This document shows positions 1 through 64,000 of a stretch of DNA of 64,000 bases, piece by piece. Origin of the DNA: Vibrio superstes (lineage in GTDB: Bacteria; Pseudomonadota; Gammaproteobacteria; Enterobacterales; Vibrionaceae); assembly GCF_003569005.1 (NCBI RefSeq), contig NZ_BCUR01000001.1:310001-374000 (forward strand), read 5' to 3'. The notes beneath the pieces were generated by a model. The model was not told where the DNA came from. It saw nothing but the letters and a program-made list of their open reading frames with translations, and did not search any database. The number at the start of each line of letters is the position of its first letter. The first letter of the stretch is position 1. Position numbers and translations under genes: made by a program.

Positions 1-860
1 AAGACCAGAAGCACCACACCAGTTGCGTAAAGCGCGCTAGCGTGAACGCCACTTGCGTAAGACATTTCGATAGCGATGTTCGCAGTTAGAGTACGTGCGG
101 CATCTAGCAGGCCTTCCGGCATTGCTGGAGCGTTACCCATAACCATGATGATTGCCATTGTCTCACCAAGTGCACGACCAATGCCTAGAATCACACCCGT
201 CATAATACCTGAGCGAGCAGCAGGCACGAGAAGCTTAAAGATGGTGTAAATCTTTGAAGCACCTAGCGCAAGAGAGCCTTCTTTATATGCGCGAGGCACA
301 GCACGGATAGAGGTTTCAGATACAGTAATTACCGTTGGAAGAATCATCACACCCAGAACAATGATACCCGCAAGGATTGTGTTACCTGCAGGAACATCAA
401 AGATATCTTGAATAAGTGGAACAATGATAACCAGGCCAAAGAAGCCATAAACCACAGATGGGATACCGGCTAACAGTTCGATAGCTGGACGAATAAGGTC
501 AGCAACTCGCTTTGGTGCAATCTCAGCAATGAAGATAGCGGTTAGTACGCCGACTGGAACACCAAACAAAACTGCACCCAGTGTTGATACCAAAGAGGCA
601 ACAATCATGGTTGCAACGCCGTATAGCGCTGGTGGCAACCAGTTTTGACCTAGAACGATGCCAGAAACACCTGCTTGCTGGAATGCTGGAATACTTTCTT
701 TAAAAATAAAGTAAGCAATGATGGCAAGTGAAACGATACCGATAACAGCACTGGATAAGAACAGGCCATGGAAGATTCGTTCTCTCCAATCTACGCCGCG
801 ATCTTCTCTAATTGAAGGGCCGCCAGCGATAGCAGAAGTCTGAACACTCTGATTTTTCAT
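1..860 (-). CDS. pstC: Phosphate ABC transporter permease PstC (C-terminus cut by window edge)
   Basis: Inner-membrane permease of the PstSCAB high-affinity phosphate importer. The ATG is at 860-858 and 286 codons run off the left edge, so only the last few residues are missing. The N-terminal cytoplasmic segment is followed by a first hydrophobic helix at about residues 35-55. Then comes the binding-protein-dependent permease core with FGVPVG, AGIPSVVYGFFG and the EAA-loop-like stretch around ALGASK, followed by GRALGETMA, all typical of PstC. It lies 120 bp downstream of pstS on the same strand, the usual pst order, with a hairpin between them. pstA and pstB would be expected beyond the left edge. 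The ribosome binding site is weak. Identification is secure from the motifs and the neighbour. Confidence 0.93.
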   Translation of the reverse strand, partial: MKNQSVQTSAIAGGPSIREDRGVDWRERIFHGLFLSSAVIGIVSLAIIAYFIFKESIPAFQQAGVSGIVLGQNWLPPALYGVATMIVASLVSTLGAVLFGVPVGVLTAIFIAEIAPKRVADLIRPAIELLAGIPSVVYGFFGLVIIVPLIQDIFDVPAGNTILAGIIVLGVMILPTVITVSETSIRAVPRAYKEGSLALGASKIYTIFKLLVPAARSGIMTGVILGIGRALGETMAIIMVMGNAPAMPEGLLDAARTLTANIAIEMSYASGVHASALYATGVVLLV

Positions 861-938
861 AGAAAAATTCACTATTAATTGCGATGGTAAAATCTAATGT
901 GCACTAAACCCAGTCATTAACATGGGGTGCAAGTAAAA

Positions 939-960
939 GCTCAGCCTTCACAGGCTGAGC
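939..960 (-). terminator. pstS-pstC intercistronic hairpin
   Basis: Perfect 8-bp stem GCTCAGCC/GGCTGAGC with a 6-nt loop, followed on the minus strand by TTTTA. It sits 21 bp past the pstS stop and before pstC. It probably acts as a leaky terminator or 3' end stabiliser that lets pstS be expressed in excess over the permease genes, as is usual for binding-protein genes. That role is inferred. Confidence 0.6.
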
Positions 961-980
961 AAATATTAAAATCGTTGGTA

Positions 981-1802
981 TTAGTTTACTGTGATGTAGC
1001 CTTTCTTAGCTGCAATGCCTTGAGCTTCGTCACCAACCATCCAATCTAGGAATTGTTGAGTTTCAGCTGTTGGCGCGCCATCTTTGTAAAGTACTAGGAA
1101 TGGACGAGCAACTTTGTAAGAACCGTTTTGTACGTTCGCTACAGTTGCAGCCGCACCGTCGATAGCTAGAGGTTGAACAGTCTCGTCAACAGTACCTAGA
1201 GAGATGTAACCGATAGCGTATGGGTTGTTTGCTACAGATACTTTAAGAGCACCGTTACCGTTTGCAACTTGAGCACGCTGAGAAATCGCTGATACCTTCA
1301 TACCAGATACTTCCATTTTAAGGCTCATGATGTCTTCGAATGCACCGCGAGTACCAGAAGCTGTGTCACGAGTGATTGCTACGATAGGCTTGTCGTCACC
1401 ACCAACTTGGTTCCAGTTTGAAATTTCACCTTTGTAGATTGCAGTGATTTGCTCAGCAGTAAGCGCTTGAACAGAGTTGTTAGGGTTAACTACAACTGCG
1501 ATACCGTCACGAGCGATAACCAATTCTTTCAGGTCGTCAGATTTTTCTTCAGTTTTTAGGTCACGAGAAGAGATACCTAAATCAGCAGAACCGTCTTTAG
1601 CAGCACGAACACCAGCAGAAGAGCCTGGCGCTTGGATTTCGATAAATACTGGTTCACCCTTGTTCATGTAGGTTTCAGCAAAAACTTCAACCAGTGGAGC
1701 AGCACTGTTAGAGCCAACAACAGAAATAGTTTCTTTTGCTGTTGCAGTGTTCATAGATAGTGCGCCTAGAAGTGCTACTGCACCGATAACTGTCTTTTTC
1801 AT
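981..1802 (-). CDS. pstS: Phosphate-binding protein PstS
   Basis: Periplasmic phosphate-binding protein of the Pst importer, 273 aa. I start it at the ATG at 1802 because AAGGA lies 7 nt upstream and the protein then begins with a clean signal peptide, MKKTVIGAVALLGALS, probably cut after Ala22; an upstream in-frame ATG at 1841 would put a charged extension before it. Phosphate-contacting segments are visible: GSNSAAP (30-36), GSSAGVRA (60-67) and the SGTRGAFE loop (149-156). It is the PBP-like PstS type common in vibrios. It is transcribed with pstC downstream. PhoB-box-like repeats lie 80-130 bp upstream, consistent with induction by phosphate starvation. Confidence 0.95.
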   Translation of the reverse strand: MKKTVIGAVALLGALSMNTATAKETISVVGSNSAAPLVEVFAETYMNKGEPVFIEIQAPGSSAGVRAAKDGSADLGISSRDLKTEEKSDDLKELVIARDGIAVVVNPNNSVQALTAEQITAIYKGEISNWNQVGGDDKPIVAITRDTASGTRGAFEDIMSLKMEVSGMKVSAISQRAQVANGNGALKVSVANNPYAIGYISLGTVDETVQPLAIDGAAATVANVQNGSYKVARPFLVLYKDGAPTAETQQFLDWMVGDEAQGIAAKKGYITVN

Positions 1803-1885
1803 CTGTTTATCCTTAATGGGAATCAATTTCACGACATTCATATTGTCGTGGGTTTGTTTAATCGACGAGGGACACTTTAAGCGTC

Positions 1886-1929
1886 TTTTATGACACTTAT
1901 GTTTCAGAACCTTGAAAGGTAAATGACAA
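1886..1929 (-). promoter_or_regulatory. Candidate PhoB-box array upstream of pstS
   Basis: Read on the minus strand, four consecutive 11-bp units TTGTCATTTAC, CTTTCAAGGTT, CTGAAACATAA and GTGTCATAAAA resemble the PhoB half-site CTGTCATAAAA/CTGTCACATTT. The first and fourth are good matches in exact 33-bp phase; the middle two are weak. It points toward pstS, whose start codon is 84 bp from the near end. Family knowledge says PhoB binds 11-bp direct repeats that replace the -35 element. No clear -10 was seen. Confidence 0.5.
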
Positions 1930-2198
1930 TTATCGATTATTTATAAGGTGCATATGCAACGATTCTGATACGTAGAATTGAACGGCGCTCAGTGCTTGGA
2001 GGCTAGATTGGTCAGCCAAACTTAGGAGGCCACCAGCTTATACCCAACAAGACAAACCCATTAATAACAACAAGATACAAGAATAATGCGACAGAAAGCT
2101 TGTATGGTTTAGCGACTAATTATTAGCTAATTTGCAAGCTCTCATCTTAAAAGTCAGCGGAAATGAATAGTGATATTGAGCAAATAGACATCAGTTAC

Positions 2199-2216
2199 AC
2201 GTCATGAAACTGTCAC
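2199..2216 (+). promoter_or_regulatory. PhoB box facing away from pst
   Basis: ACGTCATGAAACTGTCAC matches the two-unit PhoB box CTGTCATAAAACTGTCAC at 15 of 18 positions and is the best Pho box in the window. It is on the plus strand, so it points away from pstS toward 2340. No plus-strand gene lies there: the next gene, the helicase, is on the minus strand. See the candidate small RNA that follows. Confidence 0.55.
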
Positions 2217-2239
2217 AATTAAATACAAATTTAAAGAAA

Positions 2240-2341
2240 TTTACCGTACAGCTTTCGAGGCAATTGAACATAGTCGGGTTGATTGCGCTATTAGCTAACT
2301 TCCAGACATAAAAAAGCGAAGCACTATGGCTTCGCTTTTTT
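2240..2341 (+). ncRNA. Candidate PhoB-dependent small RNA
   Basis: Between the plus-strand PhoB box (2199-2216) and a strong intrinsic terminator (2310-2341) lie about 95-105 bp with no ATG-started reading frame. A transcript starting about 25-35 bp after the box and ending in the terminator T-run would be a typical small-RNA size. AT-rich sequence (ATACAAATTTAAAG) could supply a -10. The 5' end is a guess, and the terminator also serves the convergent helicase gene, so its presence alone does not prove an RNA. Confidence 0.3.
2310..2341. terminator. Bidirectional intrinsic terminator
   Basis: Stem GCGAAGC/GCTTCGC with a 6-nt loop, flanked by six A on the left and six T on the right, so it can terminate in both directions. 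On the minus strand it closes the helicase gene; on the plus strand it would end any transcript coming from the PhoB box. Confidence 0.8.
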
Positions 2342-2355
2342 ATCATTATGCTGGA

Positions 2356-3690
2356 TCAATCGTCACTATCAACTTTAGGCGGAGTCTTTTTCTTAGGAAT
2401 AAACACCGCGTCACCCACAGCCACATTAGTATGGAAGGTTTTATCGCGCTTAACTGACTTCTTCGCCACTTTCTTCTGCGCTGTCGCTTTCTTAACGGGT
2501 TTACCACCCTTGCCTTTGAACGCAGGCTTCTTAGGTTTCAAACCTTTGAATTTACCTTTTAAGCCCTCAAGCACATCAAAAGAGAGATCTTGCTGAAGGA
2601 AGCTTTCAACACGCTTGAAGCTGTCCCAGTCTTTAGGCCCTACCAGAGAGTGAGCCATGCCTTTATTGCCTGCACGACCTGTACGGCCAACACGGTGTAC
2701 ATACTCTTCAGTGTGCTTTGGCATATCAAAGTTGATAACGTGGGATACGTTGGCAATATCGATGCCGCGAGATGCGATATCGGTAGTCACTAATATTTTA
2801 AACACCGTGCGTTCAAATTGACTCATGATGGTATTACGCTGAGTCTGAGTGAGTCCGCCACTCAATGCTACAGCCTTGAGGTTGTTCTTATTCAGTTCTG
2901 CCGTTAAACGCTCTGTATCCGAGCGAGTTGCGGTAAAGATCATCACCTGATTGTAATCTGCTTCTTCTATTAAACGGTGAAGAATGGCTTCTTTATGGTC
3001 AAGGTGATCACAGAGGTAAAATTTCTGTTCAATATCGGTGTGGTGCGCGTTAGCACTGTCGATAGAAATACGCTTTGGATTATTTAGCATCTCCATCGCC
3101 ATATCGTGCACTTCAGCATGATCTAGAGTTGCAGAAAACATCAGTGTTTGACGACGACGGTGCTTTGCAAGATTGTGAATGCGACGCAGCTCTGGCGCAA
3201 AACCAAGATCTAGCATTCTATCGGCTTCATCCAATACCAAGGTATCTAATCCATCGAGGAAAAGAGAGCGATGCTCAAGGTGATCAGCTAAACGTCCTGG
3301 GGTGGCAACGATGAAGCGAGGGTATTTACGCAATGCTTTTACTTGGTCATTGAAGTTTTCACCACCAACGATAAGCGTAGCGGTATAAGAAAGACCACCT
3401 AGCATAGTGCGCAATTCGCCATACACTTGTCGCGCCAATTCACGTGTCGGCGCTAAGATAACACCACGTGGATCTTTTGCTGAGAATGCTTTGCTTTTAA
3501 GAGCCTTGTGTAGCATTGGCAAAACAAACGCTAATGTTTTACCCGAACCGGTCTTAGACGATGCCAACAGGTCTTTGCCTGCCAGCGCAACAGGAATGGC
3601 CTGCTGTTGAATTTCGGTCGCACTCTTAAATGAGTAGTGATCCAAATTCTTCATTAAACGATTGTCTAAACCTAATTCTCTAAACTTCAA
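2356..3690 (-). CDS. DEAD-box ATP-dependent RNA helicase, RhlE-like
   Basis: ATP-dependent RNA helicase of 444 aa that remodels RNA structure in ribosome assembly or decay. All core motifs are visible: Q-motif region in the first 30 residues, motif I SSKTGSGKT (44-52), Ia PTREL (81-85), motif II DEAD (154-157), motif III SAT (186-188) and motif VI HRVGRTGR (332-339). A lysine-rich tail (about 378-416) gives non-specific RNA affinity, as in RhlE-type proteins. The start is TTG at 3690, preceded by AGGAG at a good distance. It is monocistronic, ends at a strong bidirectional terminator, and is divergent from lpp. Subfamily assignment (RhlE rather than SrmB or DbpA) rests on the short N-terminus and basic tail. 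Confidence 0.9.
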   Translation of the reverse strand: MKFRELGLDNRLMKNLDHYSFKSATEIQQQAIPVALAGKDLLASSKTGSGKTLAFVLPMLHKALKSKAFSAKDPRGVILAPTRELARQVYGELRTMLGGLSYTATLIVGGENFNDQVKALRKYPRFIVATPGRLADHLEHRSLFLDGLDTLVLDEADRMLDLGFAPELRRIHNLAKHRRRQTLMFSATLDHAEVHDMAMEMLNNPKRISIDSANAHHTDIEQKFYLCDHLDHKEAILHRLIEEADYNQVMIFTATRSDTERLTAELNKNNLKAVALSGGLTQTQRNTIMSQFERTVFKILVTTDIASRGIDIANVSHVINFDMPKHTEEYVHRVGRTGRAGNKGMAHSLVGPKDWDSFKRVESFLQQDLSFDVLEGLKGKFKGLKPKKPAFKGKGGKPVKKATAQKKVAKKSVKRDKTFHTNVAVGDAVFIPKKKTPPKVDSDD

Positions 3691-3841
3691 AGTGCTCTCC
3701 TAAACGGGGTTAGTATGCTTCTCACCTGCCCTAGGTTAGTAATAGAGAAAGCATGCTATAAAAAAATCCGGCTAATAATACCCTAGTTGGCGACTTAGAT
3801 CACAAAAATATCTCATTATCACAAGACTAATAAAAACCATT

Positions 3842-3869
3842 TTGAAGATAATTACCTAATTTATATAAA
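3842..3869 (+). promoter_or_regulatory. Candidate lpp promoter
   Basis: TTGAAG (3842-3847) and TATAAA (3864-3869) are spaced by 16 bp in a very AT-rich stretch upstream of the lipoprotein gene, giving a leader of about 80 nt. A second possible -10, TACACT at 3896-3901, would give a shorter leader. The leader carries an inverted repeat AAAGCCA/TGGCTTT (3906-3929). Confidence 0.35.
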
Positions 3870-3955
3870 TTATTCGAACATATTTTATTCAACGTCTACA
3901 CTAAGAAAGCCAGCGGTAATTATGGCTTTACTAAAAAAGAAATCAGGGAGTTCGT

Positions 3956-4240
3956 ATGAATAATAAATTTTTACTCATAGCAGGGGTTAGCTCAGTTTTA
4001 TTATTGGCTGGTTGTGCTTCAGGTCCAGATGAAGAAACCACGGCTAAAATGGCAGACCAGGACGCTAGAGTATCTCAGCTAGAACAAGATGTGGCAGCAT
4101 TGAAAGCAGCTCACGAAAAAGACGCAGCAATGCATGACCAGTCTGCAATGGAAGCTAAAGAGGCCGCAATGGCCGCTCAAGAAGAAGCAGCTCGTGCAAA
4201 CGAACGCCTAGATAATATCGCTCAGTCTTACACCAAGTAG
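3956..4240 (+). CDS. lpp: Lpp-type murein lipoprotein
   Basis: Small outer-membrane lipoprotein of 94 aa. The signal peptide ends in a lipobox LAGC with lipidated Cys20. The mature part is an alanine-rich, heptad-patterned helix (about 38-90) that should form a coiled-coil trimer, and the last residue is lysine, the residue by which Braun's lipoprotein is linked to peptidoglycan. A CAGGGAG ribosome site precedes the ATG and a strong terminator follows, giving a short stable mRNA. The neighbouring convergent gene is an L,D-transpeptidase of the kind that forms the Lpp-peptidoglycan bond. The sequence differs from E. coli Lpp, so lpp is assigned on architecture. Confidence 0.82.
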   Translation: MNNKFLLIAGVSSVLLLAGCASGPDEETTAKMADQDARVSQLEQDVAALKAAHEKDAAMHDQSAMEAKEAAMAAQEEAARANERLDNIAQSYTK

Positions 4241-4262
4241 TCTCACTACACACTAAATTTCA

Positions 4263-4288
4263 AAGCCAGCTTAATTGCTGGCTTTTTT
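4263..4288 (+). terminator. lpp terminator
   Basis: Stem AAGCCAGC/GCTGGCTT with loop TTAATT, followed by a run of T. It is 22 bp after the lipoprotein stop codon. Confidence 0.85.
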
Positions 4289-4334
4289 ATGTCTGTCACT
4301 TTTAGTTCTTAGAATCTAGTTAAAAATAACATCA

Positions 4335-5249
4335 TTATTCAAATGAGCCGTCATACACCATAGTCGGCATTCCGGTTTGAATTTGAATGACGCCATTAAC
4401 TCTTGAATAAGCTTCTTGATAAGTGTCCAACCATATTTGCAGTTCCAGTGGCCAATCAAATGACTGTTTGCTTCCGTTCCTCGCCGTTAAGGGTTCATGT
4501 GATTCGACAAAGACACTATGATCTGGCTCTACCGCCATTTTAATAGGCTGGTTGACAATCTCTACACGAGTTCTTCGCTCTACTTGCGCAAATAGCCACT
4601 CAATGTCTGAAGGCTCCATTCGAATGCAGCCACTACTTACCCGAAGTCCAATACCAAAGTCTTTGTTAGTACCATGGATTAAATACTGTCCAGAGCCATA
4701 GCTAAGACGCATCGCATATTCGCCTAGTGGGTTGTCTGGCCCTGCTGGCACTTTATCAGGAAGCTCAATGCCCTCTTCTTCGTAAGCCATTCTTATGGAT
4801 TTAGGGGGAGTCCAAGTCGGGCCTTCAATCATCGCACTAATAGACGTCACCATTTGCGGTGTCTCTCGACCAATACGGCCAATGCCCACCGGAAATACAT
4901 GCACATGTACTCCATCGGGATCGTAATAATAAAGACGGAGCTCAGCGAGATTAATGACAATGCCTTCACGTTTTGCGGTCGGCAAGATAAAACGATTAGG
5001 GATTGTTAACACCTCACCATCTTCAGGAAGGAAAGGATCAATACCTCGGTTGGCTGCAATAAGGCTTAACAAACCCACATCATACTCGTTGGCAAGTCGG
5101 GCAAAGGTTTCTCCCTTTGTCACTTGGTGACGCTGTAACTTACCAACCACATAACTTCCATCTGTTGGTAACTTGAAAGTCGCCGCTTGTGCGCCTGATA
5201 AACAGAAAAACGTCCAGACAACTACCTGTACTACAAATCTAACTACCAT
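4335..5249 (-). CDS. L,D-transpeptidase (LysM + YkuD), probable Lpp-peptidoglycan linking enzyme
   Basis: Periplasmic L,D-transpeptidase of the ErfK/YbiS/YcfS type, which attaches Lpp to meso-diaminopimelate or makes 3-3 crosslinks. I place the start at 5249 (304 aa) because the protein then opens with a signal peptide MVVRFVVQVVVWTFFCLSG cut after AQA; ATG codons at 5261 and 5306 are alternatives. A LysM-like domain spans about 41-84 (HQVTKGETFARLANEY). The YkuD domain follows, with catalytic SSGCIRM (Cys208) and His192 in HGTN. Its start overlaps the end of the photolyase gene by 11 bp, so it is probably co-translated as the last gene of that operon. Substrate is inferred from the Lpp gene beside it. 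Confidence 0.88.
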   Translation of the reverse strand: MVVRFVVQVVVWTFFCLSGAQAATFKLPTDGSYVVGKLQRHQVTKGETFARLANEYDVGLLSLIAANRGIDPFLPEDGEVLTIPNRFILPTAKREGIVINLAELRLYYYDPDGVHVHVFPVGIGRIGRETPQMVTSISAMIEGPTWTPPKSIRMAYEEEGIELPDKVPAGPDNPLGEYAMRLSYGSGQYLIHGTNKDFGIGLRVSSGCIRMEPSDIEWLFAQVERRTRVEIVNQPIKMAVEPDHSVFVESHEPLTARNGSKQSFDWPLELQIWLDTYQEAYSRVNGVIQIQTGMPTMVYDGSFE

Positions 5250-6675
5250 TGCCCTTAGCATCCTTATACATCTGCAAAGCTTTTTCTCTTTGCTGTTTAT
5301 GGTCAACTATAGGTTGAGGATAGTCCAAACTTGCGAAATCGGTCCATAACCAGGGACAATGCACGTATTTGGTTGGAACGTCTTTTAGTTCAGGAAGCCA
5401 CCGCTTAACAAAGCTGCCATCGGCGTCGAATTTTTGTCCCTGAGAGATGGGGTTGAAGATCCTAAAGTATGGTTGTGCATCACAGCCGGTAGAGGCTGAC
5501 CACTGCCACCCTCCATTGTTTGCCGCAAAGTCGCCGTCCACTAATCGGTTCATAAAGTAGGCTTCACCATCATGCCAATCCAGTAGCAAATCTTTAGTCA
5601 GAAAACTGGCCACTACCATGCGAAGACGATTATGCATCCAACCAGTTTCATTGAGTTGCTTCATCGCAGCATCGACAATCGGATAACCTGTTTCACCTCG
5701 TTGCCATTTCCCTAGGTGTGCGTTCTCTCCTTGCCAACGTAAATTATCACTCCAAGGGACAAACGCCCTGCCCTTACATAACTTTGGCTCAAAGTAGATC
5801 AGATGTTGGTAAAACTCTCTCCAAATCAACTCGCTTAACCAAGTTTGCTCCCCGATATCTAATTGCTCGGGGTGGCGACCATTTAACAGCCGCGCCACAC
5901 ACTGCCTGACAGATAGCATACCCAGCGCCAAATAAGGCGAAAGTTGGCTCGTGCCATCAATAGCAGGAAAGTCTCTGTCTTGTTGGTAATCCGAGGCCCT
6001 TTCGATGGCAAAGCGCCTAAGCTCTGCAATTACAGACTTGGTGTCACTATGCCACTTAGAGCTATCTACAACCGGGTAACTCAGATCTAAGCTGACCAGC
6101 ATGTTTTCATCAAATAACGCATTGCGTTCTAAGGTCTTAGGTTTGTGCACCAAGCTTTGTTCGATGCAAAAGCGCTGTAACCAGGTTTTTTTAAAGGGAG
6201 TAAAGACTTTAAAGTAGCTCCCCTCCTTGTTGAGTAAGGTGCCGGGAGTGAAAATACATTTATCAGCGAGCAACGAAAACTCAACCTGCCTAGCAGACAA
6301 TGCCTTTTGCGTAGCCTCATCACGCATTACTTCGTTATATTCATACTCAGCGTTAGCAAAGACGTGTTCTATGTTGAAACGGGCACACAGCTGCGTCAGT
6401 AACGAAGGGCATTCATTAAAGCTGTCCACTGTCTCGACATGTAAGTCGATATTGAGCGTTTTAAGTTCTTCCGAAAGCGACACCAAACGCCGACCAATAA
6501 GATCCGCCTGCATCGGTGACAGGTTATGTTGATTCCACTGCTCCGGTGTTACAACAAACAGGGCCATAAGGCCCTGATTATCGTGTTGAGAGTCGCTGAC
6601 ATCGCGTATGGCTTGAATCAACGCAGTGTTATCAAGTGTTCGTAAGTCCTTACGAAACCACACTAAACCTCTCAT
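5239..6675 (-). CDS. phrB: Deoxyribodipyrimidine photolyase (class I CPD)
   Basis: Light-driven repair of cyclobutane pyrimidine dimers; 478 aa, close to E. coli PhrB (472). The N-terminal antenna-binding Rossmann domain begins GLVWFRKDLRTLDN and the C-terminal FAD domain carries WRFY-type motifs: ELIWREFYQHL, GYPIVDAAMKQLNETGWMHN, NGGWQWSAS and GCDAQPYFRIFNP, which include the electron-transfer tryptophans and the FAD-binding asparagine. A strong GGGGGAG site precedes the ATG. It follows the RudS-type gene by 12 bp and overlaps the transpeptidase gene, so the three form one operon. A photolyase next to a DUF1722 gene recalls the E. coli ybgA-phr pair. Confidence 0.95.
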   Translation of the reverse strand: MRGLVWFRKDLRTLDNTALIQAIRDVSDSQHDNQGLMALFVVTPEQWNQHNLSPMQADLIGRRLVSLSEELKTLNIDLHVETVDSFNECPSLLTQLCARFNIEHVFANAEYEYNEVMRDEATQKALSARQVEFSLLADKCIFTPGTLLNKEGSYFKVFTPFKKTWLQRFCIEQSLVHKPKTLERNALFDENMLVSLDLSYPVVDSSKWHSDTKSVIAELRRFAIERASDYQQDRDFPAIDGTSQLSPYLALGMLSVRQCVARLLNGRHPEQLDIGEQTWLSELIWREFYQHLIYFEPKLCKGRAFVPWSDNLRWQGENAHLGKWQRGETGYPIVDAAMKQLNETGWMHNRLRMVVASFLTKDLLLDWHDGEAYFMNRLVDGDFAANNGGWQWSASTGCDAQPYFRIFNPISQGQKFDADGSFVKRWLPELKDVPTKYVHCPWLWTDFASLDYPQPIVDHKQQREKALQMYKDAKGNGS

Positions 6676-6687
6676 GCGCTCCCCCTA

Positions 6688-7665
6688 TCACAAACTGTAA
6701 CGTAGGCGCAGTTCTTGCGGGTGTGGGTCAAGAAACTTTTGGTTCTGCAAATACTCGTCTGGGTAGAGTGAAAGGTAATGTTTTATGAGCGTCAACACGC
6801 TTAGCAGGGGCAGTAATCCTTCACGGTATTCATCAATCACCTTGCGAAGCTCCTGTTTCTCTTGTGAAGATAGCCACTTCTTAAAGTACCCTTGGATATG
6901 CATCAAAACGTTAGAGTTATTTTTACGACTGGCACGATTAGTCAGTGCATCCATAAACTTCAAACGATATAACTGATAAAACTCTTCAGGTTCATAATCA
7001 GCAACGCTTGCCACTAACTGCCCTAACTCTTTGTAAGAATTGGGGTGATGTGCCATCAAGGTTAACTTGTAGCGAGAGTGGAACGCTACAATTTTTCCAG
7101 ATGTAGGTTGATCTCCCATACAGTCATAGAAGTCTCTTAAGCCAAATACCCTTGATATGAAGTTTTCTTTAAGCACAGGGTCATTAAGTCGGCCATCTTC
7201 TTCCACAGGTAACCAAGGCATTTCCTTCATTAGAATTTCGGTATACATGCCTATGCCTTCTTTCGAGGCGCCGCCTTTGGAGTAAACCTTAACTCGCTCC
7301 ATGCCACAGGTTGGCGACTTCGCACAAACAATGTAACCGCACAACTCTTGGCCCTTAAGCTCTTCTACCTTGTTATTTGAGTAGGTAAGCATCCCATCGG
7401 TATAGTCTTTGGTCGCATCTTTTGTTTCAACCAGCGCAATGCGCTCTTCATTGGTCACCAGTCTAATAGTTGGGCGAGGCACGCTCATTCCCATACCCAC
7501 TTCTGGACAAACGGGCACGAATTCGAAGAAGGGAGCAAGCTCTTTAGTAACAAACTTGCTGATCTTATGACCGCTATCGAAGCGGACTTTTTCACCTAAA
7601 ACACAAGCACTTATGCCGATCTGAATATGTGTATTTTCTGATGTTTCTATGAATGCATCTGTCAT
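6688..7665 (-). CDS. rudS: TudS (DUF523)-DUF1722 fusion, RudS-type tRNA 4-thiouridine desulfidase
   Basis: 325 aa from the ATG at 7665, chosen because AAGGA lies 6 nt upstream; an in-frame ATG two codons earlier would overlap that site. The N-terminal half is DUF523/TudS with the conserved cysteines Cys21 (SACVLG), Cys53 (PVCPEVG) and Cys109/114/120 (CGYIVCAKSPTCG) that should hold an Fe-S cluster. The C-terminal half (about 195-310) is DUF1722/YbgA. TudS is a thiouracil desulfidase, and the TudS-DUF1722 fusion RudS has been reported to convert s4U in tRNA to U. s4U is a near-UV sensor, which fits the photolyase next door. The E. coli neighbour of phr (ybgA) has only the second domain. Confidence 0.85.
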   Translation of the reverse strand: MTDAFIETSENTHIQIGISACVLGEKVRFDSGHKISKFVTKELAPFFEFVPVCPEVGMGMSVPRPTIRLVTNEERIALVETKDATKDYTDGMLTYSNNKVEELKGQELCGYIVCAKSPTCGMERVKVYSKGGASKEGIGMYTEILMKEMPWLPVEEDGRLNDPVLKENFISRVFGLRDFYDCMGDQPTSGKIVAFHSRYKLTLMAHHPNSYKELGQLVASVADYEPEEFYQLYRLKFMDALTNRASRKNNSNVLMHIQGYFKKWLSSQEKQELRKVIDEYREGLLPLLSVLTLIKHYLSLYPDEYLQNQKFLDPHPQELRLRYSL

Positions 7666-7814
7666 CTTCATTCCTTGAGTTCCGACTGAGAGTCTAAGTA
7701 TTAACTTACCATTAAATATTACGCAACAAATAGAGCAGACGAGCACTTCTAATTAAAAAAATGTCTGCAGAACAAAAAATTAGGTAAAATCAATTTAATC
7801 CTCCGAATCTAGTA

Positions 7815-9266
7815 TTGCCCGTGTCTGATAGCCTATCTCCACAATTACTTGCGCTTAACTTCTGCAAAAATCCATTATGTGCTGATTTTGGCTCTCTAAA
7901 TGCTGCTAATTACTCATTTTCACTTAGTACCAATAACCCCCAAATTGCCTGCGTTAGCTGTCACTCTATTTCTCCAATCATTTCGCCTACAGAGTTAAAC
8001 GAAGAAGTAACAGCACAACTTGAACACATGAATTTGGGGCTAACGGCATGCACTAATAAGCAATGTGAGAACGTAGGTTTAAACGTTCAGTTACACCCTA
8101 GCCGTTACTATGCTTTTGGATTTAGCGGAGACAAACAACGCTATCGTTGCAAGAGTTGCCAAAAGACTATCGTCGATAGGTTTTCAGTAAAAAATCCAAA
8201 CTTGAAGATCCACGTGACAATTTTAGCGCTATTGTTAACCGGATTTAGCCTCAAAGAAATTGCAGCCAAACTAAAGATTCAGGCCAAAACGTTAAATGAT
8301 CACATCAAATCTATGGCGACTATTTGCCGCCAGAAATCATCGGTGTTTGATCATCATTGGCACAATAAGGGACAAAACTTTCACTTGGGTAGTGATTGGA
8401 GCTTTTTACAACCTAAAAGCCACAATGGTGTATTGTGGGTATGCACTGCTGACCTTGATTCTCGCTACATTGCCCTGCAGTCTCTAAACCTGAGCGAGCA
8501 AGAAAACATCTCGGGTCACCGTTTCATAGGTAGTGACTTCCTAGCAAGCATCAATACAGCGCCACTCCCCCCCAAAAGTAACACTTTGCAAGATATCCTA
8601 GGATCATTGAGCACAGGGCATCAGGAGCGTAGTCATCGCAATAATCCTTTACATAACCAAACTCAGCTCAATTACCCTGCTAAATCTAGCTTAGTCTCCC
8701 CTATCTATTGCACTGCAGCGCATTATCTACGGCTAAACCATTCACTGGGGAATAAAGAGCAAGTGGTCATCAGTATGAGCTTTGAGCCCATGCTAGCGGA
8801 TGCAGCCATGCTAAGCTTCAATGCGATGCGCCAAAAGCAATCACTTGACCTCCTGTATCAACTGGATGATGAGAATTGGACAGAAGGTAAAACAGGTAGC
8901 AAACCTCAAACCTTCAGGTTTGAAGACTCAGAGGTGCCTTGGTCACTCTCGGAACAGTGGCACTTGAGAGGTAAAGCGGATCAGCGCGCAATGTGTCAGC
9001 TGGTAGAGAGTAACCTCACCCAAAAACAGGCGCACCAACTTCCTAAATTGTCTCCGGTTACCCATTATATGGATCGTTTTCATGCCATGTTCAAAAGCAG
9101 TGTTAATGAACCAAGAAGAAAAAGGCGTCCTGAAGGATTGTTGCCATTGCTTGATATCTATCGAGCATGGAACAATTTATGTCACCAAGAAAAACCAGGT
9201 GAAACGCCAGCCGTAAACGCCGGCATATCAGAAAAACCATTGTCGCTTGATCAACTACTGCAGTGA
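7815..9266 (+). CDS. Transposase-like double zinc-ribbon protein of unknown role
   Basis: 483 aa; I do not recognise a named family. Two zinc ribbons are visible: Cys17/22 with Cys46/49, and Cys79/84 with Cys112/115, each of the C-x4-C...C-x2-C form seen in InsA-type transposase N-termini. A helix-turn-helix follows at about 144-165 (SLKEIAAKLKIQAKTLNDHI). Then comes a segment starting GSDWSF (Asp194) and TADLDSRY (Asp213/215) that looks like the opening of an RNase H-like domain. A basic RRKRRPEG patch lies near residue 430. The start is TTG at 7815 or GTG at 7821, with no good ribosome site. No terminal inverted repeats or target duplication were found around it, so it may be an immobile, domesticated relative. 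It is divergent from rudS. Confidence 0.6.
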   Translation: MPVSDSLSPQLLALNFCKNPLCADFGSLNAANYSFSLSTNNPQIACVSCHSISPIISPTELNEEVTAQLEHMNLGLTACTNKQCENVGLNVQLHPSRYYAFGFSGDKQRYRCKSCQKTIVDRFSVKNPNLKIHVTILALLLTGFSLKEIAAKLKIQAKTLNDHIKSMATICRQKSSVFDHHWHNKGQNFHLGSDWSFLQPKSHNGVLWVCTADLDSRYIALQSLNLSEQENISGHRFIGSDFLASINTAPLPPKSNTLQDILGSLSTGHQERSHRNNPLHNQTQLNYPAKSSLVSPIYCTAAHYLRLNHSLGNKEQVVISMSFEPMLADAAMLSFNAMRQKQSLDLLYQLDDENWTEGKTGSKPQTFRFEDSEVPWSLSEQWHLRGKADQRAMCQLVESNLTQKQAHQLPKLSPVTHYMDRFHAMFKSSVNEPRRKRRPEGLLPLLDIYRAWNNLCHQEKPGETPAVNAGISEKPLSLDQLLQ

Positions 9267-9291
9267 TTAGGGTCTGTTGACCCCAGTCTTA

Positions 9292-10182
9292 CTAGCCCAT
9301 CAGCAACATGGCAATGCCACCAACGGCCACTAGGGTGCCTACAATCGAGCGCCTGGAGATAGCTAAGCCCTTAATCTTGTAGATAACCAGCATAAACAAG
9401 GGGCTCGTAGCGATAAGAGTTTGTGCTATCGCTGGATTCGCATGCTTAAGAGCCACCTGCTGCAACCACAGCGCCAAGAACGTGCCTACTGCAATTGCCG
9501 CTAACAGGTAATATTTGTCCGTTTTTCCCATACCTTTTCCTAGTTTGAAAAGGCCAGTAAAAGGCTTACGCTCCACAAACGGAATGATCATTGCGACGGC
9601 TAAAACGCCAATCGATAATCGAAGTAAGGCTCCGACTAACGGGTCTATATCCCCTGCCACCAATGCAAAGTGCGAGATCACAACGCCACTGGCTTGACAT
9701 ACGCTGGCCAATAGACCAAAACCGATGCCAGATTTAGATACGCTTCCCCTATTTGCGGAAGGCTGAAGTACGACGGATGTCACCGCTATTGTTGTAACGA
9801 TAACGCCAAGCCAGTTAAAAATACTAAGACCTAAACCTAAGAACACTAACGCGAGCAATCCTGACAATGGAGGTGCCAATGACTCCAAAAGCAATGTATT
9901 GTTCGGTCCAATCCGCTTCAACGACGCAAAATAAGCGCTGTCCCCGATAGCAATGCCAATAACCCCTGAGACACCCAGTATTAAAGCGTGTTGTTTTGAG
10001 ATCTCTATACTCGCTTGCGGCAAAAATGGCAGAACTACCAACATCATTGCTGAAGCTACTACGCCCTTAATGATGTTCAGCTGTAGGGCACTAAATCGAT
10101 GGCTAAACTGACCATAAATCCAAGTTGCAATAGCCCAGACAATAGCCGCACCTATCGCCGCTATCTCTCCTATGAAATTCAA
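9292..10182 (-). CDS. EamA/DMT-family inner-membrane transporter
   Basis: 296 aa, about ten hydrophobic helices arranged as two EamA repeats (about 4-137 and 152-294), the drug/metabolite transporter fold used for amino-acid or metabolite export. The inner repeat boundary is the polar linker PSANRGSVSKSG. The start is TTG at 10182, with AGAGG seven nt upstream. It ends 25 bp from the convergent zinc-ribbon gene, with a small GGGTC/GACCC hairpin between them. Substrate cannot be told from sequence. Confidence 0.85.
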   Translation of the reverse strand: MNFIGEIAAIGAAIVWAIATWIYGQFSHRFSALQLNIIKGVVASAMMLVVLPFLPQASIEISKQHALILGVSGVIGIAIGDSAYFASLKRIGPNNTLLLESLAPPLSGLLALVFLGLGLSIFNWLGVIVTTIAVTSVVLQPSANRGSVSKSGIGFGLLASVCQASGVVISHFALVAGDIDPLVGALLRLSIGVLAVAMIIPFVERKPFTGLFKLGKGMGKTDKYYLLAAIAVGTFLALWLQQVALKHANPAIAQTLIATSPLFMLVIYKIKGLAISRRSIVGTLVAVGGIAMLLMG

Positions 10183-10259
10183 TATTTAGCCTCTATTTAG
10201 ATAATGACTTGCATAGATAACTGATTAGCTCAATACCCATACAAAATTAACAATACGTC

Positions 10260-10278
10260 ACATGGAAAAAGTCCATGT
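10260..10278. promoter_or_regulatory. Inverted repeat between DMT gene and yiaW
   Basis: Perfect 7-bp inverted repeat ACATGGA/TCCATGT with a 5-bp spacer in the divergent region. The symmetric layout and position suggest an operator, but no known consensus fits it. Confidence 0.3.
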
Positions 10279-10360
10279 AATCAATAAACTAGTTGTATTT
10301 ACACACATTAACGGGGAAAATGAAATAACAATATTCGAACAAGCATTACAAGGATGAAAC

Positions 10361-10747
10361 ATGTTTCTCGATTACGTTGCTCTTGGCCTGTTAATATTCG
10401 TTGCCCTTGTTATTTTCTACGGCATCATTGTCATCCACGATATTCCCTACGAAATAGCGCATAAACGCAACCATCCTCACCAAGATGCCATCCATGTCAC
10501 TGGCTGGATCAGCCTTTTCACCCTGCATGCTTTATGGCCATTTCTCTGGATATGGGCCACGTTATGGCGTGAAGATAGAGGCTGGGGTATGACTCAAATA
10601 AAACAAGAACAATCTGATCTTCACCATGATATTACTCAGCTAAATCAAAAGGTTCAGGATTTAACAGAGCAAGTTGCACAACTTAAACAGTCGCAACCTC
10701 AACAGCAAACTAGTGCTAAGCCGACTCAAAGTGAGGGAGATGCGTAA
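10361..10747 (+). CDS. yiaW: DUF3302 inner-membrane protein, YiaW-like
   Basis: 128 aa with two hydrophobic helices (about 5-25 and 45-68) joined by a short polar loop IPYEIAHKRNHPHQDA, then a coiled-coil rich in Gln/Leu (about 78-113). This is the layout of E. coli YiaW, whose gene also precedes an HlyD-type gene (yiaV). AAGGA sits 6 nt before the ATG. Its stop codon TAA overlaps the ATG of the next gene by one base, so the two are translationally coupled. It probably partners the membrane-fusion protein; biochemical role unknown. Confidence 0.75.
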   Translation: MFLDYVALGLLIFVALVIFYGIIVIHDIPYEIAHKRNHPHQDAIHVTGWISLFTLHALWPFLWIWATLWREDRGWGMTQIKQEQSDLHHDITQLNQKVQDLTEQVAQLKQSQPQQQTSAKPTQSEGDA

Positions 10748-11877
10748 TGGATCTACTACTGATACTCACCTACACCGCTTTTTGTGTCGCTGTCTTCAAA
10801 ATATTCAAGATTCCCTTAAATAAGTGGTCGGTTCCTACAGCCGTATTGGGTGGGGTTATATTGATTGGTACTCTAATTCTACTAATGAACTACAACCACC
10901 CTTTCACACAGATTGGTCGACAAGTCTATAACACCACCCCTATTGTACCCACAGTTCGTGGTCACGTAGTCGAGGTGAATGTTAAGCCTGACACCTTTAT
11001 AGTGAAAGACGAACCTTTATTCACCATCGAATCAGAACCCTACAAAGCAAAACTTTTGGGTAAAAAAGCCGACTTAGCTGCCGCAGAGCAAGCGGTATTT
11101 CAGTTAGAATCAGAATACAAGGCAGCACAATCTGAGGTTCACCGAGCTCGAGCTGAGCGCGATAGAGTAAAAAGAGAGTTTAATCGCTACTACGCTGGCT
11201 TTAAGAAAGGCGCATTCACAGCTCAACAAGTTGACACTCGCCGACAAAATCTCAAGGGTGCAGAAGCGGATCTTGAAGCAGAAATCGCAATGGAGAACAG
11301 TGCTCGTGTCGCCTACGAGTCTGAAGTCGATGGTGAAAACACGACAGTGGCTCGCCTGAAAGCCGAAGTAGCTCAAGCACAGTTCAATCTCGATGAAACA
11401 GTGGTGAGAGCGCCAACAAATGGCTATGTAACACAGCTGATCCTTCGCCCTGGTCAAATGGCAGTACCATTGCCACTGGCACCATCAATGGTGTTTATTC
11501 ATGCTGAAGAGTACGACTACATCGGTGCATTTCGTCAAAATTCGTTGCAACGATTAAAGCCTGGCTTTGAAGCTGAGTTCTTGTTCCCAAGCCTTCCTGG
11601 TAAGGTTTTCAAAGGAGAGGTGGTCAACGTTATACCAGCAATGGCAGAAGGTGAAGTACAAGCCTCAGGAAAATTGCTAGGAACAAAATCACTCGATGCT
11701 GCTGGACGTGCTTTGGTGAAGTTACGTATCACTGACGATATTTCACAATACCACCTACCGCTAGGTACATCCGTACAGATTGCCGTATATTCCGACAGCT
11801 TCCACCATGTTTCTATCATGCGTAAGATTCTAATTCGTATGAAGAGCTGGCAGAACTATTTATATTTGGATCATTAA
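10747..11877 (+). CDS. yiaV: HlyD-family membrane fusion protein, YiaV-like
   Basis: 376 aa periplasmic adaptor anchored by two N-terminal hydrophobic helices (about 3-20 and 30-48). A biotinyl-lipoyl-like barrel starts at about residue 60 (PTVRGHVVEVNVKPDTFIVK). A long alpha-hairpin runs over about 95-200 (AAEQAVFQLESEYKAAQSE), then the returning barrel strand VRAPTNGYVTQL and a beta-barrel domain. No outer-membrane channel or ABC ATPase is encoded nearby, as in the E. coli yiaVW pair, so the efflux partner, if any, is elsewhere. It starts inside the yiaW stop codon. Confidence 0.82.
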   Translation: MDLLLILTYTAFCVAVFKIFKIPLNKWSVPTAVLGGVILIGTLILLMNYNHPFTQIGRQVYNTTPIVPTVRGHVVEVNVKPDTFIVKDEPLFTIESEPYKAKLLGKKADLAAAEQAVFQLESEYKAAQSEVHRARAERDRVKREFNRYYAGFKKGAFTAQQVDTRRQNLKGAEADLEAEIAMENSARVAYESEVDGENTTVARLKAEVAQAQFNLDETVVRAPTNGYVTQLILRPGQMAVPLPLAPSMVFIHAEEYDYIGAFRQNSLQRLKPGFEAEFLFPSLPGKVFKGEVVNVIPAMAEGEVQASGKLLGTKSLDAAGRALVKLRITDDISQYHLPLGTSVQIAVYSDSFHHVSIMRKILIRMKSWQNYLYLDH

Positions 11878-11908
11878 GCCAGTCTTATCCTCTGACTTTC
11901 TTGCACTA

Positions 11909-11944
11909 CCGATAACAGACGTTATGACTGACATCTGTTATCGG
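11909..11944. repeat. 11-bp hairpin at the start of the 140-bp array
   Basis: CCGATAACAGA and TCTGTTATCGG form a perfect 11-bp stem with a 14-nt loop, 31 bp after the yiaV stop. There is no T-run, so it is not a standard terminator; the right arm merges into the first 140-bp repeat. Confidence 0.55.
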
Positions 11945-12510
11945 CAAGCTCCCCTAGCGCTCCAAAACTCCCGCTAACAGCTTACGAGAAAGATAGTGCT
12001 AACCGCTAGCCCTCTCAGCTATCAAGTAGCTGACGAGCTAAAGTCATCAGAACCAACATCGTCATTGCCGAGGTTTCTTATCGACAATCTTCCCTAACGC
12101 TCCAAGACTCCCGCTAACAGCTTACGTGAATGACAGTGCTTACCGCTAGCCCTCTCAGCTATCAAGTAGCTGACGAGCTAAAGTCATTAGAACCAACACC
12201 GTCATTGCCGAGGTTTCTTATCGGAAATCTTCCCTAACGCTCCAAGACTCCCGCTAACAGCTTACGTGAATGACAGTGCTTACCGCTAGCCCTCTCAGCT
12301 ATCAAGTAGCTGACGAGATAAAGTCATCAGAACCAACATCGTCATTGCCGAGGTTTCTTATCGGCAATCTTCCCTAACGCTCCAAGACTCCCGCTAACAG
12401 CTTACGTGAATGACAGTGCTTACCGCTAGCCCTCTCAGCTATCAAGTAGCTGACGAGCTAAAGTCATTAGAACCAACACCGTCATTGCCGAAGTCTCTTA
12501 TCGGCAATCT
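11936..12510. repeat. Tandem array of four 140-bp repeats
   Basis: The landmark TCCAAGACTC (first copy TCCAAAACTC) recurs at 11961, 12101, 12241 and 12381, an exact 140-bp period. Copies 2-4 differ at only a few positions, the first is more diverged, and a partial fifth ends near 12510. Each unit holds a hairpin TTGCCGA...TCGGCAA, a CGTCATTGCC motif and several AGCT tetramers. No reading frame is conserved. The rest of the gap to 12693 shows nothing recognisable. Confidence 0.9.
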
Positions 12511-12693
12511 AAATGTTTGTGCGTTAGATGACTCTAGGGACTATTGGTGTTTGCTGTCAATTTAGATGCCGTGATTGCCTAGGTCTTTTCTGGGACCGTA
12601 TCATTTGCACTTTTCAGCCCCCCAAAAACCATCCGTTGATGACACAAGGGGTACTCAATGTGAGCAAAAGGCCGGCTATGTTGCAACCAGCCA

Positions 12694-13878
12694 TTACACC
12701 CTACCCCAACTAAAGAGCCTAACCTCATTACCTTCAGTAGGTTTCGCTGGGATATTTAGCGACAAAATAAGAGACACGGCAGCCATTACAGCGCCAATCA
12801 CAAACACTAATGCGGGAGAACTCAACCAAATCACCCCAAAGGTCACAGGGATGACTACAGCTGCGATATGATTGATGGTAAAGCTAACGCCAGCGGTAGA
12901 GGCCATATCAGCAGGATCTGCAATCTTTTGGAAGTAAGTTTTGATCGCGAGCGCCAAAGCAAAGAACAAGTGATCGATGATATAGAGAGCGGCCGCCCAC
13001 TCCGCGGATTGCACAAAGGCATAACCTAGGAAGACCCCAATCAAGCCAACGTATTCAAATACCAGTGCCTTGCGCTCGCCTACTACCCCAATAAAGCGAC
13101 CAATTTTCTTCGCAAACAAGAAGTTAAATAGATAGTTAACCAAAAATAGTAGCGTGACATCGGCTGCTGAATAGCCAAATTTCTCAACCATCAAGAACCC
13201 TGCAAACACGGTGAATATCTGCCTACGCGCACCACTCATGAAGGTTAGAGCGTAATACAGCCAGTAGCGCTTTCTTAATACCAGTTTCTTGTTCTGTACT
13301 GTATCCGTTTTAAATTGCGGAAAGCCGATGGTCATCAGTGCTACTAACACTAGGGCAGCGCCGCCCGTTATGGCATACACCACTATGTAATCGAGCTTTA
13401 TCACCTCTAGCATAACCCACAAGGCGCCATACGTGATGAGCGAGGCAAGCGCACCAATGGAGATCATCTTGCCGAGCATCTCCGGCGCTTCATCTTTAGA
13501 TAACCATTGCAGCGACAGGGATTGTTTTAAGGTTTCAAAGTAGTGGAATCCTGTCGACATCAATAAAGTCGTCAACAACAAGCCCGTTACACTTGGGAAG
13601 AAGCCAGTTAGAAACGTGCCCAGACTCAGCATAAACAGCGACACCAACATGAACTTTTGCTCTCTAATGAACAAAAGCACAAACACCACAGTAAACGCTA
13701 AGAACCCAGGGATTTCACGAACGCTTTGCAGTAAGCCTATATCTGCACCATCAAAGTTGGCACGCTCAATAACAAAGTTGTTAAGTAGTGCCATCCAACT
13801 TGAAAAAGCGACTGGCACCACAATTGAAATCAGGATTAAAAAGTTTTGTGGTGTTTGCCACGATTTATGCTTTGTCAC
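12694..13878 (-). CDS. Major facilitator superfamily transporter
   Basis: 394 aa with about twelve hydrophobic segments and a short cytoplasmic N-terminus; the middle loop (about 205-220) is polar and basic. It is a MFS permease of unknown substrate. The ATG overlaps the TGA of the upstream Kef-type antiporter gene by four bases, making it the third gene of a kefG-kefB-MFS operon. The link to potassium efflux or electrophile stress is therefore from context only. Confidence 0.82.
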   Translation of the reverse strand: MTKHKSWQTPQNFLILISIVVPVAFSSWMALLNNFVIERANFDGADIGLLQSVREIPGFLAFTVVFVLLFIREQKFMLVSLFMLSLGTFLTGFFPSVTGLLLTTLLMSTGFHYFETLKQSLSLQWLSKDEAPEMLGKMISIGALASLITYGALWVMLEVIKLDYIVVYAITGGAALVLVALMTIGFPQFKTDTVQNKKLVLRKRYWLYYALTFMSGARRQIFTVFAGFLMVEKFGYSAADVTLLFLVNYLFNFLFAKKIGRFIGVVGERKALVFEYVGLIGVFLGYAFVQSAEWAAALYIIDHLFFALALAIKTYFQKIADPADMASTAGVSFTINHIAAVVIPVTFGVIWLSSPALVFVIGAVMAAVSLILSLNIPAKPTEGNEVRLFSWGRV

Positions 13879-15803
13879 TCGGCTGGGTCCTTAAATTGGT
13901 CTGCATAGCCTTTTGGTGGCGGAGTCCAACCCCGTTCACTTCGAGTATGATTGTCGCTACGATCTGAATCCATCGCGTCGCGTATCTTATCCTCTAACTC
14001 GACAAAAAGCTTGATGAAGTTATTGTCATAACGCTCACCCTCAGAGTCATCTACCCAAGCATGGTAAAGCTTATCTGAACTCTCTTTCTCCACTTTGATA
14101 TAAGAAGTTCGTTGTTGCTCAATCTGGAATGGATGAAAGCCCATGCAGCGTAGTGCAACCGTGCCCACCTCCAGAGCTGAATGGAAGGTCTCGCTTTCGA
14201 TATGATTCGCGCCCGCCTGACGTAGCTGATAAGAATGACCACGATCAAATGCTCTAGCAATCACTTTTACATGTGGATAGGTATGTCTGACGTATTTTAC
14301 TAACTCGAGAGAGGCCTCTTCGTTGTCGATAGCGACGACCAAAGCCTTGGCGTGTTCAATACCTGCGGTATGCAATAAATCAGGCTTGGTTGCATCACCA
14401 AAGTAGGTTTTTATCCCTATTTTTCTTAGGTTAGCCACCTGAGTTGCCTGATGATCGAGCACTACAGTTTCCACACCATTGTTCACCAACAAACGATTCA
14501 CAATCTGACCAAAACGACCCACACCAGCAATAATTACCGTACCCTGCTCATCTATAACGTCGTCTTCTTCGTCCTGGTTGCTCGCCTTCTCATACTTAGG
14601 GATGATGACCTTGTCATAGTAGATAAATAACGCAGGAGTTAAGAACATAGACAGGGCGACCACCAGCGATAATGTTGTTGCAATATCCGTCGGTATGACG
14701 TGGTTCTGAACGGTAAAACTGAGAAGCACAAAACCAAACTCACCTGCCTGAGCTAGGCTCAACGCAAACAACCAACGATTGCACCCTTTTATCTTGAACA
14801 CTATAGCTAAGCACCACAGCACCAAGCCCTTGAGTAGCATGAGTCCTAGCGTTAGGCCAATGATGACAAAGAAGTCATTTAGCAGTACCGAAAAGTCGAT
14901 ACCCGCTCCCACAGTAATAAAGAATAAACCCAGCAATAAGCCCTTAAACGGCTCTATATTCGATTCTAATTCATGTCTAAATTCACTGTTAGCCAATACA
15001 ACGCCCGCAAGGAAGGTACCCAGCGCAGGAGAAAGACCCACCAGTCCCATCAGCGCGGCAATACCTATCACTAGCATCAAAGCCGTAGCAGTAAAAATTT
15101 CGCGAAGCCCAGAAGCTGCCACAAACCGAAACAGTGGGCGACTGGCAAAATGACCGCCAACCACGACGATTGCAATGGAAGCCGTAATAACCAATCCGTA
15201 TGCCCATCCTGGTAGCCCTGCGACCAAGCTTAGCTCTGGGTGATGATCTGAGCTTTCAGCAACCGTTGTTTGTGCCAGTTCCACCAATTCAGGTAGGGCT
15301 AATAAAGGAATAAACGCCAACATTGGGATCACTGCGATATCTTGGAACAGCAATACCGAGAAGGCATTTTGTCCGCCCTCAGTCTTGGTGAGTCCTTTTT
15401 CGTTAAAGGTTTGCAAGACGATTGCGGTAGAAGAAAGAGAGAAAATAAGCCCGATAGCGAAGGCAATTTGCCACTGCATGCCAAGGATTAGAGCAATCCC
15501 CATCACTATGCCTGCAGTTCCGACGACTTGAATGCCACCCAACCCCATTAGACGGTTACGCATATTCCAAAGCATCTTGGGTTCAAGCTCCAAACCCACT
15601 AGGAATAACATCATCACCACGCCAAATTCAGCAAAGTGCTGGATAGTTGTCGTTTCTTCACCAACGAGTCCTGCAACTGGACCAATGATAACCCCTGCAA
15701 TTAGGTACCCTAGTACTGAACCTAGCCCTAAGCGCTTGGCAATTGGAACAGCAATAACGGCTGCAATCAGATAGATAAACGCTTGTAAAAAGTAACCTGT
15801 CAT
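13875..15803 (-). CDS. CPA2 cation/proton antiporter, KefB/KefC-like
   Basis: 642 aa. An N-terminal Na/H-exchanger membrane domain (about 1-395) is followed by an RCK/TrkA-N nucleotide-binding domain with GVGRFGQ at 427-433. The regulatory loop HELESNIEPF (277-286) and the next stretch closely resemble the HALESDIEPF loop of E. coli KefC, with Asn replacing Asp. Kef systems release K+ to acidify the cytoplasm during electrophile attack and are gated by glutathione adducts. The ancillary quinone-reductase-like gene lies just upstream with a 4-bp overlap, as in kefFC and kefGB pairs. I cannot choose between KefB and KefC. Confidence 0.88.
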   Translation of the reverse strand: MTGYFLQAFIYLIAAVIAVPIAKRLGLGSVLGYLIAGVIIGPVAGLVGEETTTIQHFAEFGVVMMLFLVGLELEPKMLWNMRNRLMGLGGIQVVGTAGIVMGIALILGMQWQIAFAIGLIFSLSSTAIVLQTFNEKGLTKTEGGQNAFSVLLFQDIAVIPMLAFIPLLALPELVELAQTTVAESSDHHPELSLVAGLPGWAYGLVITASIAIVVVGGHFASRPLFRFVAASGLREIFTATALMLVIGIAALMGLVGLSPALGTFLAGVVLANSEFRHELESNIEPFKGLLLGLFFITVGAGIDFSVLLNDFFVIIGLTLGLMLLKGLVLWCLAIVFKIKGCNRWLFALSLAQAGEFGFVLLSFTVQNHVIPTDIATTLSLVVALSMFLTPALFIYYDKVIIPKYEKASNQDEEDDVIDEQGTVIIAGVGRFGQIVNRLLVNNGVETVVLDHQATQVANLRKIGIKTYFGDATKPDLLHTAGIEHAKALVVAIDNEEASLELVKYVRHTYPHVKVIARAFDRGHSYQLRQAGANHIESETFHSALEVGTVALRCMGFHPFQIEQQRTSYIKVEKESSDKLYHAWVDDSEGERYDNNFIKLFVELEDKIRDAMDSDRSDNHTRSERGWTPPPKGYADQFKDPAE

Positions 15804-16453
15804 GACTGCACTCCTTTAATCACGGCTTCCAGGTTGCCGCTAATTTGGGGTAAAGACGTTGCGAGATTTTCATCAACTCGTCCTTCCACTAACGCCTCAA
15901 GCAATTGCTTCCAGCTTTTGACATGTTCTTTAACTCTGCCTTCTTCTAGCGCCGTTCGCGAACCGAACAAAACAAACGGAGCCCAATAGTTCATGCCCGT
16001 TAACGCAGCGGTTTGCTCTATCGGGTGCAGCAATTCTCGAATGGTGTAATGGTTATAACCGTCCGTTTGGTAAGCATCTTCCTTGCCCCCCGCAGTAATA
16101 GCGCAGAAAAACTGTTTACCTTGTATCGCGGTACCTTCATGTCCGTAGGCAAAGCCATACTCAAGGACTAAATCTTGCCACTCTTTGAGGATTGAAGGCG
16201 TGGAGTACCAATACAAAGGAAACTGAAAAATGATGATGTCATGGTCCAACAAACGCTGTTGTTCCCGCTCTATATCAATGTCGTATTTAGGGTACTCACT
16301 ATAGAGGTCAACGCAGGTGATACCCGGAACCTTTTTTGCAGCCTTAAATAAGGCAATATTAACCTCTGAACGAGATTGAGAAGGATGGGCAAATAACAAC
16401 AAAACCCTTTTGTTAGTCAATGGGGAGTCTTGACTGCTTGCTTGTTCACTCAT
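15800..16453 (-). CDS. KefF/KefG-type NAD(P)H oxidoreductase, antiporter ancillary subunit
   Basis: 217 aa flavodoxin-like fold of the NQO1/MdaB/KefG family: VLLLFAHPSQSRSEVN (FMN-phosphate loop), FQFPLYWYSTPSILKEW and the AITAGGKEDAY loop are typical. In E. coli these cytoplasmic proteins bind Kef antiporters and are needed for full activity. AAGGA precedes the ATG at 16453. The stop overlaps the antiporter start by four bases, and this is the first gene of the operon. Confidence 0.87.
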   Translation of the reverse strand: MSEQASSQDSPLTNKRVLLLFAHPSQSRSEVNIALFKAAKKVPGITCVDLYSEYPKYDIDIEREQQRLLDHDIIIFQFPLYWYSTPSILKEWQDLVLEYGFAYGHEGTAIQGKQFFCAITAGGKEDAYQTDGYNHYTIRELLHPIEQTAALTGMNYWAPFVLFGSRTALEEGRVKEHVKSWKQLLEALVEGRVDENLATSLPQISGNLEAVIKGVQS

Positions 16454-16766
16454 TAGTAATCCTTTAAATTTCTTGCAGTTAGCCTGTTAAAACTAATAGT
16501 AAAACATCGGTTTCACAAGTGATTCGAAAAAACAAAAACCACTTCGCCCACTGCATTTTTGCAACTCAAACCACCCCTCAAATTAACAAAGTTATTTCAT
16601 CCGCCTTGCCAAAGGGTGATCTAATTCAAGCTATTGTTTTCATTTCAGGTTTAGGCTAGGTGGGTCTGGTTATCTTTGTTACTTGGCTTTGTTTAACAAT
16701 CAGTTAAATCTAGTCAATCAACAAGGAATACTGTTTAAGTTAATTAATCATCTGCAAGGAGTCGCA

Positions 16767-18206
16767 GTGAAGTCTTTCTCGTCTATGTTGTGCGTGGCGC
16801 TAATTTCTCTTTTAGTCTCCCCTGTTGCCTTTTCTTCCACTAGCCATGTTATGCCCGACTTAACCCAATCAGGTGTTGGGTATGCTGCTCTCGTTATCTT
16901 TGCATTGGCCTATTGCCTCGTAATGGGCGAAGAAGTCCTAAAGCTCAGAAAATCTAAACCTGTATTGCTTGCTGCCGGGCTTATCTGGATTTTGATCGGA
17001 TTTACCTTCCAGCGCTTGGGGCAAATGGATGTAGCTAAATCCGCAATCGATCACAACCTACTTGAGTACTCAGAGCTACTGCTGTTCTTGCTGGTTGCTA
17101 TGACTTACATCAGCGCAATGGAAGAGCGTCGCCTGTTTGATGCCTTGCAAGCTTGGATGGTAGGTAAAGGCTTCAACCTGCGTTCCTTATTCTGGATAAC
17201 GGGTATTCTTTCATTCTTTATTTCTCCTATCGCCGATAACCTGACTACCGCATTATTGATGTGCGCCGTAGTGATGAAGGTCGGTGGATCCAACTATAAG
17301 TTCATCAACATAGCCTGTGTCAATATTGTCATTGCAGCAAACGCAGGTGGTGCGTTTAGTCCCTTTGGTGATATTACAACCTTGATGGTGTGGCAGGCAG
17401 GTCACGTTGAATTTATGCAGTTCCTGACTCTATTTGCTCCTTCTGTGGTCAACTACATAGTGCCAGCTGTGATCATGTCATTCTTTGTACCAAAAACGAG
17501 TCCAGATGCGGTACATGAGTATGTTGAACTTAAGCGTGGTGCCAAACGCATTGTCGCCTTATTCATCTTAACTATTGCAACAGCCGTTGCTTTCCATGGT
17601 TTACTGCACTTCCCACCGGTTATCGGTATGATGATGGGACTGGCTTACCTGCAATTCTTTGGTTTCTACCTGCGCAAGACACTGCCGCGTTCTCTAGCTA
17701 AAAAGCGAGCTGTCGCAGAAGCTCATCACGACAAAGCGGCTCTAAAGCGCCTTGGTTCTGTGGTTCCATTTGATGTATTTAGACGAGTTTCTCATGCCGA
17801 GTGGGACACCCTACTGTTTTTCTATGGCGTCGTAATGTGTGTGGGCGGCTTAAGTTTGCTTGGCTATCTAGGGCTAGTGTCTGAAATCATGTACACCCAG
17901 TGGGATCCTATTTGGGCAAACGTCATGGTCGGAATACTGTCCGCGATTGTCGATAACATTCCCGTTATGTTTGCCATTTTGACCATGCAACCGGAGCTAT
18001 CCATGGGCAACTGGTTGTTGGTTACCCTAACCGCTGGTGTGGGAGGCAGTTTGTTGTCTATAGGCTCGGCCGCAGGCGTTGCATTAATGGGTGCCGCCCA
18101 TGGTAAATATACCTTCTTTGGTCACCTAAAATGGATGCCGATCATTGCCCTTGGTTATGCTGCAAGTATCGCCACTCACCTATGGGTTAATGGTCATCTA
18201 TTCTGA
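16767..18206 (+). CDS. nhaD: Na+/H+ antiporter NhaD
   Basis: 479 aa from a GTG start at 16767, preceded by AAGGAG at 5 nt; an upstream in-frame TTG at 16683 has no ribosome site. The length agrees with V. cholerae NhaD. An N-terminal hydrophobic leader (ending about VAFSS) is followed by 12-13 helices, with the ion-transporter signatures SPIADNLTTALLM, NAGGAFSPFGDITTLMVW and AIVDNIPVMFAIL, whose Asp/Asn residues are expected in transport. NhaD exports Na+ or Li+ for protons and supports growth in salt and at alkaline pH. Monocistronic by spacing. Confidence 0.92.
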   Translation: MKSFSSMLCVALISLLVSPVAFSSTSHVMPDLTQSGVGYAALVIFALAYCLVMGEEVLKLRKSKPVLLAAGLIWILIGFTFQRLGQMDVAKSAIDHNLLEYSELLLFLLVAMTYISAMEERRLFDALQAWMVGKGFNLRSLFWITGILSFFISPIADNLTTALLMCAVVMKVGGSNYKFINIACVNIVIAANAGGAFSPFGDITTLMVWQAGHVEFMQFLTLFAPSVVNYIVPAVIMSFFVPKTSPDAVHEYVELKRGAKRIVALFILTIATAVAFHGLLHFPPVIGMMMGLAYLQFFGFYLRKTLPRSLAKKRAVAEAHHDKAALKRLGSVVPFDVFRRVSHAEWDTLLFFYGVVMCVGGLSLLGYLGLVSEIMYTQWDPIWANVMVGILSAIVDNIPVMFAILTMQPELSMGNWLLVTLTAGVGGSLLSIGSAAGVALMGAAHGKYTFFGHLKWMPIIALGYAASIATHLWVNGHLF

Positions 18207-18295
18207 AATCGGACGCAAAATTGATCTGCGTCAAAGGCGTGTAGCACGCAATATGTGTAACTATCCGCTTCATGAATAGATAAAGAAGTAATTCC

Positions 18296-19402
18296 ATGAC
18301 ACAAGTAGATCAAAATCGTTTAGTAGATAACTTCCTACAACTGGTAAAAATTGACAGCGAATCAGGCAACGAAAAAGAAGTCGCCATTGAAATCGAATCT
18401 CAGCTTCAGCAACTAGGCTTTGACGTAGAGCGTCTTGCAGTGCCTGAAACCCTGTCAAATGGCTTTAACATTTACGCTAAATTACCAGGCAAACTAGACG
18501 GTAGCATCGTACTAAGCTGTCACATGGATACGGTAACACCAGGCAACGGCATTGAGCCAGTAATCAAAGACGGCATCATTAGCTCTGCGGGTGACACGAT
18601 TCTTGGTGGTGATGACAAGTCTGGCATTGCTGCAATCATCGAAGCAATCAAAACCCTTCAAGAAAACAACGTTGAACATAAGACCATCGAGATCGCGTTC
18701 ACTGTATTTGAAGAAGGTGGTTTACACGGCTCTAAGCAATTCGATTGCAGCAAGATCGAATCTGAAATGGGTATTGTTTTAGACTCAGGCGGCCCTATCG
18801 GCACCATCATTGCTGTAGCTCCGGGTCAGCAAAACCTTAAAGTAAACATCACAGGTAAACCAGCTCACGCAGGCTTAGCGCCAGAGCAAGGTATCAACGC
18901 CTTAACGGTTGCCTCTGATGCCATTGCCAACATGAACCTGTCTCGTATAGACGAAGAAACCACAGCCAATATCGGTGTTGTTAAAGGTGGCCAAGCGACC
19001 AACATCGTCATGCCAAGCCTGTACATCGAAGCAGAAGCACGCTCTCTTGACGAAGAAAAACTGGCAAAACAAGTGGCTCATATGGTTGAAACCTTTGAAG
19101 CGGCGGCGAACAAACATGGCGCCGAGGTCGATATCGTTTCAACCCGCGCATACAACCCGTTCCAGATCCCTGAATCACACCCTCACATCCAAACGGTAAA
19201 AGAAGTATTCACGCAACTGGACATCGAGCCAATCGTAACCTCTACAGGTGGCGGTAGTGATGCCAATATCTTTGCTGAGAAAGGCCTAACCATCGTTAAC
19301 CTATCTACAGGTATGGCTAAGGTACACACAACTGAAGAGTACATCGCTATCGAAGATATGCGTAAGATTTCTCAGTTCTTGATGAGTTACTTAGCCAAGT
19401 AA
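18296..19402 (+). CDS. M20-family metallopeptidase, peptidase T-like
   Basis: 368 aa cytoplasmic zinc peptidase. Metal-binding and catalytic residues are visible: His76 and Asp78 in SCHMDTV, Asp106 in GGDDKSG, the Glu pair in FEEGG (139-140), Asp163 in LDSGG, and a late His in KVHTTEE. The lid domain (about 175-285) is the usual dimerisation domain. The sequence matches the PepT-like M20 group found in vibrios and bacilli, which cleave tripeptides, rather than DapE or ArgE. A strong terminator follows. Confidence 0.85.
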   Translation: MTQVDQNRLVDNFLQLVKIDSESGNEKEVAIEIESQLQQLGFDVERLAVPETLSNGFNIYAKLPGKLDGSIVLSCHMDTVTPGNGIEPVIKDGIISSAGDTILGGDDKSGIAAIIEAIKTLQENNVEHKTIEIAFTVFEEGGLHGSKQFDCSKIESEMGIVLDSGGPIGTIIAVAPGQQNLKVNITGKPAHAGLAPEQGINALTVASDAIANMNLSRIDEETTANIGVVKGGQATNIVMPSLYIEAEARSLDEEKLAKQVAHMVETFEAAANKHGAEVDIVSTRAYNPFQIPESHPHIQTVKEVFTQLDIEPIVTSTGGGSDANIFAEKGLTIVNLSTGMAKVHTTEEYIAIEDMRKISQFLMSYLAK

Positions 19403-19408
19403 ACTTTT

Positions 19409-19443
19409 AGCTAACCGTTTGAGCTACAAACGGTTAGCTTTAC
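19409..19443 (+). terminator. Terminator after the peptidase gene
   Basis: Perfect 13-bp stem AGCTAACCGTTTG/CAAACGGTTAGCT with loop AGCTA, then TTTA. It begins 7 bp after the stop codon. Confidence 0.7.
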
Positions 19444-19457
19444 TCATCGCCTTCACA

Positions 19458-19761
19458 CGTCATCCGTTCATTTCCACGCACTCCCAGTGGTAATCGAAGG
19501 CATCTGGCCTCTCCTCATAGATACCCGATAAAACACCTCGGGTATGACGGCCTGCAAGCCCAGCAATTCCGATACCTTTCTAATACTTCTATGCTTGTCC
19601 ATATTTAACCCGTCATTCCCGCGCGCTCCTAGTGGGAATCGAAGGCATCAGGTCTCTTCTCATAGATACCCGATATAACATCTCGGGTATGACGGCCTGC
19701 AAGCCCAGCAATTCGAATACCTTTCTAATACTTCTATGCTTGTCCATATTTAACCCGTCAT
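19458..19761. repeat. CGTCAT...ATGACG repeats, left part of array
   Basis: Units begin at 19458, 19611 and 19756 (periods 153 and about 146 bp). Each starts CGTCAT and contains a degenerate CCCACGCGCTCCTAGTGGG hairpin, GAATCGAAGGCATC and a second hairpin ATACCCGA...TCGGGTAT, and ends ATGACG. Between units is a shared spacer running from CCTGCAAGCC to TTGTCCATATTTAACC. The third unit is broken after its first six bases by the IS element and resumes at 21153. Confidence 0.88.
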
Positions 19762-19799
19762 ATATGGACCCACCCAGTTTGCAAGTCATTTTACATTCT

Positions 19800-20030
19800 T
19801 GGTTATTGAGTCATTGTCGTTCATATATTCGGCCTGTTTACTGAGCTCTATCGTGCTCATGGCCTTGATGTAATCTGCACCCAATGCTCTTTATCATTCC
19901 CACGGCTTCTGATGAGCCAATGACGGTGTCAGAGTTTCACTGGGGCGGGATGACCGCTAACCATCGATGTAAAATGTATCGCAACTGACGATGAGTGTTG
20001 TTTAACTGGTTAATTCCCTACTGTTTAGAG
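19800..20030 (-). ncRNA. Candidate bridge/seeker RNA of the IS1111-type element
   Basis: Non-coding segment between the transposase stop and the IS end, read in the transposase direction. It contains CCGTCATT (complement of 19919-19926), a small hairpin GGCT-loop-AGCC (19904-19918), then GTGGGAATGA (complement of 19894-19903). CCGTCATT equals the top strand on the left of the insertion site; GTGGGAATGA equals the bottom strand on the right; they overlap at the AT core. CUCU and AGAG could close the outer stem. This is the two-guide internal loop described for IS110/IS1111 guide RNAs. RNA ends are not determined; ATATATG and AATGA farther along (complements of 19822-19828 and 19811-19815) may be the donor guides. 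Confidence 0.6.
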
Positions 20031-20046
20031 CGTTAGCATTATCAAG

Positions 20047-21066
20047 TTATGCTTCTTTAAGTTGGTACGGTTTGTTGTGTGTAATCACAGCCCAGACAAT
20101 GCGTGCCAACTTATTCGCTAACGCTACACAGGCTTTGTTAAAGCTTTTCTCATGCTTCAGCTTAGTTGCCCAGACGCTCACCTTGTCTTCTTTCCTATCT
20201 GCATATTGGAGTACACTCCTCGCTCCGTGTATCAGAAGCGCTCTGAGTACGACGTTACCTTTCTTGGTGATGCCATACAGTTGAGATTTCCCTCCAGTTG
20301 AGAACTGTCTCGGAACCAGACCACACCAAGCAGAGAAGTGTCGACCACTCTTAAACTGTGTCCCTTTCCCAATGGCTGCATACAACGCTAGCGCGGTGAT
20401 AGGTCCGATACCCACGACACTTTGCGCTATCTGACAGACATAATTTTCTTTAGCAAAAGCCTTTAGCTTGCTCTCGACCTGTTCAATACGGTCGTTTAAG
20501 GACAAGAACTCCTGGTACAGTTCATTGAACAAATCTCTAGCGACCCAGGTCAGTTCGTTACCTGGGTCTTCTAAGAACTCTGGAACGGACCTACGCAAGG
20601 CTGAGATACCTCGATTCATACAGAGCCCATACTCAAGCAGTAATCCTCGTATCTGGTTCATTAGTTGAGTGCGTTGCTTAATCAAGCGTTGCCTAATACG
20701 CAGGTACATTTGAGCGTCTTGTTGGTCAATGGTTTTTATCGGTACAAACGTCATATTGTCACGTTGTGCGGCTTCCGCTATCGCTTCTGCGTCGTTGTAG
20801 TCATTCTTATTTTTACGACGATATGAAGTGACATGTTGCGGAGGGACGAGTTTAACCTCATGCCCAAGCTTGATGAGCTCCCGAGCCAAGTGATTAGAGG
20901 CACCACAGGCTTCAATGGCAATTGTTTGAGGAGCTAACTTAGCAAAGTATGAGAGTGTAGCCGCGCGCTTAAGCTGCTTCTTATATGTGATTTTTCCGCG
21001 TGATGTGACGAACACTGCATGAAAAACATTCTTGGCAATATCTAATCCGACCGTTACATTTGTCAT
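20047..21066 (-). CDS. IS110-family transposase
   Basis: 339 aa DEDD recombinase. The RuvC-like N-terminal domain shows Asp9 (GLDIAK), Glu52 (AIEACG), Asp89 and Asp92 (NDYNDAEA). The C-terminal Tnp_20 domain carries VVGIGPITALAL and AWCGLVPRQFSTGGKS, which holds the probable catalytic serine (Ser256). A coiled-coil lies between (about 180-205). The reading frame is full length with no frameshift. It has short upstream and long downstream non-coding flanks inside the IS, as in the IS1111 group. Confidence 0.95.
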   Translation of the reverse strand: MTNVTVGLDIAKNVFHAVFVTSRGKITYKKQLKRAATLSYFAKLAPQTIAIEACGASNHLARELIKLGHEVKLVPPQHVTSYRRKNKNDYNDAEAIAEAAQRDNMTFVPIKTIDQQDAQMYLRIRQRLIKQRTQLMNQIRGLLLEYGLCMNRGISALRRSVPEFLEDPGNELTWVARDLFNELYQEFLSLNDRIEQVESKLKAFAKENYVCQIAQSVVGIGPITALALYAAIGKGTQFKSGRHFSAWCGLVPRQFSTGGKSQLYGITKKGNVVLRALLIHGARSVLQYADRKEDKVSVWATKLKHEKSFNKACVALANKLARIVWAVITHNKPYQLKEA

Positions 21067-21152
21067 GTGGACCTACCCTTATTTAGATGCTTGTTTGTTC
21101 AACTTCATCTTGGCGCATTGTGACGCCGTGTAAAGGGTGGGTCCATTTCATT

Positions 21153-21637
21153 ATTCCCACACGCTCCTAGCGGGAATCGAAGGCATCAGGTCTCTCCTCA
21201 TAGATACCCGATAAAACACTTCGGGTATGACGATCTGTAAACTGAGTTATCCTGATGCTTAACATGTCATTCCCACGCGCTCTTAGTGGGAATCGAAGGC
21301 ATCTGGTCTCATAGATACCCGATAACACATCTCGGGTATGACGATCTGTAAACCGAGTTATCCTGATGCTTAACCCGTCATTCCCACGCGCTCCTAGTGG
21401 GAATCGAAGGCATCTGGTCTTTCCTCATAGATACCCGATAAAACACCTCGGGTATGACGATCTGTAAACCGAGTTATCCTGATGCTTACCCCGTCATTCC
21501 CACGCGCTCCTAGTGGGAATCGAAGGCATCTGGTCTCTTCTCATAGATACCCGATAACACACCTCGGGTATGACGGTCTGTAAACCGAGTTATCCTGATG
21601 CTTAACATGTCATTCCCACGCGCTCTTAGTGGGAATC
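21153..21637. repeat. CGTCAT...ATGACG repeats, right part of array
   Basis: After the IS the broken unit continues to 21232, then units start at about 21266, 21376, 21492 and 21608 (periods 110-117 bp), the last truncated at about 21637. Each carries the ATACCCGA...TCGGGTAT hairpin and ends ATGACG. The spacer here (GATCTGTAAACCGAGTTATCCTGATGCTTA) differs from that left of the IS, so two array types meet near the insertion point. Confidence 0.88.
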
Positions 21638-21748
21638 TAATGCGAAAACTAGTTGGCTCTGAAAGCTAGAATACTCAGAAAGCAGCCCACGGATATTCAC
21701 ACAATATCGTTTCCCCTACCTTTTATTTCCCTTACAATACAATCATCA

Positions 21749-22690
21749 ATGGACTTGGCTTCAAAAACTAACTTTATGAATTACTTCACCAACTTCCTTA
21801 AGGGAATGGCTATGGGTGCAGCTGACGTTGTTCCCGGTGTTTCTGGCGGTACCATCGCATTCATTACTGGCATCTACGATACCTTGCTAGAGAGTATCCG
21901 CCGTGTAAATCCATCGCTAATTGGCGTGCTTCGTTCAAAAGGACTCAAAGGCGCATTCGACCACATCAATGGCTTCTTCTTACTGTCCCTGTTTGGGGGC
22001 ATTTTTACCAGTATATTGACCCTAGCTAAGCTCATCTCTTGGTTATTAGTTACCCACCCAATTCCACTGTGGTCTTTTTTCTTTGGTCTGATCTTAGTAT
22101 CGGTCTGGCATATCATGCGTCAAATTGAATCTTTTGATCTGATGAAGTGGGTCGGCTTTGCTCTGGGTATTGCACTCGCATTTGCTATTACTGTACTCAA
22201 CCCTTTAAACCTCGAGCCAACGATCATCAACATCGTGCTGTCAGGCTCCATCGCCATCTGTGCAATGATTTTACCGGGAATATCCGGCAGCTTTATTTTG
22301 CTATTGATAGGTATGTACGGTCCGGTTATTGGTGCCGTTAAAGGCTTGGACATTGGATTTCTGATGTTATTTATGAGTGGTTGCTTGTGTGGCTTGCTGA
22401 GCTTTTCACACCTACTGTCATGGCTTCTCAGGCGCTTCAGAGACATTACCCTTATGTTCTTGGTTGGCCTAATGGTGGGCACATTGCCAAAGATTTGGCC
22501 TTGGAAAGAGACGCTTACATGGCGCACTAACTCCAGCGGCGAGCAAGTACCATTACTGCAAGAAAACCTCATGCCTCACAATTTTGAGTCGATTACTGGT
22601 ACACCATCACAAACTGCGATAGCAGTGGTAATGATGTTGGTTGCGATTGGACTAGTATTGGCTTTAGAGAAATTTGCTGAAGACAAATAA
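21749..22690 (+). CDS. popT: DUF368 undecaprenyl-phosphate translocase, PopT-like
   Basis: Polytopic inner-membrane protein; 313 aa from the ATG at 21749 (an ATG at 21776 is also possible, neither has a clear ribosome site). The DUF368 signature is at the N-terminus: FLKGMAMGAADVVPGVSGGT. A related inverted-repeat half, IAICAMILPGISGSFILLL, lies near residues 175-195, reflecting the two-fold pseudo-symmetry of this fold. DUF368 proteins were shown in V. cholerae (VCA0040) and others to recycle C55-phosphate across the membrane for cell-wall synthesis, important at alkaline pH. Its stop codon overlaps the next ATG by one base; it heads a five-gene cluster. Confidence 0.85.
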   Translation: MDLASKTNFMNYFTNFLKGMAMGAADVVPGVSGGTIAFITGIYDTLLESIRRVNPSLIGVLRSKGLKGAFDHINGFFLLSLFGGIFTSILTLAKLISWLLVTHPIPLWSFFFGLILVSVWHIMRQIESFDLMKWVGFALGIALAFAITVLNPLNLEPTIINIVLSGSIAICAMILPGISGSFILLLIGMYGPVIGAVKGLDIGFLMLFMSGCLCGLLSFSHLLSWLLRRFRDITLMFLVGLMVGTLPKIWPWKETLTWRTNSSGEQVPLLQENLMPHNFESITGTPSQTAIAVVMMLVAIGLVLALEKFAEDK

Positions 22691-23127
22691 TGAACAACAT
22701 TTTCAAAGGCCTAGCTTTCATACTTGCTCTTGGGTTAGGCTTTTTTGCTAAGGATATCTATCAAATAGTTCAGATATCCTTAGCCAATAATGAACTGAAA
22801 TCTGATATTGAATACTGCCAACTATCCACCACCGTCTGCACTATAAATGATATAAACATAGTGCTGGAGCAAGATGTTGTTTCACCGATGCAGCCCACCT
22901 CTATTGAGGTAAGCTGGCCAAATAACAACGATGAACAACTATGGATAGAACTTGAGGGCAAAGAAATGTCCATGGGTGTGGCAAAGTTTGTACTCAGCAA
23001 TCAAGGTAATGGCACGTTTTCTGGTTCTTTATTACTGCCTGTTTGCCATAGCGATGCTATGACATGGATAGGTTCTATCCAATCTTCAAACGGAACACTT
23101 CCCATCTCAGTAAGGATGCAAAGATGA
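22690..23127 (+). CDS. Small membrane-anchored protein, unknown function
   Basis: 145 aa. One N-terminal hydrophobic helix (about 5-22) is followed by an extracytoplasmic domain with three cysteines (Cys43, Cys50 and Cys119) and beta-rich sequence SMGVAKFVLSNQGNGTFSGSLLLPVC. I do not recognise a family. It is translationally coupled at both ends: TAATG with the DUF368 gene and ATGA with the Sco gene. Its place before Sco and PCu(A)C suggests a periplasmic job in copper delivery or redox, but that is only context. Confidence 0.6.
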   Translation: MNNIFKGLAFILALGLGFFAKDIYQIVQISLANNELKSDIEYCQLSTTVCTINDINIVLEQDVVSPMQPTSIEVSWPNNNDEQLWIELEGKEMSMGVAKFVLSNQGNGTFSGSLLLPVCHSDAMTWIGSIQSSNGTLPISVRMQR

Positions 23128-23729
23128 GCAAAAGCTGGACACTCACCATGATTGTCGCAGTTGCCTTAGGTTTCGGGGTTAAGTCATATTTAGATGCCCA
23201 AGACCAAAAGCAAGTCAACCAACAAAGCGAACGAGCAGCGCATCCTTTAGTGACAGGAGCTAATGGAGAGCAAAAGGCGTTATTTAATCCAGACGATCCG
23301 CGTATCAATGTGGTCTATTTTGGCTTCACTCGCTGTCCCGATGTTTGCCCTACTTCTCTCGCTATGCTCAGCGCTGCTTTACATCAAGTGCCCAAAGAAG
23401 TACTCGCTAAGATACGTCCCATCTTAATCACTTTAGATCCCGAGCGAGACTCTGGTGATGATGTCCATCAATACGCGCAATATTTTCACGAGAATTTCGA
23501 GGGCTACCACGCCGATCCTGAAACATTAGAGGCCTTGGCAAATAAGTACGGCGTTATCTATATCAAAACAGAACTTGAAGATTCTGCTCTCGAATATACC
23601 GTTGATCACAGCTCATATTTTTACTTTCTCGCACCTGATGGTACGGAAATGACCAAGGTGCAACACACTCTTACCCCAGCGCCACTGGTTAAAGCTATTA
23701 ATGACATCACAATGGAGATGCAACCATGA
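23124..23729 (+). CDS. SCO1/SenC-type copper chaperone
   Basis: 201 aa thioredoxin-fold protein held in the inner membrane by an N-terminal helix (about 5-20). Copper ligands of the Sco family are all present: Cys71 and Cys75 in CPDVCP and His162 in DHSSYFYFL. Sco proteins load the CuA centre of cytochrome c oxidase or keep its cysteines reduced. The start at 23124 is chosen for AAGGA seven nt upstream and for the ATGA overlap with the previous gene. Confidence 0.92.
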   Translation: MSKSWTLTMIVAVALGFGVKSYLDAQDQKQVNQQSERAAHPLVTGANGEQKALFNPDDPRINVVYFGFTRCPDVCPTSLAMLSAALHQVPKEVLAKIRPILITLDPERDSGDDVHQYAQYFHENFEGYHADPETLEALANKYGVIYIKTELEDSALEYTVDHSSYFYFLAPDGTEMTKVQHTLTPAPLVKAINDITMEMQP

Positions 23730-24157
23730 AAACTCGCCTTCTTACTTTCATCCTAGTGCTACTTTCCCCTTTTGCGCATGCCAACAATGTTGCAACAGTT
23801 TCAGGTGCCTACGCTAAAGAAACCCCGCCGACCTCGACCACTAGCGCTATATTTTTAACCATTAACAATCCAGGTGCAGAGAAACGTGCTCTTATATCAG
23901 CAAAAACGCCTATTGCTGAAGTCACCGAGTTACATACTCACGCAATGCAAGATGGCGTGATGAAAATGCGTAAGTTAGATAAGATTGAGCTTCCCGGAAA
24001 AAGCGACACTGAACTAAAGCCACATGGCTTGCATATCATGCTGTTTGGTATCAAAGAGCCGTTGAAAGAAGGCATGGTTATTCCTCTTACGCTTACTTTT
24101 GATACAGGTCGTATGCTAAACCTATCAGTACCTGTCAAAAAAATGATGATGCACTAA
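23726..24157 (+). CDS. Periplasmic copper chaperone PCu(A)C
   Basis: 143 aa with a cleavable signal peptide (about 1-19, ending AHA). The copper motif H-x10-M-x21-H-x-M is exact: His70, Met81, His103, Met105. PCu(A)C passes Cu(I) to Sco or directly to the CuA site of cytochrome oxidase. It overlaps the Sco gene by four bases, so both are made together. A Met/His tail (KKMMMH) may add copper affinity. Confidence 0.92.
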   Translation: MKTRLLTFILVLLSPFAHANNVATVSGAYAKETPPTSTTSAIFLTINNPGAEKRALISAKTPIAEVTELHTHAMQDGVMKMRKLDKIELPGKSDTELKPHGLHIMLFGIKEPLKEGMVIPLTLTFDTGRMLNLSVPVKKMMMH

Positions 24158-25189
24158 ATGAACCTACAAAACCTTGGCTGGCAACCGTTCTTTCAGCAAC
24201 AACTGACTCTTGATGATTATGAAGACGCGGTTGTTGCTCGCATCTCTGCCCACCATCGCTCTGGCTATCAGCTCATTACGGAAAAAGGTGAAGTGTCACT
24301 GCCAATGCATGACTCTTTGCCATCAATGACCGTCGGAGATTGGGTGCTACTCGATCATGAACAGCAATTTCAAAGACGTTTAGAAAGAAGCTCAGTGTTT
24401 TCTAGAAAGGCCGCCGGTTCCAAGGTTGCAGAACAATACATTGCAGCAAACATAGACACGGTATTTATCGTGATGTCGTTAAATGATGACTTTAACCTCA
24501 GCCGCATTGAGCGCTATCTCGCGTTAACCAATGAAGCGCAAGTTGAGGCGGTGATTGTATTAACCAAAACCGACCTTTGCGACGATGCAGAGGCTCTAAA
24601 GCAACAGGTTCAATCTCTAGACCCAATGCTAATGATAGAAGCAGTCAATGCACTAGAGTTTGATAGCGCTCAGTCACTAACTGCGTGGTGTAAGACAGGA
24701 AAAACCGTCGCCTTCCTCGGTTCTTCTGGGGTTGGTAAGTCCACTCTGGTCAACACCTTACTGCAAACAGAAGCGCAGAAAACGGGCTCCATTCGCGAAG
24801 ATGACAGTAAAGGCCGACACACCACCACAGGTCGAACTATCCATCAAATGCCGAGTGGCGGGGTACTCTTAGATACCCCTGGAATGCGTGAGTTGCAACT
24901 GGCAAATGTAGCCCAAGGCATAAGCGAAACCTTCTCTGATGTAGAAGAGATCGCTTCTCAGTGCCGCTTCTTTGATTGCTCACACCAAAACGAACCGGGT
25001 TGTGCGATTCAAAAGGCTCTGCAGTCAGGTGAGCTAGATGATCGTCGCTTGAACAACTACCTAAAACTGCAAAGAGAGCAAGCCCGTAACAGCGCATCTC
25101 TTGCAGAGCTACGCTCCCATGATAAGCAATTGGGTAAGATGTATCGTTCACACCAGAGTGAAGCTAGGAATCGCAAAAATAAATCTTAG
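24158..25189 (+). CDS. Ribosome small-subunit GTPase RsgA-like (probable paralogue)
   Basis: 343 aa circularly permuted GTPase. An OB-fold (about 20-85) precedes G4 TKTD (136-139), G1 GSSGVGKS (188-195) and G3 DTPG (239-242), then a zinc knuckle Cys269, Cys274, His276, Cys282. RsgA promotes late 30S maturation. Here it directly abuts the PCu(A)C stop in a copper/oxidase cluster, not the usual rsgA-psd or orn context, so I think it is a second copy; the primary rsgA would be elsewhere. GTPase identity is secure, the paralogue idea is inference. Confidence 0.88.
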
Positions 25190-25221
25190 TGTCAGCTTTC
25201 AGCAGTAAGTTGTTTAAACAC

Positions 25222-25309
25222 AGTCATCCTTGAGCGCTTTCTGGGCCAGCACTCTGGTCGAGGATCTATACGCAGAAGAGGTTCCCGCTAACTACATGCG
25301 GGAACGACG
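25222..25309. repeat. Palindromic CGTCAT-type element
   Basis: Runs from AGTCATCC to ACGACG and contains the hairpin GTTCCCGC/GCGGGAAC (25281-25305). The inner segment GCGCTTTCTGGGCCAGCACT is the reverse complement of a segment in the 28423-28775 copies, so it is the same element in the other orientation. Confidence 0.75.
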
Positions 25310-25317
25310 GTTTATTT

Positions 25318-25371
25318 AGCTGATAGCTTGACGCTATCAGCTATCAGCTATCAGCTATCAGCTATCAGCTA
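25318..25371. repeat. Hairpin plus GCTATCA heptamer array
   Basis: A 10-bp stem AGCTGATAGC/GCTATCAGCT with loop TTGAC runs straight into five perfect copies of the heptamer GCTATCA (25333-25367) and a partial sixth. It lies between the convergent rsgA-like and amylase genes. Confidence 0.85.
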
Positions 25372-25392
25372 AAAAGTGTGAAGCTTTATCTA

Positions 25393-26775
25393 TTAACTCG
25401 CTTCACCAACCAAACAGCAGTACCCTTTCGCAGGAATATCTAACTCTAAATATCCATCAACCGGAAAGATGCCCTGCTCTTGAACGATATCGAACATTGG
25501 CTGATCCCAACGGATACGAATCGACTTCACCGTATCAGCCTTGTTAATGGCTACTATGCCCCGTTCTCCACGACTGAACAGTAGATGATCATCACTGGCT
25601 TCCAATACCACCATACGGGCACTGTGGACGTAATTGTGGAAGTCGATTAGCGTCTTCATACGCGGATCTTGCCACGCATTCATCCAACGAGGATTACCTT
25701 CACAGTCAAGAATGCCACTGGTATTTAGGTCGGTATAGACCAACGGCACACCACCATCACGGCAAAGAATGTAGCAATAGCCCAACCATTCATGCTCTTC
25801 TGGCATAATCAAACCTTGGAACACATCATTGTTTGGAATATCGTGGGTAATTGCGAAGGTGATAGCACGCTGGCGCTTCAACGCTTCACCAAAGTTATAG
25901 GGATCTATCAGCGCTGACATTCGTCCCTTTGGTTGGAATGCTTGCAATACCGTGTTAAATAAAGGGAAATCGTAGGCGCCCAGCTTAGTTTTCTTTAAGT
26001 AAGGCTTTAAGAAAAGCTCATACTCTTGCTTGGTTGCACCACCATCAGTAATGATCTCACCAAAAATGTGCACACCTTCCGTGATCTCTTTTGTCCACAC
26101 TTTACGCAGCTGCTCAATGGAGATATGTTTTGCAGCGTCAATGCGGAAACCCTTCACTCCCATTGCTTTCATTGCCAACAGGTACGCTTGCTGTTGCTCA
26201 ATCACATGCTCACAATCACGCAGGGTAGGCAAGCCAGGATCGTGAGGCCCACCAGTGATGCGACCATTCTGTACTTGCCATTGATCCTGCCAATCCTCTA
26301 TACCAAACGCTTCAACGAAGTCGTTTTCAGTAAATAGTGGTTTGCTCAAGTCTCCGAATAATTTCAAAGACTCATAGTGTTCTGGATCCTTAGCATAATC
26401 CTCTAGCTCTTGTTGGCTAGGGTATTGCAGCTCTGAGCGCAAGTACGATTCGTTTGCCATGTGATTAAACACCACATCAATATACACGCGAATACCATAG
26501 TCATTTAAACAGGTCATCATTGTCTGAAAATCCAGGGTATTACCCAGTTCATTGTCAATGATTCGATAATCTTGTGGCTGATAGCGCTGCCACCAAGCGG
26601 TGCCTTTCTCATGTTTCAACGACTTCATTGGCGGTGAAACTAAAACTGTTTTATAGCCTAATTGGCTTATCTGCTGAGCCTTCTCAGCAATCTCTCGATA
26701 CGGCCAGTCAAATGCATGCAAAATAACATCAGTGGCTAGTGTTAAATCTTTATCTTGAATAATGGGGTTTTTCAT
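25393..26775 (-). CDS. GH13 alpha-amylase family protein, cytoplasmic
   Basis: 460 aa glycoside hydrolase family 13 (beta/alpha)8 barrel. Conserved regions: VYIDVVFNH (98-105), nucleophile Asp213 in GFRIDAAKH, acid/base Glu240 in FGE, and His311-Asp312 in THDIPNND. There is no signal peptide, so it acts on internal maltodextrin or glycogen, or is a minor cytosolic amylase. A beta-sandwich C-domain ends near AKGYCCL. AAAGG precedes the ATG. Not adjacent to the mal genes in this window but functionally related. Confidence 0.85.
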   Translation of the reverse strand: MKNPIIQDKDLTLATDVILHAFDWPYREIAEKAQQISQLGYKTVLVSPPMKSLKHEKGTAWWQRYQPQDYRIIDNELGNTLDFQTMMTCLNDYGIRVYIDVVFNHMANESYLRSELQYPSQQELEDYAKDPEHYESLKLFGDLSKPLFTENDFVEAFGIEDWQDQWQVQNGRITGGPHDPGLPTLRDCEHVIEQQQAYLLAMKAMGVKGFRIDAAKHISIEQLRKVWTKEITEGVHIFGEIITDGGATKQEYELFLKPYLKKTKLGAYDFPLFNTVLQAFQPKGRMSALIDPYNFGEALKRQRAITFAITHDIPNNDVFQGLIMPEEHEWLGYCYILCRDGGVPLVYTDLNTSGILDCEGNPRWMNAWQDPRMKTLIDFHNYVHSARMVVLEASDDHLLFSRGERGIVAINKADTVKSIRIRWDQPMFDIVQEQGIFPVDGYLELDIPAKGYCCLVGEAS

Positions 26776-27132
26776 AAAACACCTTTTACAGCTTAGGCTG
26801 CTATTTCAGCCAATACCGATACCCTACAAGATGCATGCCATATCAAGAATCATCCTAGTTCGTATAATCATAGGGTGAATGAATGATTCAACAGGGTGTA
26901 GGCATAATCCCGCGCTAGCTAATTGAGTATGAGGCAAGGGCTTAGTTGGCATAATAATCTGATTTATTACTAATCTAAGGAATGATAAGGCAGTATAACG
27001 CCTACAAGTTAGATGATAGTATTGCAGATAGATGGCAATTATTAGACAAGGCGGATTAGAGTAGTTACTTAATATTACAAACACATTTAAGGTGATTTGA
27101 CCTTGGTCTCATATGGGGAGGCTCCAAGCAAA
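26776..27132. other. Intergenic, upstream of amylase
   Basis: AT-rich, no convincing gene. One hexamer GGATGA on the minus strand (26836-26841) matches the MalT-box core and lies about 60 bp before the amylase start, but it is single and may be chance. No repeat element of the local families was seen. Confidence 0.35.
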
Positions 27133-27552
27133 TTACTTCCAAGGCGCTTTTAAAGTCGGTTTCTTGTTACGAGGTTCAGTGGCGGGTTTGCCCCCTAGTT
27201 TCAATCCAAGATAAAACATCTGCGCGGTGAATTCATCAGTCCCATCAGCGATACATATCTTTTCAAATAGTCTATCCGCTACGTCCTTTTGCTGCGCTGG
27301 TATGTGCTCACAACGAAGCAATTGGTAAATTGCATCATGAGCCAGTGACGCCCGCATGTTTCTTGAGGTATCCACTACAGGCCCAGAAGGACCATCCCAA
27401 GCATAGCCAGAACGCACAGTAAGCCAACCATCTAAACTGAGACCGATAAACTCCATATCTATATTCTGCTGCGGAAAAATGTCCACTTTAATAATGAAAT
27501 CTTCGGCTAACTGATACTTGTACCCTGCTCGATAAAAAATATGTTCCGACAT
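27133..27552 (-). CDS. DUF1353 family protein
   Basis: 139 aa. The central motif SGYAWDGPSGPVVDT (about 69-83) and NMRASLAHDAIYQLLR (about 85-100) are characteristic of DUF1353, a family found both in phage tail/lysis regions and on bacterial chromosomes, with unknown biochemical function. No signal peptide. It is divergent from the M15-type peptidase gene. No phage genes surround it here. Confidence 0.75.
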   Translation of the reverse strand: MSEHIFYRAGYKYQLAEDFIIKVDIFPQQNIDMEFIGLSLDGWLTVRSGYAWDGPSGPVVDTSRNMRASLAHDAIYQLLRCEHIPAQQKDVADRLFEKICIADGTDEFTAQMFYLGLKLGGKPATEPRNKKPTLKAPWK

Positions 27553-27715
27553 TGTGGTTCACCGCTGTTCAAATAAACATCAATCACTCTCTTGGTTACA
27601 AAAATAGATAGCGATAGGTCAACGGTCAAACCTACACGCCTCGATAAATTGTGATTTCCATCGAATATTTAATTAGCGTCTATACTGGGAACACTAAATG
27701 CAAAGGAGAACTCAC

Positions 27716-28354
27716 ATGTTTCGTCTTGCTACCCTACTCTTCATTAGTCTTAGCTTTAGCGTATCTTCGAACGAACTACTCAAGCTATACGAATCTGAAA
27801 ATGAACTGGAATACAGCGACTTAGTGATAGATGTTAAAGGTTACAAAGTGCCAACTCGGGCGGCATTTCGGGGCTGGATACTGATGAATCAAGCACAAGA
27901 ACCAGTGAAAGAAATAGCCGACCAACTGATAGCGGCTGGCATTACGGAAGTTCCATTAAAAACAATGCCTATGCACTTGATACTTTTACAAGGAACAAAC
28001 TGGGCTTTGAATGGGACTTCTGTATTCACACTGCCTGATAGCAAGCAAGTGCCTAGCATGGTTAGAACGGTGAAGTTCATTCAAGACCATGTCGAACCTG
28101 TCCTAGGGCCTTTAGTACCCGTTTCAGGCGATAGAGATCAATATTACAACGAAACCTCTGGTGGCGCTTCTCGCAGTCAACATTTGAATTTCTGCGCTCT
28201 TGATTTAGTCCCTATAAATGACATAAGTCGAGAGGAACTACAGAAAAAATTATGGGGTATTTACAATAAAGTGGGTAAAGAGAACAACATGGGTATGGGT
28301 CTATACTCAGGAGTACGCTTTCATATCGATACTTGCGGGTACAGAAATTGGTGA
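27716..28354 (+). CDS. Secreted M15-type (D-Ala-D-Ala carboxypeptidase-like) peptidase
   Basis: 212 aa from the ATG at 27716, which has AAGGAG seven nt upstream; an earlier in-frame ATG overlaps that site. A signal peptide (about 1-19) is followed by a domain with the zinc ligands of the hedgehog/DD-peptidase fold: His156 and Asp163 in SQHLNFCALD, and His203 in RFHID. This resembles the VanY/M15A group that trims peptidoglycan stem peptides. Cys161 and Cys207 could form a disulfide. Substrate not proven. Confidence 0.75.
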   Translation: MFRLATLLFISLSFSVSSNELLKLYESENELEYSDLVIDVKGYKVPTRAAFRGWILMNQAQEPVKEIADQLIAAGITEVPLKTMPMHLILLQGTNWALNGTSVFTLPDSKQVPSMVRTVKFIQDHVEPVLGPLVPVSGDRDQYYNETSGGASRSQHLNFCALDLVPINDISREELQKKLWGIYNKVGKENNMGMGLYSGVRFHIDTCGYRNW

Positions 28355-28422
28355 TATGCAGCGGTTAGCCTCAAGCTGCAAGCTACCAGACAAAGAAACG
28401 TACAGTTATTGCTCTTAAAAAA

Positions 28423-28830
28423 CCGTTATTCCCGCAAGCTCTTAGCGGGAATCTCTTCAACCTAAAGACCCCCGACCAGAGTGCTGCCCCAGAAAAGCGC
28501 TAAAGGATGACGGTGTTTAAACAACTTACAGCTGAAAGCTTGAAGCTAATAGCTAAAAAAACGTCATTCCCGCAGGCTCTTAGCGGGAATCTCTTCAACC
28601 TAAAGACCCCCAACCAGAGTGCTGCCCCAGAAAAGCGCTAGAGGATGACTGTGTTTAAACAACTTACAGCTGAAAGCTAAAAAAGTCATTCCCGCAGGCT
28701 CTTAGCGGGAATCTCTTCAACCTAAAGATCTCCGACCAGAGTGCTGGCCCAGAAAAGCCCTCGGGCATGGCGGATATCCTAAAGTCGGAGTTGTAATCAA
28801 TAGACAGCTGAAAGCTCGAAGCTAAAAACT
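28423..28830. repeat. Three tandem CGTCAT-type repeats with AGCT heptads
   Basis: Units start at 28423, 28561 and 28685. Each opens GTCATTCCCGC(A/G)GGCTCTTAGCGGGAAT (hairpin), continues through TCTTCAACCTAAAGA and GACCAGAGTGCTG, and the first closes GGATGACGG. Unit ends carry runs of AGCT spaced exactly 7 bp: 28530, 28537, 28544, 28551 and again 28806, 28813, 28820. This fills the 480-bp gap before queE. Confidence 0.85.
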
Positions 28831-28836
28831 GTCAAC

Positions 28837-29502
28837 TTAAGCAATATCCAAATACTTATGCGTTTGCACCGACAAACGCCAGTTGTTGGCGATACATGTA
28901 TCGATACACAGCTTTGTCGCTCTAGGTTTTTGGCTAATAGGTTGCAGTAAAACTTCTACGCCATCTTGGAGTGTACTGACTTCGAGCAACGCTTTGAGAT
29001 CATCAATGTCTGACTCTTTACCCACTGGGTGCTTAACCTCGTTGGCACGAGACATTGCGCTTGGTTCAATCGGAAGCTTGCCTTTCATACCAATTTTTGG
29101 TGAAACCGTCACCCAAGTGTTTGGGGTCGCCAGTACTTCAAAAGTACCACTGGTTTCAATTTGGCAACGGTAGCCGTTTGCTTCTAGCTCTGTCGTCAAA
29201 GGCAATAAGTCATACTGGCATGGCTCACCGCCGGTAATGACCACGTGTTTGGCCGAGTATTGCTCAAGGCAATAGGCCACCAGCGCAGATTCACTCGTAC
29301 TACACCAACGCTCATCATCGCCTTGTTTTAGTAGAACCGTTTTAAAATCTGTTTCGTCTTCTAGGTTCACATCCCAGGTTTGTTTGGTGTCACACCAAGC
29401 ACAGCCCACAGGACATCCTTGCAGACGAATAAAGATAGAAGGCACTCCAGTAAAGAAGCCCTCTCCTTGTATGGTTTCAAACATCTCATTGATTTTAAGC
29501 AC
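28837..29502 (-). CDS. queE: 7-carboxy-7-deazaguanine synthase QueE
   Basis: Radical-SAM enzyme that converts 6-carboxy-tetrahydropterin to 7-carboxy-7-deazaguanine in queuosine synthesis. The cluster motif CPVGCAWC holds Cys30, Cys34, Cys37, and TGGEPC follows. I start it at a GTG at 29502, just after the queD stop, giving 221 aa, near the E. coli length; a GTG at 29511 and an ATG at 29553, both inside queD, are alternatives. It is co-transcribed with queD. Confidence 0.92.
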   Translation of the reverse strand: MLKINEMFETIQGEGFFTGVPSIFIRLQGCPVGCAWCDTKQTWDVNLEDETDFKTVLLKQGDDERWCSTSESALVAYCLEQYSAKHVVITGGEPCQYDLLPLTTELEANGYRCQIETSGTFEVLATPNTWVTVSPKIGMKGKLPIEPSAMSRANEVKHPVGKESDIDDLKALLEVSTLQDGVEVLLQPISQKPRATKLCIDTCIANNWRLSVQTHKYLDIA

Positions 29503-29503
29503 G

Positions 29504-29866
29504 TTATTCACCCGTGTAGATACAGCCAGCAGTACAGGTTTCTTTGATTTCAACCTTGCTTAGAAGTGGCAGTAACGGCTTAGTTTGCTCAAATACCCAT
29601 TTAGCCAGCACTTCACTGGTTGGGTTTTCAAGGCCTTCGATATCATTAAGGTAATGATGATCAAGGCGATCGTAGATTGGTTTAAACTTCTCTTTTACAT
29701 CACTAAAGTCGATAATCCAGCCCGTATGAGCGTCCACTTCACCTTTAAGGTAAAGGCGAACCAAGAATGAGTGTCCATGCAGACGACCACACTTATGTCC
29801 CTCAGGTACGTGAGGTAATTTATGGGCGGCTTCAAACATAAACTCTTTGTAGATTTCGGTAGTCAT
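29504..29866 (-). CDS. queD: 6-carboxytetrahydropterin synthase QueD
   Basis: 120 aa, converts 7,8-dihydroneopterin triphosphate to 6-carboxy-tetrahydropterin for queuosine synthesis. Zinc ligands His15 (EAAHKLP), His30 and His32 (RLHGHSF) and the catalytic Cys26 (GHKCG) are present, as is LDHHYLND. It precedes queE without a gap. No preQ1 riboswitch signature was found in the 5' region. Confidence 0.93.
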
Positions 29867-29917
29867 AGTGTTCTTCTGTACGTTGGGCCTAAACAGACCT
29901 AAAAGAGAAAGGCACGG

Positions 29918-29946
29918 ATTGTAGCAAGTTTAGTCCAAACCCCCAA
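29918..29946 (-). promoter_or_regulatory. Candidate queDE promoter
   Basis: On the minus strand TTGGGG and TACAAT are spaced by 17 bp, 52 bp upstream of the queD ATG. The -10 is good, the -35 has only its TTG half. Confidence 0.4.
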
Positions 29947-29963
29947 CGAAAACTGAAGTTGCA

Positions 29964-29995
29964 CCCAAAAGAAAAGGCAGAGCTTTCGCTCTGCC
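29964..29995 (-). terminator. Porin gene terminator
   Basis: Perfect 8-bp stem GGCAGAGC/GCTCTGCC with a 4-nt loop, followed on the minus strand by TTTTCTTTT. It is 26 bp after the porin stop and separates it from queDE. Confidence 0.8.
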
Positions 29996-30021
29996 TTGGT
30001 TAGGTATTCTATAAAAGAGAA

Positions 30022-31023
30022 TTATAGATAGTATCGAACACCTAGAGCGTATAGATCATCATCACTTGAGACGTCATCACCTAAGTCAAGTTGGTAACCT
30101 GCGTAACCAACAAATGCTGGAGTGAAGTTATATTCTACCTGCAGTGCCATTTGGCTAATAATAGTAATGCTACTGTCATCATCTTCATGAGACTCATAGT
30201 TTAGGGAGAAGTTAAGGCTATTTGCTAGAGCAAACGCTGCGATAGCTTCGACACTAGTAGAGTCATACGCCCCTGCACCACCAAGAGCATTTCGGAACGA
30301 ATCACCCATCTCATAAACAGCAGCTACAAACAAGCCATCGCCATATGTGCCGTATTTCGCTGAAATTAGGTTACCCATCGCGTCATCATTCGAACCGCTA
30401 ACTGAACCAGTGGTGAAAGCGTAACCTACGAAGATGCCACCTAGATCAAAAGACAAGCCTAATTGACCGCGATTACCATAGTCTGTGCCACCTTCACTGT
30501 TATCGCCCTGCCAACCAGCACCTAGATTGAAGTCAATGTTATCTCCAAAATTGAAGGTTTTACGATATGAGATCATTCGCTCTGCACGTCCAGTACCTAG
30601 CTCATAACCATTAACATATAAAAAATCATTGGCAAACGCGATTGGCATATCTGCGATGCCACCGATATCGTAATAAGGCGACCATTGAGTACCACCAACA
30701 CCGCGGCCCCATGTGTCATGCGTGACACCAATGTAACCCAAACGAGTAGAAAATGAGTTGTCACCACCTTCTAGAGTGTTTACGCTCCATTCGCCTTTTA
30801 CATCGGCGGCCCAGCCGTGACCTAGGTCTTGGGTTGCATTAATGTTGATACGAGGAGAGATTGATTGAACTTCTACTTCATCATCCGCGTCATTACCGAT
30901 ACCCATCGAAATGTGTCCACCAATAGAGAACGTTGAACCACCGCTGTTATACAATTCCACCGCATAAGCTTGACCACTAAATGCGATGCCCGCAATTACA
31001 CTTGCTAATACTGTCTTTTTCAT
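30022..31023 (-). CDS. Gram-negative trimeric porin
   Basis: Outer-membrane diffusion channel, 333 aa from the ATG at 31023. Signal peptide MKKTVLASVIAGIAFSG, cut after AYA. The mature protein is a 16-strand-type barrel with alternating strands, acidic turns (DADDEVEV, EDDDSS, DDVSSDDD) and a terminal strand ending in GVRYYL, the aromatic end needed for Bam insertion. It resembles the OmpH/OmpL-like porins of Photobacterium and Vibrio. A 660-bp upstream region suggests complex regulation; a CRP-like site lies there. Confidence 0.85.
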   Translation of the reverse strand: MKKTVLASVIAGIAFSGQAYAVELYNSGGSTFSIGGHISMGIGNDADDEVEVQSISPRININATQDLGHGWAADVKGEWSVNTLEGGDNSFSTRLGYIGVTHDTWGRGVGGTQWSPYYDIGGIADMPIAFANDFLYVNGYELGTGRAERMISYRKTFNFGDNIDFNLGAGWQGDNSEGGTDYGNRGQLGLSFDLGGIFVGYAFTTGSVSGSNDDAMGNLISAKYGTYGDGLFVAAVYEMGDSFRNALGGAGAYDSTSVEAIAAFALANSLNFSLNYESHEDDDSSITIISQMALQVEYNFTPAFVGYAGYQLDLGDDVSSDDDLYALGVRYYL

Positions 31024-31683
31024 AATGTCTTTCCATTTACCTATGTGTATAAAAGTTGTGCTAAAAACACTGTAAATGTCGTACGACTTAATCGACTTAT
31101 TTTTTATTATTTGCAAATTGCTATTCGCTCATTTGCTAAAAGCAACTTACAGAGAAGGTATATATCCTTGTTCCTCTGTTTAGTCATAAACCACTAATTA
31201 GTGGTCTAGTCCTACAAATCACCTTTTGTAACAGCGTAGTAATGATTTTTTAATAAACCAAATAAAAAGCGTGCCTAGATCACATTATAAATAACTTACA
31301 GGCTATTTAATGCTCAGAACGTGAGTATTGCTGGTCTTTGGGAGGTTAATGACAACTTTCAGCTTTCATTATTGGAGTGCTTATTTCAATTGGAAATAGA
31401 TAGATTGATCAATGAAGGTTTCCATTGATATATAGGAGATTTTAAATAATGAATTATTTTTCACACTAAGTTATGTCGAACTAATTCGTTAGGTGTGTAG
31501 ATGAGTGTAATTAGATGTTAAATAAAAACCACAGATGCGAGAAGACTCACTTCTGTCGATAAGCAATGCTGAAATGATTATTCACGATGAATAATCTACC
31601 CCTAAAGTGAGAGACATTTAAACCCAGCTAAATATTCGTTGCTTAATCCTATGAGGCTTGAGCAACGTAACTGGGTTCTCTAT
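31024..31683. other. Long AT-rich region upstream of the porin gene
   Basis: 660 bp without a gene. It holds a CRP-like site (31269-31284) and a hairpin pair near the methyltransferase gene: AACCCAG (31621-31627) with CTGGGTT (31670-31676), and inside it CGTTGC with GCAACG. There is no T-run, so the structure is not a standard terminator. No reading frame was convincing. Confidence 0.5.
31269..31284 (-). promoter_or_regulatory. CRP-like site upstream of porin
   Basis: TGTGATCTAGGCACGC on the minus strand: the first half-site TGTGA is perfect, the second CACGC is weaker than TCACA. Centre about 250 bp before the porin ATG. Porin control by CRP is known in vibrios (OmpT), so this is plausible but unproven. 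Confidence 0.3.
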
Positions 31684-32274
31684 TTACTTGTAGGCTACAC
31701 CCATTAAAACAGGCATCGTTGTGCCATCTTTCATCTCGACCTCAAAAGGAATGGAGATTTCGATATCACTAAAGCCAGCTTGATGGAGTATGGAGTGCGC
31801 CGACTCTTGCGTCAGCCCCTCTGACTCATCTTCATTCAACCAATCCCAATGTACAAATATCCCTTGCTCATCAAGTAGTGAATAGATAATAGTCGCCGCT
31901 TCCTTGAAGTCCGGAATAAAGCCACAGACTGATGAGGCAATAACAAGGTCGAATTGTTTTCTAAATGCAGGGTGCTGAGCCACCAATCCACGAGTGAGCT
32001 CGTCAACTACCGGTTCTACATTTACTAAGGTTTTCTTGTCGAGTTCTTCTATCATGGCTTCAGAAGCGTCTAGAGCAACCACACTGCGCGCTAACGGCGC
32101 TACTCTTTGGCTCAATAAGCCAGTACCACAACCAAAATCTAATACATTTGCGCCTTTCATTGAGTGAAGCGCTTGAAGCTCTGCGAAAACTAGATCTGAG
32201 AATTGAGCAGTTGCTGGGTCTTTCTCCCACTCAGCAGCATAATCATCCCAATTGTGCACCATCTGACTATCCAT
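31684..32274 (-). CDS. Class I SAM-dependent methyltransferase
   Basis: 196 aa. Motif I VLDFGCGTG (44-52), the acidic end of strand 2 (VVALDAS) and motif II-like DLVIASSVCGFI identify a small-molecule-type methyltransferase. Substrate unknown. The first ATG (32274) nearly touches its AGG; an ATG four codons later is possible. It is divergent from a LysR-type gene, so that regulator may control it. Confidence 0.8.
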   Translation of the reverse strand: MDSQMVHNWDDYAAEWEKDPATAQFSDLVFAELQALHSMKGANVLDFGCGTGLLSQRVAPLARSVVALDASEAMIEELDKKTLVNVEPVVDELTRGLVAQHPAFRKQFDLVIASSVCGFIPDFKEAATIIYSLLDEQGIFVHWDWLNEDESEGLTQESAHSILHQAGFSDIEISIPFEVEMKDGTTMPVLMGVAYK

Positions 32275-32436
32275 CCTAAAGTTTGTTGCCTACGCTGAGT
32301 AAAGCAAATCTTGGTAAAAAAAGATACAAAATTGCATTTAATACAAAGAGATATTGGGCTTAGATCATGTGTCGCTTGATTTTTCAGCACCCAATCAGTT
32401 AATTTTGAAAGCCTACACATTCACAAATGAGTACAA

Positions 32437-33315
32437 ATGAACCTTTCCCATATAGAAGCCTTTGTTCAAGTTGCCCAACATGGCTCCGTATCAGAAGCCG
32501 CAAGGCAACTCGATTGCAATCGTACCAAGCTCTCAATGGCTATCAAAGCCCTGGAGAAAGAATTAGACACGAAACTTTATATTCGCAGTGGCAACAATCT
32601 TGAGCTATCGGAAGCGGGCAAAGCCATTTACAAAAACTGCGAATCACTGCTAGTGACAGCATCACGTATCAAACAAACGTGCAAACATATCCGCGGCGAT
32701 TTTACTGCAGAAGTTAGGATCGCGCGAGATGACGCTATACCAGACGATACATGGCAAGAGCTCTCTCTTCGTCTCAACAATAAGTATCCTGCAACCACTT
32801 TTAATATTGTTCTCGCATCGAGTGGCGATCTCTCAAACCTAGTAGAAACTAAACAAGTCGATTTTGCCTTTGGCGTAGATTACGAACGCGTAGATGACCC
32901 TAGGATTGAGTACACTCCTATTGCCAAAATCAGAATGATGTCAGTATGCAATTCCGATCACCCCCTCAGTAAACAGCGCCGTGTATCCGATGAACAATTA
33001 CGTAACGCAATGCAGGTTACACTGGCTTACCTCAACGAAAAAGATAACCCTGAACTATTGCCCTTTTCCCTCAAACATATCGGATTTTCAAGCTTCGATT
33101 ACATCCTCAGTACCATTCGCACAGAAGGTGCATGGGGGGTTCTTCCCGAACCACTCATTCGTCATCTATTAAGAGATGAAACGTTATCAGTCATTAAGCA
33201 CACTTACGGGCTCACCCAAGAAGAGTTCTGTATGTTCTCCTCTACAGGTATGGAAGCACATCCTGGTATGGTTTGGCTCTGCGATAAGCTCAGTGACTAC
33301 TTGTTTGATTTCTAG
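32437..33315 (+). CDS. LysR-family transcriptional regulator
   Basis: 292 aa. N-terminal winged helix-turn-helix (about 3-62, recognition part SVSEAARQLDCNRTKLSMAI) and a C-terminal effector-binding domain (about 88-290). Such regulators usually bind between themselves and a divergent target; here the divergent gene is the methyltransferase, separated by 162 bp. The effector is unknown. Confidence 0.9.
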   Translation: MNLSHIEAFVQVAQHGSVSEAARQLDCNRTKLSMAIKALEKELDTKLYIRSGNNLELSEAGKAIYKNCESLLVTASRIKQTCKHIRGDFTAEVRIARDDAIPDDTWQELSLRLNNKYPATTFNIVLASSGDLSNLVETKQVDFAFGVDYERVDDPRIEYTPIAKIRMMSVCNSDHPLSKQRRVSDEQLRNAMQVTLAYLNEKDNPELLPFSLKHIGFSSFDYILSTIRTEGAWGVLPEPLIRHLLRDETLSVIKHTYGLTQEEFCMFSSTGMEAHPGMVWLCDKLSDYLFDF

Positions 33316-33486
33316 CCCCAGTGGGTGTCAATATTTCTGACGCCACTACAACAGCGTAACTACCTGATATTAATCATTAATTTCTCTTCCGTTCGAGTGA
33401 CAACCTTGACCTAAGCAAACTTTGATTGAAAGCTTCCTGCCACTCGCAAACAATGAGCACAGTTAGTTTGTTTCAAAAGGTTCATC

Positions 33487-34179
33487 ATGAGTGGTAAAGA
33501 ACGTTCCTCAGAACGCCGCATTTTAGTTTATTCAGCCCTGTTAACGCTTGGCTTTGCCGTAAGTGGCATTGTCTTGGGTAATTGGGTTGGTTCTATGGTC
33601 ATTATTTTTGATGGTGCGTATTCTCTTATCAGTTTAGCGTTAACTTTATTGTCACTGCTTGCAGTAACGCTAATGGCACGCCCAAGCAGTAATCGTTTTC
33701 CACATGGATTGGCCGCTCTTGAACCTATCGTCATCGCTATTAAAGCCGCAGTTATTTTAGGTTTAGTTTGTATCTCTATCTATTCTGCTATTAACTCAGT
33801 TATTGATGGTGGCCGTGAAATCGACACCTCAATTGCAACCTTATTCGGCCTTGTTAACGTGATCGGCTGTGCCTTCGGATGGGTAATGCTCGCAAAGAAA
33901 AACAAAGACATTGGTTCCGGACTTATCGCCGCAGAAGTAAAGCAATGGCAAATGGATACCCTGATCAGTGTGGCGGTACTTCTTGGCTTTGTTACTGCAT
34001 GGTTGATGCTTCAAACCTCACTGAGCGCATACGCGGCATACGCTGACCCTGTGATGATGTTATTAATGGCCGGATACTTCATAAAAGTTCCTGCGGTCAT
34101 GCTTAAAGACGCGATATCTGAGTTACTGCAGATGTCTGCAAATAAGACTCACAGAGAAGAAATTAAAGTAGAAAGTTGA
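33487..34179 (+). CDS. Short cation-diffusion-facilitator-like membrane protein
   Basis: 230 aa with about six hydrophobic helices, the transmembrane core of the CDF family but without the cytoplasmic C-terminal domain that CDF dimers normally have. Asp42 in FDGAYS (helix 2) and Asp157 in WQMDTLIS (helix 5) fall where the metal site is expected, though the usual His partners are replaced. HGLAALEP follows helix 2-3. It probably moves a divalent cation, but the incomplete site leaves this open. Confidence 0.7.
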   Translation: MSGKERSSERRILVYSALLTLGFAVSGIVLGNWVGSMVIIFDGAYSLISLALTLLSLLAVTLMARPSSNRFPHGLAALEPIVIAIKAAVILGLVCISIYSAINSVIDGGREIDTSIATLFGLVNVIGCAFGWVMLAKKNKDIGSGLIAAEVKQWQMDTLISVAVLLGFVTAWLMLQTSLSAYAAYADPVMMLLMAGYFIKVPAVMLKDAISELLQMSANKTHREEIKVES

Positions 34180-34317
34180 AAGCGTTCAAATGTAGGCTTA
34201 AACAAAGTCATGACCAGCGCTTTATCGGAGGTCTATAGGCGGTAGAGATTCCGAGATATTCTAGCTAGAACCTAATCTCGAGGGCTAAAGACTGTCAGCT
34301 GTTAGCCTCATCTATAC

Positions 34318-34346
34318 TTGCATTATTCCCCACTCTAATTTAAAGT
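34318..34346 (+). promoter_or_regulatory. Candidate nnrS promoter
   Basis: TTGCAT (34318-34323) and TAAAGT (34341-34346) are spaced by 17 bp. The -10 overlaps the first bases of the NsrR operator, a layout that would let the repressor block RNA polymerase. Confidence 0.45.
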
Positions 34347-34365
34347 TGCATTTAAATTGCAACTT
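34343..34365 (+). promoter_or_regulatory. NsrR operator before nnrS
   Basis: AAGTTGCATTT-A-AATTGCAACTT is an 11-1-11 palindrome. It fits the NsrR consensus AAGNTGYATTT-N-AAATRCANCTT at all but one of the constrained positions. It sits 13 bp before the nnrS start. NsrR is the nitric-oxide-sensing Fe-S repressor and nnrS is one of its known targets, so NO should induce this gene. Confidence 0.8.
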
Positions 34366-34378
34366 TAAGGTTTTGGCT

Positions 34379-35563
34379 ATGCTAAACATCACAGATAAAG
34401 CAAAAGAAGAAGCGATCACACCACTGCTTCGACTTGGCTTTCGTCCCTTCTTCTTACTTGGCGCCCTGTACGCATTTATTGCGGTTCCTGTTTGGATCTA
34501 CGCGTTCCAAAACGGGCAGCCTGAAGCATTAGGTGCCCCTGCCCTTTGGTGGCACGCTCATGAGATGTTGTTTGGTTTTGCTATGGCTATCGTTGCAGGG
34601 TTTGTACTCACCGCAGTACAAAACTGGACTGGGGTTAACGGTACCAAAGGTACTCGACTCGGTCTTATTGTAGCGCTTTGGTTAGCCCCACGAATCCTCT
34701 TTTGGACGCCTGCACCGTTTTGGCTTATCTCTGTGGTAGAAAGCTTGTTCTTATTAGCCGTTGCTTATGAGGTCGGAACTCGCGTATTCAAATCCAAGGG
34801 GTGGCGAAACTTATTCTTTGTTCCTTTATTTGCCTTAGCCATCTTTGCGAACTTCGCCAGTTACGCGACCATCACAGGCGTTGTACCCTTTACTTCAAGC
34901 GCTGTATGGCAAGCGATGCTTTGGTGGTTCATGTTGCTGCTGTCAGTTATGGGCGGGCGAGTGATCCCATTCTTCACCTCTCGCAAATTCAACTTTGATA
35001 AGCCGCAGCCTTTATTATGGCTGGAAGTAGCAGGTAATCTTCCTCTGGTTCTACTGTTTATTTTAAGCTTTTTTCCACTGACCTTAAGCCAACTGGAAAC
35101 ACCACTATTTATTTGGGCAGGCGTATTTCAATTAGTGAAGGTGATAAGATGGAAGCCTTGGAAGACTATCAGTGAGCCCTTGGTTTGGGCCCTACATGCT
35201 TCCTACGCCTGTATACCTGCGTATTTATTGTTAAAAGGGCTAACGACTAACGCATGGCTTGCCCACACCTCTTTGCACCTGTTTGCTATTGGCGCTCTTT
35301 CCGGGCTTATATTGGCCATGATAGCGCGTGTCACCATGGGACATACCGGGCGTAATATTTATCAAGGGCCTAAGATGGGGGTTGCGTTTGCCGCATTGAT
35401 ACTGTCGGCCTTAGTCAGAAGCGTAGGTGTCGGCCTATACCCTGAATACACAATGCAACTGCTTGATGTGGCTACTGTACTGTGGATGCTAAGTTTTGGT
35501 CTGTACCTACTTAAGTTTGCCAAAATGCTCGCCACAGCAAGGGCGGATGGTCATCCAGGTTAA
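34379..35563 (+). CDS. nnrS: NnrS family heme/copper membrane protein
   Basis: 394 aa from the ATG at 34379, with TAAGG eight nt upstream. About twelve hydrophobic helices; NnrS features include LLRLGFRPFFLLG at the N-terminus, WHAHEMLFGFAMAIVAGFVLTA and the late ARVTMGHTGR, whose histidines are thought to bind heme. NnrS relieves nitric-oxide stress in V. cholerae by limiting iron-dinitrosyl damage. Its own promoter carries an NsrR operator. Confidence 0.92.
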   Translation: MLNITDKAKEEAITPLLRLGFRPFFLLGALYAFIAVPVWIYAFQNGQPEALGAPALWWHAHEMLFGFAMAIVAGFVLTAVQNWTGVNGTKGTRLGLIVALWLAPRILFWTPAPFWLISVVESLFLLAVAYEVGTRVFKSKGWRNLFFVPLFALAIFANFASYATITGVVPFTSSAVWQAMLWWFMLLLSVMGGRVIPFFTSRKFNFDKPQPLLWLEVAGNLPLVLLFILSFFPLTLSQLETPLFIWAGVFQLVKVIRWKPWKTISEPLVWALHASYACIPAYLLLKGLTTNAWLAHTSLHLFAIGALSGLILAMIARVTMGHTGRNIYQGPKMGVAFAALILSALVRSVGVGLYPEYTMQLLDVATVLWMLSFGLYLLKFAKMLATARADGHPG

Positions 35564-35598
35564 GCGCTTTAATCTGAGCTTTTACCGCGCTCAGGCAC

Positions 35599-36468
35599 TC
35601 ATTTCTTAAACACATTTAACGGAGTCTTCAAATAGGAGACTCCGTTGTTTTCGGGCTCAGGAAAGCGTCCACCGCGAATATTAATCTGTACTGCTGGCAA
35701 TAGTAAGGCAGGCATGGCTAACGTCGCATCGCGCTGTTGTCGCATCGCTATAAAATCATACTTCGCACTTCCATCATGCACATGAATGTTACTCTGCTTT
35801 TGCTCTGCAACCGTCGTTTTGTATAAGCATTCCCTGCCGTTCGGCCCATAGTCATGACACATATACAGCTCGGTTTCTGGTGGCAACTCAAGTATCTTCT
35901 GTATTGATGCGTACAATATCTCAGCATCACCACCAGGAAAGTCACAACGTGCCGTACCCATATCAGGCATAAAGATCGTATCACCAACAAACGCAGCAGA
36001 GTCGTTTACGACAAAAGTAACGCACGATGGTGTATGACCCGGTGTATGCATTACACGAATGTTCGACGCGCCCAATGGTATAGCTTCATCATCTGCCAAC
36101 AGAAGATCAAATTGACTGCCATCTGCAACAAACTCTTCTAAGCCAAAAACTTGTTTAAACGTCGACTGCACCGTGGTTATTTCTCTCCCCGTCGCCATTG
36201 CCGCACCACTGCGCTCCCTAACGTAGCTGGCCGCGCTTAAGTGATCAGCATGCACGTGTGTCTCCAGTATCCATTGTAGCTTTACATTTTGTTGTTCAGC
36301 GTACCTGAGGATACCATCGACAGAGACTGTCGATGTGACCCCTGCTGCTGCATCGTAATCAAGCACAGAGTCAATGATTGCGCTCGATTTTGTAGCGTTA
36401 TCAGTAACAAGATAGCTATAAGTATTTGAACTATCATGAAAAAAACTTGTGATGGAAACTGGGTTCAT
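35599..36468 (-). CDS. MBL-fold hydrolase, persulfide dioxygenase / Blh-like
   Basis: 289 aa metallo-beta-lactamase fold with the metal motif THVHADH (His71, His73, Asp75, His76), a later His in HTPGHTPSC, the Asp in FVGDTIF and MCHDYGP. The sequence class matches ETHE1/Blh-type persulfide dioxygenases, which oxidise glutathione persulfide in sulfide detoxification, rather than glyoxalase II. No rhodanese or BigR repressor is beside it. Ends tail-to-tail with nnrS. Confidence 0.78.
   Translation of the reverse strand: MNPVSITSFFHDSSNTYSYLVTDNATKSSAIIDSVLDYDAAAGVTSTVSVDGILRYAEQQNVKLQWILETHVHADHLSAASYVRERSGAAMATGREITTVQSTFKQVFGLEEFVADGSQFDLLLADDEAIPLGASNIRVMHTPGHTPSCVTFVVNDSAAFVGDTIFMPDMGTARCDFPGGDAEILYASIQKILELPPETELYMCHDYGPNGRECLYKTTVAEQKQSNIHVHDGSAKYDFIAMRQQRDATLAMPALLLPAVQINIRGGRFPEPENNGVSYLKTPLNVFKK
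35618..35650 (+). terminator. Candidate nnrS terminator inside the convergent gene
   Basis: Perfect 10-bp stem AACGGAGTCT/AGACTCCGTT with a 9-nt loop, then GTTTTC. It lies 54 bp past the nnrS stop and inside the last codons of the convergent MBL gene (NGVSYLKTPL), so coding and termination share sequence. Confidence 0.45.
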
Positions 36469-36592
36469 TGCGCTCGCCTTTATATTAACAAATGCTAATT
36501 AAAGCCTAGAAGGTGCTGGTTATTTCGCAAAGGTCTAATTAAGAACATTTAGGAATAACGGGGAATGCTAGATATGTCAGTAAGAGAAGCAA

Positions 36593-36614
36593 GTGCCACC
36601 ATGAATGGCGGCAC
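36593..36614. terminator. Hairpin downstream of the alpha/beta hydrolase gene
   Basis: GTGCC-A-CCAT...ATGG-C-GGCAC forms a nearly perfect stem. There is no T-run on either strand, so it may only stabilise the mRNA 3' end. Confidence 0.35.
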
Positions 36615-36635
36615 CTGTGAAGAGCAGAGAAATAA

Positions 36636-37487
36636 CTAAAGGCTCGCTAATTTAACAAAGCTATCTTTGACTGGATCGCTCTTCATAATACGACCATGGC
36701 CAAGACCTTTGGTGGTAATCAAGGTCACTTTTTCCATCTCATCTGCGGCGCGCTTTGACACCTCAAAACTGGTGAATCGGTCACCTTTGTCATGCACGAT
36801 AACCGTTGCATGCTGTCGAAGTTTAAGTTTGCCATACGGGTCAATAGTGTGAATTGGGTAATGATACTCGCTGCTCACCTCTTCGACGACTTCTTCAAAC
36901 AGCTTCATCGAATAACCGGAGCGCTTAACGCTCCCAAGCAGGTTTTCAAGATATTCAAGCACCGGAGCAATCAACAATAATGGGCAATCAATGGCCTTGT
37001 GATGTTTACACTCCACAGTTGAGGCCGTACCCATGCTGTGAGCAATGATCCCATCGACTTTGCCGACACTGTCCAAGATAGCTTCTAACCCTTGCACAAA
37101 AGCCGGAATGTGCCCGTAAGCACCCCCACTTGTACCATGCGCTGGCTGATCATAAGCCAAAGCGGTAAAGCCAGATTGGGCCATGAATTCCATTAAAGGG
37201 AAAAACTGGTTGGCAGTCCCTGACCACCCATGGTTGAGTACCCAGAGTGGCCCCGTACCTAAGGTATAAGTGGTTAGGTCGCCATGCGCGGATTTAACCA
37301 CACCTTTGATCATACCCTTAGGTTCTGGATTCTTAGGTTTACTGCGAACCGGAGTGAGCAACAGCTGTCTTGCAATTTTGCGAGCATGCTTAGGTGCAAC
37401 CTTATGGTGTACACGAGTACCCACATTAACTAAAGAACGGCGTAGGTTAAATTTCTTAGAGGTGTTGAAGTAGATCTTATCGCTCAT
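36636..37487 (-). CDS. Alpha/beta hydrolase
   Basis: 283 aa. Oxyanion loop HGWSG (86-90), nucleophile elbow AHSMG with Ser151, an acidic residue in VHDKGDRF (about 233-236) and His264 in GLGHGRI form a canonical catalytic triad. The N-terminal 60 residues are basic. Likely an esterase or lipase-like enzyme of unknown substrate. Not clearly in an operon. Confidence 0.82.
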   Translation of the reverse strand: MSDKIYFNTSKKFNLRRSLVNVGTRVHHKVAPKHARKIARQLLLTPVRSKPKNPEPKGMIKGVVKSAHGDLTTYTLGTGPLWVLNHGWSGTANQFFPLMEFMAQSGFTALAYDQPAHGTSGGAYGHIPAFVQGLEAILDSVGKVDGIIAHSMGTASTVECKHHKAIDCPLLLIAPVLEYLENLLGSVKRSGYSMKLFEEVVEEVSSEYHYPIHTIDPYGKLKLRQHATVIVHDKGDRFTSFEVSKRAADEMEKVTLITTKGLGHGRIMKSDPVKDSFVKLASL

Positions 37488-37563
37488 GTTCGTCCGTGAA
37501 TCGCTAGTGTAGAGTCGTTACTCTAACATAGGCAGGCAAATGACTGAAAACTTGATTTGGTCG

Positions 37564-38079
37564 CTAATCTTTTCGTCTTAGGTCACGCGCTAATATTAGT
37601 GCTAAACCAAAAATCTGCAAAAACAGCGCTATGTTCTTGTAACGGCTAATGTGCATATCGTTTTGTGAGGTCATTTCTAGCAATGAAATGTTGTTGAGAT
37701 AGTACTTATCAATGAGGTTGCGCTGCTCATTTTGCTCGCGCTCTAGCATCAGTGACAGGGTTTGTAGATTATTGATGGAGAGCTCTGGCACAGGTTTACC
37801 TGTCCAAACCTCAATCTGCTTTGCCAGCTCTGCATTTACAGCTTGATTACTGTCATTGTGGCCAAGCACCACCAGCAATGTTTCCTTTTTTCGTTCAAGG
37901 TTTTCAACTCTGTTCCAAGCTAACTGTATGGAACGTAGATTATTGTTTTGTCCTTCATACAGAGCTGCATTTTTTCGTGCTAAATCATCCAGTATTTGGC
38001 TAGAAATCACTATTGCGAGCACATTAAGGAGCAGCCCTAAGAAAACCAGCAACCAAGCCGGTGGCCAACCAATTTTCAT
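37564..38079 (-). CDS. Two-helix membrane protein, unknown function
   Basis: 171 aa from the ATG at 38079, with AAGGAG seven nt upstream. An N-terminal hydrophobic helix (about 4-25) and a C-terminal one (about 148-165) bracket a periplasmic coiled-coil region rich in Glu, Gln and Asn. I do not recognise a family; the shape is that of a sensor-like or scaffold domain. 32 bp separate it from the upstream MAPEG gene, so they may be cotranscribed. Confidence 0.6.
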   Translation of the reverse strand: MKIGWPPAWLLVFLGLLLNVLAIVISSQILDDLARKNAALYEGQNNNLRSIQLAWNRVENLERKKETLLVVLGHNDSNQAVNAELAKQIEVWTGKPVPELSINNLQTLSLMLEREQNEQRNLIDKYYLNNISLLEMTSQNDMHISRYKNIALFLQIFGLALILARDLRRKD

Positions 38080-38111
38080 TTCTCTGCTCCTTAAGAACAA
38101 TCATCCCATCG

Positions 38112-38486
38112 TTACGAAAGTGCCTGCACTACGTTCAATGCTGCAAGCAGTCCAATAACCCCAAACGTGCTCATCATCCCAAACACACGGCCCTTCATTT
38201 TTCGATTCAATACCGCTAAGCCGTGGGATAAACGCCCTACCACCAGCAGCACGCCTAAAATATGAATCGCCCATTCCGGGGCGCCATTAAACTCGGCAAG
38301 CATCAATAACAATAGCCCAATAGGAATATATTCGGTGGCATTACTGTGGGCACCGCGTGCTACCGTTAAGTCATCCACTTGTCCGTCAGCATGAGATACC
38401 CGATGTTTTCGGCGCTGTTTAATCACTTGAACAGACAGGTAACATATCCAAACGGCTAAGATGCCCGCATACAAAGAGGTGATCAT
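38112..38486 (-). CDS. MAPEG-family membrane protein
   Basis: 124 aa with four hydrophobic helices. The family pattern is clear: RGAHSNATEYIPIGLLLLM in helix 2 and GRLSHGLAV after helix 3, matching the MAPEG (glutathione transferase/eicosanoid) superfamily and E. coli YecN. Bacterial members are often glutathione-dependent, but activity here is unknown. Confidence 0.85.
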   Translation of the reverse strand: MITSLYAGILAVWICYLSVQVIKQRRKHRVSHADGQVDDLTVARGAHSNATEYIPIGLLLLMLAEFNGAPEWAIHILGVLLVVGRLSHGLAVLNRKMKGRVFGMMSTFGVIGLLAALNVVQALS

Positions 38487-38583
38487 AAGACTCCGTTTTC
38501 AAATTGGTAATAAGTGTGATCATCGAAGAGCGAAGACAGTTCTTCCGATAAAAGAAAGCCCGGAATTAACCGAGCGTGCGTTT

Positions 38584-39399
38584 CTAATAGATATAACTCA
38601 CATAAAATAAACCACCGGACATATCTTGTCGCATGGCAAAATCGTCATCTTTATCGACAGAGAAATTGAGTGACGTAGAAGTAAAACCGACGCCAGTCGC
38701 AAACGAGTCGGTAATGCTATATTCAGCGGAGATTATGAAATCAAGAAAGTAGCCACTGTAATCATCTATTTTCAAGCTAAAGTAATCTACCGAACCAATC
38801 ACCTTCCAATCTTCAGCCAATTGGTAGTCCAAACGAAATCCGATAACAGGTAAGGGCGCAATAAGATCAACACTTGATCCTGTTTTCTTTATGCCATTAT
38901 TGGAACCGCCCTGGACTTTCACTCCGGTACTCAATCCGACATCGAAATCCATAGCATGCACACCAAGGGATACAGAAAGTTCAACATCTTGATTGTGATA
39001 AAACGAGTAGGCATAGTTAATTTTGTAGATATCAATATCGGAGTATGAATCGACAAACGCACCAACCTTATACTCTTGTCCATCCCAAATAATATCGCGT
39101 GTTAGCTCATTACTTCCATCACTACGTAAACTGAGATAGGCAAATTCAATTCGGTGATAGTTAGTAAAACGGTAGTAGCCATCAATCTTAAAGTTCTTGT
39201 TTTCAGTGTCGAGATTGAGGTCATCCTGAAGATTAATTTTAGATCCTACCAAACCTTCTTTCGTTGCCGCCACAATAGTGTCGGTTTGCCATATCCAAAA
39301 CATGCCTAAGTTGATCTTGAGTCTTTCATCCAACTCTTGTTGTTCTGCGCAAACCACAGAAGAAAACAAGGCAAACAATGCCAACAAACTGTGTTTCAT
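38584..39399 (-). CDS. Outer-membrane beta-barrel protein
   Basis: 271 aa. Signal peptide (about 1-18, ending VCA) followed by alternating amphipathic strands such as YYRFTNYHRIEFAYLSL and INYAYSFYHNQDVELSVSLG, and a C-terminal aromatic end VSYIY suited to Bam-dependent insertion. It looks like an 8-12 strand barrel of the OmpW/outer-membrane-protein-like groups, not a trimeric porin. Function unknown. AAGGGA precedes the ATG. Confidence 0.7.
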   Translation of the reverse strand: MKHSLLALFALFSSVVCAEQQELDERLKINLGMFWIWQTDTIVAATKEGLVGSKINLQDDLNLDTENKNFKIDGYYRFTNYHRIEFAYLSLRSDGSNELTRDIIWDGQEYKVGAFVDSYSDIDIYKINYAYSFYHNQDVELSVSLGVHAMDFDVGLSTGVKVQGGSNNGIKKTGSSVDLIAPLPVIGFRLDYQLAEDWKVIGSVDYFSLKIDDYSGYFLDFIISAEYSITDSFATGVGFTSTSLNFSVDKDDDFAMRQDMSGGLFYVSYIY

Positions 39400-39515
39400 A
39401 ACGTCCCTTTAAAGCGCACAAAGCATCCTGCTTTGCCAAAGAAAAAACAAATATTTACATAAGGTTAGTATAAAAAACTCAATTAATAACTGACCGACTC
39501 TGAATTATAGACAAT

Positions 39516-39549
39516 AAAAAACCCCAAACAGAATAACCGGTTGGGGTTT
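39516..39549 (-). terminator. glgB terminator
   Basis: Stem AAACCCCAA/TTGGGGTTT with a 13-nt loop, followed on the minus strand by TTTT; it is 46 bp after the glgB stop. Confidence 0.75.
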
Positions 39550-39594
39550 AGTTCGTTCATCAATTTAGCCCATGCTTGATAGGCTAAGTCGATG

Positions 39595-41772
39595 TTATTT
39601 TACTTTCTTATAGAACACAGTCGATAGCGGTGGCAATACCATGTGAACAGATTGTTCTAAGCCTTGGCTTGCAACGCTTTCTGTTTCTAGTGTTGCCGGT
39701 ACTGCAACGTTTGCGCCGTTGTACTTCGCATCATCGGTGTTAAGCAGCAGTTCATACTCAGCTTCACCAGGGATGCCTAAGCGGAATTCTTGTTGAGGTA
39801 CAGGTGTAAAGTTCGATACAACCAACACACGTTCGCCGTTCTCATCAATACGCTCATGAGCAAGAACACTTGCTTCTGCTTCATCTTGCAGACGCCACTC
39901 GAAGCCTCTTGGATCATAATCAAGATCATGAAGAGCCGACTCTTGCTTGTACAACTTGTTCAAATCACGCGTTAGGTTTAAAACACCTTGATGACGTTCA
40001 TAATCCAACAAGAACCATTGCAGTTGGTCATCATGATCCCACTCGGCTGTTTGGCCGAATTCAGCGCCCATGAAGTTTAACTTTTTACCCGGCTGTGCGT
40101 ACATGTAACCCATGTAAGCGCGCAGGTTAGCGGTTTTTTGCCACTCATCACCTGGCATCTTGTCGTGAATCGCACCCTTACCATATACGACTTCATCGTG
40201 AGACAAAGACAGTACGTAGTTTTCACTGTGCGCATACATCAACGGGAATGTAATGGTGTTGTGGTGGTATTTACGATGGATAGGATCTTGCTGAATGTAA
40301 GACAAGCTGTCGTGCATCCAACCCATGTTCCACTTAAAGCCAAAGCCTAAACCGCCCAAGAATGTTGGTGCCGAAACGCCAGGAAATGCCGTAGACTCTT
40401 CCGCAATGGTCATTGCGTTCGGGAAGTGCTTGTACACTTCTTCATTCATCCACTTCAAGGTAGCGATCGCATCGTAGTTCTCGTTGCCACCGTCTTGGTT
40501 CGGAATCCACTGATCGTGGCTACGTGAGTAATCCAAGTACAACATTGAAGCAACTGCATCCACACGGATACCATCAATGTGGTAGTGCTCAAACCAGAAC
40601 AGTGCGTTCGATACCATGAAACGACGAACATGCTCACGACCTAAGTCATAGATGAACGAATTCCAATCTTGGTGCCAACCGCGACGCGGGTCTGGGTCGT
40701 GGTACAGAGGTGTACCATCAAAATTGGCCAAACCGTGATCATCTGACGGGTAATGTGCTGGAACCCAGTCAAGCACAACGCCAAGACCGGCTTGGTGACA
40801 CTGATCTACAAAGAATTTGAAGTCATCAGGCGAACCAAAGCGACTGGTTGGTGCAAATAGACCAATCGGCTGATAGCCCCAAGAACCGTAGAACGGGTGC
40901 TCAGAAATCGGCATAAGCTCTACGTGAGAGTAGCCAAGATCCACGAGGTACGGGATCAATTCTGCAGCCAGTTCACGGTAGTTTAAGAACTCACCTTCTG
41001 CATTGCGCTTCCAAGAACCAGCATGAAGCTCATAGAAAGACAGCGCTTCTTTACGCTTTTCCGTCACCGGACGCGTTTGCCATGCACTATCTTGCCATTG
41101 GTATTTGTTCTGATCGTAAGTCACAGAAGCAAAAGAAGGATATTGCTCGTGCTGGAAGCCCCACGGATCTTGCTTGTGTGGCAAGCTTTCGCCATGTGGT
41201 CCTTTTAATTCGTACTTGTATTGAGAGCCTTCTGCTAACTCAGGGATGAATAGACCCCAAATACCGTAATCAAGGCGCTGCATTGGGTGGCGACGGCCGT
41301 CCCAATCATTGAAGTTACCAATGATGCTTACTGCTTGCGCATGCGGTGCATAAACAAGGAAACGAGTACCAGAAATCGTCTTACCATCACGCTCTAGCGT
41401 AACGAACTGAGATCCCATATGCTTGTACATCTCTTTAGGAGTGTGCAAGTTGTCGAACTCTTCATATAGAGAGTGATATTGGTATGGGTCGTCGATGATC
41501 TGCTCAACGTCACCCCAATGAACCGCTAATTTATAGTGAGTAAAGGTCAGATCACGCTCTTCAGTAAGAACAAACGCATCCATCTCGTCACGCACTAGTT
41601 CGATACGCTTGTCACCCAGGATAACCTCTACACGGCTTGCGCCTGGCATCCAAACGGTAAGATAACGACCTTTTTCTCTAACAAATGGGCCTAATACTGA
41701 AAATGGGTCAGTAAGTGCTGCTTGACTCAACTTGTGATAAGCAGTTTTAAATTTGTCCTGAGGCTTCTCCAC
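39595..41772 (-). CDS. glgB: 1,4-alpha-glucan branching enzyme GlgB
   Basis: Makes alpha-1,6 branches in glycogen. 725 aa from a GTG at 41772, which has AAGGAG at 7 nt; a TTG two codons earlier touches that site. An N-terminal region and CBM48 (about 120-235) precede the GH13 barrel with nucleophile Asp405 (GIRVDAVAS), acid/base Glu458 (TIAEES) and Asp526 ([10 protein letters not shown]). The C-domain ends STVFYKKVK. Length agrees with E. coli GlgB (728). It follows malQ on the same strand after 560 bp of repeats and a terminator, so it may have its own promoter. Confidence 0.95.
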
Positions 41773-41936
41773 GCCCAATCTCCTTCGATAATTAATTCTT
41801 ATTTATAATTTTTATCAGTGAGAGCACCCTGCCCTCACCCTAGCCGTTTTTATGTTGTCAGCGATACTATGCCGCTAAGCTAATTGTTCAGATTACCATA
41901 CTTATTTGACGGTATGTTGAAAGTTGTAATGTTGAT

Positions 41937-42016
41937 CTACAAGCTACAAGCTACAAGCTACAAGCTACAAGCTACAAGCTACAAGCTACAAGCTACAAGC
42001 TACAAGCTACAAGCTA
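41937..42016. repeat. Eleven-copy CTACAAG heptamer array
   Basis: Exactly eleven perfect copies of CTACAAG (41937-42013) plus CTA. It lies 165 bp upstream of glgB. The unit is AGCTACA in another phase, related to other AGCT heptads in the window. A pure array of this kind is liable to slippage. Confidence 0.95.
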
Positions 42017-42030
42017 GAGCATAAAAACAT

Positions 42031-42187
42031 CGTCATGCTGGAAAGCAACGCTTATCCAGCATCTTAGAGCGCACGCTCAATGCAAAAACACATGTCATCC
42101 TGAACTCGATCAGGATCTTAGATAATGCCAATCGCAAAATTACGCACTGCCTGAGGTACTGGATAAGCTTCGCTTTCCAGTATGACG
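42031..42187. repeat. Long palindromic MITE-like element
   Basis: 157 bp bounded by CGTCAT and ATGACG. The outer arms CGTCATGCTGGAAAGC and GCTTTCCAGTATGACG are near-perfect inverted repeats, extended by CTTATCCAG/CTGGATAAG. A smaller element, GTCATCCTGAACTCGATCAGGATC, is nested inside. Confidence 0.85.
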
Positions 42188-42224
42188 GCGAACTAGCACT
42201 GCTTGTAAAAGTGCCATCACCAGA

Positions 42225-42256
42225 TACAAAAATGCCCGCTGAAGTGCGGGCATTTC
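42225..42256 (-). terminator. malQ terminator
   Basis: Stem AAATGCCCGC/GCGGGCATTT with a 6-nt loop, followed on the minus strand by TTTTG. It lies 81 bp after the malQ stop and before glgB. Confidence 0.75.
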
Positions 42257-42336
42257 AGTTCGCTGTGAACTGTAACAAAATTACGAAAATGAAAGTTTGA
42301 GCCGTGACTAAGTTTTCGGCATCAAACAGTCAATTA

Positions 42337-44523
42337 TCATTTTTTGGAAGCTTGATCACGAACTTCTGTTAAACGTTTTGCTATATGATTAACGGCTTCA
42401 CGACCAAACATCTCTTCAAGGTTCACAGACAGTTTACGACGCCAGTTTGGATACTCTTCAACAGTACCAGGGATGTTCACTGGTTTTTCCATTTCTAGCC
42501 AATCTTCTAGCTGTACGCTTAGTAGAGTAGAAGAACCGGCTGCAACGTGCAGTTGTAGGCCTTCAGCAAGGAAGCGATCCATAGGAACCCACTCTGCGTT
42601 TTCGCCAATGCCTGTCGACAAGAACTGTGGGTTATTTTCACGAATTGTGTTCAAAATACCCTGCTTACACTCTAAGCGATCGTCAAATAGACCTGCAAGC
42701 TGCTCTTCATTTGGATACAAGCCTAGCTCAGCACCCAGTTTCAGATCATCACAGTGCCAGAAGCCGCGTAGCGTTGGCATATCGTGAGTACATAGCGCTG
42801 ACATTGATTGCTCTGTGTAATCCGTTGGCTTGATGAAGCTACCATCTTCGTGGTTTTCGAAGAAGAAGATCTTGTACGAGTGAACACCTGCGTCACGCAA
42901 GATATCAACGATTTCATCAGGCACAGTACCCAAGTCTTCACCGATCACTGAACACTGGAAACGATGAGATTCTAGTGCAAGGATTGCTAGCATGTCTTCG
43001 ACTGGGTAGTACATGTACGCACCCTTGGTCGCGTTCTCACCCTTCGGAATCCACCAAAGGCGTAGAAGACCCAATACATGGTCAATACGCAGTGCACCAC
43101 AGTGCTTCATGTTGGCGCGCAAAAGCTTAACATATGCATCGTAGCCAGTTTCTTGCAACACCTGTGGGTTCAGCGGTGGCAGACCCCAGTTTTGACCAAG
43201 AGGACCTAGCACATCCGGCGGAGCGCCGATGCTTGCATCTAGGATCAAGTTGCCGTCGTCAGCCCATGTTTCAGAGCCAGAATCCGCAACACCTACTGCA
43301 AGGTCACGATACAGACCAAGGCTCATACCCTTCTCTTCTGCTAGAGCTTGAGCTTCGTTGATCTGTGTATCTGCAATCCACTGCAGGTACATGTACAGCT
43401 CAACCAAGTCTTTATGATCTTTTATAAACTTCTGAGAGCCTGCGCTATCAAAGCGGCGGTACTTCTCAGGGAATACAGGCCAGCCCCACATGTGTTCATC
43501 GGCATCACGCAGTGTTTTGTGCATTGCATCAAACGCTGCTTGATGAAGCAGGCTTTCTCCGCCTTCTTCAACAAAGCTCAAGAACGCTTGTGCACGCTCA
43601 GTGTTTTTGTCTAGGTGACGAGATTTAAACTCAGCAAATAGAAGAGGCAATACCGCCATCTTCAGATCAGACACTTCGCTGTAGTTTACGTGCTGAATCT
43701 CACGCGCTTTTTGCAGACGCTGTTGGAACTCAGCGCTACCTACCTTCTGCTGCGCTTCCACACTTAGCGCAAACTCAGGTACTGAACTCACATCAATGTA
43801 CATGATGTTCAACCAGCGGCGAGAAGATGGGCTATAAGGACTAGCGCCTTCTGGGTTTGCAGGGAACAGTGAGTGGATTGGGTTTAGACCCACAAAATCA
43901 CCGCCACGAGCAGCGATATCACCCACTAGTTGTTTCAGATCGCCAAAGTCACCGATACCCCAGTTGTGAGGAGTACGCAGGGTGTAAAGCTGGATGCTTG
44001 GGCCCCACAGTTTTTTGCCGTTTTCAATATCACTTTGTTTGAAGCACGCCTTTGGCGTAACGATCAGTGTCATCTCATAAGGGGCTTTACGACGCTTACG
44101 AGTCACGATCAGTTTGTGGTAACCCCACTTAATTTCAGCAGGTAATGCAAAGACCAGTGGGCCACCCTCTTTGCGCTCATCTCTTACGATTTGAGACTGC
44201 AGGTAGCCTTCAAGGACTTCACCTTGCTCTGTTTCTAAACGCCATGCAAACTCGCTTTCACGAGCGCTAACGCCTAGGTTTAGTTCCACTTCTACTGGCT
44301 CGTCATCACGAACCACCAGCACTGGCGCTAATACTTCTTTCTTGTGCATTTTCTCTGCTGATTTAAGCAGTGCTTCGTCACTACTCGTATCGTAACCTAG
44401 AGCTGCAAGTAAGCGTTCAATGGTTTCATCTTCAACGCTTGCTTGGTCTCCCCAAGCACTGACATAGCTATCGGCAATACGAGCCATTTCAGCGACTTTT
44501 TTTAGTGCGGATTGTTCTTTCAT
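42337..44523 (-). CDS. malQ: 4-alpha-glucanotransferase (amylomaltase) MalQ
   Basis: 728 aa GH77 enzyme that disproportionates maltodextrins. An N-terminal extension (about 1-165) precedes the barrel, as in gammaproteobacterial MalQ. Catalytic Asp481 (ALRIDHVLG), Glu529 (VIGEDLGTVP) and Asp581 (CTHDMPTLRG) are visible, with the SPYSPSSRRWLN segment typical of GH77. GGAGAGAG precedes the ATG. It lies 230 bp after malP, with an element and a hairpin between, so it is probably part of a malPQ transcript. Confidence 0.95.
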   Translation of the reverse strand: MKEQSALKKVAEMARIADSYVSAWGDQASVEDETIERLLAALGYDTSSDEALLKSAEKMHKKEVLAPVLVVRDDEPVEVELNLGVSARESEFAWRLETEQGEVLEGYLQSQIVRDERKEGGPLVFALPAEIKWGYHKLIVTRKRRKAPYEMTLIVTPKACFKQSDIENGKKLWGPSIQLYTLRTPHNWGIGDFGDLKQLVGDIAARGGDFVGLNPIHSLFPANPEGASPYSPSSRRWLNIMYIDVSSVPEFALSVEAQQKVGSAEFQQRLQKAREIQHVNYSEVSDLKMAVLPLLFAEFKSRHLDKNTERAQAFLSFVEEGGESLLHQAAFDAMHKTLRDADEHMWGWPVFPEKYRRFDSAGSQKFIKDHKDLVELYMYLQWIADTQINEAQALAEEKGMSLGLYRDLAVGVADSGSETWADDGNLILDASIGAPPDVLGPLGQNWGLPPLNPQVLQETGYDAYVKLLRANMKHCGALRIDHVLGLLRLWWIPKGENATKGAYMYYPVEDMLAILALESHRFQCSVIGEDLGTVPDEIVDILRDAGVHSYKIFFFENHEDGSFIKPTDYTEQSMSALCTHDMPTLRGFWHCDDLKLGAELGLYPNEEQLAGLFDDRLECKQGILNTIRENNPQFLSTGIGENAEWVPMDRFLAEGLQLHVAAGSSTLLSVQLEDWLEMEKPVNIPGTVEEYPNWRRKLSVNLEEMFGREAVNHIAKRLTEVRDQASKK

Positions 44524-44576
44524 CGCTCTCTCCGAAGACGAAACACGCCTTCAAACAAAATAATATTTTTATAAAA

Positions 44577-44709
44577 AGCTGTCAGCTTTAAGCTTCAAGC
44601 TATCAGAGGTATCGTCATCCTGATGAAAATCAGGATCTTAGGAAGCACATTAATAAGCCCTGTACTTCCCAAGCTCCTGGGTATTTGATATTCAAATTAC
44701 AGGATGACG
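44577..44709. repeat. AGCT heptads and CGTCAT element between malP and malQ
   Basis: AGCT occurs at 44577, 44584, 44591 and 44598, exactly 7 bp apart. A 97-bp element follows from CGTCAT (44613) to ATGACG (44709), with an inner hairpin ATCCTGAT/ATCAGGAT. Confidence 0.75.
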
Positions 44710-44720
44710 GCGTAATTCAA

Positions 44721-44742
44721 GGGTGAGACATATTTCTCACCC
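44721..44742 (-). terminator. malP downstream hairpin
   Basis: Perfect 8-bp stem GGGTGAGA/TCTCACCC with a 6-nt loop, 11 bp after the malP stop. On the minus strand no T-run follows, so it is more likely an mRNA stabiliser or partial terminator between malP and malQ. Confidence 0.5.
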
Positions 44743-44753
44743 TCAGTTTTTGA

Positions 44754-47207
44754 TTAACGCTTAACTGGTTCTAGTTTCCAGATGTTGTTCACGTAGTCAC
44801 GAATTGAGCGGTCAGAACTGAACTTACCAACTAAAGCAGTGTTCAAGATCGCTTTCTTCGCCCAACCCGCTTGGTCTTTGTATTGCTCGCCCATATCTTC
44901 GTGTGCTTTCACGTAAGATGCGAAATCTGCAAGACATAGGTACGGGTCGCCGCCGTCTAGTAGGCTATCGAATGTTGCACGTAGCTTACCTGGTTCACCT
45001 GGAGTGAACTCTTCACCTAGTAGAAGGTCCATAGACGCTTTCAGCAGGTGGTCAGCATTGTAGTAGTCAAACGGGTTGTAACCGCGAGCACGAGTCTCGT
45101 TCACACCGTCAACGTCTAGACCGAAGATGTAGATGTTTTCATCACCCACTTCTTCACGGATTTCAACGTTAGCACCGTCCATCGTACCGATAGTTAGTGC
45201 GCCGTTAAGAGCCATCTTCATGTTACCTGTACCTGATGCTTCTTTACCTGCAGTAGAGATTTGCTCAGATACGTCAGATGCAGGGATGATGATCTCTGCA
45301 AGGCTCACGCGGTAATCCGGCATGAATACCACTTTTAGCTTGTTGCCGATGCGCGGATCGTTGTTGACCTTCTCTGCAATCTTGTTGATTGCGTAGATGA
45401 TCTCTTTCGCTAGGTGGTAGCCCGGAGCCGCTTTCGCTGCAAAGAACACAACACGAGGTGCCATATCAAACTCAGGATCGTTCAATAGACGGTGGTACAA
45501 AGACAAGATGTGCAGCATGTTTAAGTGCTGACGCTTGTATTCGTGCAGGCGCTTGATTTGAACGTCAAAGATTGCATTGGTATCAAGCTCGATATCCATG
45601 TTCTCTTTAACCCAATCAGCAAGGCGTTGCTTGTTCTCTTTCTTAATCGCCATGTACTCTTTCTGGAACTTCTTGTCTTCTGCGAATTTCGCGATGTCAG
45701 ACAGTTGCTCCAGATTAGCTGGCCATTGGTCACCAATCTTCTCTGTAATAAGAGTTGATAGACCAGGGTTACAGAACTTCAACCAGCGACGTGGAGTCAC
45801 ACCGTTTGTTACGTTGTGTAGACGCGTTGGGTATAGCTCATTGAACTCAGGGAACAGGTCTTTCTTAACCAATGCAGAGTGAAGTGCTGCTACGCCGTTA
45901 ACTGCGTAAGAACCAACAACACATAGGTTTGCCATGCGAACCATGCGGTGGAAACCTTCTTGGATGATAGAAAGCTTACGTTGCTTCTCTACATCGCCAG
46001 GCCACTTCGCGCGAACTTCCATTAGGAATTCGTGGTTAATGCGGTAGATGATTTCCATGTGACGAGGAAGCAGACGCTGAATTAGCGACTCAGACCAAGT
46101 CTCAAGTGCTTCTGGAAGCAATGTGTGGTTTGTGTAAGCGAAGGTCTTAGTTGAAATAGACCATGCTTTTTCCCAGCCGAAGCCTTTCTCATCAACAAGG
46201 ATACGCATCAGTTCAGGGATAGCGATTGTTGGGTGAGTATCGTTCAGCTGAATTGTTTCGTACTTAGGAAGATCAACCAGTGCATGACCAGCAGCTTCGT
46301 GACGACGCAAGATATCGCGGATAGATGCAGCAGAGTGGAAGTACTGTTGCATTAGACGCAGTGTCTTACCTTTTTCGTGGTTGTCGTTCGGGTAAAGTAC
46401 TTTAGTAATGTTGCCCGCATCGATGAGTGAGTGCTGAGCTTCAAAGTAATCGCCGTTGTTAAAGCTTTCTAGAGAGAAAGGTGCGATTGCTTGACATTCC
46501 CACAAACGAAGTGGGTAAACCGTATTTGACTCGTAACCTACGATTGGCAAATCCCAAGGCATTGCGCGAACAGACATACCTGGAACCCAGCGACGTTTCT
46601 CTTCGCCATTTTCCATTACTGTTTCAACGTGACCGTAGAAACCAATTTCTTGAGCAATCTCAGGACGTACTAGTTCCCAAGGGTAGCCTTCAATACCACG
46701 CCATGCATCAGGTGCTTCTTGCTGTGCGCCTTCTTTGAATGATTGCTTAAATAGGCCGTATTCGTAGTGAAGACCGTAACCTACTGTTGGGAATTCTTGA
46801 GCGGCACATGAATCCATGAAACATGCTGCCAAGCGACCTAGACCACCGTTACCTAGTGACGGGTCGCGCTCTTCTTCAAGAAGGTCTGTTAGGTTAAAGC
46901 CTAGCTCGCCCATTGCGTCAGTTACGTTCTCGTAAAGACCCATGCTGATCAAGTTGTTGCCCGTTAGACGGCCAATCAAGAATTCTAGTGAAAGATAGTT
47001 AACGCTTTTTGCGTTTTTGATTTTTTCGTCTGATTCAGTTTGAAGCAGGTCAAGGGTAGTGAATTCAGCTAGGGCCTGGCCCATTGCTAGATACCATTGA
47101 CGGGTAGATGCATTCTCTTCAGTCGTAGCGTAAGTAGAAGTAAGGTGTTTCTTAACGCTTGCTTGGAATTGTTTTTTGTCGAACTTTTTTTGTTGAGCTG
47201 GTTTCAT
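44754..47207 (-). CDS. malP: Maltodextrin phosphorylase MalP
   Basis: Pyridoxal-phosphate enzyme that phosphorolyses maltodextrins to glucose-1-phosphate; 817 aa from the ATG at 47207. Family signatures: NYLSLEFLIGRLTGNNLI near the N-terminus, DPSLGNGGLGRLAACFMDS, and EASGTGNMKMALNG with the PLP lysine at about 664. Conserved length and no regulatory extension indicate the non-allosteric bacterial type. An earlier in-frame ATG (47267) lies in the regulatory region and is less likely. MalT-box-like sites are upstream. Confidence 0.95.
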   Translation of the reverse strand: MKPAQQKKFDKKQFQASVKKHLTSTYATTEENASTRQWYLAMGQALAEFTTLDLLQTESDEKIKNAKSVNYLSLEFLIGRLTGNNLISMGLYENVTDAMGELGFNLTDLLEEERDPSLGNGGLGRLAACFMDSCAAQEFPTVGYGLHYEYGLFKQSFKEGAQQEAPDAWRGIEGYPWELVRPEIAQEIGFYGHVETVMENGEEKRRWVPGMSVRAMPWDLPIVGYESNTVYPLRLWECQAIAPFSLESFNNGDYFEAQHSLIDAGNITKVLYPNDNHEKGKTLRLMQQYFHSAASIRDILRRHEAAGHALVDLPKYETIQLNDTHPTIAIPELMRILVDEKGFGWEKAWSISTKTFAYTNHTLLPEALETWSESLIQRLLPRHMEIIYRINHEFLMEVRAKWPGDVEKQRKLSIIQEGFHRMVRMANLCVVGSYAVNGVAALHSALVKKDLFPEFNELYPTRLHNVTNGVTPRRWLKFCNPGLSTLITEKIGDQWPANLEQLSDIAKFAEDKKFQKEYMAIKKENKQRLADWVKENMDIELDTNAIFDVQIKRLHEYKRQHLNMLHILSLYHRLLNDPEFDMAPRVVFFAAKAAPGYHLAKEIIYAINKIAEKVNNDPRIGNKLKVVFMPDYRVSLAEIIIPASDVSEQISTAGKEASGTGNMKMALNGALTIGTMDGANVEIREEVGDENIYIFGLDVDGVNETRARGYNPFDYYNADHLLKASMDLLLGEEFTPGEPGKLRATFDSLLDGGDPYLCLADFASYVKAHEDMGEQYKDQAGWAKKAILNTALVGKFSSDRSIRDYVNNIWKLEPVKR

Positions 47208-47244
47208 AAAGGAACTCTCATCGTTTAGTAATTTCCATCTGTGG

Positions 47245-47306
47245 CCATCATCCTTCAACCCTGACAATGCTTCATCCTCCTACTAAGAGGGATGATTAGG
47301 AGGAGG
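47245..47306. promoter_or_regulatory. Cluster of MalT-box-like hexamers
   Basis: Four sites resemble the MalT box GGGGA(T/G)GAGG. Two on the minus strand face malP: AAGGATGATG (core 47248-47253) and GAGGATGAAG (core 47272-47277), 24 bp apart. Two face the other way: AGGGATGATT (core 47290-47295) and TAGGAGGAGG (core 47299-47304). The nearest is only 40 bp from the malP ATG, which would leave a very short leader, so the exact promoter geometry is unclear. Confidence 0.5.
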
Positions 47307-47468
47307 ATTTGGGGCGTAGGGGGGTAGAGAGAAATGAGTTGTTGAGCTAGATCCCACAATAAGGGGGTGACCCCATACAACGCGAGACAATGATCACACT
47401 AGAGTGCAATTAAGCATTCATGTGCAAGATATAAATGGGAGCTAAGTAATTTTCTGTATTATTGAAAA

Positions 47469-47516
47469 CGTGAAATCAGTCACGCGAAAACTCGGCTTCC
47501 TTGTATGATTTTTCCG
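47469..47516 (+). promoter_or_regulatory. CRP-dependent promoter of malT
   Basis: CGTGA-AATCAG-TCACG (47469-47484) is a symmetric CRP-like site. TATGAT (47504-47509) is a good -10, putting the transcription start near 47516, about 40 bp from the CRP centre, close to the class II distance of 41.5. E. coli malT is CRP-activated. This gives a leader of about 270 nt. Confidence 0.5.
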
Positions 47517-47678
47517 ACAATCCTGTGCAGGTGCGACCGTGCTACCCTTTGAAAACTAGGGCATAGTCGATCCACATCACAAATCTAAGGCGTAGAAAGC
47601 AGAAATAGAGGACACCTAAACTAAATCAAAGCAGGATCGGAGAAAAGAAAGAATAATCGCCCTAGAGATGCCCGACCG

Positions 47679-47762
47679 GAATGCCGGCCCAGCGGAATGC
47701 CGGCCCAGAAAAGCACTCGGGGAACTAACAACGTCATCCCCGAACGCTTTTATCGGGGAACT
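47679..47762. repeat. CGTCAT-type fragments in the malT leader
   Basis: CGGAATGCCGGCCCAG occurs twice in tandem, then AAAAGCACTCGGGGAAC. CGTCATCCCCGA...TCGGGGAAC (47732-47760) forms a hairpin. These are relatives of the 28423 repeats and would be transcribed in the malT leader, ending about 30 bp before its start codon. Confidence 0.6.
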
Positions 47763-47788
47763 AATAAAGAACAAATAGGTAAGTAACC

Positions 47789-50494
47789 ATGTGGATCCCA
47801 TCAAAACTGACTCGCCCTGGACGCCTTCACAACGCTATCGTACGTCCTCGTGTTTTGGATTTACTCCAGCAAGCACCTTTCTACAAGTTAGTATTACTTC
47901 GCTCTCCAGCAGGTTACGGAAAAACCACAATGGCGGCACAATGGCTGTCAGATAAGGCTCACGTAGGTTGGTACAACCTAGACGAGAGTGATAATGACAG
48001 CTATCGCTTTATTAATTACTTTATTCAGGCGCTGAACAAGGCCACGGATAATGCGTGCACTAACTCTCAAGCGCTAATAGATAAGAGACAATACTCATCC
48101 CTACACTCCCTGTTTGGTGAAATCTTTGGCGAACTAACCAACAACGTTCACGAAACCTATTTAGTGCTAGATGATTACCACTTCATTAACAATGAAGAGA
48201 TCCACGAGGCCATGCGTTTCTTTATCAAGCACATGCCTGATAATCTCACCGTCGTTGTCACCAGTCGCTCTAACCCGCCATTAGGTACTGCAAACCTTCG
48301 TGTTCGCGATTTAATGATCGAAATTGATGATGATTTATTGGCATTTGATAAAGAAGAGACCACTCGCTTCTTTAATATGCGCATGAAGGAAGAGATTGAC
48401 GAGACGACTGCTGATGACCTGCGCACCTACGCAGAGGGCTGGCCATCAGCGATGCAGTTGATTGCCGTACAAGCTCTGCAACAAAATAAGCCTATTCAGC
48501 AATCACTGCAAAATATCAGTGAGTTTAATCACACCCACTTGTGGGATTACCTTGCCGAAGAGGTGTTTGATTTCGTTGATACCGACACCAAAGAATTCCT
48601 GATGCAATGTTCGGTATTAGACAACTTTAGTGATCAACTAATCATAGATGTGACGGGGCGCGAAGATGCGCTTAGCATGCTAGAAAACCTGAACAAATAC
48701 GGCTTGTTTCTCAGCACAGCATCAAGTGAAAATAACTGGTATCGTTTCCACAATTTATTCAGTGAATTTTTAACTCACCAAAGGCACACATACCTGCCTC
48801 AACAAGAAGTGGCACTGCAAACTGCAGCCGCTCAATCATGGCTTCAACACGACCGTCCTATTCAAGCACTCGTCCATGCCCAGCGCGCAAAAGACTCAGA
48901 ATTGTGTGCGAGCATCATGCAAGAGCACGGTTGGAAGATGTTTAACAGCGGCGAATTGACCACGCTAGAGAAAGCCATCGCAGAGCTAGATACGGATCAG
49001 CTATACAAAACAGCAAAGCTACCGCTACTAAGAGCTTGGCTTGCTCAAAGCCAACACAGATTTAATACCGTTGGCGATCTATTAGCAGAAGCTAAGCTTG
49101 AGCTAGATAAACGCAACATTGCCCTATCCATTAAAGAGCAAGGCCAAGTAAGAGCACTCAGGGCACAAGTTGCGATCAACCAAGGTAAACCAGAAGAAGC
49201 GCTTCGATTAGCCGAGTTAGCACTGAGTCAGATAGACAACAATGACTTTAGGAGTCGTATTGTAGGCACCTCAGTCATCGGTGAGGTCAATCACGTGTTA
49301 GGTCGCTTAGATCGCGCCCTACCTATGATGCAACAAACTGAGAAACTGGCTCGTCAATATCAGGTATTTCACCACGTACTATGGGCATTGATTCAGCAAA
49401 GCGAAATACTAATAGCGCAGGGATACATTCAAGCGGCGTATGAACTGCAAGATCACGCGTTTAAAGTCATCGAAGAACACCATTTTCAACAAGTTCCTCT
49501 ACATGAGCACTTGTTAAGAACCCGCGCCCAAATCCAGTGGTGCTGGAACCGCTTAGATGATGCAGAGCTTTCTGCCTATAAAGGCATCGACGTATTGGCT
49601 AACCAGCCAAGTGGTCACCTACACGGCTACTCAATGTTAGTACGTGTGGCGCTAGGCAGAGGCGAGCTTGATAAGGCCGGCCGTTTTGTGAAAAACATCG
49701 AAGCACTGCTCGCAGAGTCAAACTACCACATCGATTGGTCAGCGAATGCATCGTTCTCGCAAATTTTGTACTGGCAAGCCAGCAAAGACACTACCGCAAT
49801 CCATAACTGGCTCATTCAAACAGAAACGCCAACCGATGCCACCAACCACTTTAACCAGCTACAGCTTCGCAATATCGCTCGCGCACAAATCGCCTGCGAC
49901 ATGCAAACGGAAGCCGAAGACACTATCGCATTCCTACAAGAGCAAGCTAACTCACACGGCTTGGTGACCGACATTAATCGCAATTTGATTGTAGAGGCAG
50001 TTCTAAACATCAAGTTAGACAACGAAATTACAGCCAGTGAAAAGCTAAAACAAGCACTAAGCATGACCAACCAAACAGGCATGCTAGGCAATTTCATCGT
50101 CGATGGAGCAACCATCAACAAGCTTCTAGAAAAACTAGTCAACAAAGGACACCTTGGCGACCTAGAACGCCACCGCGCCCTGCAGTTGCTAAAAGAAATA
50201 GGCAACAAACAACGCAGCCGCGCCGTCCACTTCGATGAAGAATTCGTCAATCAACTGGTCAATCATCCAAATATCCCAGAACTGATCCGCACCAGTCCCC
50301 TCACCCAGCGTGAATGGCAGGTACTAAATCTCATCTATTCAGGGTTTAGTAATGAACAGATTGCTCAAGAGTTGGATGTTGCAGGAACGACGATCAAGAC
50401 GCACATTCGGAACTTGTATCAAAAACTGAATATTGCGAACAGAAAAGAAGCGATTGAGACGGCTGAAAATTTGTTACGGTTAATGGGGTACTAA
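47789..50494 (+). CDS. malT: Maltose regulon activator MalT
   Basis: 901 aa, the same length as E. coli MalT. The AAA+/STAND ATPase begins with Walker [10 protein letters not shown] (39-47) and Walker B-like YLVLDDYH. A winged helix and superhelical TPR-like sensor region (about 440-800) follow, and the LuxR-type helix-turn-helix is C-terminal (about 833-892, [12 protein letters not shown]...[17 protein letters not shown]). It binds ATP and maltotriose to activate maltodextrin genes. It is divergent from malP, as in enteric bacteria, with a 580-bp intergenic region. Confidence 0.95.
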
Positions 50495-50544
50495 CCATCA
50501 TGTCCAAGACACTGTGATATTGAATTTCTAGTTAAGCAGGAATA

Positions 50545-50589
50545 CAAAAAAAAATGTCATCCCGGAGAATTCTACGAATTTCTCCGGGA
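50545..50589 (-). terminator. Terminator of the polysaccharide operon end
   Basis: 10-bp stem TCCCGGAGAA/TTCTCCGGGA with a 10-nt loop, then on the minus strand TGACA and a run of at least nine T. It is 18 bp beyond the phosphoglycosyltransferase stop. On the plus strand it carries GTCATCCC like the palindromic repeats, so the repeat may have been recruited as a terminator. Confidence 0.6.
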
Positions 50590-50606
50590 CCTTAGAGGTT
50601 AATTAT

Positions 50607-51155
50607 CTAAACCCTATCTCCAGCACCCTTCCCCAGCACTGTTTGAACTATATACTTGAAATAATTACCAAGAGACATTGTGTCGATCATCTTAGCATCC
50701 CACTGTGCCAACAATTCGGGAGTAGACATATCAATCTCATTCACTTGAGCAAGTCCTGTGATTCCGGGTCTTACTGAAAATACATTCAGAGCCTCTCTAG
50801 CATCAACCATTTCTTGTTGATTTGATAAACACGGTCTAGGCCCTACCAAACTCATTTCACCCTTAAGCACATTCCATAACTGGGGCAATTCATCGATTTT
50901 GGTTTTACGCAAAAATCCACCTAATTTAGTGACAGTACTTGCACCTACAAGATGTGTAGCAACCGAAGCGGTATCAACTGGCATAGTTCTAAATTTTATC
51001 AGTACAAACTCTTTTTGGTCCTTACCTACCCTAAGCTGTCTGAAAATGGGAGAGCCTGTGTCGAAATAACCGATAATCCAAATCACGATTAAAACTGGCC
51101 ACAAGAAAAGTAGGCCAAGCAAAGAGAACACAAAATCCAATATGCGAATCAACAA
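50607..51155 (-). CDS. Polyprenyl-phosphate phosphoglycosyltransferase (small monotopic, PglC-like)
   Basis: 182 aa. It transfers the first sugar-phosphate to undecaprenyl phosphate to start a surface glycan. A re-entrant N-terminal helix (about 5-28), KFRTM (54-58), the catalytic Asp88-Glu89 pair in KIDELPQLWNVLKGEM and SLVGPRP are the signature of this family. The start is TTG at 51155 with AAGGA at 8 nt and an in-frame stop just upstream. It is 25 bp after the epimerase gene, probably one transcript. Confidence 0.9.
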   Translation of the reverse strand: MLIRILDFVFSLLGLLFLWPVLIVIWIIGYFDTGSPIFRQLRVGKDQKEFVLIKFRTMPVDTASVATHLVGASTVTKLGGFLRKTKIDELPQLWNVLKGEMSLVGPRPCLSNQQEMVDAREALNVFSVRPGITGLAQVNEIDMSTPELLAQWDAKMIDTMSLGNYFKYIVQTVLGKGAGDRV

Positions 51156-51180
51156 TTTACCATTCCTTTATCTATATACG

Positions 51181-52131
51181 TTACGACTTGTTTGCTAAGT
51201 ATGCGTCTACGGTTTCCTGGATGCCTCGTTCAAACGGCACAGGCGGAGTCCAATCTAGTGCACGCTTTGTACTTGAAAGGTCAACTTGAAGGCTACTGCA
51301 AAGCCGTTGCCCTACATCTTTTTTCCCTAATACAGATGATGCAAACTTAAGCCATGTTTCTGGGATTGGTATCATTCGATTTGGCTTTTTCATACTGTGA
51401 GCTACTTGTTTTAAAAGCTCAGAAGTTGACACATCATTGTCATCGGAAACCATAAACACATTGCCTGCTGCTCTAGGGTTAGAACAACAAATCAGCATTA
51501 AGTCGACCAAATTGTCCAAATGCACCATACTACGTTTATTATTTATAGCACCCAAAGGCAACGGGATACCTTTGTCAATCCATTGAAGGAGCGAATGAAA
51601 ATTTGCTTTTACACCTGGACCATAAACGAGTGGAGGACGAATTATCACTACTTCCAATCCTGTCTCCTCTGCAACTTTTCGCAAGCCAACCTCTGCATCC
51701 CATTTACTCGCTCCGTAAGCGTCTGCAGGTTTAGGCGCAATTTCTGGCAGAAATTTCTGACCTTCTAGTGTAGATTCGCCATTTACTTTAATCGAGCTCA
51801 GAAAGACAAATCGTTTAACGCCCTGCTCTGCAGCTTGCCGTGCTAAATTGATGGTTCCTAAAGCGTTCACTTCATGATAATGGGCACGAGATTGTGCCTT
51901 TGTTTCGTTCATCTGATGCACACGCGCTGCACAATGAACAATGCAGTCAATTTGTTTGAAGGCTCCAGACCAATCAGTTTTCGAATCAATCCCTGTGACA
52001 GTAAAGTCTTTCGTTATTCTATCAGTGCATATCGAACGGTACTGCGCTGTCACATCGTGACCAATACATTTTGCCATTTGACAGAATCGGTGCCCAACAA
52101 AACCACTAGCGCCTGTTACAAAAACTCTCAA
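51181..52131 (-). CDS. NAD-dependent sugar epimerase/dehydratase, WbpK/WbgU-like
   Basis: 316 aa extended short-chain dehydrogenase. Rossmann motif GASGFVGHRF, catalytic Tyr-x3-Lys in YGASKWDAE and substrate-binding IIRPPLVYGPG. Very likely a 4-epimerase or 4-ketoreductase that acts on the UDP-sugar 4-keto product of the dehydratase or on UDP-HexNAc, supplying the first sugar to the phosphoglycosyltransferase. Exact substrate not determinable. Confidence 0.85.
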   Translation of the reverse strand: MRVFVTGASGFVGHRFCQMAKCIGHDVTAQYRSICTDRITKDFTVTGIDSKTDWSGAFKQIDCIVHCAARVHQMNETKAQSRAHYHEVNALGTINLARQAAEQGVKRFVFLSSIKVNGESTLEGQKFLPEIAPKPADAYGASKWDAEVGLRKVAEETGLEVVIIRPPLVYGPGVKANFHSLLQWIDKGIPLPLGAINNKRSMVHLDNLVDLMLICCSNPRAAGNVFMVSDDNDVSTSELLKQVAHSMKKPNRMIPIPETWLKFASSVLGKKDVGQRLCSSLQVDLSSTKRALDWTPPVPFERGIQETVDAYLANKS

Positions 52132-52250
52132 AATTCCATCTCTATCAGGGACTAACGCCCATTACTGTTTAAAAGGTTCTAGTATAAACCGTAGAAGGAA
52201 ATTACAATAACAATGAATCTAAAAATGTATCTAGCGAGCAATACTTCTCA

Positions 52251-54113
52251 ATGCGTAATCCTTATAGCTTTCTCCTGTCAGCCGATCGTCAACACAAACG
52301 TATCATCACCGTTTGTTATGACATTGTAGCGATTGTCCTCTCACTTTATTTATCTATCGCAGTCCGTCTAGGAGTCTTTTATGTACCGTTAGGCCTAGAT
52401 GAACTTGCTACCATAGTAGTTACATTATTGACGACCATATTTTGTTTTATGAAGCTTGGTATGTATCGAGCCGTATTGAGATATATGATGGTACCAGCCC
52501 TTGGCAATATCTTCTTGGGTGTTCTTATTTCAACGGTATCTCTCGCACTATCCGGTTTTTTCATTCAGTCTTTTATCCCTCGCAGTGTCCCATTTATTTA
52601 TGCTGGTATAGCTATTCTTTCGCTAGGGGGGCCTAGAATACTAATTAGAACCCTATTCCATCATTATTACCGTAGAAAAAAACCGAATGTTCTCATTTAT
52701 GGCGCAGGAGCTACTGGACGAAACCTAGCTTCCTCGTTAATTCAAGGTGATGAATACCATCCTGTTGCAATTATTGATGATGATAGGAGTAAGGATGGGA
52801 ACATTATCTATGGTTTGAGAGTACATCACAGTAGCGACTTTCAACGCTTAGCTTCATTATACCAGCCCCAAAAATTGCTTTTAGCGATAAACAACATATC
52901 ACAAGGTAAGAGATTAAGGCTCTTAGACGAACTGTCACATTGGCCAATTGAAGTACAATCAGTACCATCACTAGAAGAAATAGCCTCGGGTAAAGGTTCT
53001 CCTACAGAAGTCCGTGATTTAGATGTAGCAGATCTTTTAGGCCGTGCGCCTGTTGCTCCAGTTCAAGATCTGATGTCCAAAAATATTTTGGACAAAGTAG
53101 TTATGGTTACTGGCGCTGGTGGCTCTATAGGCGCCGAACTTTGTCGACAGATCATTTCACAAAAACCAAAAGTACTAGTACTATTTGAACTAAATGAGTT
53201 CAATCTTTACACTATAGATCAAGAGCTTAAATCATCAATTAATAGGTTAAAACTCGATTGTAAACTCGTGACTTGTCTAGGATCAGTACAAAATGAAAAT
53301 CGCTTAGTCAACATTATGAAATCAAACGGCGTTGATACTATCTATCATGCGGCAGCTTATAAACATGTACCTTTAGTTGAGGATAATATAATAGAAGGCA
53401 TAAGGAATAACGTATTCGGAACGCTTTCTTGTGCTAATGCAGCTATTGAAACAGGTGTAGGTAATTTCACACTAATATCGACTGATAAAGCTGTTAGACC
53501 TACCAATGTAATGGGTGCGAGTAAACGACTTGCCGAACTGGTGCTTCAAGCATTGGCTGGAGAAAATAGTGCGACCACTTTTAATATGGTTCGGTTTGGA
53601 AATGTTTTGGATTCTTCTGGGTCAGTCGTTCCTTTGTTTAAAAGCCAAGTGCGTAAAGGCGGACCTGTCACCGTAACTCATCCTGACATTATACGTTACT
53701 TTATGCTGATCCCTGAAGCAGCACAACTTGTAATTCAAGCAAGTGCAATGGGCAAAAACGGGCAAGTATTCGTTCTGGATATGGGCGATCCTGTTAAAAT
53801 TTTAGATCTTGCTCGACGTATGATCAAATTAATGGGCATGCATGCATATGTTAAAGATCAAGATGATGAAGGTGACGTTGAAATTCAATTTACCGGCCTT
53901 AGGCCTGGTGAGAAATTATACGAAGAGTTACTAATTGGAAGTAATGTTGAAGGGACTTGTCACCCAAAAATAATGAGTGCTATTGAAGAACAACTTACTT
54001 TATCTGAACTTGAAATTTCACTTGATCATTTAGATAAATCCTGTCATCAATACAATACAGATATAATTAAAGAGATCTTATGTAGATTACCGTTAAACTA
54101 TAAAGAAGAGTAA
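52251..54113 (+). CDS. Membrane-bound UDP-GlcNAc 4,6-dehydratase, WbpM/CapD-like
   Basis: 620 aa. Four N-terminal hydrophobic helices (about 20-130) anchor a first Rossmann unit (GAGATG, 151-156) and the catalytic SDR domain with TGAGGSIG (287-294). The active site has Met421-x3-Lys425 (MGASK) in place of the usual Tyr-x3-Lys, as is normal for WbpM/FlaA1-type dehydratases. It makes 4-keto-6-deoxy UDP-HexNAc for rare deoxysugars such as QuiNAc or FucNAc. Divergent from the epimerase gene. The ribosome site is weak. Confidence 0.92.
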   Translation: MRNPYSFLLSADRQHKRIITVCYDIVAIVLSLYLSIAVRLGVFYVPLGLDELATIVVTLLTTIFCFMKLGMYRAVLRYMMVPALGNIFLGVLISTVSLALSGFFIQSFIPRSVPFIYAGIAILSLGGPRILIRTLFHHYYRRKKPNVLIYGAGATGRNLASSLIQGDEYHPVAIIDDDRSKDGNIIYGLRVHHSSDFQRLASLYQPQKLLLAINNISQGKRLRLLDELSHWPIEVQSVPSLEEIASGKGSPTEVRDLDVADLLGRAPVAPVQDLMSKNILDKVVMVTGAGGSIGAELCRQIISQKPKVLVLFELNEFNLYTIDQELKSSINRLKLDCKLVTCLGSVQNENRLVNIMKSNGVDTIYHAAAYKHVPLVEDNIIEGIRNNVFGTLSCANAAIETGVGNFTLISTDKAVRPTNVMGASKRLAELVLQALAGENSATTFNMVRFGNVLDSSGSVVPLFKSQVRKGGPVTVTHPDIIRYFMLIPEAAQLVIQASAMGKNGQVFVLDMGDPVKILDLARRMIKLMGMHAYVKDQDDEGDVEIQFTGLRPGEKLYEELLIGSNVEGTCHPKIMSAIEEQLTLSELEISLDHLDKSCHQYNTDIIKEILCRLPLNYKEE

Positions 54114-54491
54114 ATTCTCAATGATACAAGTTTCTGTCTATTTACTTTTGTAATAACTGTAAATGAGACAACCTTGTTTAACTATTAGTTCAATAAGTGT
54201 AGTAATGTTTTATAAGTATTTTTTGACTACTCCATCAAGTTCTAAACACTACTTCACTTATATATGTACATTCAGCACCCTCAATTTCAGATAAAAATTC
54301 CGATGCTAAGTGCAAGTTGTTTGATAACCTTAATAATTTGTTCTTCCGTGTATCACTTTTTCATTTAGAGAACTCCATACGTTTGCTGTAGTTAAAAAAT
54401 CTCGTCGAAGTCATACTGTTAAATCATGGGGAAAGATCACGGCCTTAAGTCAAGTCAAGTCAAGTCAAGTCAAAATATTCTCAACCTCGAG
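54114..54491. other. AT-rich gap with (AAGTC)5
   Basis: 378 bp with no convincing gene. Contains five perfect copies of AAGTC at 54447-54471, 21 bp past the stop of the convergent GT4 gene. It marks the sharp change to the AT-rich polysaccharide genes. Confidence 0.8.
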
Positions 54492-55643
54492 CTATTTACT
54501 ATACTGCTTATATATGTGTAAAAATTTAGAAATGACCATATTATCGCTGTAAACTGTACGGACTTCATGCAACAGTTTGTTAGCATAATGTTGGTAAGTA
54601 CAAGGGTCAGATATAATATCGCAAATACATGCTCGCCATTCTTCAGCATCCATTGGAGATAGTAGCCTTCCATTGACTCCATCCGTAAGCAGTTCATTAC
54701 AACCACTCACATTTGAGGCGATCACAATGCGCCCTGTGGCACCGCCTTCGATTAAAATTCGAGGAATCCCTTCACCGTAACGTGTAGGTAACGCTACGAC
54801 ATCTACCTTGTTCAAAACGGAAGCCATTGCATCTCCATTAACGGAGCCAAGCCACTTAATTGTCCCCTCATTCGATAACTGTTCTACTTCTTCGTAGGAG
54901 TATGCATTTCGCGACGATAAATCAAATAACCCCGCAACCCAAAGTTCAACGACAATATCAGAGTCCTGGAGTCTTTTCACCGCTGATATAAGGGTATCTA
55001 AGCCTTTATCCTTAAGAAGTCGAGCAGCAAACAACACGGAAAGTTTCTTGTTTGTTCTTAGGTTATCCAACGGTTTAGAAGTAGGGTAAAACCTAGATGT
55101 ATCGACACCGGCCCCCCCGATATGAATCAATGCCTGATTTCGTCCAATCTCAGAACGCTTGAATATGTTAAGATCTTGTTTGTTCTCAAAAATGAAAGCA
55201 CCTTTATTTGCCTGACCCACTAAATAGTAGAGCCCGATGATCAATGGTCTAAGTACCCTAAAACGATAAGAATTACTAGAAAAAACTGCACCTAAGCCAG
55301 TTATACTTTTTATTGAAGGTACCTTTAATAGACCAGAAACTAGACCACCGTATATAGAAGGCTTAATTGTAATACAATGGACTAGATCAGGTTCATGACG
55401 TTTCAAGAGTCTGTATAGTGTGAAAACCGTACGTATTTCATGAAATGGGTTTAACCCGCTTCTAGAAAAATCTACATCCAAACACGTAAAGCCAAGCGAT
55501 TCAAAATATTCTTGGTTTTTTACACTAGTAAAATGAGTTGCTACCGTAATACGATAGCCATTCCTTTGAGCGGCCACAGCTCGATTCAACCAATGAAGCT
55601 TGAAATACCAATCAACGTTGATAACGTAAATAATTTTTTTCAT
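54492..55643 (-). CDS. Glycosyltransferase family 4
   Basis: 383 aa from the ATG at 55643. GT-B fold: an N-terminal domain with KIIYVINVDWYFKLHWL and SITGLGAVF, and a C-terminal nucleotide-sugar domain with LFAARLLKDKGLDTLI and the E-x7-E region LPTRYGEGIPRILIEGGA. Retaining transferase adding a sugar to the surface glycan, close to WbpT/PglA-like enzymes. It is the only ordinary sugar glycosyltransferase recognised in this block. Confidence 0.9.
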   Translation of the reverse strand: MKKIIYVINVDWYFKLHWLNRAVAAQRNGYRITVATHFTSVKNQEYFESLGFTCLDVDFSRSGLNPFHEIRTVFTLYRLLKRHEPDLVHCITIKPSIYGGLVSGLLKVPSIKSITGLGAVFSSNSYRFRVLRPLIIGLYYLVGQANKGAFIFENKQDLNIFKRSEIGRNQALIHIGGAGVDTSRFYPTSKPLDNLRTNKKLSVLFAARLLKDKGLDTLISAVKRLQDSDIVVELWVAGLFDLSSRNAYSYEEVEQLSNEGTIKWLGSVNGDAMASVLNKVDVVALPTRYGEGIPRILIEGGATGRIVIASNVSGCNELLTDGVNGRLLSPMDAEEWRACICDIISDPCTYQHYANKLLHEVRTVYSDNMVISKFLHIYKQYSK

Positions 55644-55717
55644 ATTTCCTATTGAATATTCTAGTTGAACCAAGCAAGCTTAAACGATTATTTGGTTAAA
55701 TGTAACATAGTAACTAT

Positions 55718-56803
55718 ATGCACACTATCTACCGACACAAAATACTACGTTTCGCTATACAGTTGTCACTAGCGATAGCTCTTTTTCCTTTAAAGTTAGT
55801 TTTTAGTATCGTACCAAAAAGAAAAGACCAATGGGTTATCGGGCACAACCATGGGTTTTGCGATAACGCGAGGCTTATCGCCCGTGAAATCACAAGATCC
55901 TATCCCGATATAAAAGTCATATGGTTAAAATCCGACCCAAATCATGTTGTTGATGCTAACATTGAAAGTTACACCAAGTATTCATTGATGGGTATCTATT
56001 ACCAGTTGACATCCAGAGTTTTCATCGTTTCAACTGGCTTAAATGACATAGGACGTTTAACGCCATATTACGGGTGCCACTACTTTAATCTCTGGCATGG
56101 TTGGCCAATTAAAAAAATTGGGCTTGACTCCAAAGAAACTAGTCCCACAGCCAATGATAAAATAAACAAAATCTATAGAAGTCTATACTCATACTCTAAC
56201 CAACGATATAGTGCTTTTTTTTGTCACAATGAACAGCAAGCTATCATGTTTCAACAAGCATTTGGGGTAGACAAAACAAAAACCCTAATCACTGGTTGGC
56301 CTCGACTCGAAAGAAAACAATCAACTAAAACCTCACATATGACCTTTGCGCCGACCTGGCACCCCAACAATGTCATTACACATAACTTGATCAAAATTGT
56401 CATCGACAAATTTAAACAGCAATCCAAAATAAAAAAACTGAACATCTGCCTTCATCCATTTGACAGAAAAATGTTAGATTATCTAAACGCTAACTATACA
56501 ACAAAATCCATTAGTTTCGACTGCGGCGATACTATGGAAAAGATACAAAAATCGGAACTTGTAATCACCGATTTTTCGAGTGTTGCGGTAGATGCCGCAG
56601 TAACTTACAACTGTAAAGTAATTTTATTCTATAACGATATTGAAATGTATTGTAGTGAAAGAGGTATATATGAAAATCTATCAAACTTGATGTCAAACGA
56701 ACTTGACTTTACAAACACCTTAACTAAGGAAGATTTTAAAGTATACCCTTCTAATGTAAACTGTTCAGAGCGAATCATTTTTCATATTAAAGCTTACTTA
56801 TAA
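55718..56803 (+). CDS. CDP-glycerol glycerophosphotransferase family protein 1 (TagF/TagB-like)
   Basis: 361 aa GT-B-type polyol-phosphate transferase. Key motifs: WHGWPIKKIG (126-135), FAPTWH (210-215), LHPFD and TDFSSVAVD (284-292), the last part of the CDP-glycerol site. An N-terminal hydrophobic segment (about 12-30) suggests membrane association. It is on the plus strand, opposite to the rest of the group, and its stop overlaps the converging next gene by six bases. Polyol may be glycerol or ribitol. Confidence 0.85.
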   Translation: MHTIYRHKILRFAIQLSLAIALFPLKLVFSIVPKRKDQWVIGHNHGFCDNARLIAREITRSYPDIKVIWLKSDPNHVVDANIESYTKYSLMGIYYQLTSRVFIVSTGLNDIGRLTPYYGCHYFNLWHGWPIKKIGLDSKETSPTANDKINKIYRSLYSYSNQRYSAFFCHNEQQAIMFQQAFGVDKTKTLITGWPRLERKQSTKTSHMTFAPTWHPNNVITHNLIKIVIDKFKQQSKIKKLNICLHPFDRKMLDYLNANYTTKSISFDCGDTMEKIQKSELVITDFSSVAVDAAVTYNCKVILFYNDIEMYCSERGIYENLSNLMSNELDFTNTLTKEDFKVYPSNVNCSERIIFHIKAYL

Positions 56804-57901
56804 AAGTATTTTCAAAAGTTCATCGGAAGATGAAATAGCTTTAGTCCCATGGTATTTATCATAAAACTGAGTTTGTTTTTTCGATATTGATTTGCTTTTA
56901 ATACGTTCGTCAATACTCAAAATTAGTTCGTTAAACGCATATAGCGGTTTGCATGGAATAGATTCCATAAAATCAAAGATAAATCCATGTTCTTTGGTAT
57001 AATTATCAATATCAGGAGTATAGATTATTATAGGCCTATTTAATAACAAGTAATCTACCCAAATACTTGAGTAGTCCGTTACTAGCAAATCCGTATGCCT
57101 CAAAAGTAGCATTGGATTTCTAAAATCAGACACATCAATAACGTTTTGCATTTTCAACAAGCGGTTTTCATCTGAAAAAGATGAAAACTTATGGCTTCTT
57201 ACCAGAAACACTATGTTATTTTCAAGTAAGTATTTCTCTAGTGTTACCAGCTCGACTTCATCAAACAGCATTGGATCATTTTTAATATGACTATCTCCAC
57301 GGTATGTGGGAGCGAACAAAATTGATTTATCATACTCCTGAACAATCGATTCAATGACATCATTTTCACTATATAGATCTATATCTTCCAGTTCTGTACG
57401 TTGACAAGTGAGGTAGTCGTTTCGGGGCAAACCAAAGGTAGTAACGTTAAAATATGGTACATTTAAAGCAGAACAAAGCAACAATGCGTCGTAACTTGAA
57501 GCTGATACTACTAAGTCTGTAATTTTAGATTGTTCTATCAGAAATTTCTTATCAAACCTTTCTACTGACAAAAATCGAATTTTCTTTATAGGACTGCCAT
57601 GCCAGACGTTTACATTTATATGCCTGCCTGATCTTAAGCCTGAAGGAATGCTATGATCGAAAATAATTGTTTTAGATCTAGCCAATCGCCATATACTTTT
57701 GAGAATAATTAAGACACTGTTCGGGTTTATGTCGTTTCCATCGACAACAACTATTTCAGTTCTGTGACGTAGTTTCGCATACAATACCTGTTGATTAGTA
57801 TCCCAACTTGTTCGAGGTGTAATGTAAAAGCACACTTGATTCTTTTTGGGTAACAGAAGATCAAAGACGGACAGTACAACGTTGAACATAACCTTGAGCA
57901 T
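56798..57901 (-). CDS. CDP-glycerol glycerophosphotransferase family protein 2
   Basis: 367 aa. Same fold as its neighbours: WHGSPIKKI (100-108), FAPTYRG (196-202), VRSHKFS and TDYSSIWVDY (275-284). The last is the most typical TagF-type motif. It is separated from tagD by 2 bp, so both are co-translated. A second ATG four codons in is possible. Confidence 0.87.
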   Translation of the reverse strand: MLKVMFNVVLSVFDLLLPKKNQVCFYITPRTSWDTNQQVLYAKLRHRTEIVVVDGNDINPNSVLIILKSIWRLARSKTIIFDHSIPSGLRSGRHINVNVWHGSPIKKIRFLSVERFDKKFLIEQSKITDLVVSASSYDALLLCSALNVPYFNVTTFGLPRNDYLTCQRTELEDIDLYSENDVIESIVQEYDKSILFAPTYRGDSHIKNDPMLFDEVELVTLEKYLLENNIVFLVRSHKFSSFSDENRLLKMQNVIDVSDFRNPMLLLRHTDLLVTDYSSIWVDYLLLNRPIIIYTPDIDNYTKEHGFIFDFMESIPCKPLYAFNELILSIDERIKSKSISKKQTQFYDKYHGTKAISSSDELLKILL

Positions 57902-57903
57902 AA

Positions 57904-58299
57904 TTATTTAAACTTATTGATGATTTCTTTTTTTCTTTCTGTTGTGGAAACACCTTCTGTTCGTGGCAGATACACGACCTCGCAATACTCTTTTAAGAAA
58001 TCAAATTTACCTTTCCAATCTTCACCGATAACGAATACATCTATATCGTTTTCTATAACATCCTTGACTTTTTGCTCCCAAGACGTCTCTGCGATAACTT
58101 CATCTACATACTTAATAGCATGTACAATTTCAGCCCTTTCGTAATAAGGTTGTGCACATACTTTACTTTTAGATTCCAAATTGAACTCATCAGTTGATAT
58201 TGCTACTGTCAGATGACCTCCTAAAGCTTTGGCTCTCCTTAGTATATTCAAGTGCCCTATATGAAATAGATCAAATGTACCATATGTTAATATTTTCAT
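57904..58299 (-). CDS. tagD: Glycerol-3-phosphate cytidylyltransferase TagD
   Basis: 131 aa nucleotidyltransferase that makes CDP-glycerol from CTP and sn-glycerol-3-phosphate. Signature HIGH at 13-16 (FDLFHIGHLNIL) and RTEGVSTT at 113-120; length as in B. subtilis TagD (129). AAGGA lies 8 nt before the ATG. With three TagF/TagB-like proteins next to it, it supplies their donor. Confidence 0.93.
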   Translation of the reverse strand: MKILTYGTFDLFHIGHLNILRRAKALGGHLTVAISTDEFNLESKSKVCAQPYYERAEIVHAIKYVDEVIAETSWEQKVKDVIENDIDVFVIGEDWKGKFDFLKEYCEVVYLPRTEGVSTTERKKEIINKFK

Positions 58300-58310
58300 T
58301 GTACTCGTCC

Positions 58311-59102
58311 TTAAAGAAAGTAAGTTCGTAGTTTAATCTGACAGTTAAAAAATGACTTCAAGGCACCAAAACCTAGTCTAGAAAGAATAAGCATTAATAC
58401 GGCGAAGATTACAGAAATTTCTAAATTCAATATAACTGCAATTATACCGACAAATGACAGGAAGAAAATAAAAACACCCGAAATGTTGATAAATTGCTTA
58501 CTATCAATGCCAAGCTTCGTCATTAATCTGGGCGAATGTGTAGAAAATGCCCATTGTTCAACAATTATTATATATATTGTTACAATGAATAAATAATACA
58601 AAGCATAATAATAATTAACAACAAATAAAGTAAAAATAACCGTACTAACTAATAAAACATCAGCCAAAACCTGACAGAAAGGCCCATATGTTTTTAGTAT
58701 TACGGGGCGTTGTAAAACTCGCTCACGAATGTAGTAGTTTTTTATTTCTAAATGATTTTTTTGTTTGTTTACTAACTTAACTTTTAAAATACTCACAACA
58801 ACACTAAAAATATAAAGAAAAGCAATAATTGCAAGCATTCCACCAATGTATAAATCACGACCAACAGACTGTTCCATTTCATGAAGTACTTCAATATTTT
58901 TAGAACCGGACAAGACAAACAACATTTTTAACGGTATGAACATTACAACCATATTAATGAATTTACTGGAAAATACCAATAAAGCAATCTTAATGAGTGG
59001 GATGCTCGTTTGGACTCTAAACATTCTAAACATATGAGGCATCATGCGAAAAAAATCTGCTGTTCTTCTGTTATTTTCCTTGAAGCGATTAATTAAGCCC
59101 AT
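58311..59102 (-). CDS. Polytopic membrane protein, ABC-exporter-TMD-like, unknown
   Basis: 263 aa with about five hydrophobic helices (near 35-65, 85-110, 145-165, 168-185, 205-245), separated by a long basic stretch KVKLVNKQKNHLEIKNYYIRE. Helix lengths recall the membrane half of an ABC exporter, but no ATPase domain is fused and none is encoded in this window. It starts 14 bp inside the preceding gene and ends 11 bp before tagD, so it is translationally coupled within the glycan operon. I do not recognise a family; it could belong to polymer export. Confidence 0.5.
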   Translation of the reverse strand: MGLINRFKENNRRTADFFRMMPHMFRMFRVQTSIPLIKIALLVFSSKFINMVVMFIPLKMLFVLSGSKNIEVLHEMEQSVGRDLYIGGMLAIIAFLYIFSVVVSILKVKLVNKQKNHLEIKNYYIRERVLQRPVILKTYGPFCQVLADVLLVSTVIFTLFVVNYYYALYYLFIVTIYIIIVEQWAFSTHSPRLMTKLGIDSKQFINISGVFIFFLSFVGIIAVILNLEISVIFAVLMLILSRLGFGALKSFFNCQIKLRTYFL

Positions 59103-60909
59103 AGTTTGCCTCTATTTCATCTGCGATTCTATCAACCAAATCCTTCTTAGTCAGATTAGTCATATTGTTTATATATTTGATATTTTTGAACCAAAGATCC
59201 TCGTTGTTTGCCACAACACGCGAGCTTAGAGCATGATGATTAGTCAATGCATAAGTATCTACGCCCGACAATCCAGCTAACTCAAACACAGTCGTCGCGG
59301 CGGAAATCACAACATCAAGATTTTGCATGATATATAAAACTGTTGAAAAGTCATTAAATTGATCGATGTCTAACGTAACAAACTCACTACCGGGCGCTAA
59401 TATGATGTCTTTCATTTCTGACGAACAATCATCATATTGAAGATTCACAAAAATTGTATCTTTAAGTTCAAAAATAGGTGATAATTCACGAGTTGAATAA
59501 TAATGTTCATTTCGACCTGTCGTTTCTATTGTACTTCGCCAACTAATTCCGATCAATCTCTTGCCTTGAAGCCTAAGATTCGCAATTTCGTTTTGAATTT
59601 CTTTGTTTACTAAGTTAGCAGACAACTTAATGCTAGTTCTTTTATTATCTTTGAGATATTGACTAAATATATCACTGATAATATCAGTTAATATAGTTAC
59701 CTTATCAAATCTAGCTAATTGACTATAAATAGCATTATCCATTAGGTGGTGCAGCTTAGCGTCCGGAAGTTTATTATACTTAGTTGCATTTCTCTCATCG
59801 ACCCTGCGAGTTCTATCAACAGGATAAAAACGTATCTTAGGAAATAGCTCACTAAACAGTTCAAACAGCCTAGGCTCACAGGCAATGGTAATATTGGAGT
59901 TAACTTGGCTTAGAATATGGTATAAGCCAGAAAACCTGATTTCATCTCCAGGTCCCCAGCTAGCAAAAACAATAGGGGATTTAGCTCTTGATATTTGTTC
60001 TAAAGACTGAGTATATCTTTGATCAAACCTTACGTACATTACCTGTGATAAACGCTGTCGTTTATAGGTTCTATATGCCTTTATTAGATCACCTTTAGCA
60101 AACCAAAAATGTCTTTCGAGTTTATTATTAATTGCATTTGGATTGATCAATTTCGATATAGTCGACTTTAAGGGAGCATGAATTCTATCTGCTTCGAAAA
60201 ATACTTTTTCAGCTGTTTCAAAACATCTTTCTCGTGTATATGCATCATATATACGCTCATACGATTTTATCGATAATATATTAGATTGAGTACTCTGATA
60301 AACATCAATAACACGTTTTGAGTTTCCAAGTAGTGAATAAACTTCTAATATTTCTTCATTATTTAGACAAGCAGTAAAGTATGGCTTTTCAATCAGTTTA
60401 TTTAGATATGGCTGTTCATCAAACTTTGCTAACACATAACAAAAAGTAAGAGCTTTTAATTGCGGAGAATGAAGCGCCTTCTTTCTTAGATATGACAGTA
60501 TCTCTTGCTTATCATGGTACTCACTAATAACTATTGACGTAGTGATATCATTGATGGCTATGGGATGTAAATTTACAGCTTCGCCAATATAATATTTAGA
60601 ATCATCACTTCCTTTGACGATCAACGCTGCCCAACTATAATACTTACTCTTTTTTTCTTCTTCTACCCAAAGAGAATGAGAGTTCAACAGTTTAATATAA
60701 TCCGAATATTGACGTTTTCGATACAATCGGTTTAATTTTTTGAATACTTTTTCTTTCCTTTTCTCTTCTTCATCTTTGACTCTAGAAAGAGGGGAACCAA
60801 ATAATTTGTTGTTCCCTTGGTATTCCAACACTATTTTCCTAAAATAGGAACTAGAGTAGAATAAGCTAAGGGTTAACTTAAGGATATAATTCTTAATTAA
60901 TCTACGCAT
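59089..60909 (-). CDS. Helical-repeat protein with GT-B (GT9/OGT-like) C-terminal domain
   Basis: 606 aa. The first 300 residues are helical and look like degenerate TPR repeats, with a basic N-terminus. From about 310 there is a GT-B-like half: WGPGDEIRFSGLYHIL (318-333), GISWRS (454-459) and VVISAATTVFELAGLSG (533-549), which resemble the nucleotide-sugar site of heptosyltransferase/OGT-like enzymes. Probably a glycosyltransferase with a scaffold domain. It overlaps the next gene at both ends (8 bp and 14 bp). Confidence 0.65.
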   Translation of the reverse strand: MRRLIKNYILKLTLSLFYSSSYFRKIVLEYQGNNKLFGSPLSRVKDEEEKRKEKVFKKLNRLYRKRQYSDYIKLLNSHSLWVEEEKKSKYYSWAALIVKGSDDSKYYIGEAVNLHPIAINDITTSIVISEYHDKQEILSYLRKKALHSPQLKALTFCYVLAKFDEQPYLNKLIEKPYFTACLNNEEILEVYSLLGNSKRVIDVYQSTQSNILSIKSYERIYDAYTRERCFETAEKVFFEADRIHAPLKSTISKLINPNAINNKLERHFWFAKGDLIKAYRTYKRQRLSQVMYVRFDQRYTQSLEQISRAKSPIVFASWGPGDEIRFSGLYHILSQVNSNITIACEPRLFELFSELFPKIRFYPVDRTRRVDERNATKYNKLPDAKLHHLMDNAIYSQLARFDKVTILTDIISDIFSQYLKDNKRTSIKLSANLVNKEIQNEIANLRLQGKRLIGISWRSTIETTGRNEHYYSTRELSPIFELKDTIFVNLQYDDCSSEMKDIILAPGSEFVTLDIDQFNDFSTVLYIMQNLDVVISAATTVFELAGLSGVDTYALTNHHALSSRVVANNEDLWFKNIKYINNMTNLTKKDLVDRIADEIEANYGLN

Positions 60910-62020
60910 TAGCTTTCAAAATATGCTCTACAAATCTCTTAGTGTTCGAAGCATCCTTATATTTGAAAAACATAGGCGATGGAACTGACTGGGCATTTCC
61001 ATCGACATTTATCATACTCTCTAACGACATCAATAAGCTCGAAAAGTCTGTTGATATTTCTCCAGTCAGAACTGTTTTTAAAGGGTAAATCATGCCACGG
61101 TCGCCTCCGTACTCAGCTTCGTCAAATAAATACAAGCAAATGTTACTAGATATTAATGAGTAGTCTAACCACACACTAGAGAAATCGGTTATTAATGTAT
61201 GTGTATGCTTTAGCACTGTGTTTGTAATTAAATAATGTTCTAAATTTACTAACAGTCCATTTTCCTCAAGTATCGGCATAGCCTGTAACTTACTGAATTT
61301 ATGTGGTCGAATGCCGAGAACTGCATTATTTTCTTTTAAAAACTTACTCAATAATAATTCTTCATCTTTTGAAAATGCATTAATTTCATTATACTCTTTC
61401 CAAGTACCTCGATAAGTAGGCATCCAAGATACCAACTTCCTACCAGATAAAGTATTAACCAACTCTTCCTCTTGAGGGTCGGTAAACCACTCTAATCCAC
61501 GCAAACCTAATAAGTCAGCTCTAGGCAAACCTGATAATATACATTTAGATGGTGGTAAGTTAAAACATGAGGCCATCACAGCTCTATCGAGGTTTGAAGA
61601 GCAAACGAGCCCATCTAAATTATTAGATTCAAAATCCAAAAATGCATCGGTAAAACGACCTTTATCAAGATGACGAATTGTTTTTAGTGGGATACCATGC
61701 CAAACATTATAAATCTCACGTTTCTTATTTGTCAAAAATCTAGGAATCGCATGATCAACAATTACATAGTAACTTGTAAAAAAGTCGAACAGACACCTGA
61801 CTAATTGGAGAGTACTACGTTTCCTTTTTCCTTTGTAAGTTATTAACTTAATTTCAGGATAGTAGCAATTCAAATATTCTTTTACACATACTAAATTGGC
61901 GTCTAGAACACCCGTAGAGGCATATAAAACTACCTTTTTTTTGGATTTAGGAAAAAATGGGTCAATAACTAATCGGATTATACTAAAAATCCTATTTATG
62001 TTTTTCTTCTTAATTTTCAT
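60902..62020 (-). CDS. CDP-glycerol glycerophosphotransferase family protein 3
   Basis: 372 aa. Motifs parallel those of the other two: WHGIPLKTIR (107-116), PTYRG (201-205), RPHKF and TDFSSVWLDY (278-287). Basic N-terminus (KIKKKN) and no clear signal peptide suggest peripheral attachment to the inner membrane. It lies between the capsule-like gene and the repeat-GT gene with overlaps or 13-bp gaps, so it is part of one operon. Confidence 0.87.
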   Translation of the reverse strand: MKIKKKNINRIFSIIRLVIDPFFPKSKKKVVLYASTGVLDANLVCVKEYLNCYYPEIKLITYKGKRKRSTLQLVRCLFDFFTSYYVIVDHAIPRFLTNKKREIYNVWHGIPLKTIRHLDKGRFTDAFLDFESNNLDGLVCSSNLDRAVMASCFNLPPSKCILSGLPRADLLGLRGLEWFTDPQEEELVNTLSGRKLVSWMPTYRGTWKEYNEINAFSKDEELLLSKFLKENNAVLGIRPHKFSKLQAMPILEENGLLVNLEHYLITNTVLKHTHTLITDFSSVWLDYSLISSNICLYLFDEAEYGGDRGMIYPLKTVLTGEISTDFSSLLMSLESMINVDGNAQSVPSPMFFKYKDASNTKRFVEHILKANA

Positions 62021-62033
62021 AGTAATTATATAT

Positions 62034-64000
62034 TTAACTCTGAGTCGAAGTGTTATGTAGTATTTTCTTCAATGCATACTCCATATGAGCGTCATCTAGT
62101 TCAACTAGATTTCTTAATTTTTCTTCATGCCAGATCGGTATACCAACAGGATCATTAAGTAATTGACGCCGCGCATACTGGTTGGGAATTGCAGTTTCAT
62201 GGTGCCCCATATAACTAACATAAGCCATAGCTCGATACTTCAATTTTTCATCGATAACCAAGTTTTGGGTATCTAGTAATTTTGATGCATAATCATTTCT
62301 ATCTTTTGGATAGATTAGTTCTAAATGATAATCGAATAGACCAAAGTGACCACACATCATTACCGGAACTCCTAAACTAGTAAGCTCCATTGAAGAGGTA
62401 CCATTCCACAAAACAGCGAGGTCGACTATCTGCGCAATCTCATATGTATTAAAACTCTCATGATCAAGAAATATAACATTATCAGGTAGAGACTGAGGAA
62501 TTAAATCTCTTAGATATTGACCAATTTTCATTGCAATTTCTACTTTTAATTCATGCGGATGCGGTTTAATTAGCACTAACAATTCTGGAGATGACTGAGC
62601 AATTTCAATTGTATGGTTTAACCAATCTTTGAAACCAGAATGGGCAGGTCCCCCATCAAATGGTACAGCAGAATCAAAAACTATTTTCCCAAAACAGCAT
62701 ACTGTCTTCTTACCTTGATCTCTATGCTTGCGTATTTTTGTTATCAGTTCGTTACATACAGGAGTCTGTGAGAAATTTCTATTAACCTTGATTAATGCGT
62801 TGACTTTGTCAACAATATCTTTATTTTCTGGATTTAATGCCAACCAACTCTCGAATTTATTTTTTTCCGGCAAGAAAGCAGCTCTTATCTTTGGATTAAA
62901 AGATTGATTAACGATGCCAAAGCACTTCGAATAATTTGTAGAAAAATTAGAATAATAATTTTCGTAGGCAGCACCAATCGCTACGAAATTCATGTATTCA
63001 GAGTTCTTAGATAATATATAATCTCGAATGCAAGAATAAGGTGCTAAGTGCGAATTTCCACCAATAAATATTAATTTCTTTTTATTATTCCGTGCATAAG
63101 TATATACCCTATCCAAATAGGTAAGAAGAATTGATGCTCGTCTAACTCTAGTAATAAACTGCACTTGGTTAATATCTAAATTGTAGTCCACATCATAAGT
63201 ACGACTTGAACATGCAGATGCTTCATAAAATCCGTGAAAGTAATTTACACCTTTAGACGATATGATTTTCTCTTCAATATTAACATTAAAAATATCGATA
63301 TATTCTATTGTTTGTAACAACCAATCTGCATTAAATTCCCGATTGATCTTATCCAATTGATCGTCGATATCTTTAGTTTTTATTGAAAAAGCATTCAACA
63401 AAGACGTGAACTGAATCGAACTCGCATTGATCCAAGGAAATAACGCGAAAAATTGAGTTTTCGAATTCATACAACCGAGCGAAATGTCAATAATAATGGT
63501 ATCTTGCTTTGTACTTTCATTCTCTGTTGCTAACAGTATTTTATTGCTAGTAGATATATGTCGAATAGTGTCAGCTCTGCTTTTCTGGTTAGAATATAAA
63601 CTAAATGATTTCTTGGTTTTAATTCCGTTAGCTAAAACAGCGCCGTTAATATTACCACGTTGCAGAAGCAACACAAATTTCTGATAATCACTAATATAAG
63701 TATCAAGCAAAATTTCGTCATCTTTCGAGGTCAAAAATTTCTGTTTTTTCTTTCGAGTTAAAAGTACTTTTTCTCGCAATTCAAGTTCACTAGGTTCGAC
63801 ATTACTAGCGTACTGGTTGATGTGAAAATCATGTTGTACTTCAAAGTGGTTTTTCGATAAATAGTTTTCCCAATGACTATTATACTGTTCAAAAAACACA
63901 CCTAAAGCGATGAAATCTTTCTTAATGGATAAATGTAATTTATCTAAATTTCTAATTGGATAAGGAGGTAGATTTTCAAAAAGAAATTTCACAAGTTGAT
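62034..64000 (-). CDS. Large capsule-synthesis-like glycosyltransferase (5' end outside window)
   Basis: At least 652 aa; the frame is open to the right edge, so the GTG at 63992 may not be the true start. The C-terminal part resembles capsule polysaccharide (KpsC/KpsS or LipB-like, GT-B) proteins: LIKPHPHELKVEI, then LWNGTSSMELTSLGVPVMMCG with the E-x7-E-like layout. The N-terminal 350 residues are helical and unfamiliar. An N-terminal recognition domain fused to a transferase is plausible. First visible gene of the minus-strand operon. Confidence 0.6.
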   Translation of the reverse strand, partial: QLVKFLFENLPPYPIRNLDKLHLSIKKDFIALGVFFEQYNSHWENYLSKNHFEVQHDFHINQYASNVEPSELELREKVLLTRKKKQKFLTSKDDEILLDTYISDYQKFVLLLQRGNINGAVLANGIKTKKSFSLYSNQKSRADTIRHISTSNKILLATENESTKQDTIIIDISLGCMNSKTQFFALFPWINASSIQFTSLLNAFSIKTKDIDDQLDKINREFNADWLLQTIEYIDIFNVNIEEKIISSKGVNYFHGFYEASACSSRTYDVDYNLDINQVQFITRVRRASILLTYLDRVYTYARNNKKKLIFIGGNSHLAPYSCIRDYILSKNSEYMNFVAIGAAYENYYSNFSTNYSKCFGIVNQSFNPKIRAAFLPEKNKFESWLALNPENKDIVDKVNALIKVNRNFSQTPVCNELITKIRKHRDQGKKTVCCFGKIVFDSAVPFDGGPAHSGFKDWLNHTIEIAQSSPELLVLIKPHPHELKVEIAMKIGQYLRDLIPQSLPDNVIFLDHESFNTYEIAQIVDLAVLWNGTSSMELTSLGVPVMMCGHFGLFDYHLELIYPKDRNDYASKLLDTQNLVIDEKLKYRAMAYVSYMGHHETAIPNQYARRQLLNDPVGIPIWHEEKLRNLVELDDAHMEYALKKILHNTSTQS

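What the first reader, a model, noticed from the sequence alone, without database searches (positions are those of the whole stretch)
19762..21154. IS1111-type element whose downstream RNA segment contains both halves of its own insertion target
Seen directly: the non-coding 285 bp after the transposase stop holds, in the transposase orientation, CCGTCATT, then a GGCT-AGCC hairpin, then GTGGGAATGA. The reconstructed target (left flank ending ACCCGTCAT, right flank ATTCCCAC) contains CCGTCATT on the top strand and GTGGGAATGA on the bottom strand, overlapping at the AT core. A possible outer stem CUCU/AGAG flanks them. This is the target-loop layout reported for IS110/IS1111 bridge (seeker) RNAs. 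The guide can be read from sequence without any assay. The two donor guides are less certain (AUAUAUG and AAUGA).
Basis: partly seen in the sequence, partly recalled or inferred. Interest (0 to 1): 0.85.

Follow-up and report, generated by a model that had tools for sequence, protein, structure and literature searches.

The report
RNA-guided jumping gene in genome repeats
This is a small jumping gene that carries the blueprint of its own guide RNA, and the guide can be read from the DNA: it points the element to short palindromic repeats scattered over the host genome; the mechanism was already known, but this element and its relatives show clearly how a changed guide goes with a changed target.

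Summary
Window 19761-21153 (- strand) is an intact IS1111-group element: 339-aa DEDD transposase, 12-bp subterminal inverted repeats, 286-bp downstream non-coding region. That region carries a predicted two-loop bridge (seeker) RNA. Its target loop, CCGTCATT - hairpin - GTGGGAATGA, matches both strands of the reconstructed target (18 of 18 scored bases; maximum 15 in 5000 shuffles). All 8 copies in the genome sit at the foot of the same palindromic (REP-like) repeat. A relative in G083 differs at two guide-2 bases (-5, -2); both match its own target, a repeat foot found 17 times in G083 and 0 times here. Over 41 related elements the guide positions fit their own target at 9.0 of 12 bases against 3.8 in permutations (0 of 20000 as high), and a covariance model finds the RNA in 31 of 34 clusters not used to build it. 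One correction: donor guide AUAUAUG is supported, AAUGA is not; the likelier second donor guide is UUACAU (19868-19873). IS1111 seeker RNAs, including that of the REP-targeting ISPa11, were published in 2024, so this is a new member of a known kind. Transcription and excision circles could not be tested.

The parts
19761..21153 (-). whole IS1111-group element, 1393 bp, by the 7-bp/3-bp extension convention
   Evidence: 8 copies of exactly 1393 bp in the genome; paralogous uninterrupted sites
20047..21066 (-). DEDD transposase, 339 aa; GLDIAK, AIEACG, DYNDAEAI and CGLVPRQFSTG stretches
21135..21146 (-). left subterminal inverted repeat ATGGACCCACCC
19764..19775 (-). right subterminal inverted repeat GGGTGGGTCCAT
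21147..21153 (-). 7-bp left end extension TAATGAA
19761..19763 (-). 3-bp right end extension ATA
19761..20046 (-). downstream non-coding region, 286 bp
19815..19958 (-). predicted bridge (seeker) RNA core
   Evidence: covariance model R1, only match in the window up to E 1, 132 bits, E 3.2e-30; the window copy L001 is one of the 10 sequences the model was built from
19931..19944 (-). 5' side of the stem closing the target loop (CCCAGUG aaa CUCU)
   Evidence: covariation
19919..19926 (-). target guide 1, CCGUCAUU, complementary to the transposase-sense strand; target positions +2..+7 covary with RNA 37-32
19904..19918 (-). hairpin GGCU-AGCC between the target guides
   Evidence: 100% of cells paired in 10 sequences
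19894..19903 (-). target guide 2, GUGGGAAUGA, identical to the transposase-sense strand; target positions -5..+1 covary with RNA 58-63
19880..19890 (-). 3' side of the stem closing the target loop (AGAG CAUUGGG)
19867..19873 (-). likely donor guide 1, UUACAUC, complementary to the left end; +6 and +7 covary best; one mismatch at +6 in this element
19831..19864 (-). GGCC...GGCC stem with inner GAGC/GCUC hairpin between the donor guides
19822..19828 (-). donor guide 2, AUAUAUG, identical to the right end at the circle junction; best match 6 or 7 of 7 bases in 40 of 43 clusters
19468..21637 (.). tandem array of 145/116-bp units with REP-like palindromes, interrupted by the element; the target

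Best explanation
An intact and probably recently mobile IS1111-group insertion sequence that moves by bridge-RNA (seekRNA) guided recombination. The downstream non-coding region yields an RNA with two loops. In the first, CCGUCAUU pairs with the right half of the target on one strand and GUGGGAAUGA with the left half on the other, meeting at the core. In the second, UUACAU and AUAUAUG pair with the left and right ends of the element at the junction of its excised circle. The DEDD transposase, bound to this RNA, recombines circle and target without adding or removing bases. The guide spells the foot of a dispersed palindromic (REP-like) repeat, so the element collects there. Shown here by sequence: element anatomy, junctions, RNA structure by covariation, guide-target covariation, changed guides with changed targets; for the donor, covariation that is good for the right end and weaker for the left. 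Inferred from the published family: transcription, complex formation, circle, chemistry.
For: 8 of 8 copies of exactly 1393 bp (97-100% alike, three identical) at the same point of the same repeat type. Own score 18/18 against shuffle maximum 15 of 5000. 43 clusters: mean own-target score 13.40 against 11.76, sd 0.15, 0 of 20000 permutations as high. Fixed guide positions -5..+7 in 41 elements: 9.00 of 12 against 3.78, sd 0.30, 0 of 20000 (positions were chosen on the same data). G083: target CGGTA^TGACGGT, guide fits 12 of 12, and 9 of 12 on the window target; G014 L118: CGGGA^TGACGAG, guide fits 10 of 12, and 8 of 12 on the window target. RNA structure: 92.0% of cells paired, 16 of 23 pairs with double changes, 0 of 500 shuffles for both. 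R1 finds the RNA in 31 of 34 clusters outside its training set. Strand order as published for IS1111 seekRNAs. NCBIfam NF033542 'IS110 family RNA-guided transposase', E 1.1e-102.
Against: Folded alone, the 106-nt core is no more stable than shuffles (z -0.36); the whole region only moderately so (z -2.39). In the free search the own target was best or tied best in only 17 of 43 rows, with fixed positions in 28 of 41. Some relatives score higher on the window target than on their own: L116 16 against 15, L178 17 against 15, L119 and L120 16 against 14 in the free score; L119 10 against 9 with fixed positions. R1 missed three clusters. Outer guide positions mismatch in every copy. Donor guide 1 has a mismatch at +6 here, and off-diagonal column pairs reach z 5.9 to 6.4 in the same scans, which shared ancestry can produce. 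No expression data.
Confidence: 0.93

Rival explanations
1. The transposase protein itself recognises the palindrome or hairpin; the matching stretches in the non-coding region are relics of captured target DNA.
For: 8 of 8 copies lie in palindromes (stem 6/7 or 7/7), and so do L116 and L178 (both 7/7). 53 of 77 GGGAATGAC sites in the genome do.
Against: Given 53 of 77, 8 of 8 has a chance of about 0.05 (reckoned by hand), so the palindrome need not be read. L118, L119 and L120 sites show no stem (4/7, reached by 957 to 988 of 1000 shuffles). L118 and L119 transposases are 88% alike but differ in guides and targets. A 42%-identical transposase (G073) enters the same repeats, its region holding the same nonamer as its other guide. 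Guides covary with targets position by position.
Confidence: 0.04
2. The match is chance, or the region merely contains a copy of the repeat.
For: The repeat is abundant nearby, so repeat-like letters are plausible.
Against: Shuffles never exceed 15 of 18; the two stretches flank a conserved hairpin within a covarying stem; the same layout with other letters fits other targets in relatives.
Confidence: 0.01
3. A real bridge-RNA element, but now immobile in this genome.
For: No transposition data; the G083 relative has a stop inside its transposase match.
Against: Three copies are identical over 1393 bp at different loci, and all 8 transposase frames are open.
Confidence: 0.1

Closest known systems
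ISPa11 (IS1111 group, Pseudomonas aeruginosa; PMC11187229, passages read)
   Same: IS1111 group, RNA from downstream of the transposase gene, same guide order, target in a chromosomal REP; its RNA was purified with its transposase in that paper.
   Different: Other host and REP. I did not align ISPa11 with the window element.
ISEc11 / ISXne4 (IS1111 group; PMC11187229, sections read)
   Same: Natural redirection by changed guide arms over a conserved stem, as in G083 and G014 here.
   Different: [quoted passage not shown] here the target is a dispersed palindromic repeat.
IS621 (IS110 group; PMC11208160, passages read; PDB 8wt6)
   Same: Two-loop bridge RNA for target and donor; REP target; homologous transposase (E 5.1e-07).
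   Different: RNA upstream of the transposase gene, guide order reversed, STIR of only 2-3 bp in that group.
IS110-family element of Vibrio parahaemolyticus plasmids (NZ_CP068626)
   Different: Only 49% identical; its target and RNA were not examined.

Membership tests
IS1111 group of the IS110 family | DEDD transposase with PF01548 and PF02371, about 330-350 aa | tested here: met
   E 7.9e-21 and 1.5e-21, 339 aa; NF033542 E 1.1e-102
IS1111 group of the IS110 family | C-terminal GL-P----S(T)G motif | tested here: met
   CGLVPRQFSTG at residue 248
IS1111 group of the IS110 family | subterminal inverted repeats of 7-17 bp | tested here: met
   12 bp, exact
IS1111 group of the IS110 family | 7-bp left extension (published); 3-bp right extension (recalled) | tested here: met
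   TAATGAA and ATA in all 8 copies
IS1111 group of the IS110 family | long non-coding region downstream of the transposase gene | tested here: met
   286 bp downstream against 87 bp upstream
IS1111 group of the IS110 family | seekRNA with top-strand match 5' of bottom-strand match | tested here: met
IS1111 group of the IS110 family | insertion without extra bases | tested here: met
   paralogous uninterrupted sites 39/40, 38/40, 37/40 for 3 of 8 copies; best 30-36 of 40 for the other 5
IS1111 group of the IS110 family | RNA bound to the transposase; excision circle | not testable with these tools
   needs RNA and PCR work
IS110 group (IS621 type) | bridge RNA upstream of the transposase gene, 2-3 bp STIR | tested here: not met
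   RNA is downstream, STIR 12 bp
REP sequences mobilised by a RAYT (Y1_Tnp) | Y1_Tnp gene in the genome | tested here: not met
   no PF01797 match in G000 at E 0.001; the repeats are therefore called REP-like only

The most novel reading that the evidence does not exclude
Guide drift tracks the host: when this element lives in a species with another abundant palindromic repeat, the guide arms change base by base to spell that repeat, and a distant IS1111 element converged on the same repeat by placing the same nonamer in its opposite guide arm, inserting the other way round. Dispersed repeats would then be a host-specific landing site that shapes guide evolution. (Lowered from 0.45 while checking, because G083 also holds the window's repeat type.)
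Probability: 0.4. Interest if true: 0.55.

Novelty: new member of a known kind. Interest (0 to 1): 0.42.

Why it matters
It shows that target guides of an uncharacterised IS1111 element can be read from sequence and checked with relatives. It adds a small natural series (G000, G083, G014, G199) in which guide and target changes can be compared base by base, useful for measuring mismatch tolerance, and a testable case of guides that follow host repeats. The basic mechanism is published.

Tried and rejected
Rfam: two chance matches at E 3.4 and 7.5 in 19000-22000, none over a gathering score. Folding one sequence alone was uninformative. Donor guide AAUGA: the unaligned test was not decisive (identical strand, positions 0..8: z 2.2; -2..6: z 0.7; -1..7: z 0.1; complementary strand over the same three ranges: z 2.3, 2.5, 1.8), and the alignment ends before it. 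The anchored test gave z between -1.4 and 0.6 along its diagonal, and 5 of 40 clusters had 4 of 5 left-end bases in that stretch; the highest single column pairs there (z up to 5.3 among 414 tests) form no diagonal. Recognition of the hairpin by protein was considered (see rivals). I first took the L178 site for non-palindromic by eye; one search found a 7/7 stem, and the claim is withdrawn. A RAYT origin of the repeats in this genome was not supported. Literature: searches on IS1111/seekRNA (25 of 451 papers listed), bridge RNA and IS110, IS1111 and repetitive extragenic palindromic, IS110, REP sequences and Vibrio, seeker RNA/IS1111/IS110 from 2025, and Vibrio, insertion sequence, palindromic repeat, IS110 family listed no paper whose title or start of abstract describes guides following host repeats; most subscription papers and all preprints are outside that library.

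Rows dropped: 156 loci had a transposase match and L178 was added; L087 was left out as a duplicate of L116; 38 others failed my rule (paired repeat beginning ATGG or GTGG, enough flank without N, identity of at least 30%), leaving 118 elements in 43 clusters. Some of the 118 are the same place fetched twice. (fixed positions) used 41 rows: 40 of the 43 representatives plus L116; the three clusters that R1 missed (L035, L042, L056) were left out, which favours the signal. L042, L051 and L061 probably have wrongly set left ends; they were kept and dropped in the AAUGA test. Two of the 25 pairs predicted lie in the guides and were left out of the count. Identities for L116 and L178 printed are not used, because I translated those two in one fixed frame and the result does not agree with the tblastn values (90%; 66%).

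Full report
What is there. The - strand ORF 20047-21066 encodes a 339-aa transposase with both Pfam domains of the IS110 family, above the NCBIfam cut-off for 'IS110 family RNA-guided transposase', and with distant sequence similarity to the solved IS621 and ISCro4 transposases. Exact 12-bp subterminal inverted repeats flank it. With the 7-bp left extension described for IS1111 elements and a 3-bp right extension (recalled) the element is 19761-21153. The genome (G000; 4.7 Mb in 5 contigs) holds 8 copies, each exactly 1393 bp: three identical, the others differing from the window copy at 3 to 35 positions, none of them in the RNA core. All 8 transposase frames are open. Among 227 genomes of the genus, 5 including this one have a DNA match at E 1e-30 or better.

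The target. All 8 copies are inserted at the same point of a REP-like palindrome, GGGAA^TGAC or, in L005, GGGGA^TGAC; the upstream arm fits at 7/7 in 6 copies and 6/7 in L001 and L007. GGGAATGAC occurs 77 times in the genome (22 for the reversed control), 53 of them as ATTCCCN{4,30}GGGAATGAC (1 for the control). Uninterrupted relatives of the sites exist among the stretches I held: 39/40 identical for L003, 38/40 for L005, 37/40 for the window copy; for the other five the best was 30 to 36 of 40. They show insertion without gain or loss of bases, apart from the two-base AT ambiguity. No Y1_Tnp gene was found in G000.

The target guides. On the transposase strand the non-coding region reads CCGTCATT, hairpin, GTGGGAATGA. 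The first is complementary to the right half of the target, the second identical to the left half, in the strand order that the seekRNA paper gives for IS1111 elements (section read). The combined fit is 18 of 18; 5000 dinucleotide shuffles gave mean 11.8 and maximum 15, and the other strand of the region 12. The other 7 copies score 14 to 16, with mismatches at +5, +6 or +7, at -6 (C for the guide's U, which could pair as G-U), and at -2 in L005.

Changed guides, changed targets. In G083 a relative (90% identical over residues 67-339, one stop inside the match) sits at CGGTA^TGACGGT and its guide 2 reads GTCGGTATGA. Over -5..+7 its target differs from the window target at -5, -2 and +7; its guide differs at -5 and -2 and matches both, and the unchanged guide base at +7 fits G083. 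Its guide fits its own target at 12 of 12 and the window target at 9; the window guide fits its own at 11 and the G083 target at 10. Under the wider 18-base score L116 does slightly better on the window target (16 against 15), because positions outside this range count too. In G014, L118 sits at CGGGA^TGACGAG with guide 2 TCGGGATGA (10 of 12 own, 8 on the window target); L119 and L120 sit at AGGAA^TGACCGA and CAGAA^TGACAAT and share one guide that fits either at 9 of 12 and the window target at 10, so these two are not explained by guide fit alone. L178 in G199 has the window's guide 2 and target GGGAA^TGACGGT, 12 of 12. The series is small, and I found one copy in G083.

Host repeats. CCGGTATGACG occurs 17 times in G083 (1 for the control) and 0 times in G000 (4 for the control). 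CGGGAATGACG occurs 14 times in G000 (1) and 9 times in G083 (4), so G083 holds both repeat types. Of the 17 G083 CCGGTATGACG sites, 12 have a 7/7 upstream arm, 3 have 6/7 and 2 have 4/7; of 13 G000 CGGGAATGACG sites fetched out of 14, 12 have 7/7 and 1 has 6/7; of 7 G083 CGGGAATGACG sites fetched out of 9, 4 have 7/7, 2 have 6/7 and 1 has 5/7. A palindrome is not required in every relative: the sites of L116 and L178 have a 7/7 arm, those of L118, L119 and L120 only 4/7, which shuffles reach in 957 to 988 of 1000 cases.

Convergence. In G073 a 42%-identical element has at least 14 copies. In the 7 that I fetched the right flank begins CATTCCCAC, and the non-coding region contains its exact complement GTGGGAATG one base before a GGCA/TGCC hairpin, in the place of guide 1. 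It thus has the same letters in the other guide arm and enters the repeat in the opposite orientation. Its guide 2 was not resolved.

Family-wide tests. From 156 loci with a transposase match plus L178, 118 elements were kept and grouped into 43 clusters. In a free search of each region for both guides, the mean own-target score was 13.40, permuted 11.76 (sd 0.15), 0 of 20000 as high; the own target was best or tied best in 17 of 43 rows. On a structure-guided alignment of 41 elements the strongest column pairs form two diagonals: target -5..+1 with RNA 58-63 (identical) and +2..+7 with RNA 37-32 (complementary), z 5.1 to 9.3; other pairs off the diagonals reach z 6.4. With these 12 positions fixed the own fit is 9.00 of 12, permuted 3.78 (sd 0.30, maximum 5.05 in 20000), own best or tied best in 28 of 41 rows; the positions were chosen on the same data. 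Related clusters are not independent, so z values are descriptive.

RNA structure. In 10 aligned sequences RNAalifold gives 25 pairs, 18 with compensated double changes. For the 23 pairs outside the guides, 92.0% of cells pair against 70.8% in shuffles and 16 pairs have double changes; four of five measures are reached by 0 of 500 shuffles, the fifth (further pair types, 31 against 25.7) by 14 of 500; the six slid controls pair in 26.1 to 49.1% of cells. The structure was derived from this alignment, which favours it. The model built from the 10 sequences has one match in the window, finds all 8 copies in the genome and 31 of 34 other clusters (missed L035, L042, L056). Single-sequence folding was weak (z -0.36 for the core, -2.39 for the whole region).

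Donor loop. The best match to the right end at the circle junction is AUAUAUG or its counterpart, 6 or 7 of 7 bases in 40 of 43 clusters and 57-72 bases from the end of the element in 39 of 43; it changes with the end (AUGUAGA, ACAGAUG, AUACAU, AUAUAC), and columns -4, -3, -2 and +1 covary (z 6.2 to 8.1). The best candidate is UUACAU, between the target loop and the GGCC stem: +6, +7 and +8 pair with RNA 88, 87 and 86 in 78, 83 and 82% of elements (z 6.2, 7.6, 4.6); +8 has better-scoring partners elsewhere, and the window element has a mismatch at +6. Ends vary little between related clusters, so the left-end assignment is the least certain part.

Place among known systems. IS1111 elements with downstream seekRNAs that guide insertion were shown experimentally in 2024 (PMC11187229: abstract, several sections or parts of them, and passages read), including ISPa11, which targets a P. 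aeruginosa REP. Bridge RNAs were shown for IS621 and predicted for most IS110 and IS1111 elements in PMC11208160 (passages and one section read). REP sequences as targets of IS110-family elements, ISPa11 among them, were reported in PMC1525189 (passages read). The element is therefore a new member of a known kind. What the searches listed under Tried and rejected did not show me is a guide following different host repeats between sister species; that remains my boldest reading, not a demonstrated result.

Noticed in passing
window 19468-19761 and 21153-21637: Tandem array of 145-bp (2.0 copies) and 116-bp (4.2 copies) units with REP-like palindromes; the element splits it.
   Followed up: partly
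window about 19996-19951 with 19813-19768: A long imperfect inverted repeat encloses nearly the whole RNA core and reaches into the right subterminal repeat; several pairs show double changes among 5 relatives. Possibly the stem of a longer precursor RNA.
   Followed up: partly
L124-L130 (G073): A 42%-identical IS1111 element targets the same repeats with the same nonamer in its other guide arm, in opposite orientation (7 of 7 fetched).
   Followed up: partly
L093 2773-2920 and L178 3104-3245: A second match to the RNA model on the opposite strand near the first: neighbouring inverted elements or remnants.
   Followed up: no
G199: 27 matches to Y1_Tnp (PF01797), 17 of them covering at least 118 of 121 positions, against none in G000.
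   Followed up: no
L005-L008, element positions 168-231: Four copies share a block of 19 clustered differences from the window copy in the transposase gene, as if by gene conversion or exchange with a relative.
   Followed up: no
L119 and L120 (G014): Two copies with one guide sit at different targets and fit the window target slightly better than their own; how they chose these sites is unexplained.
   Followed up: no
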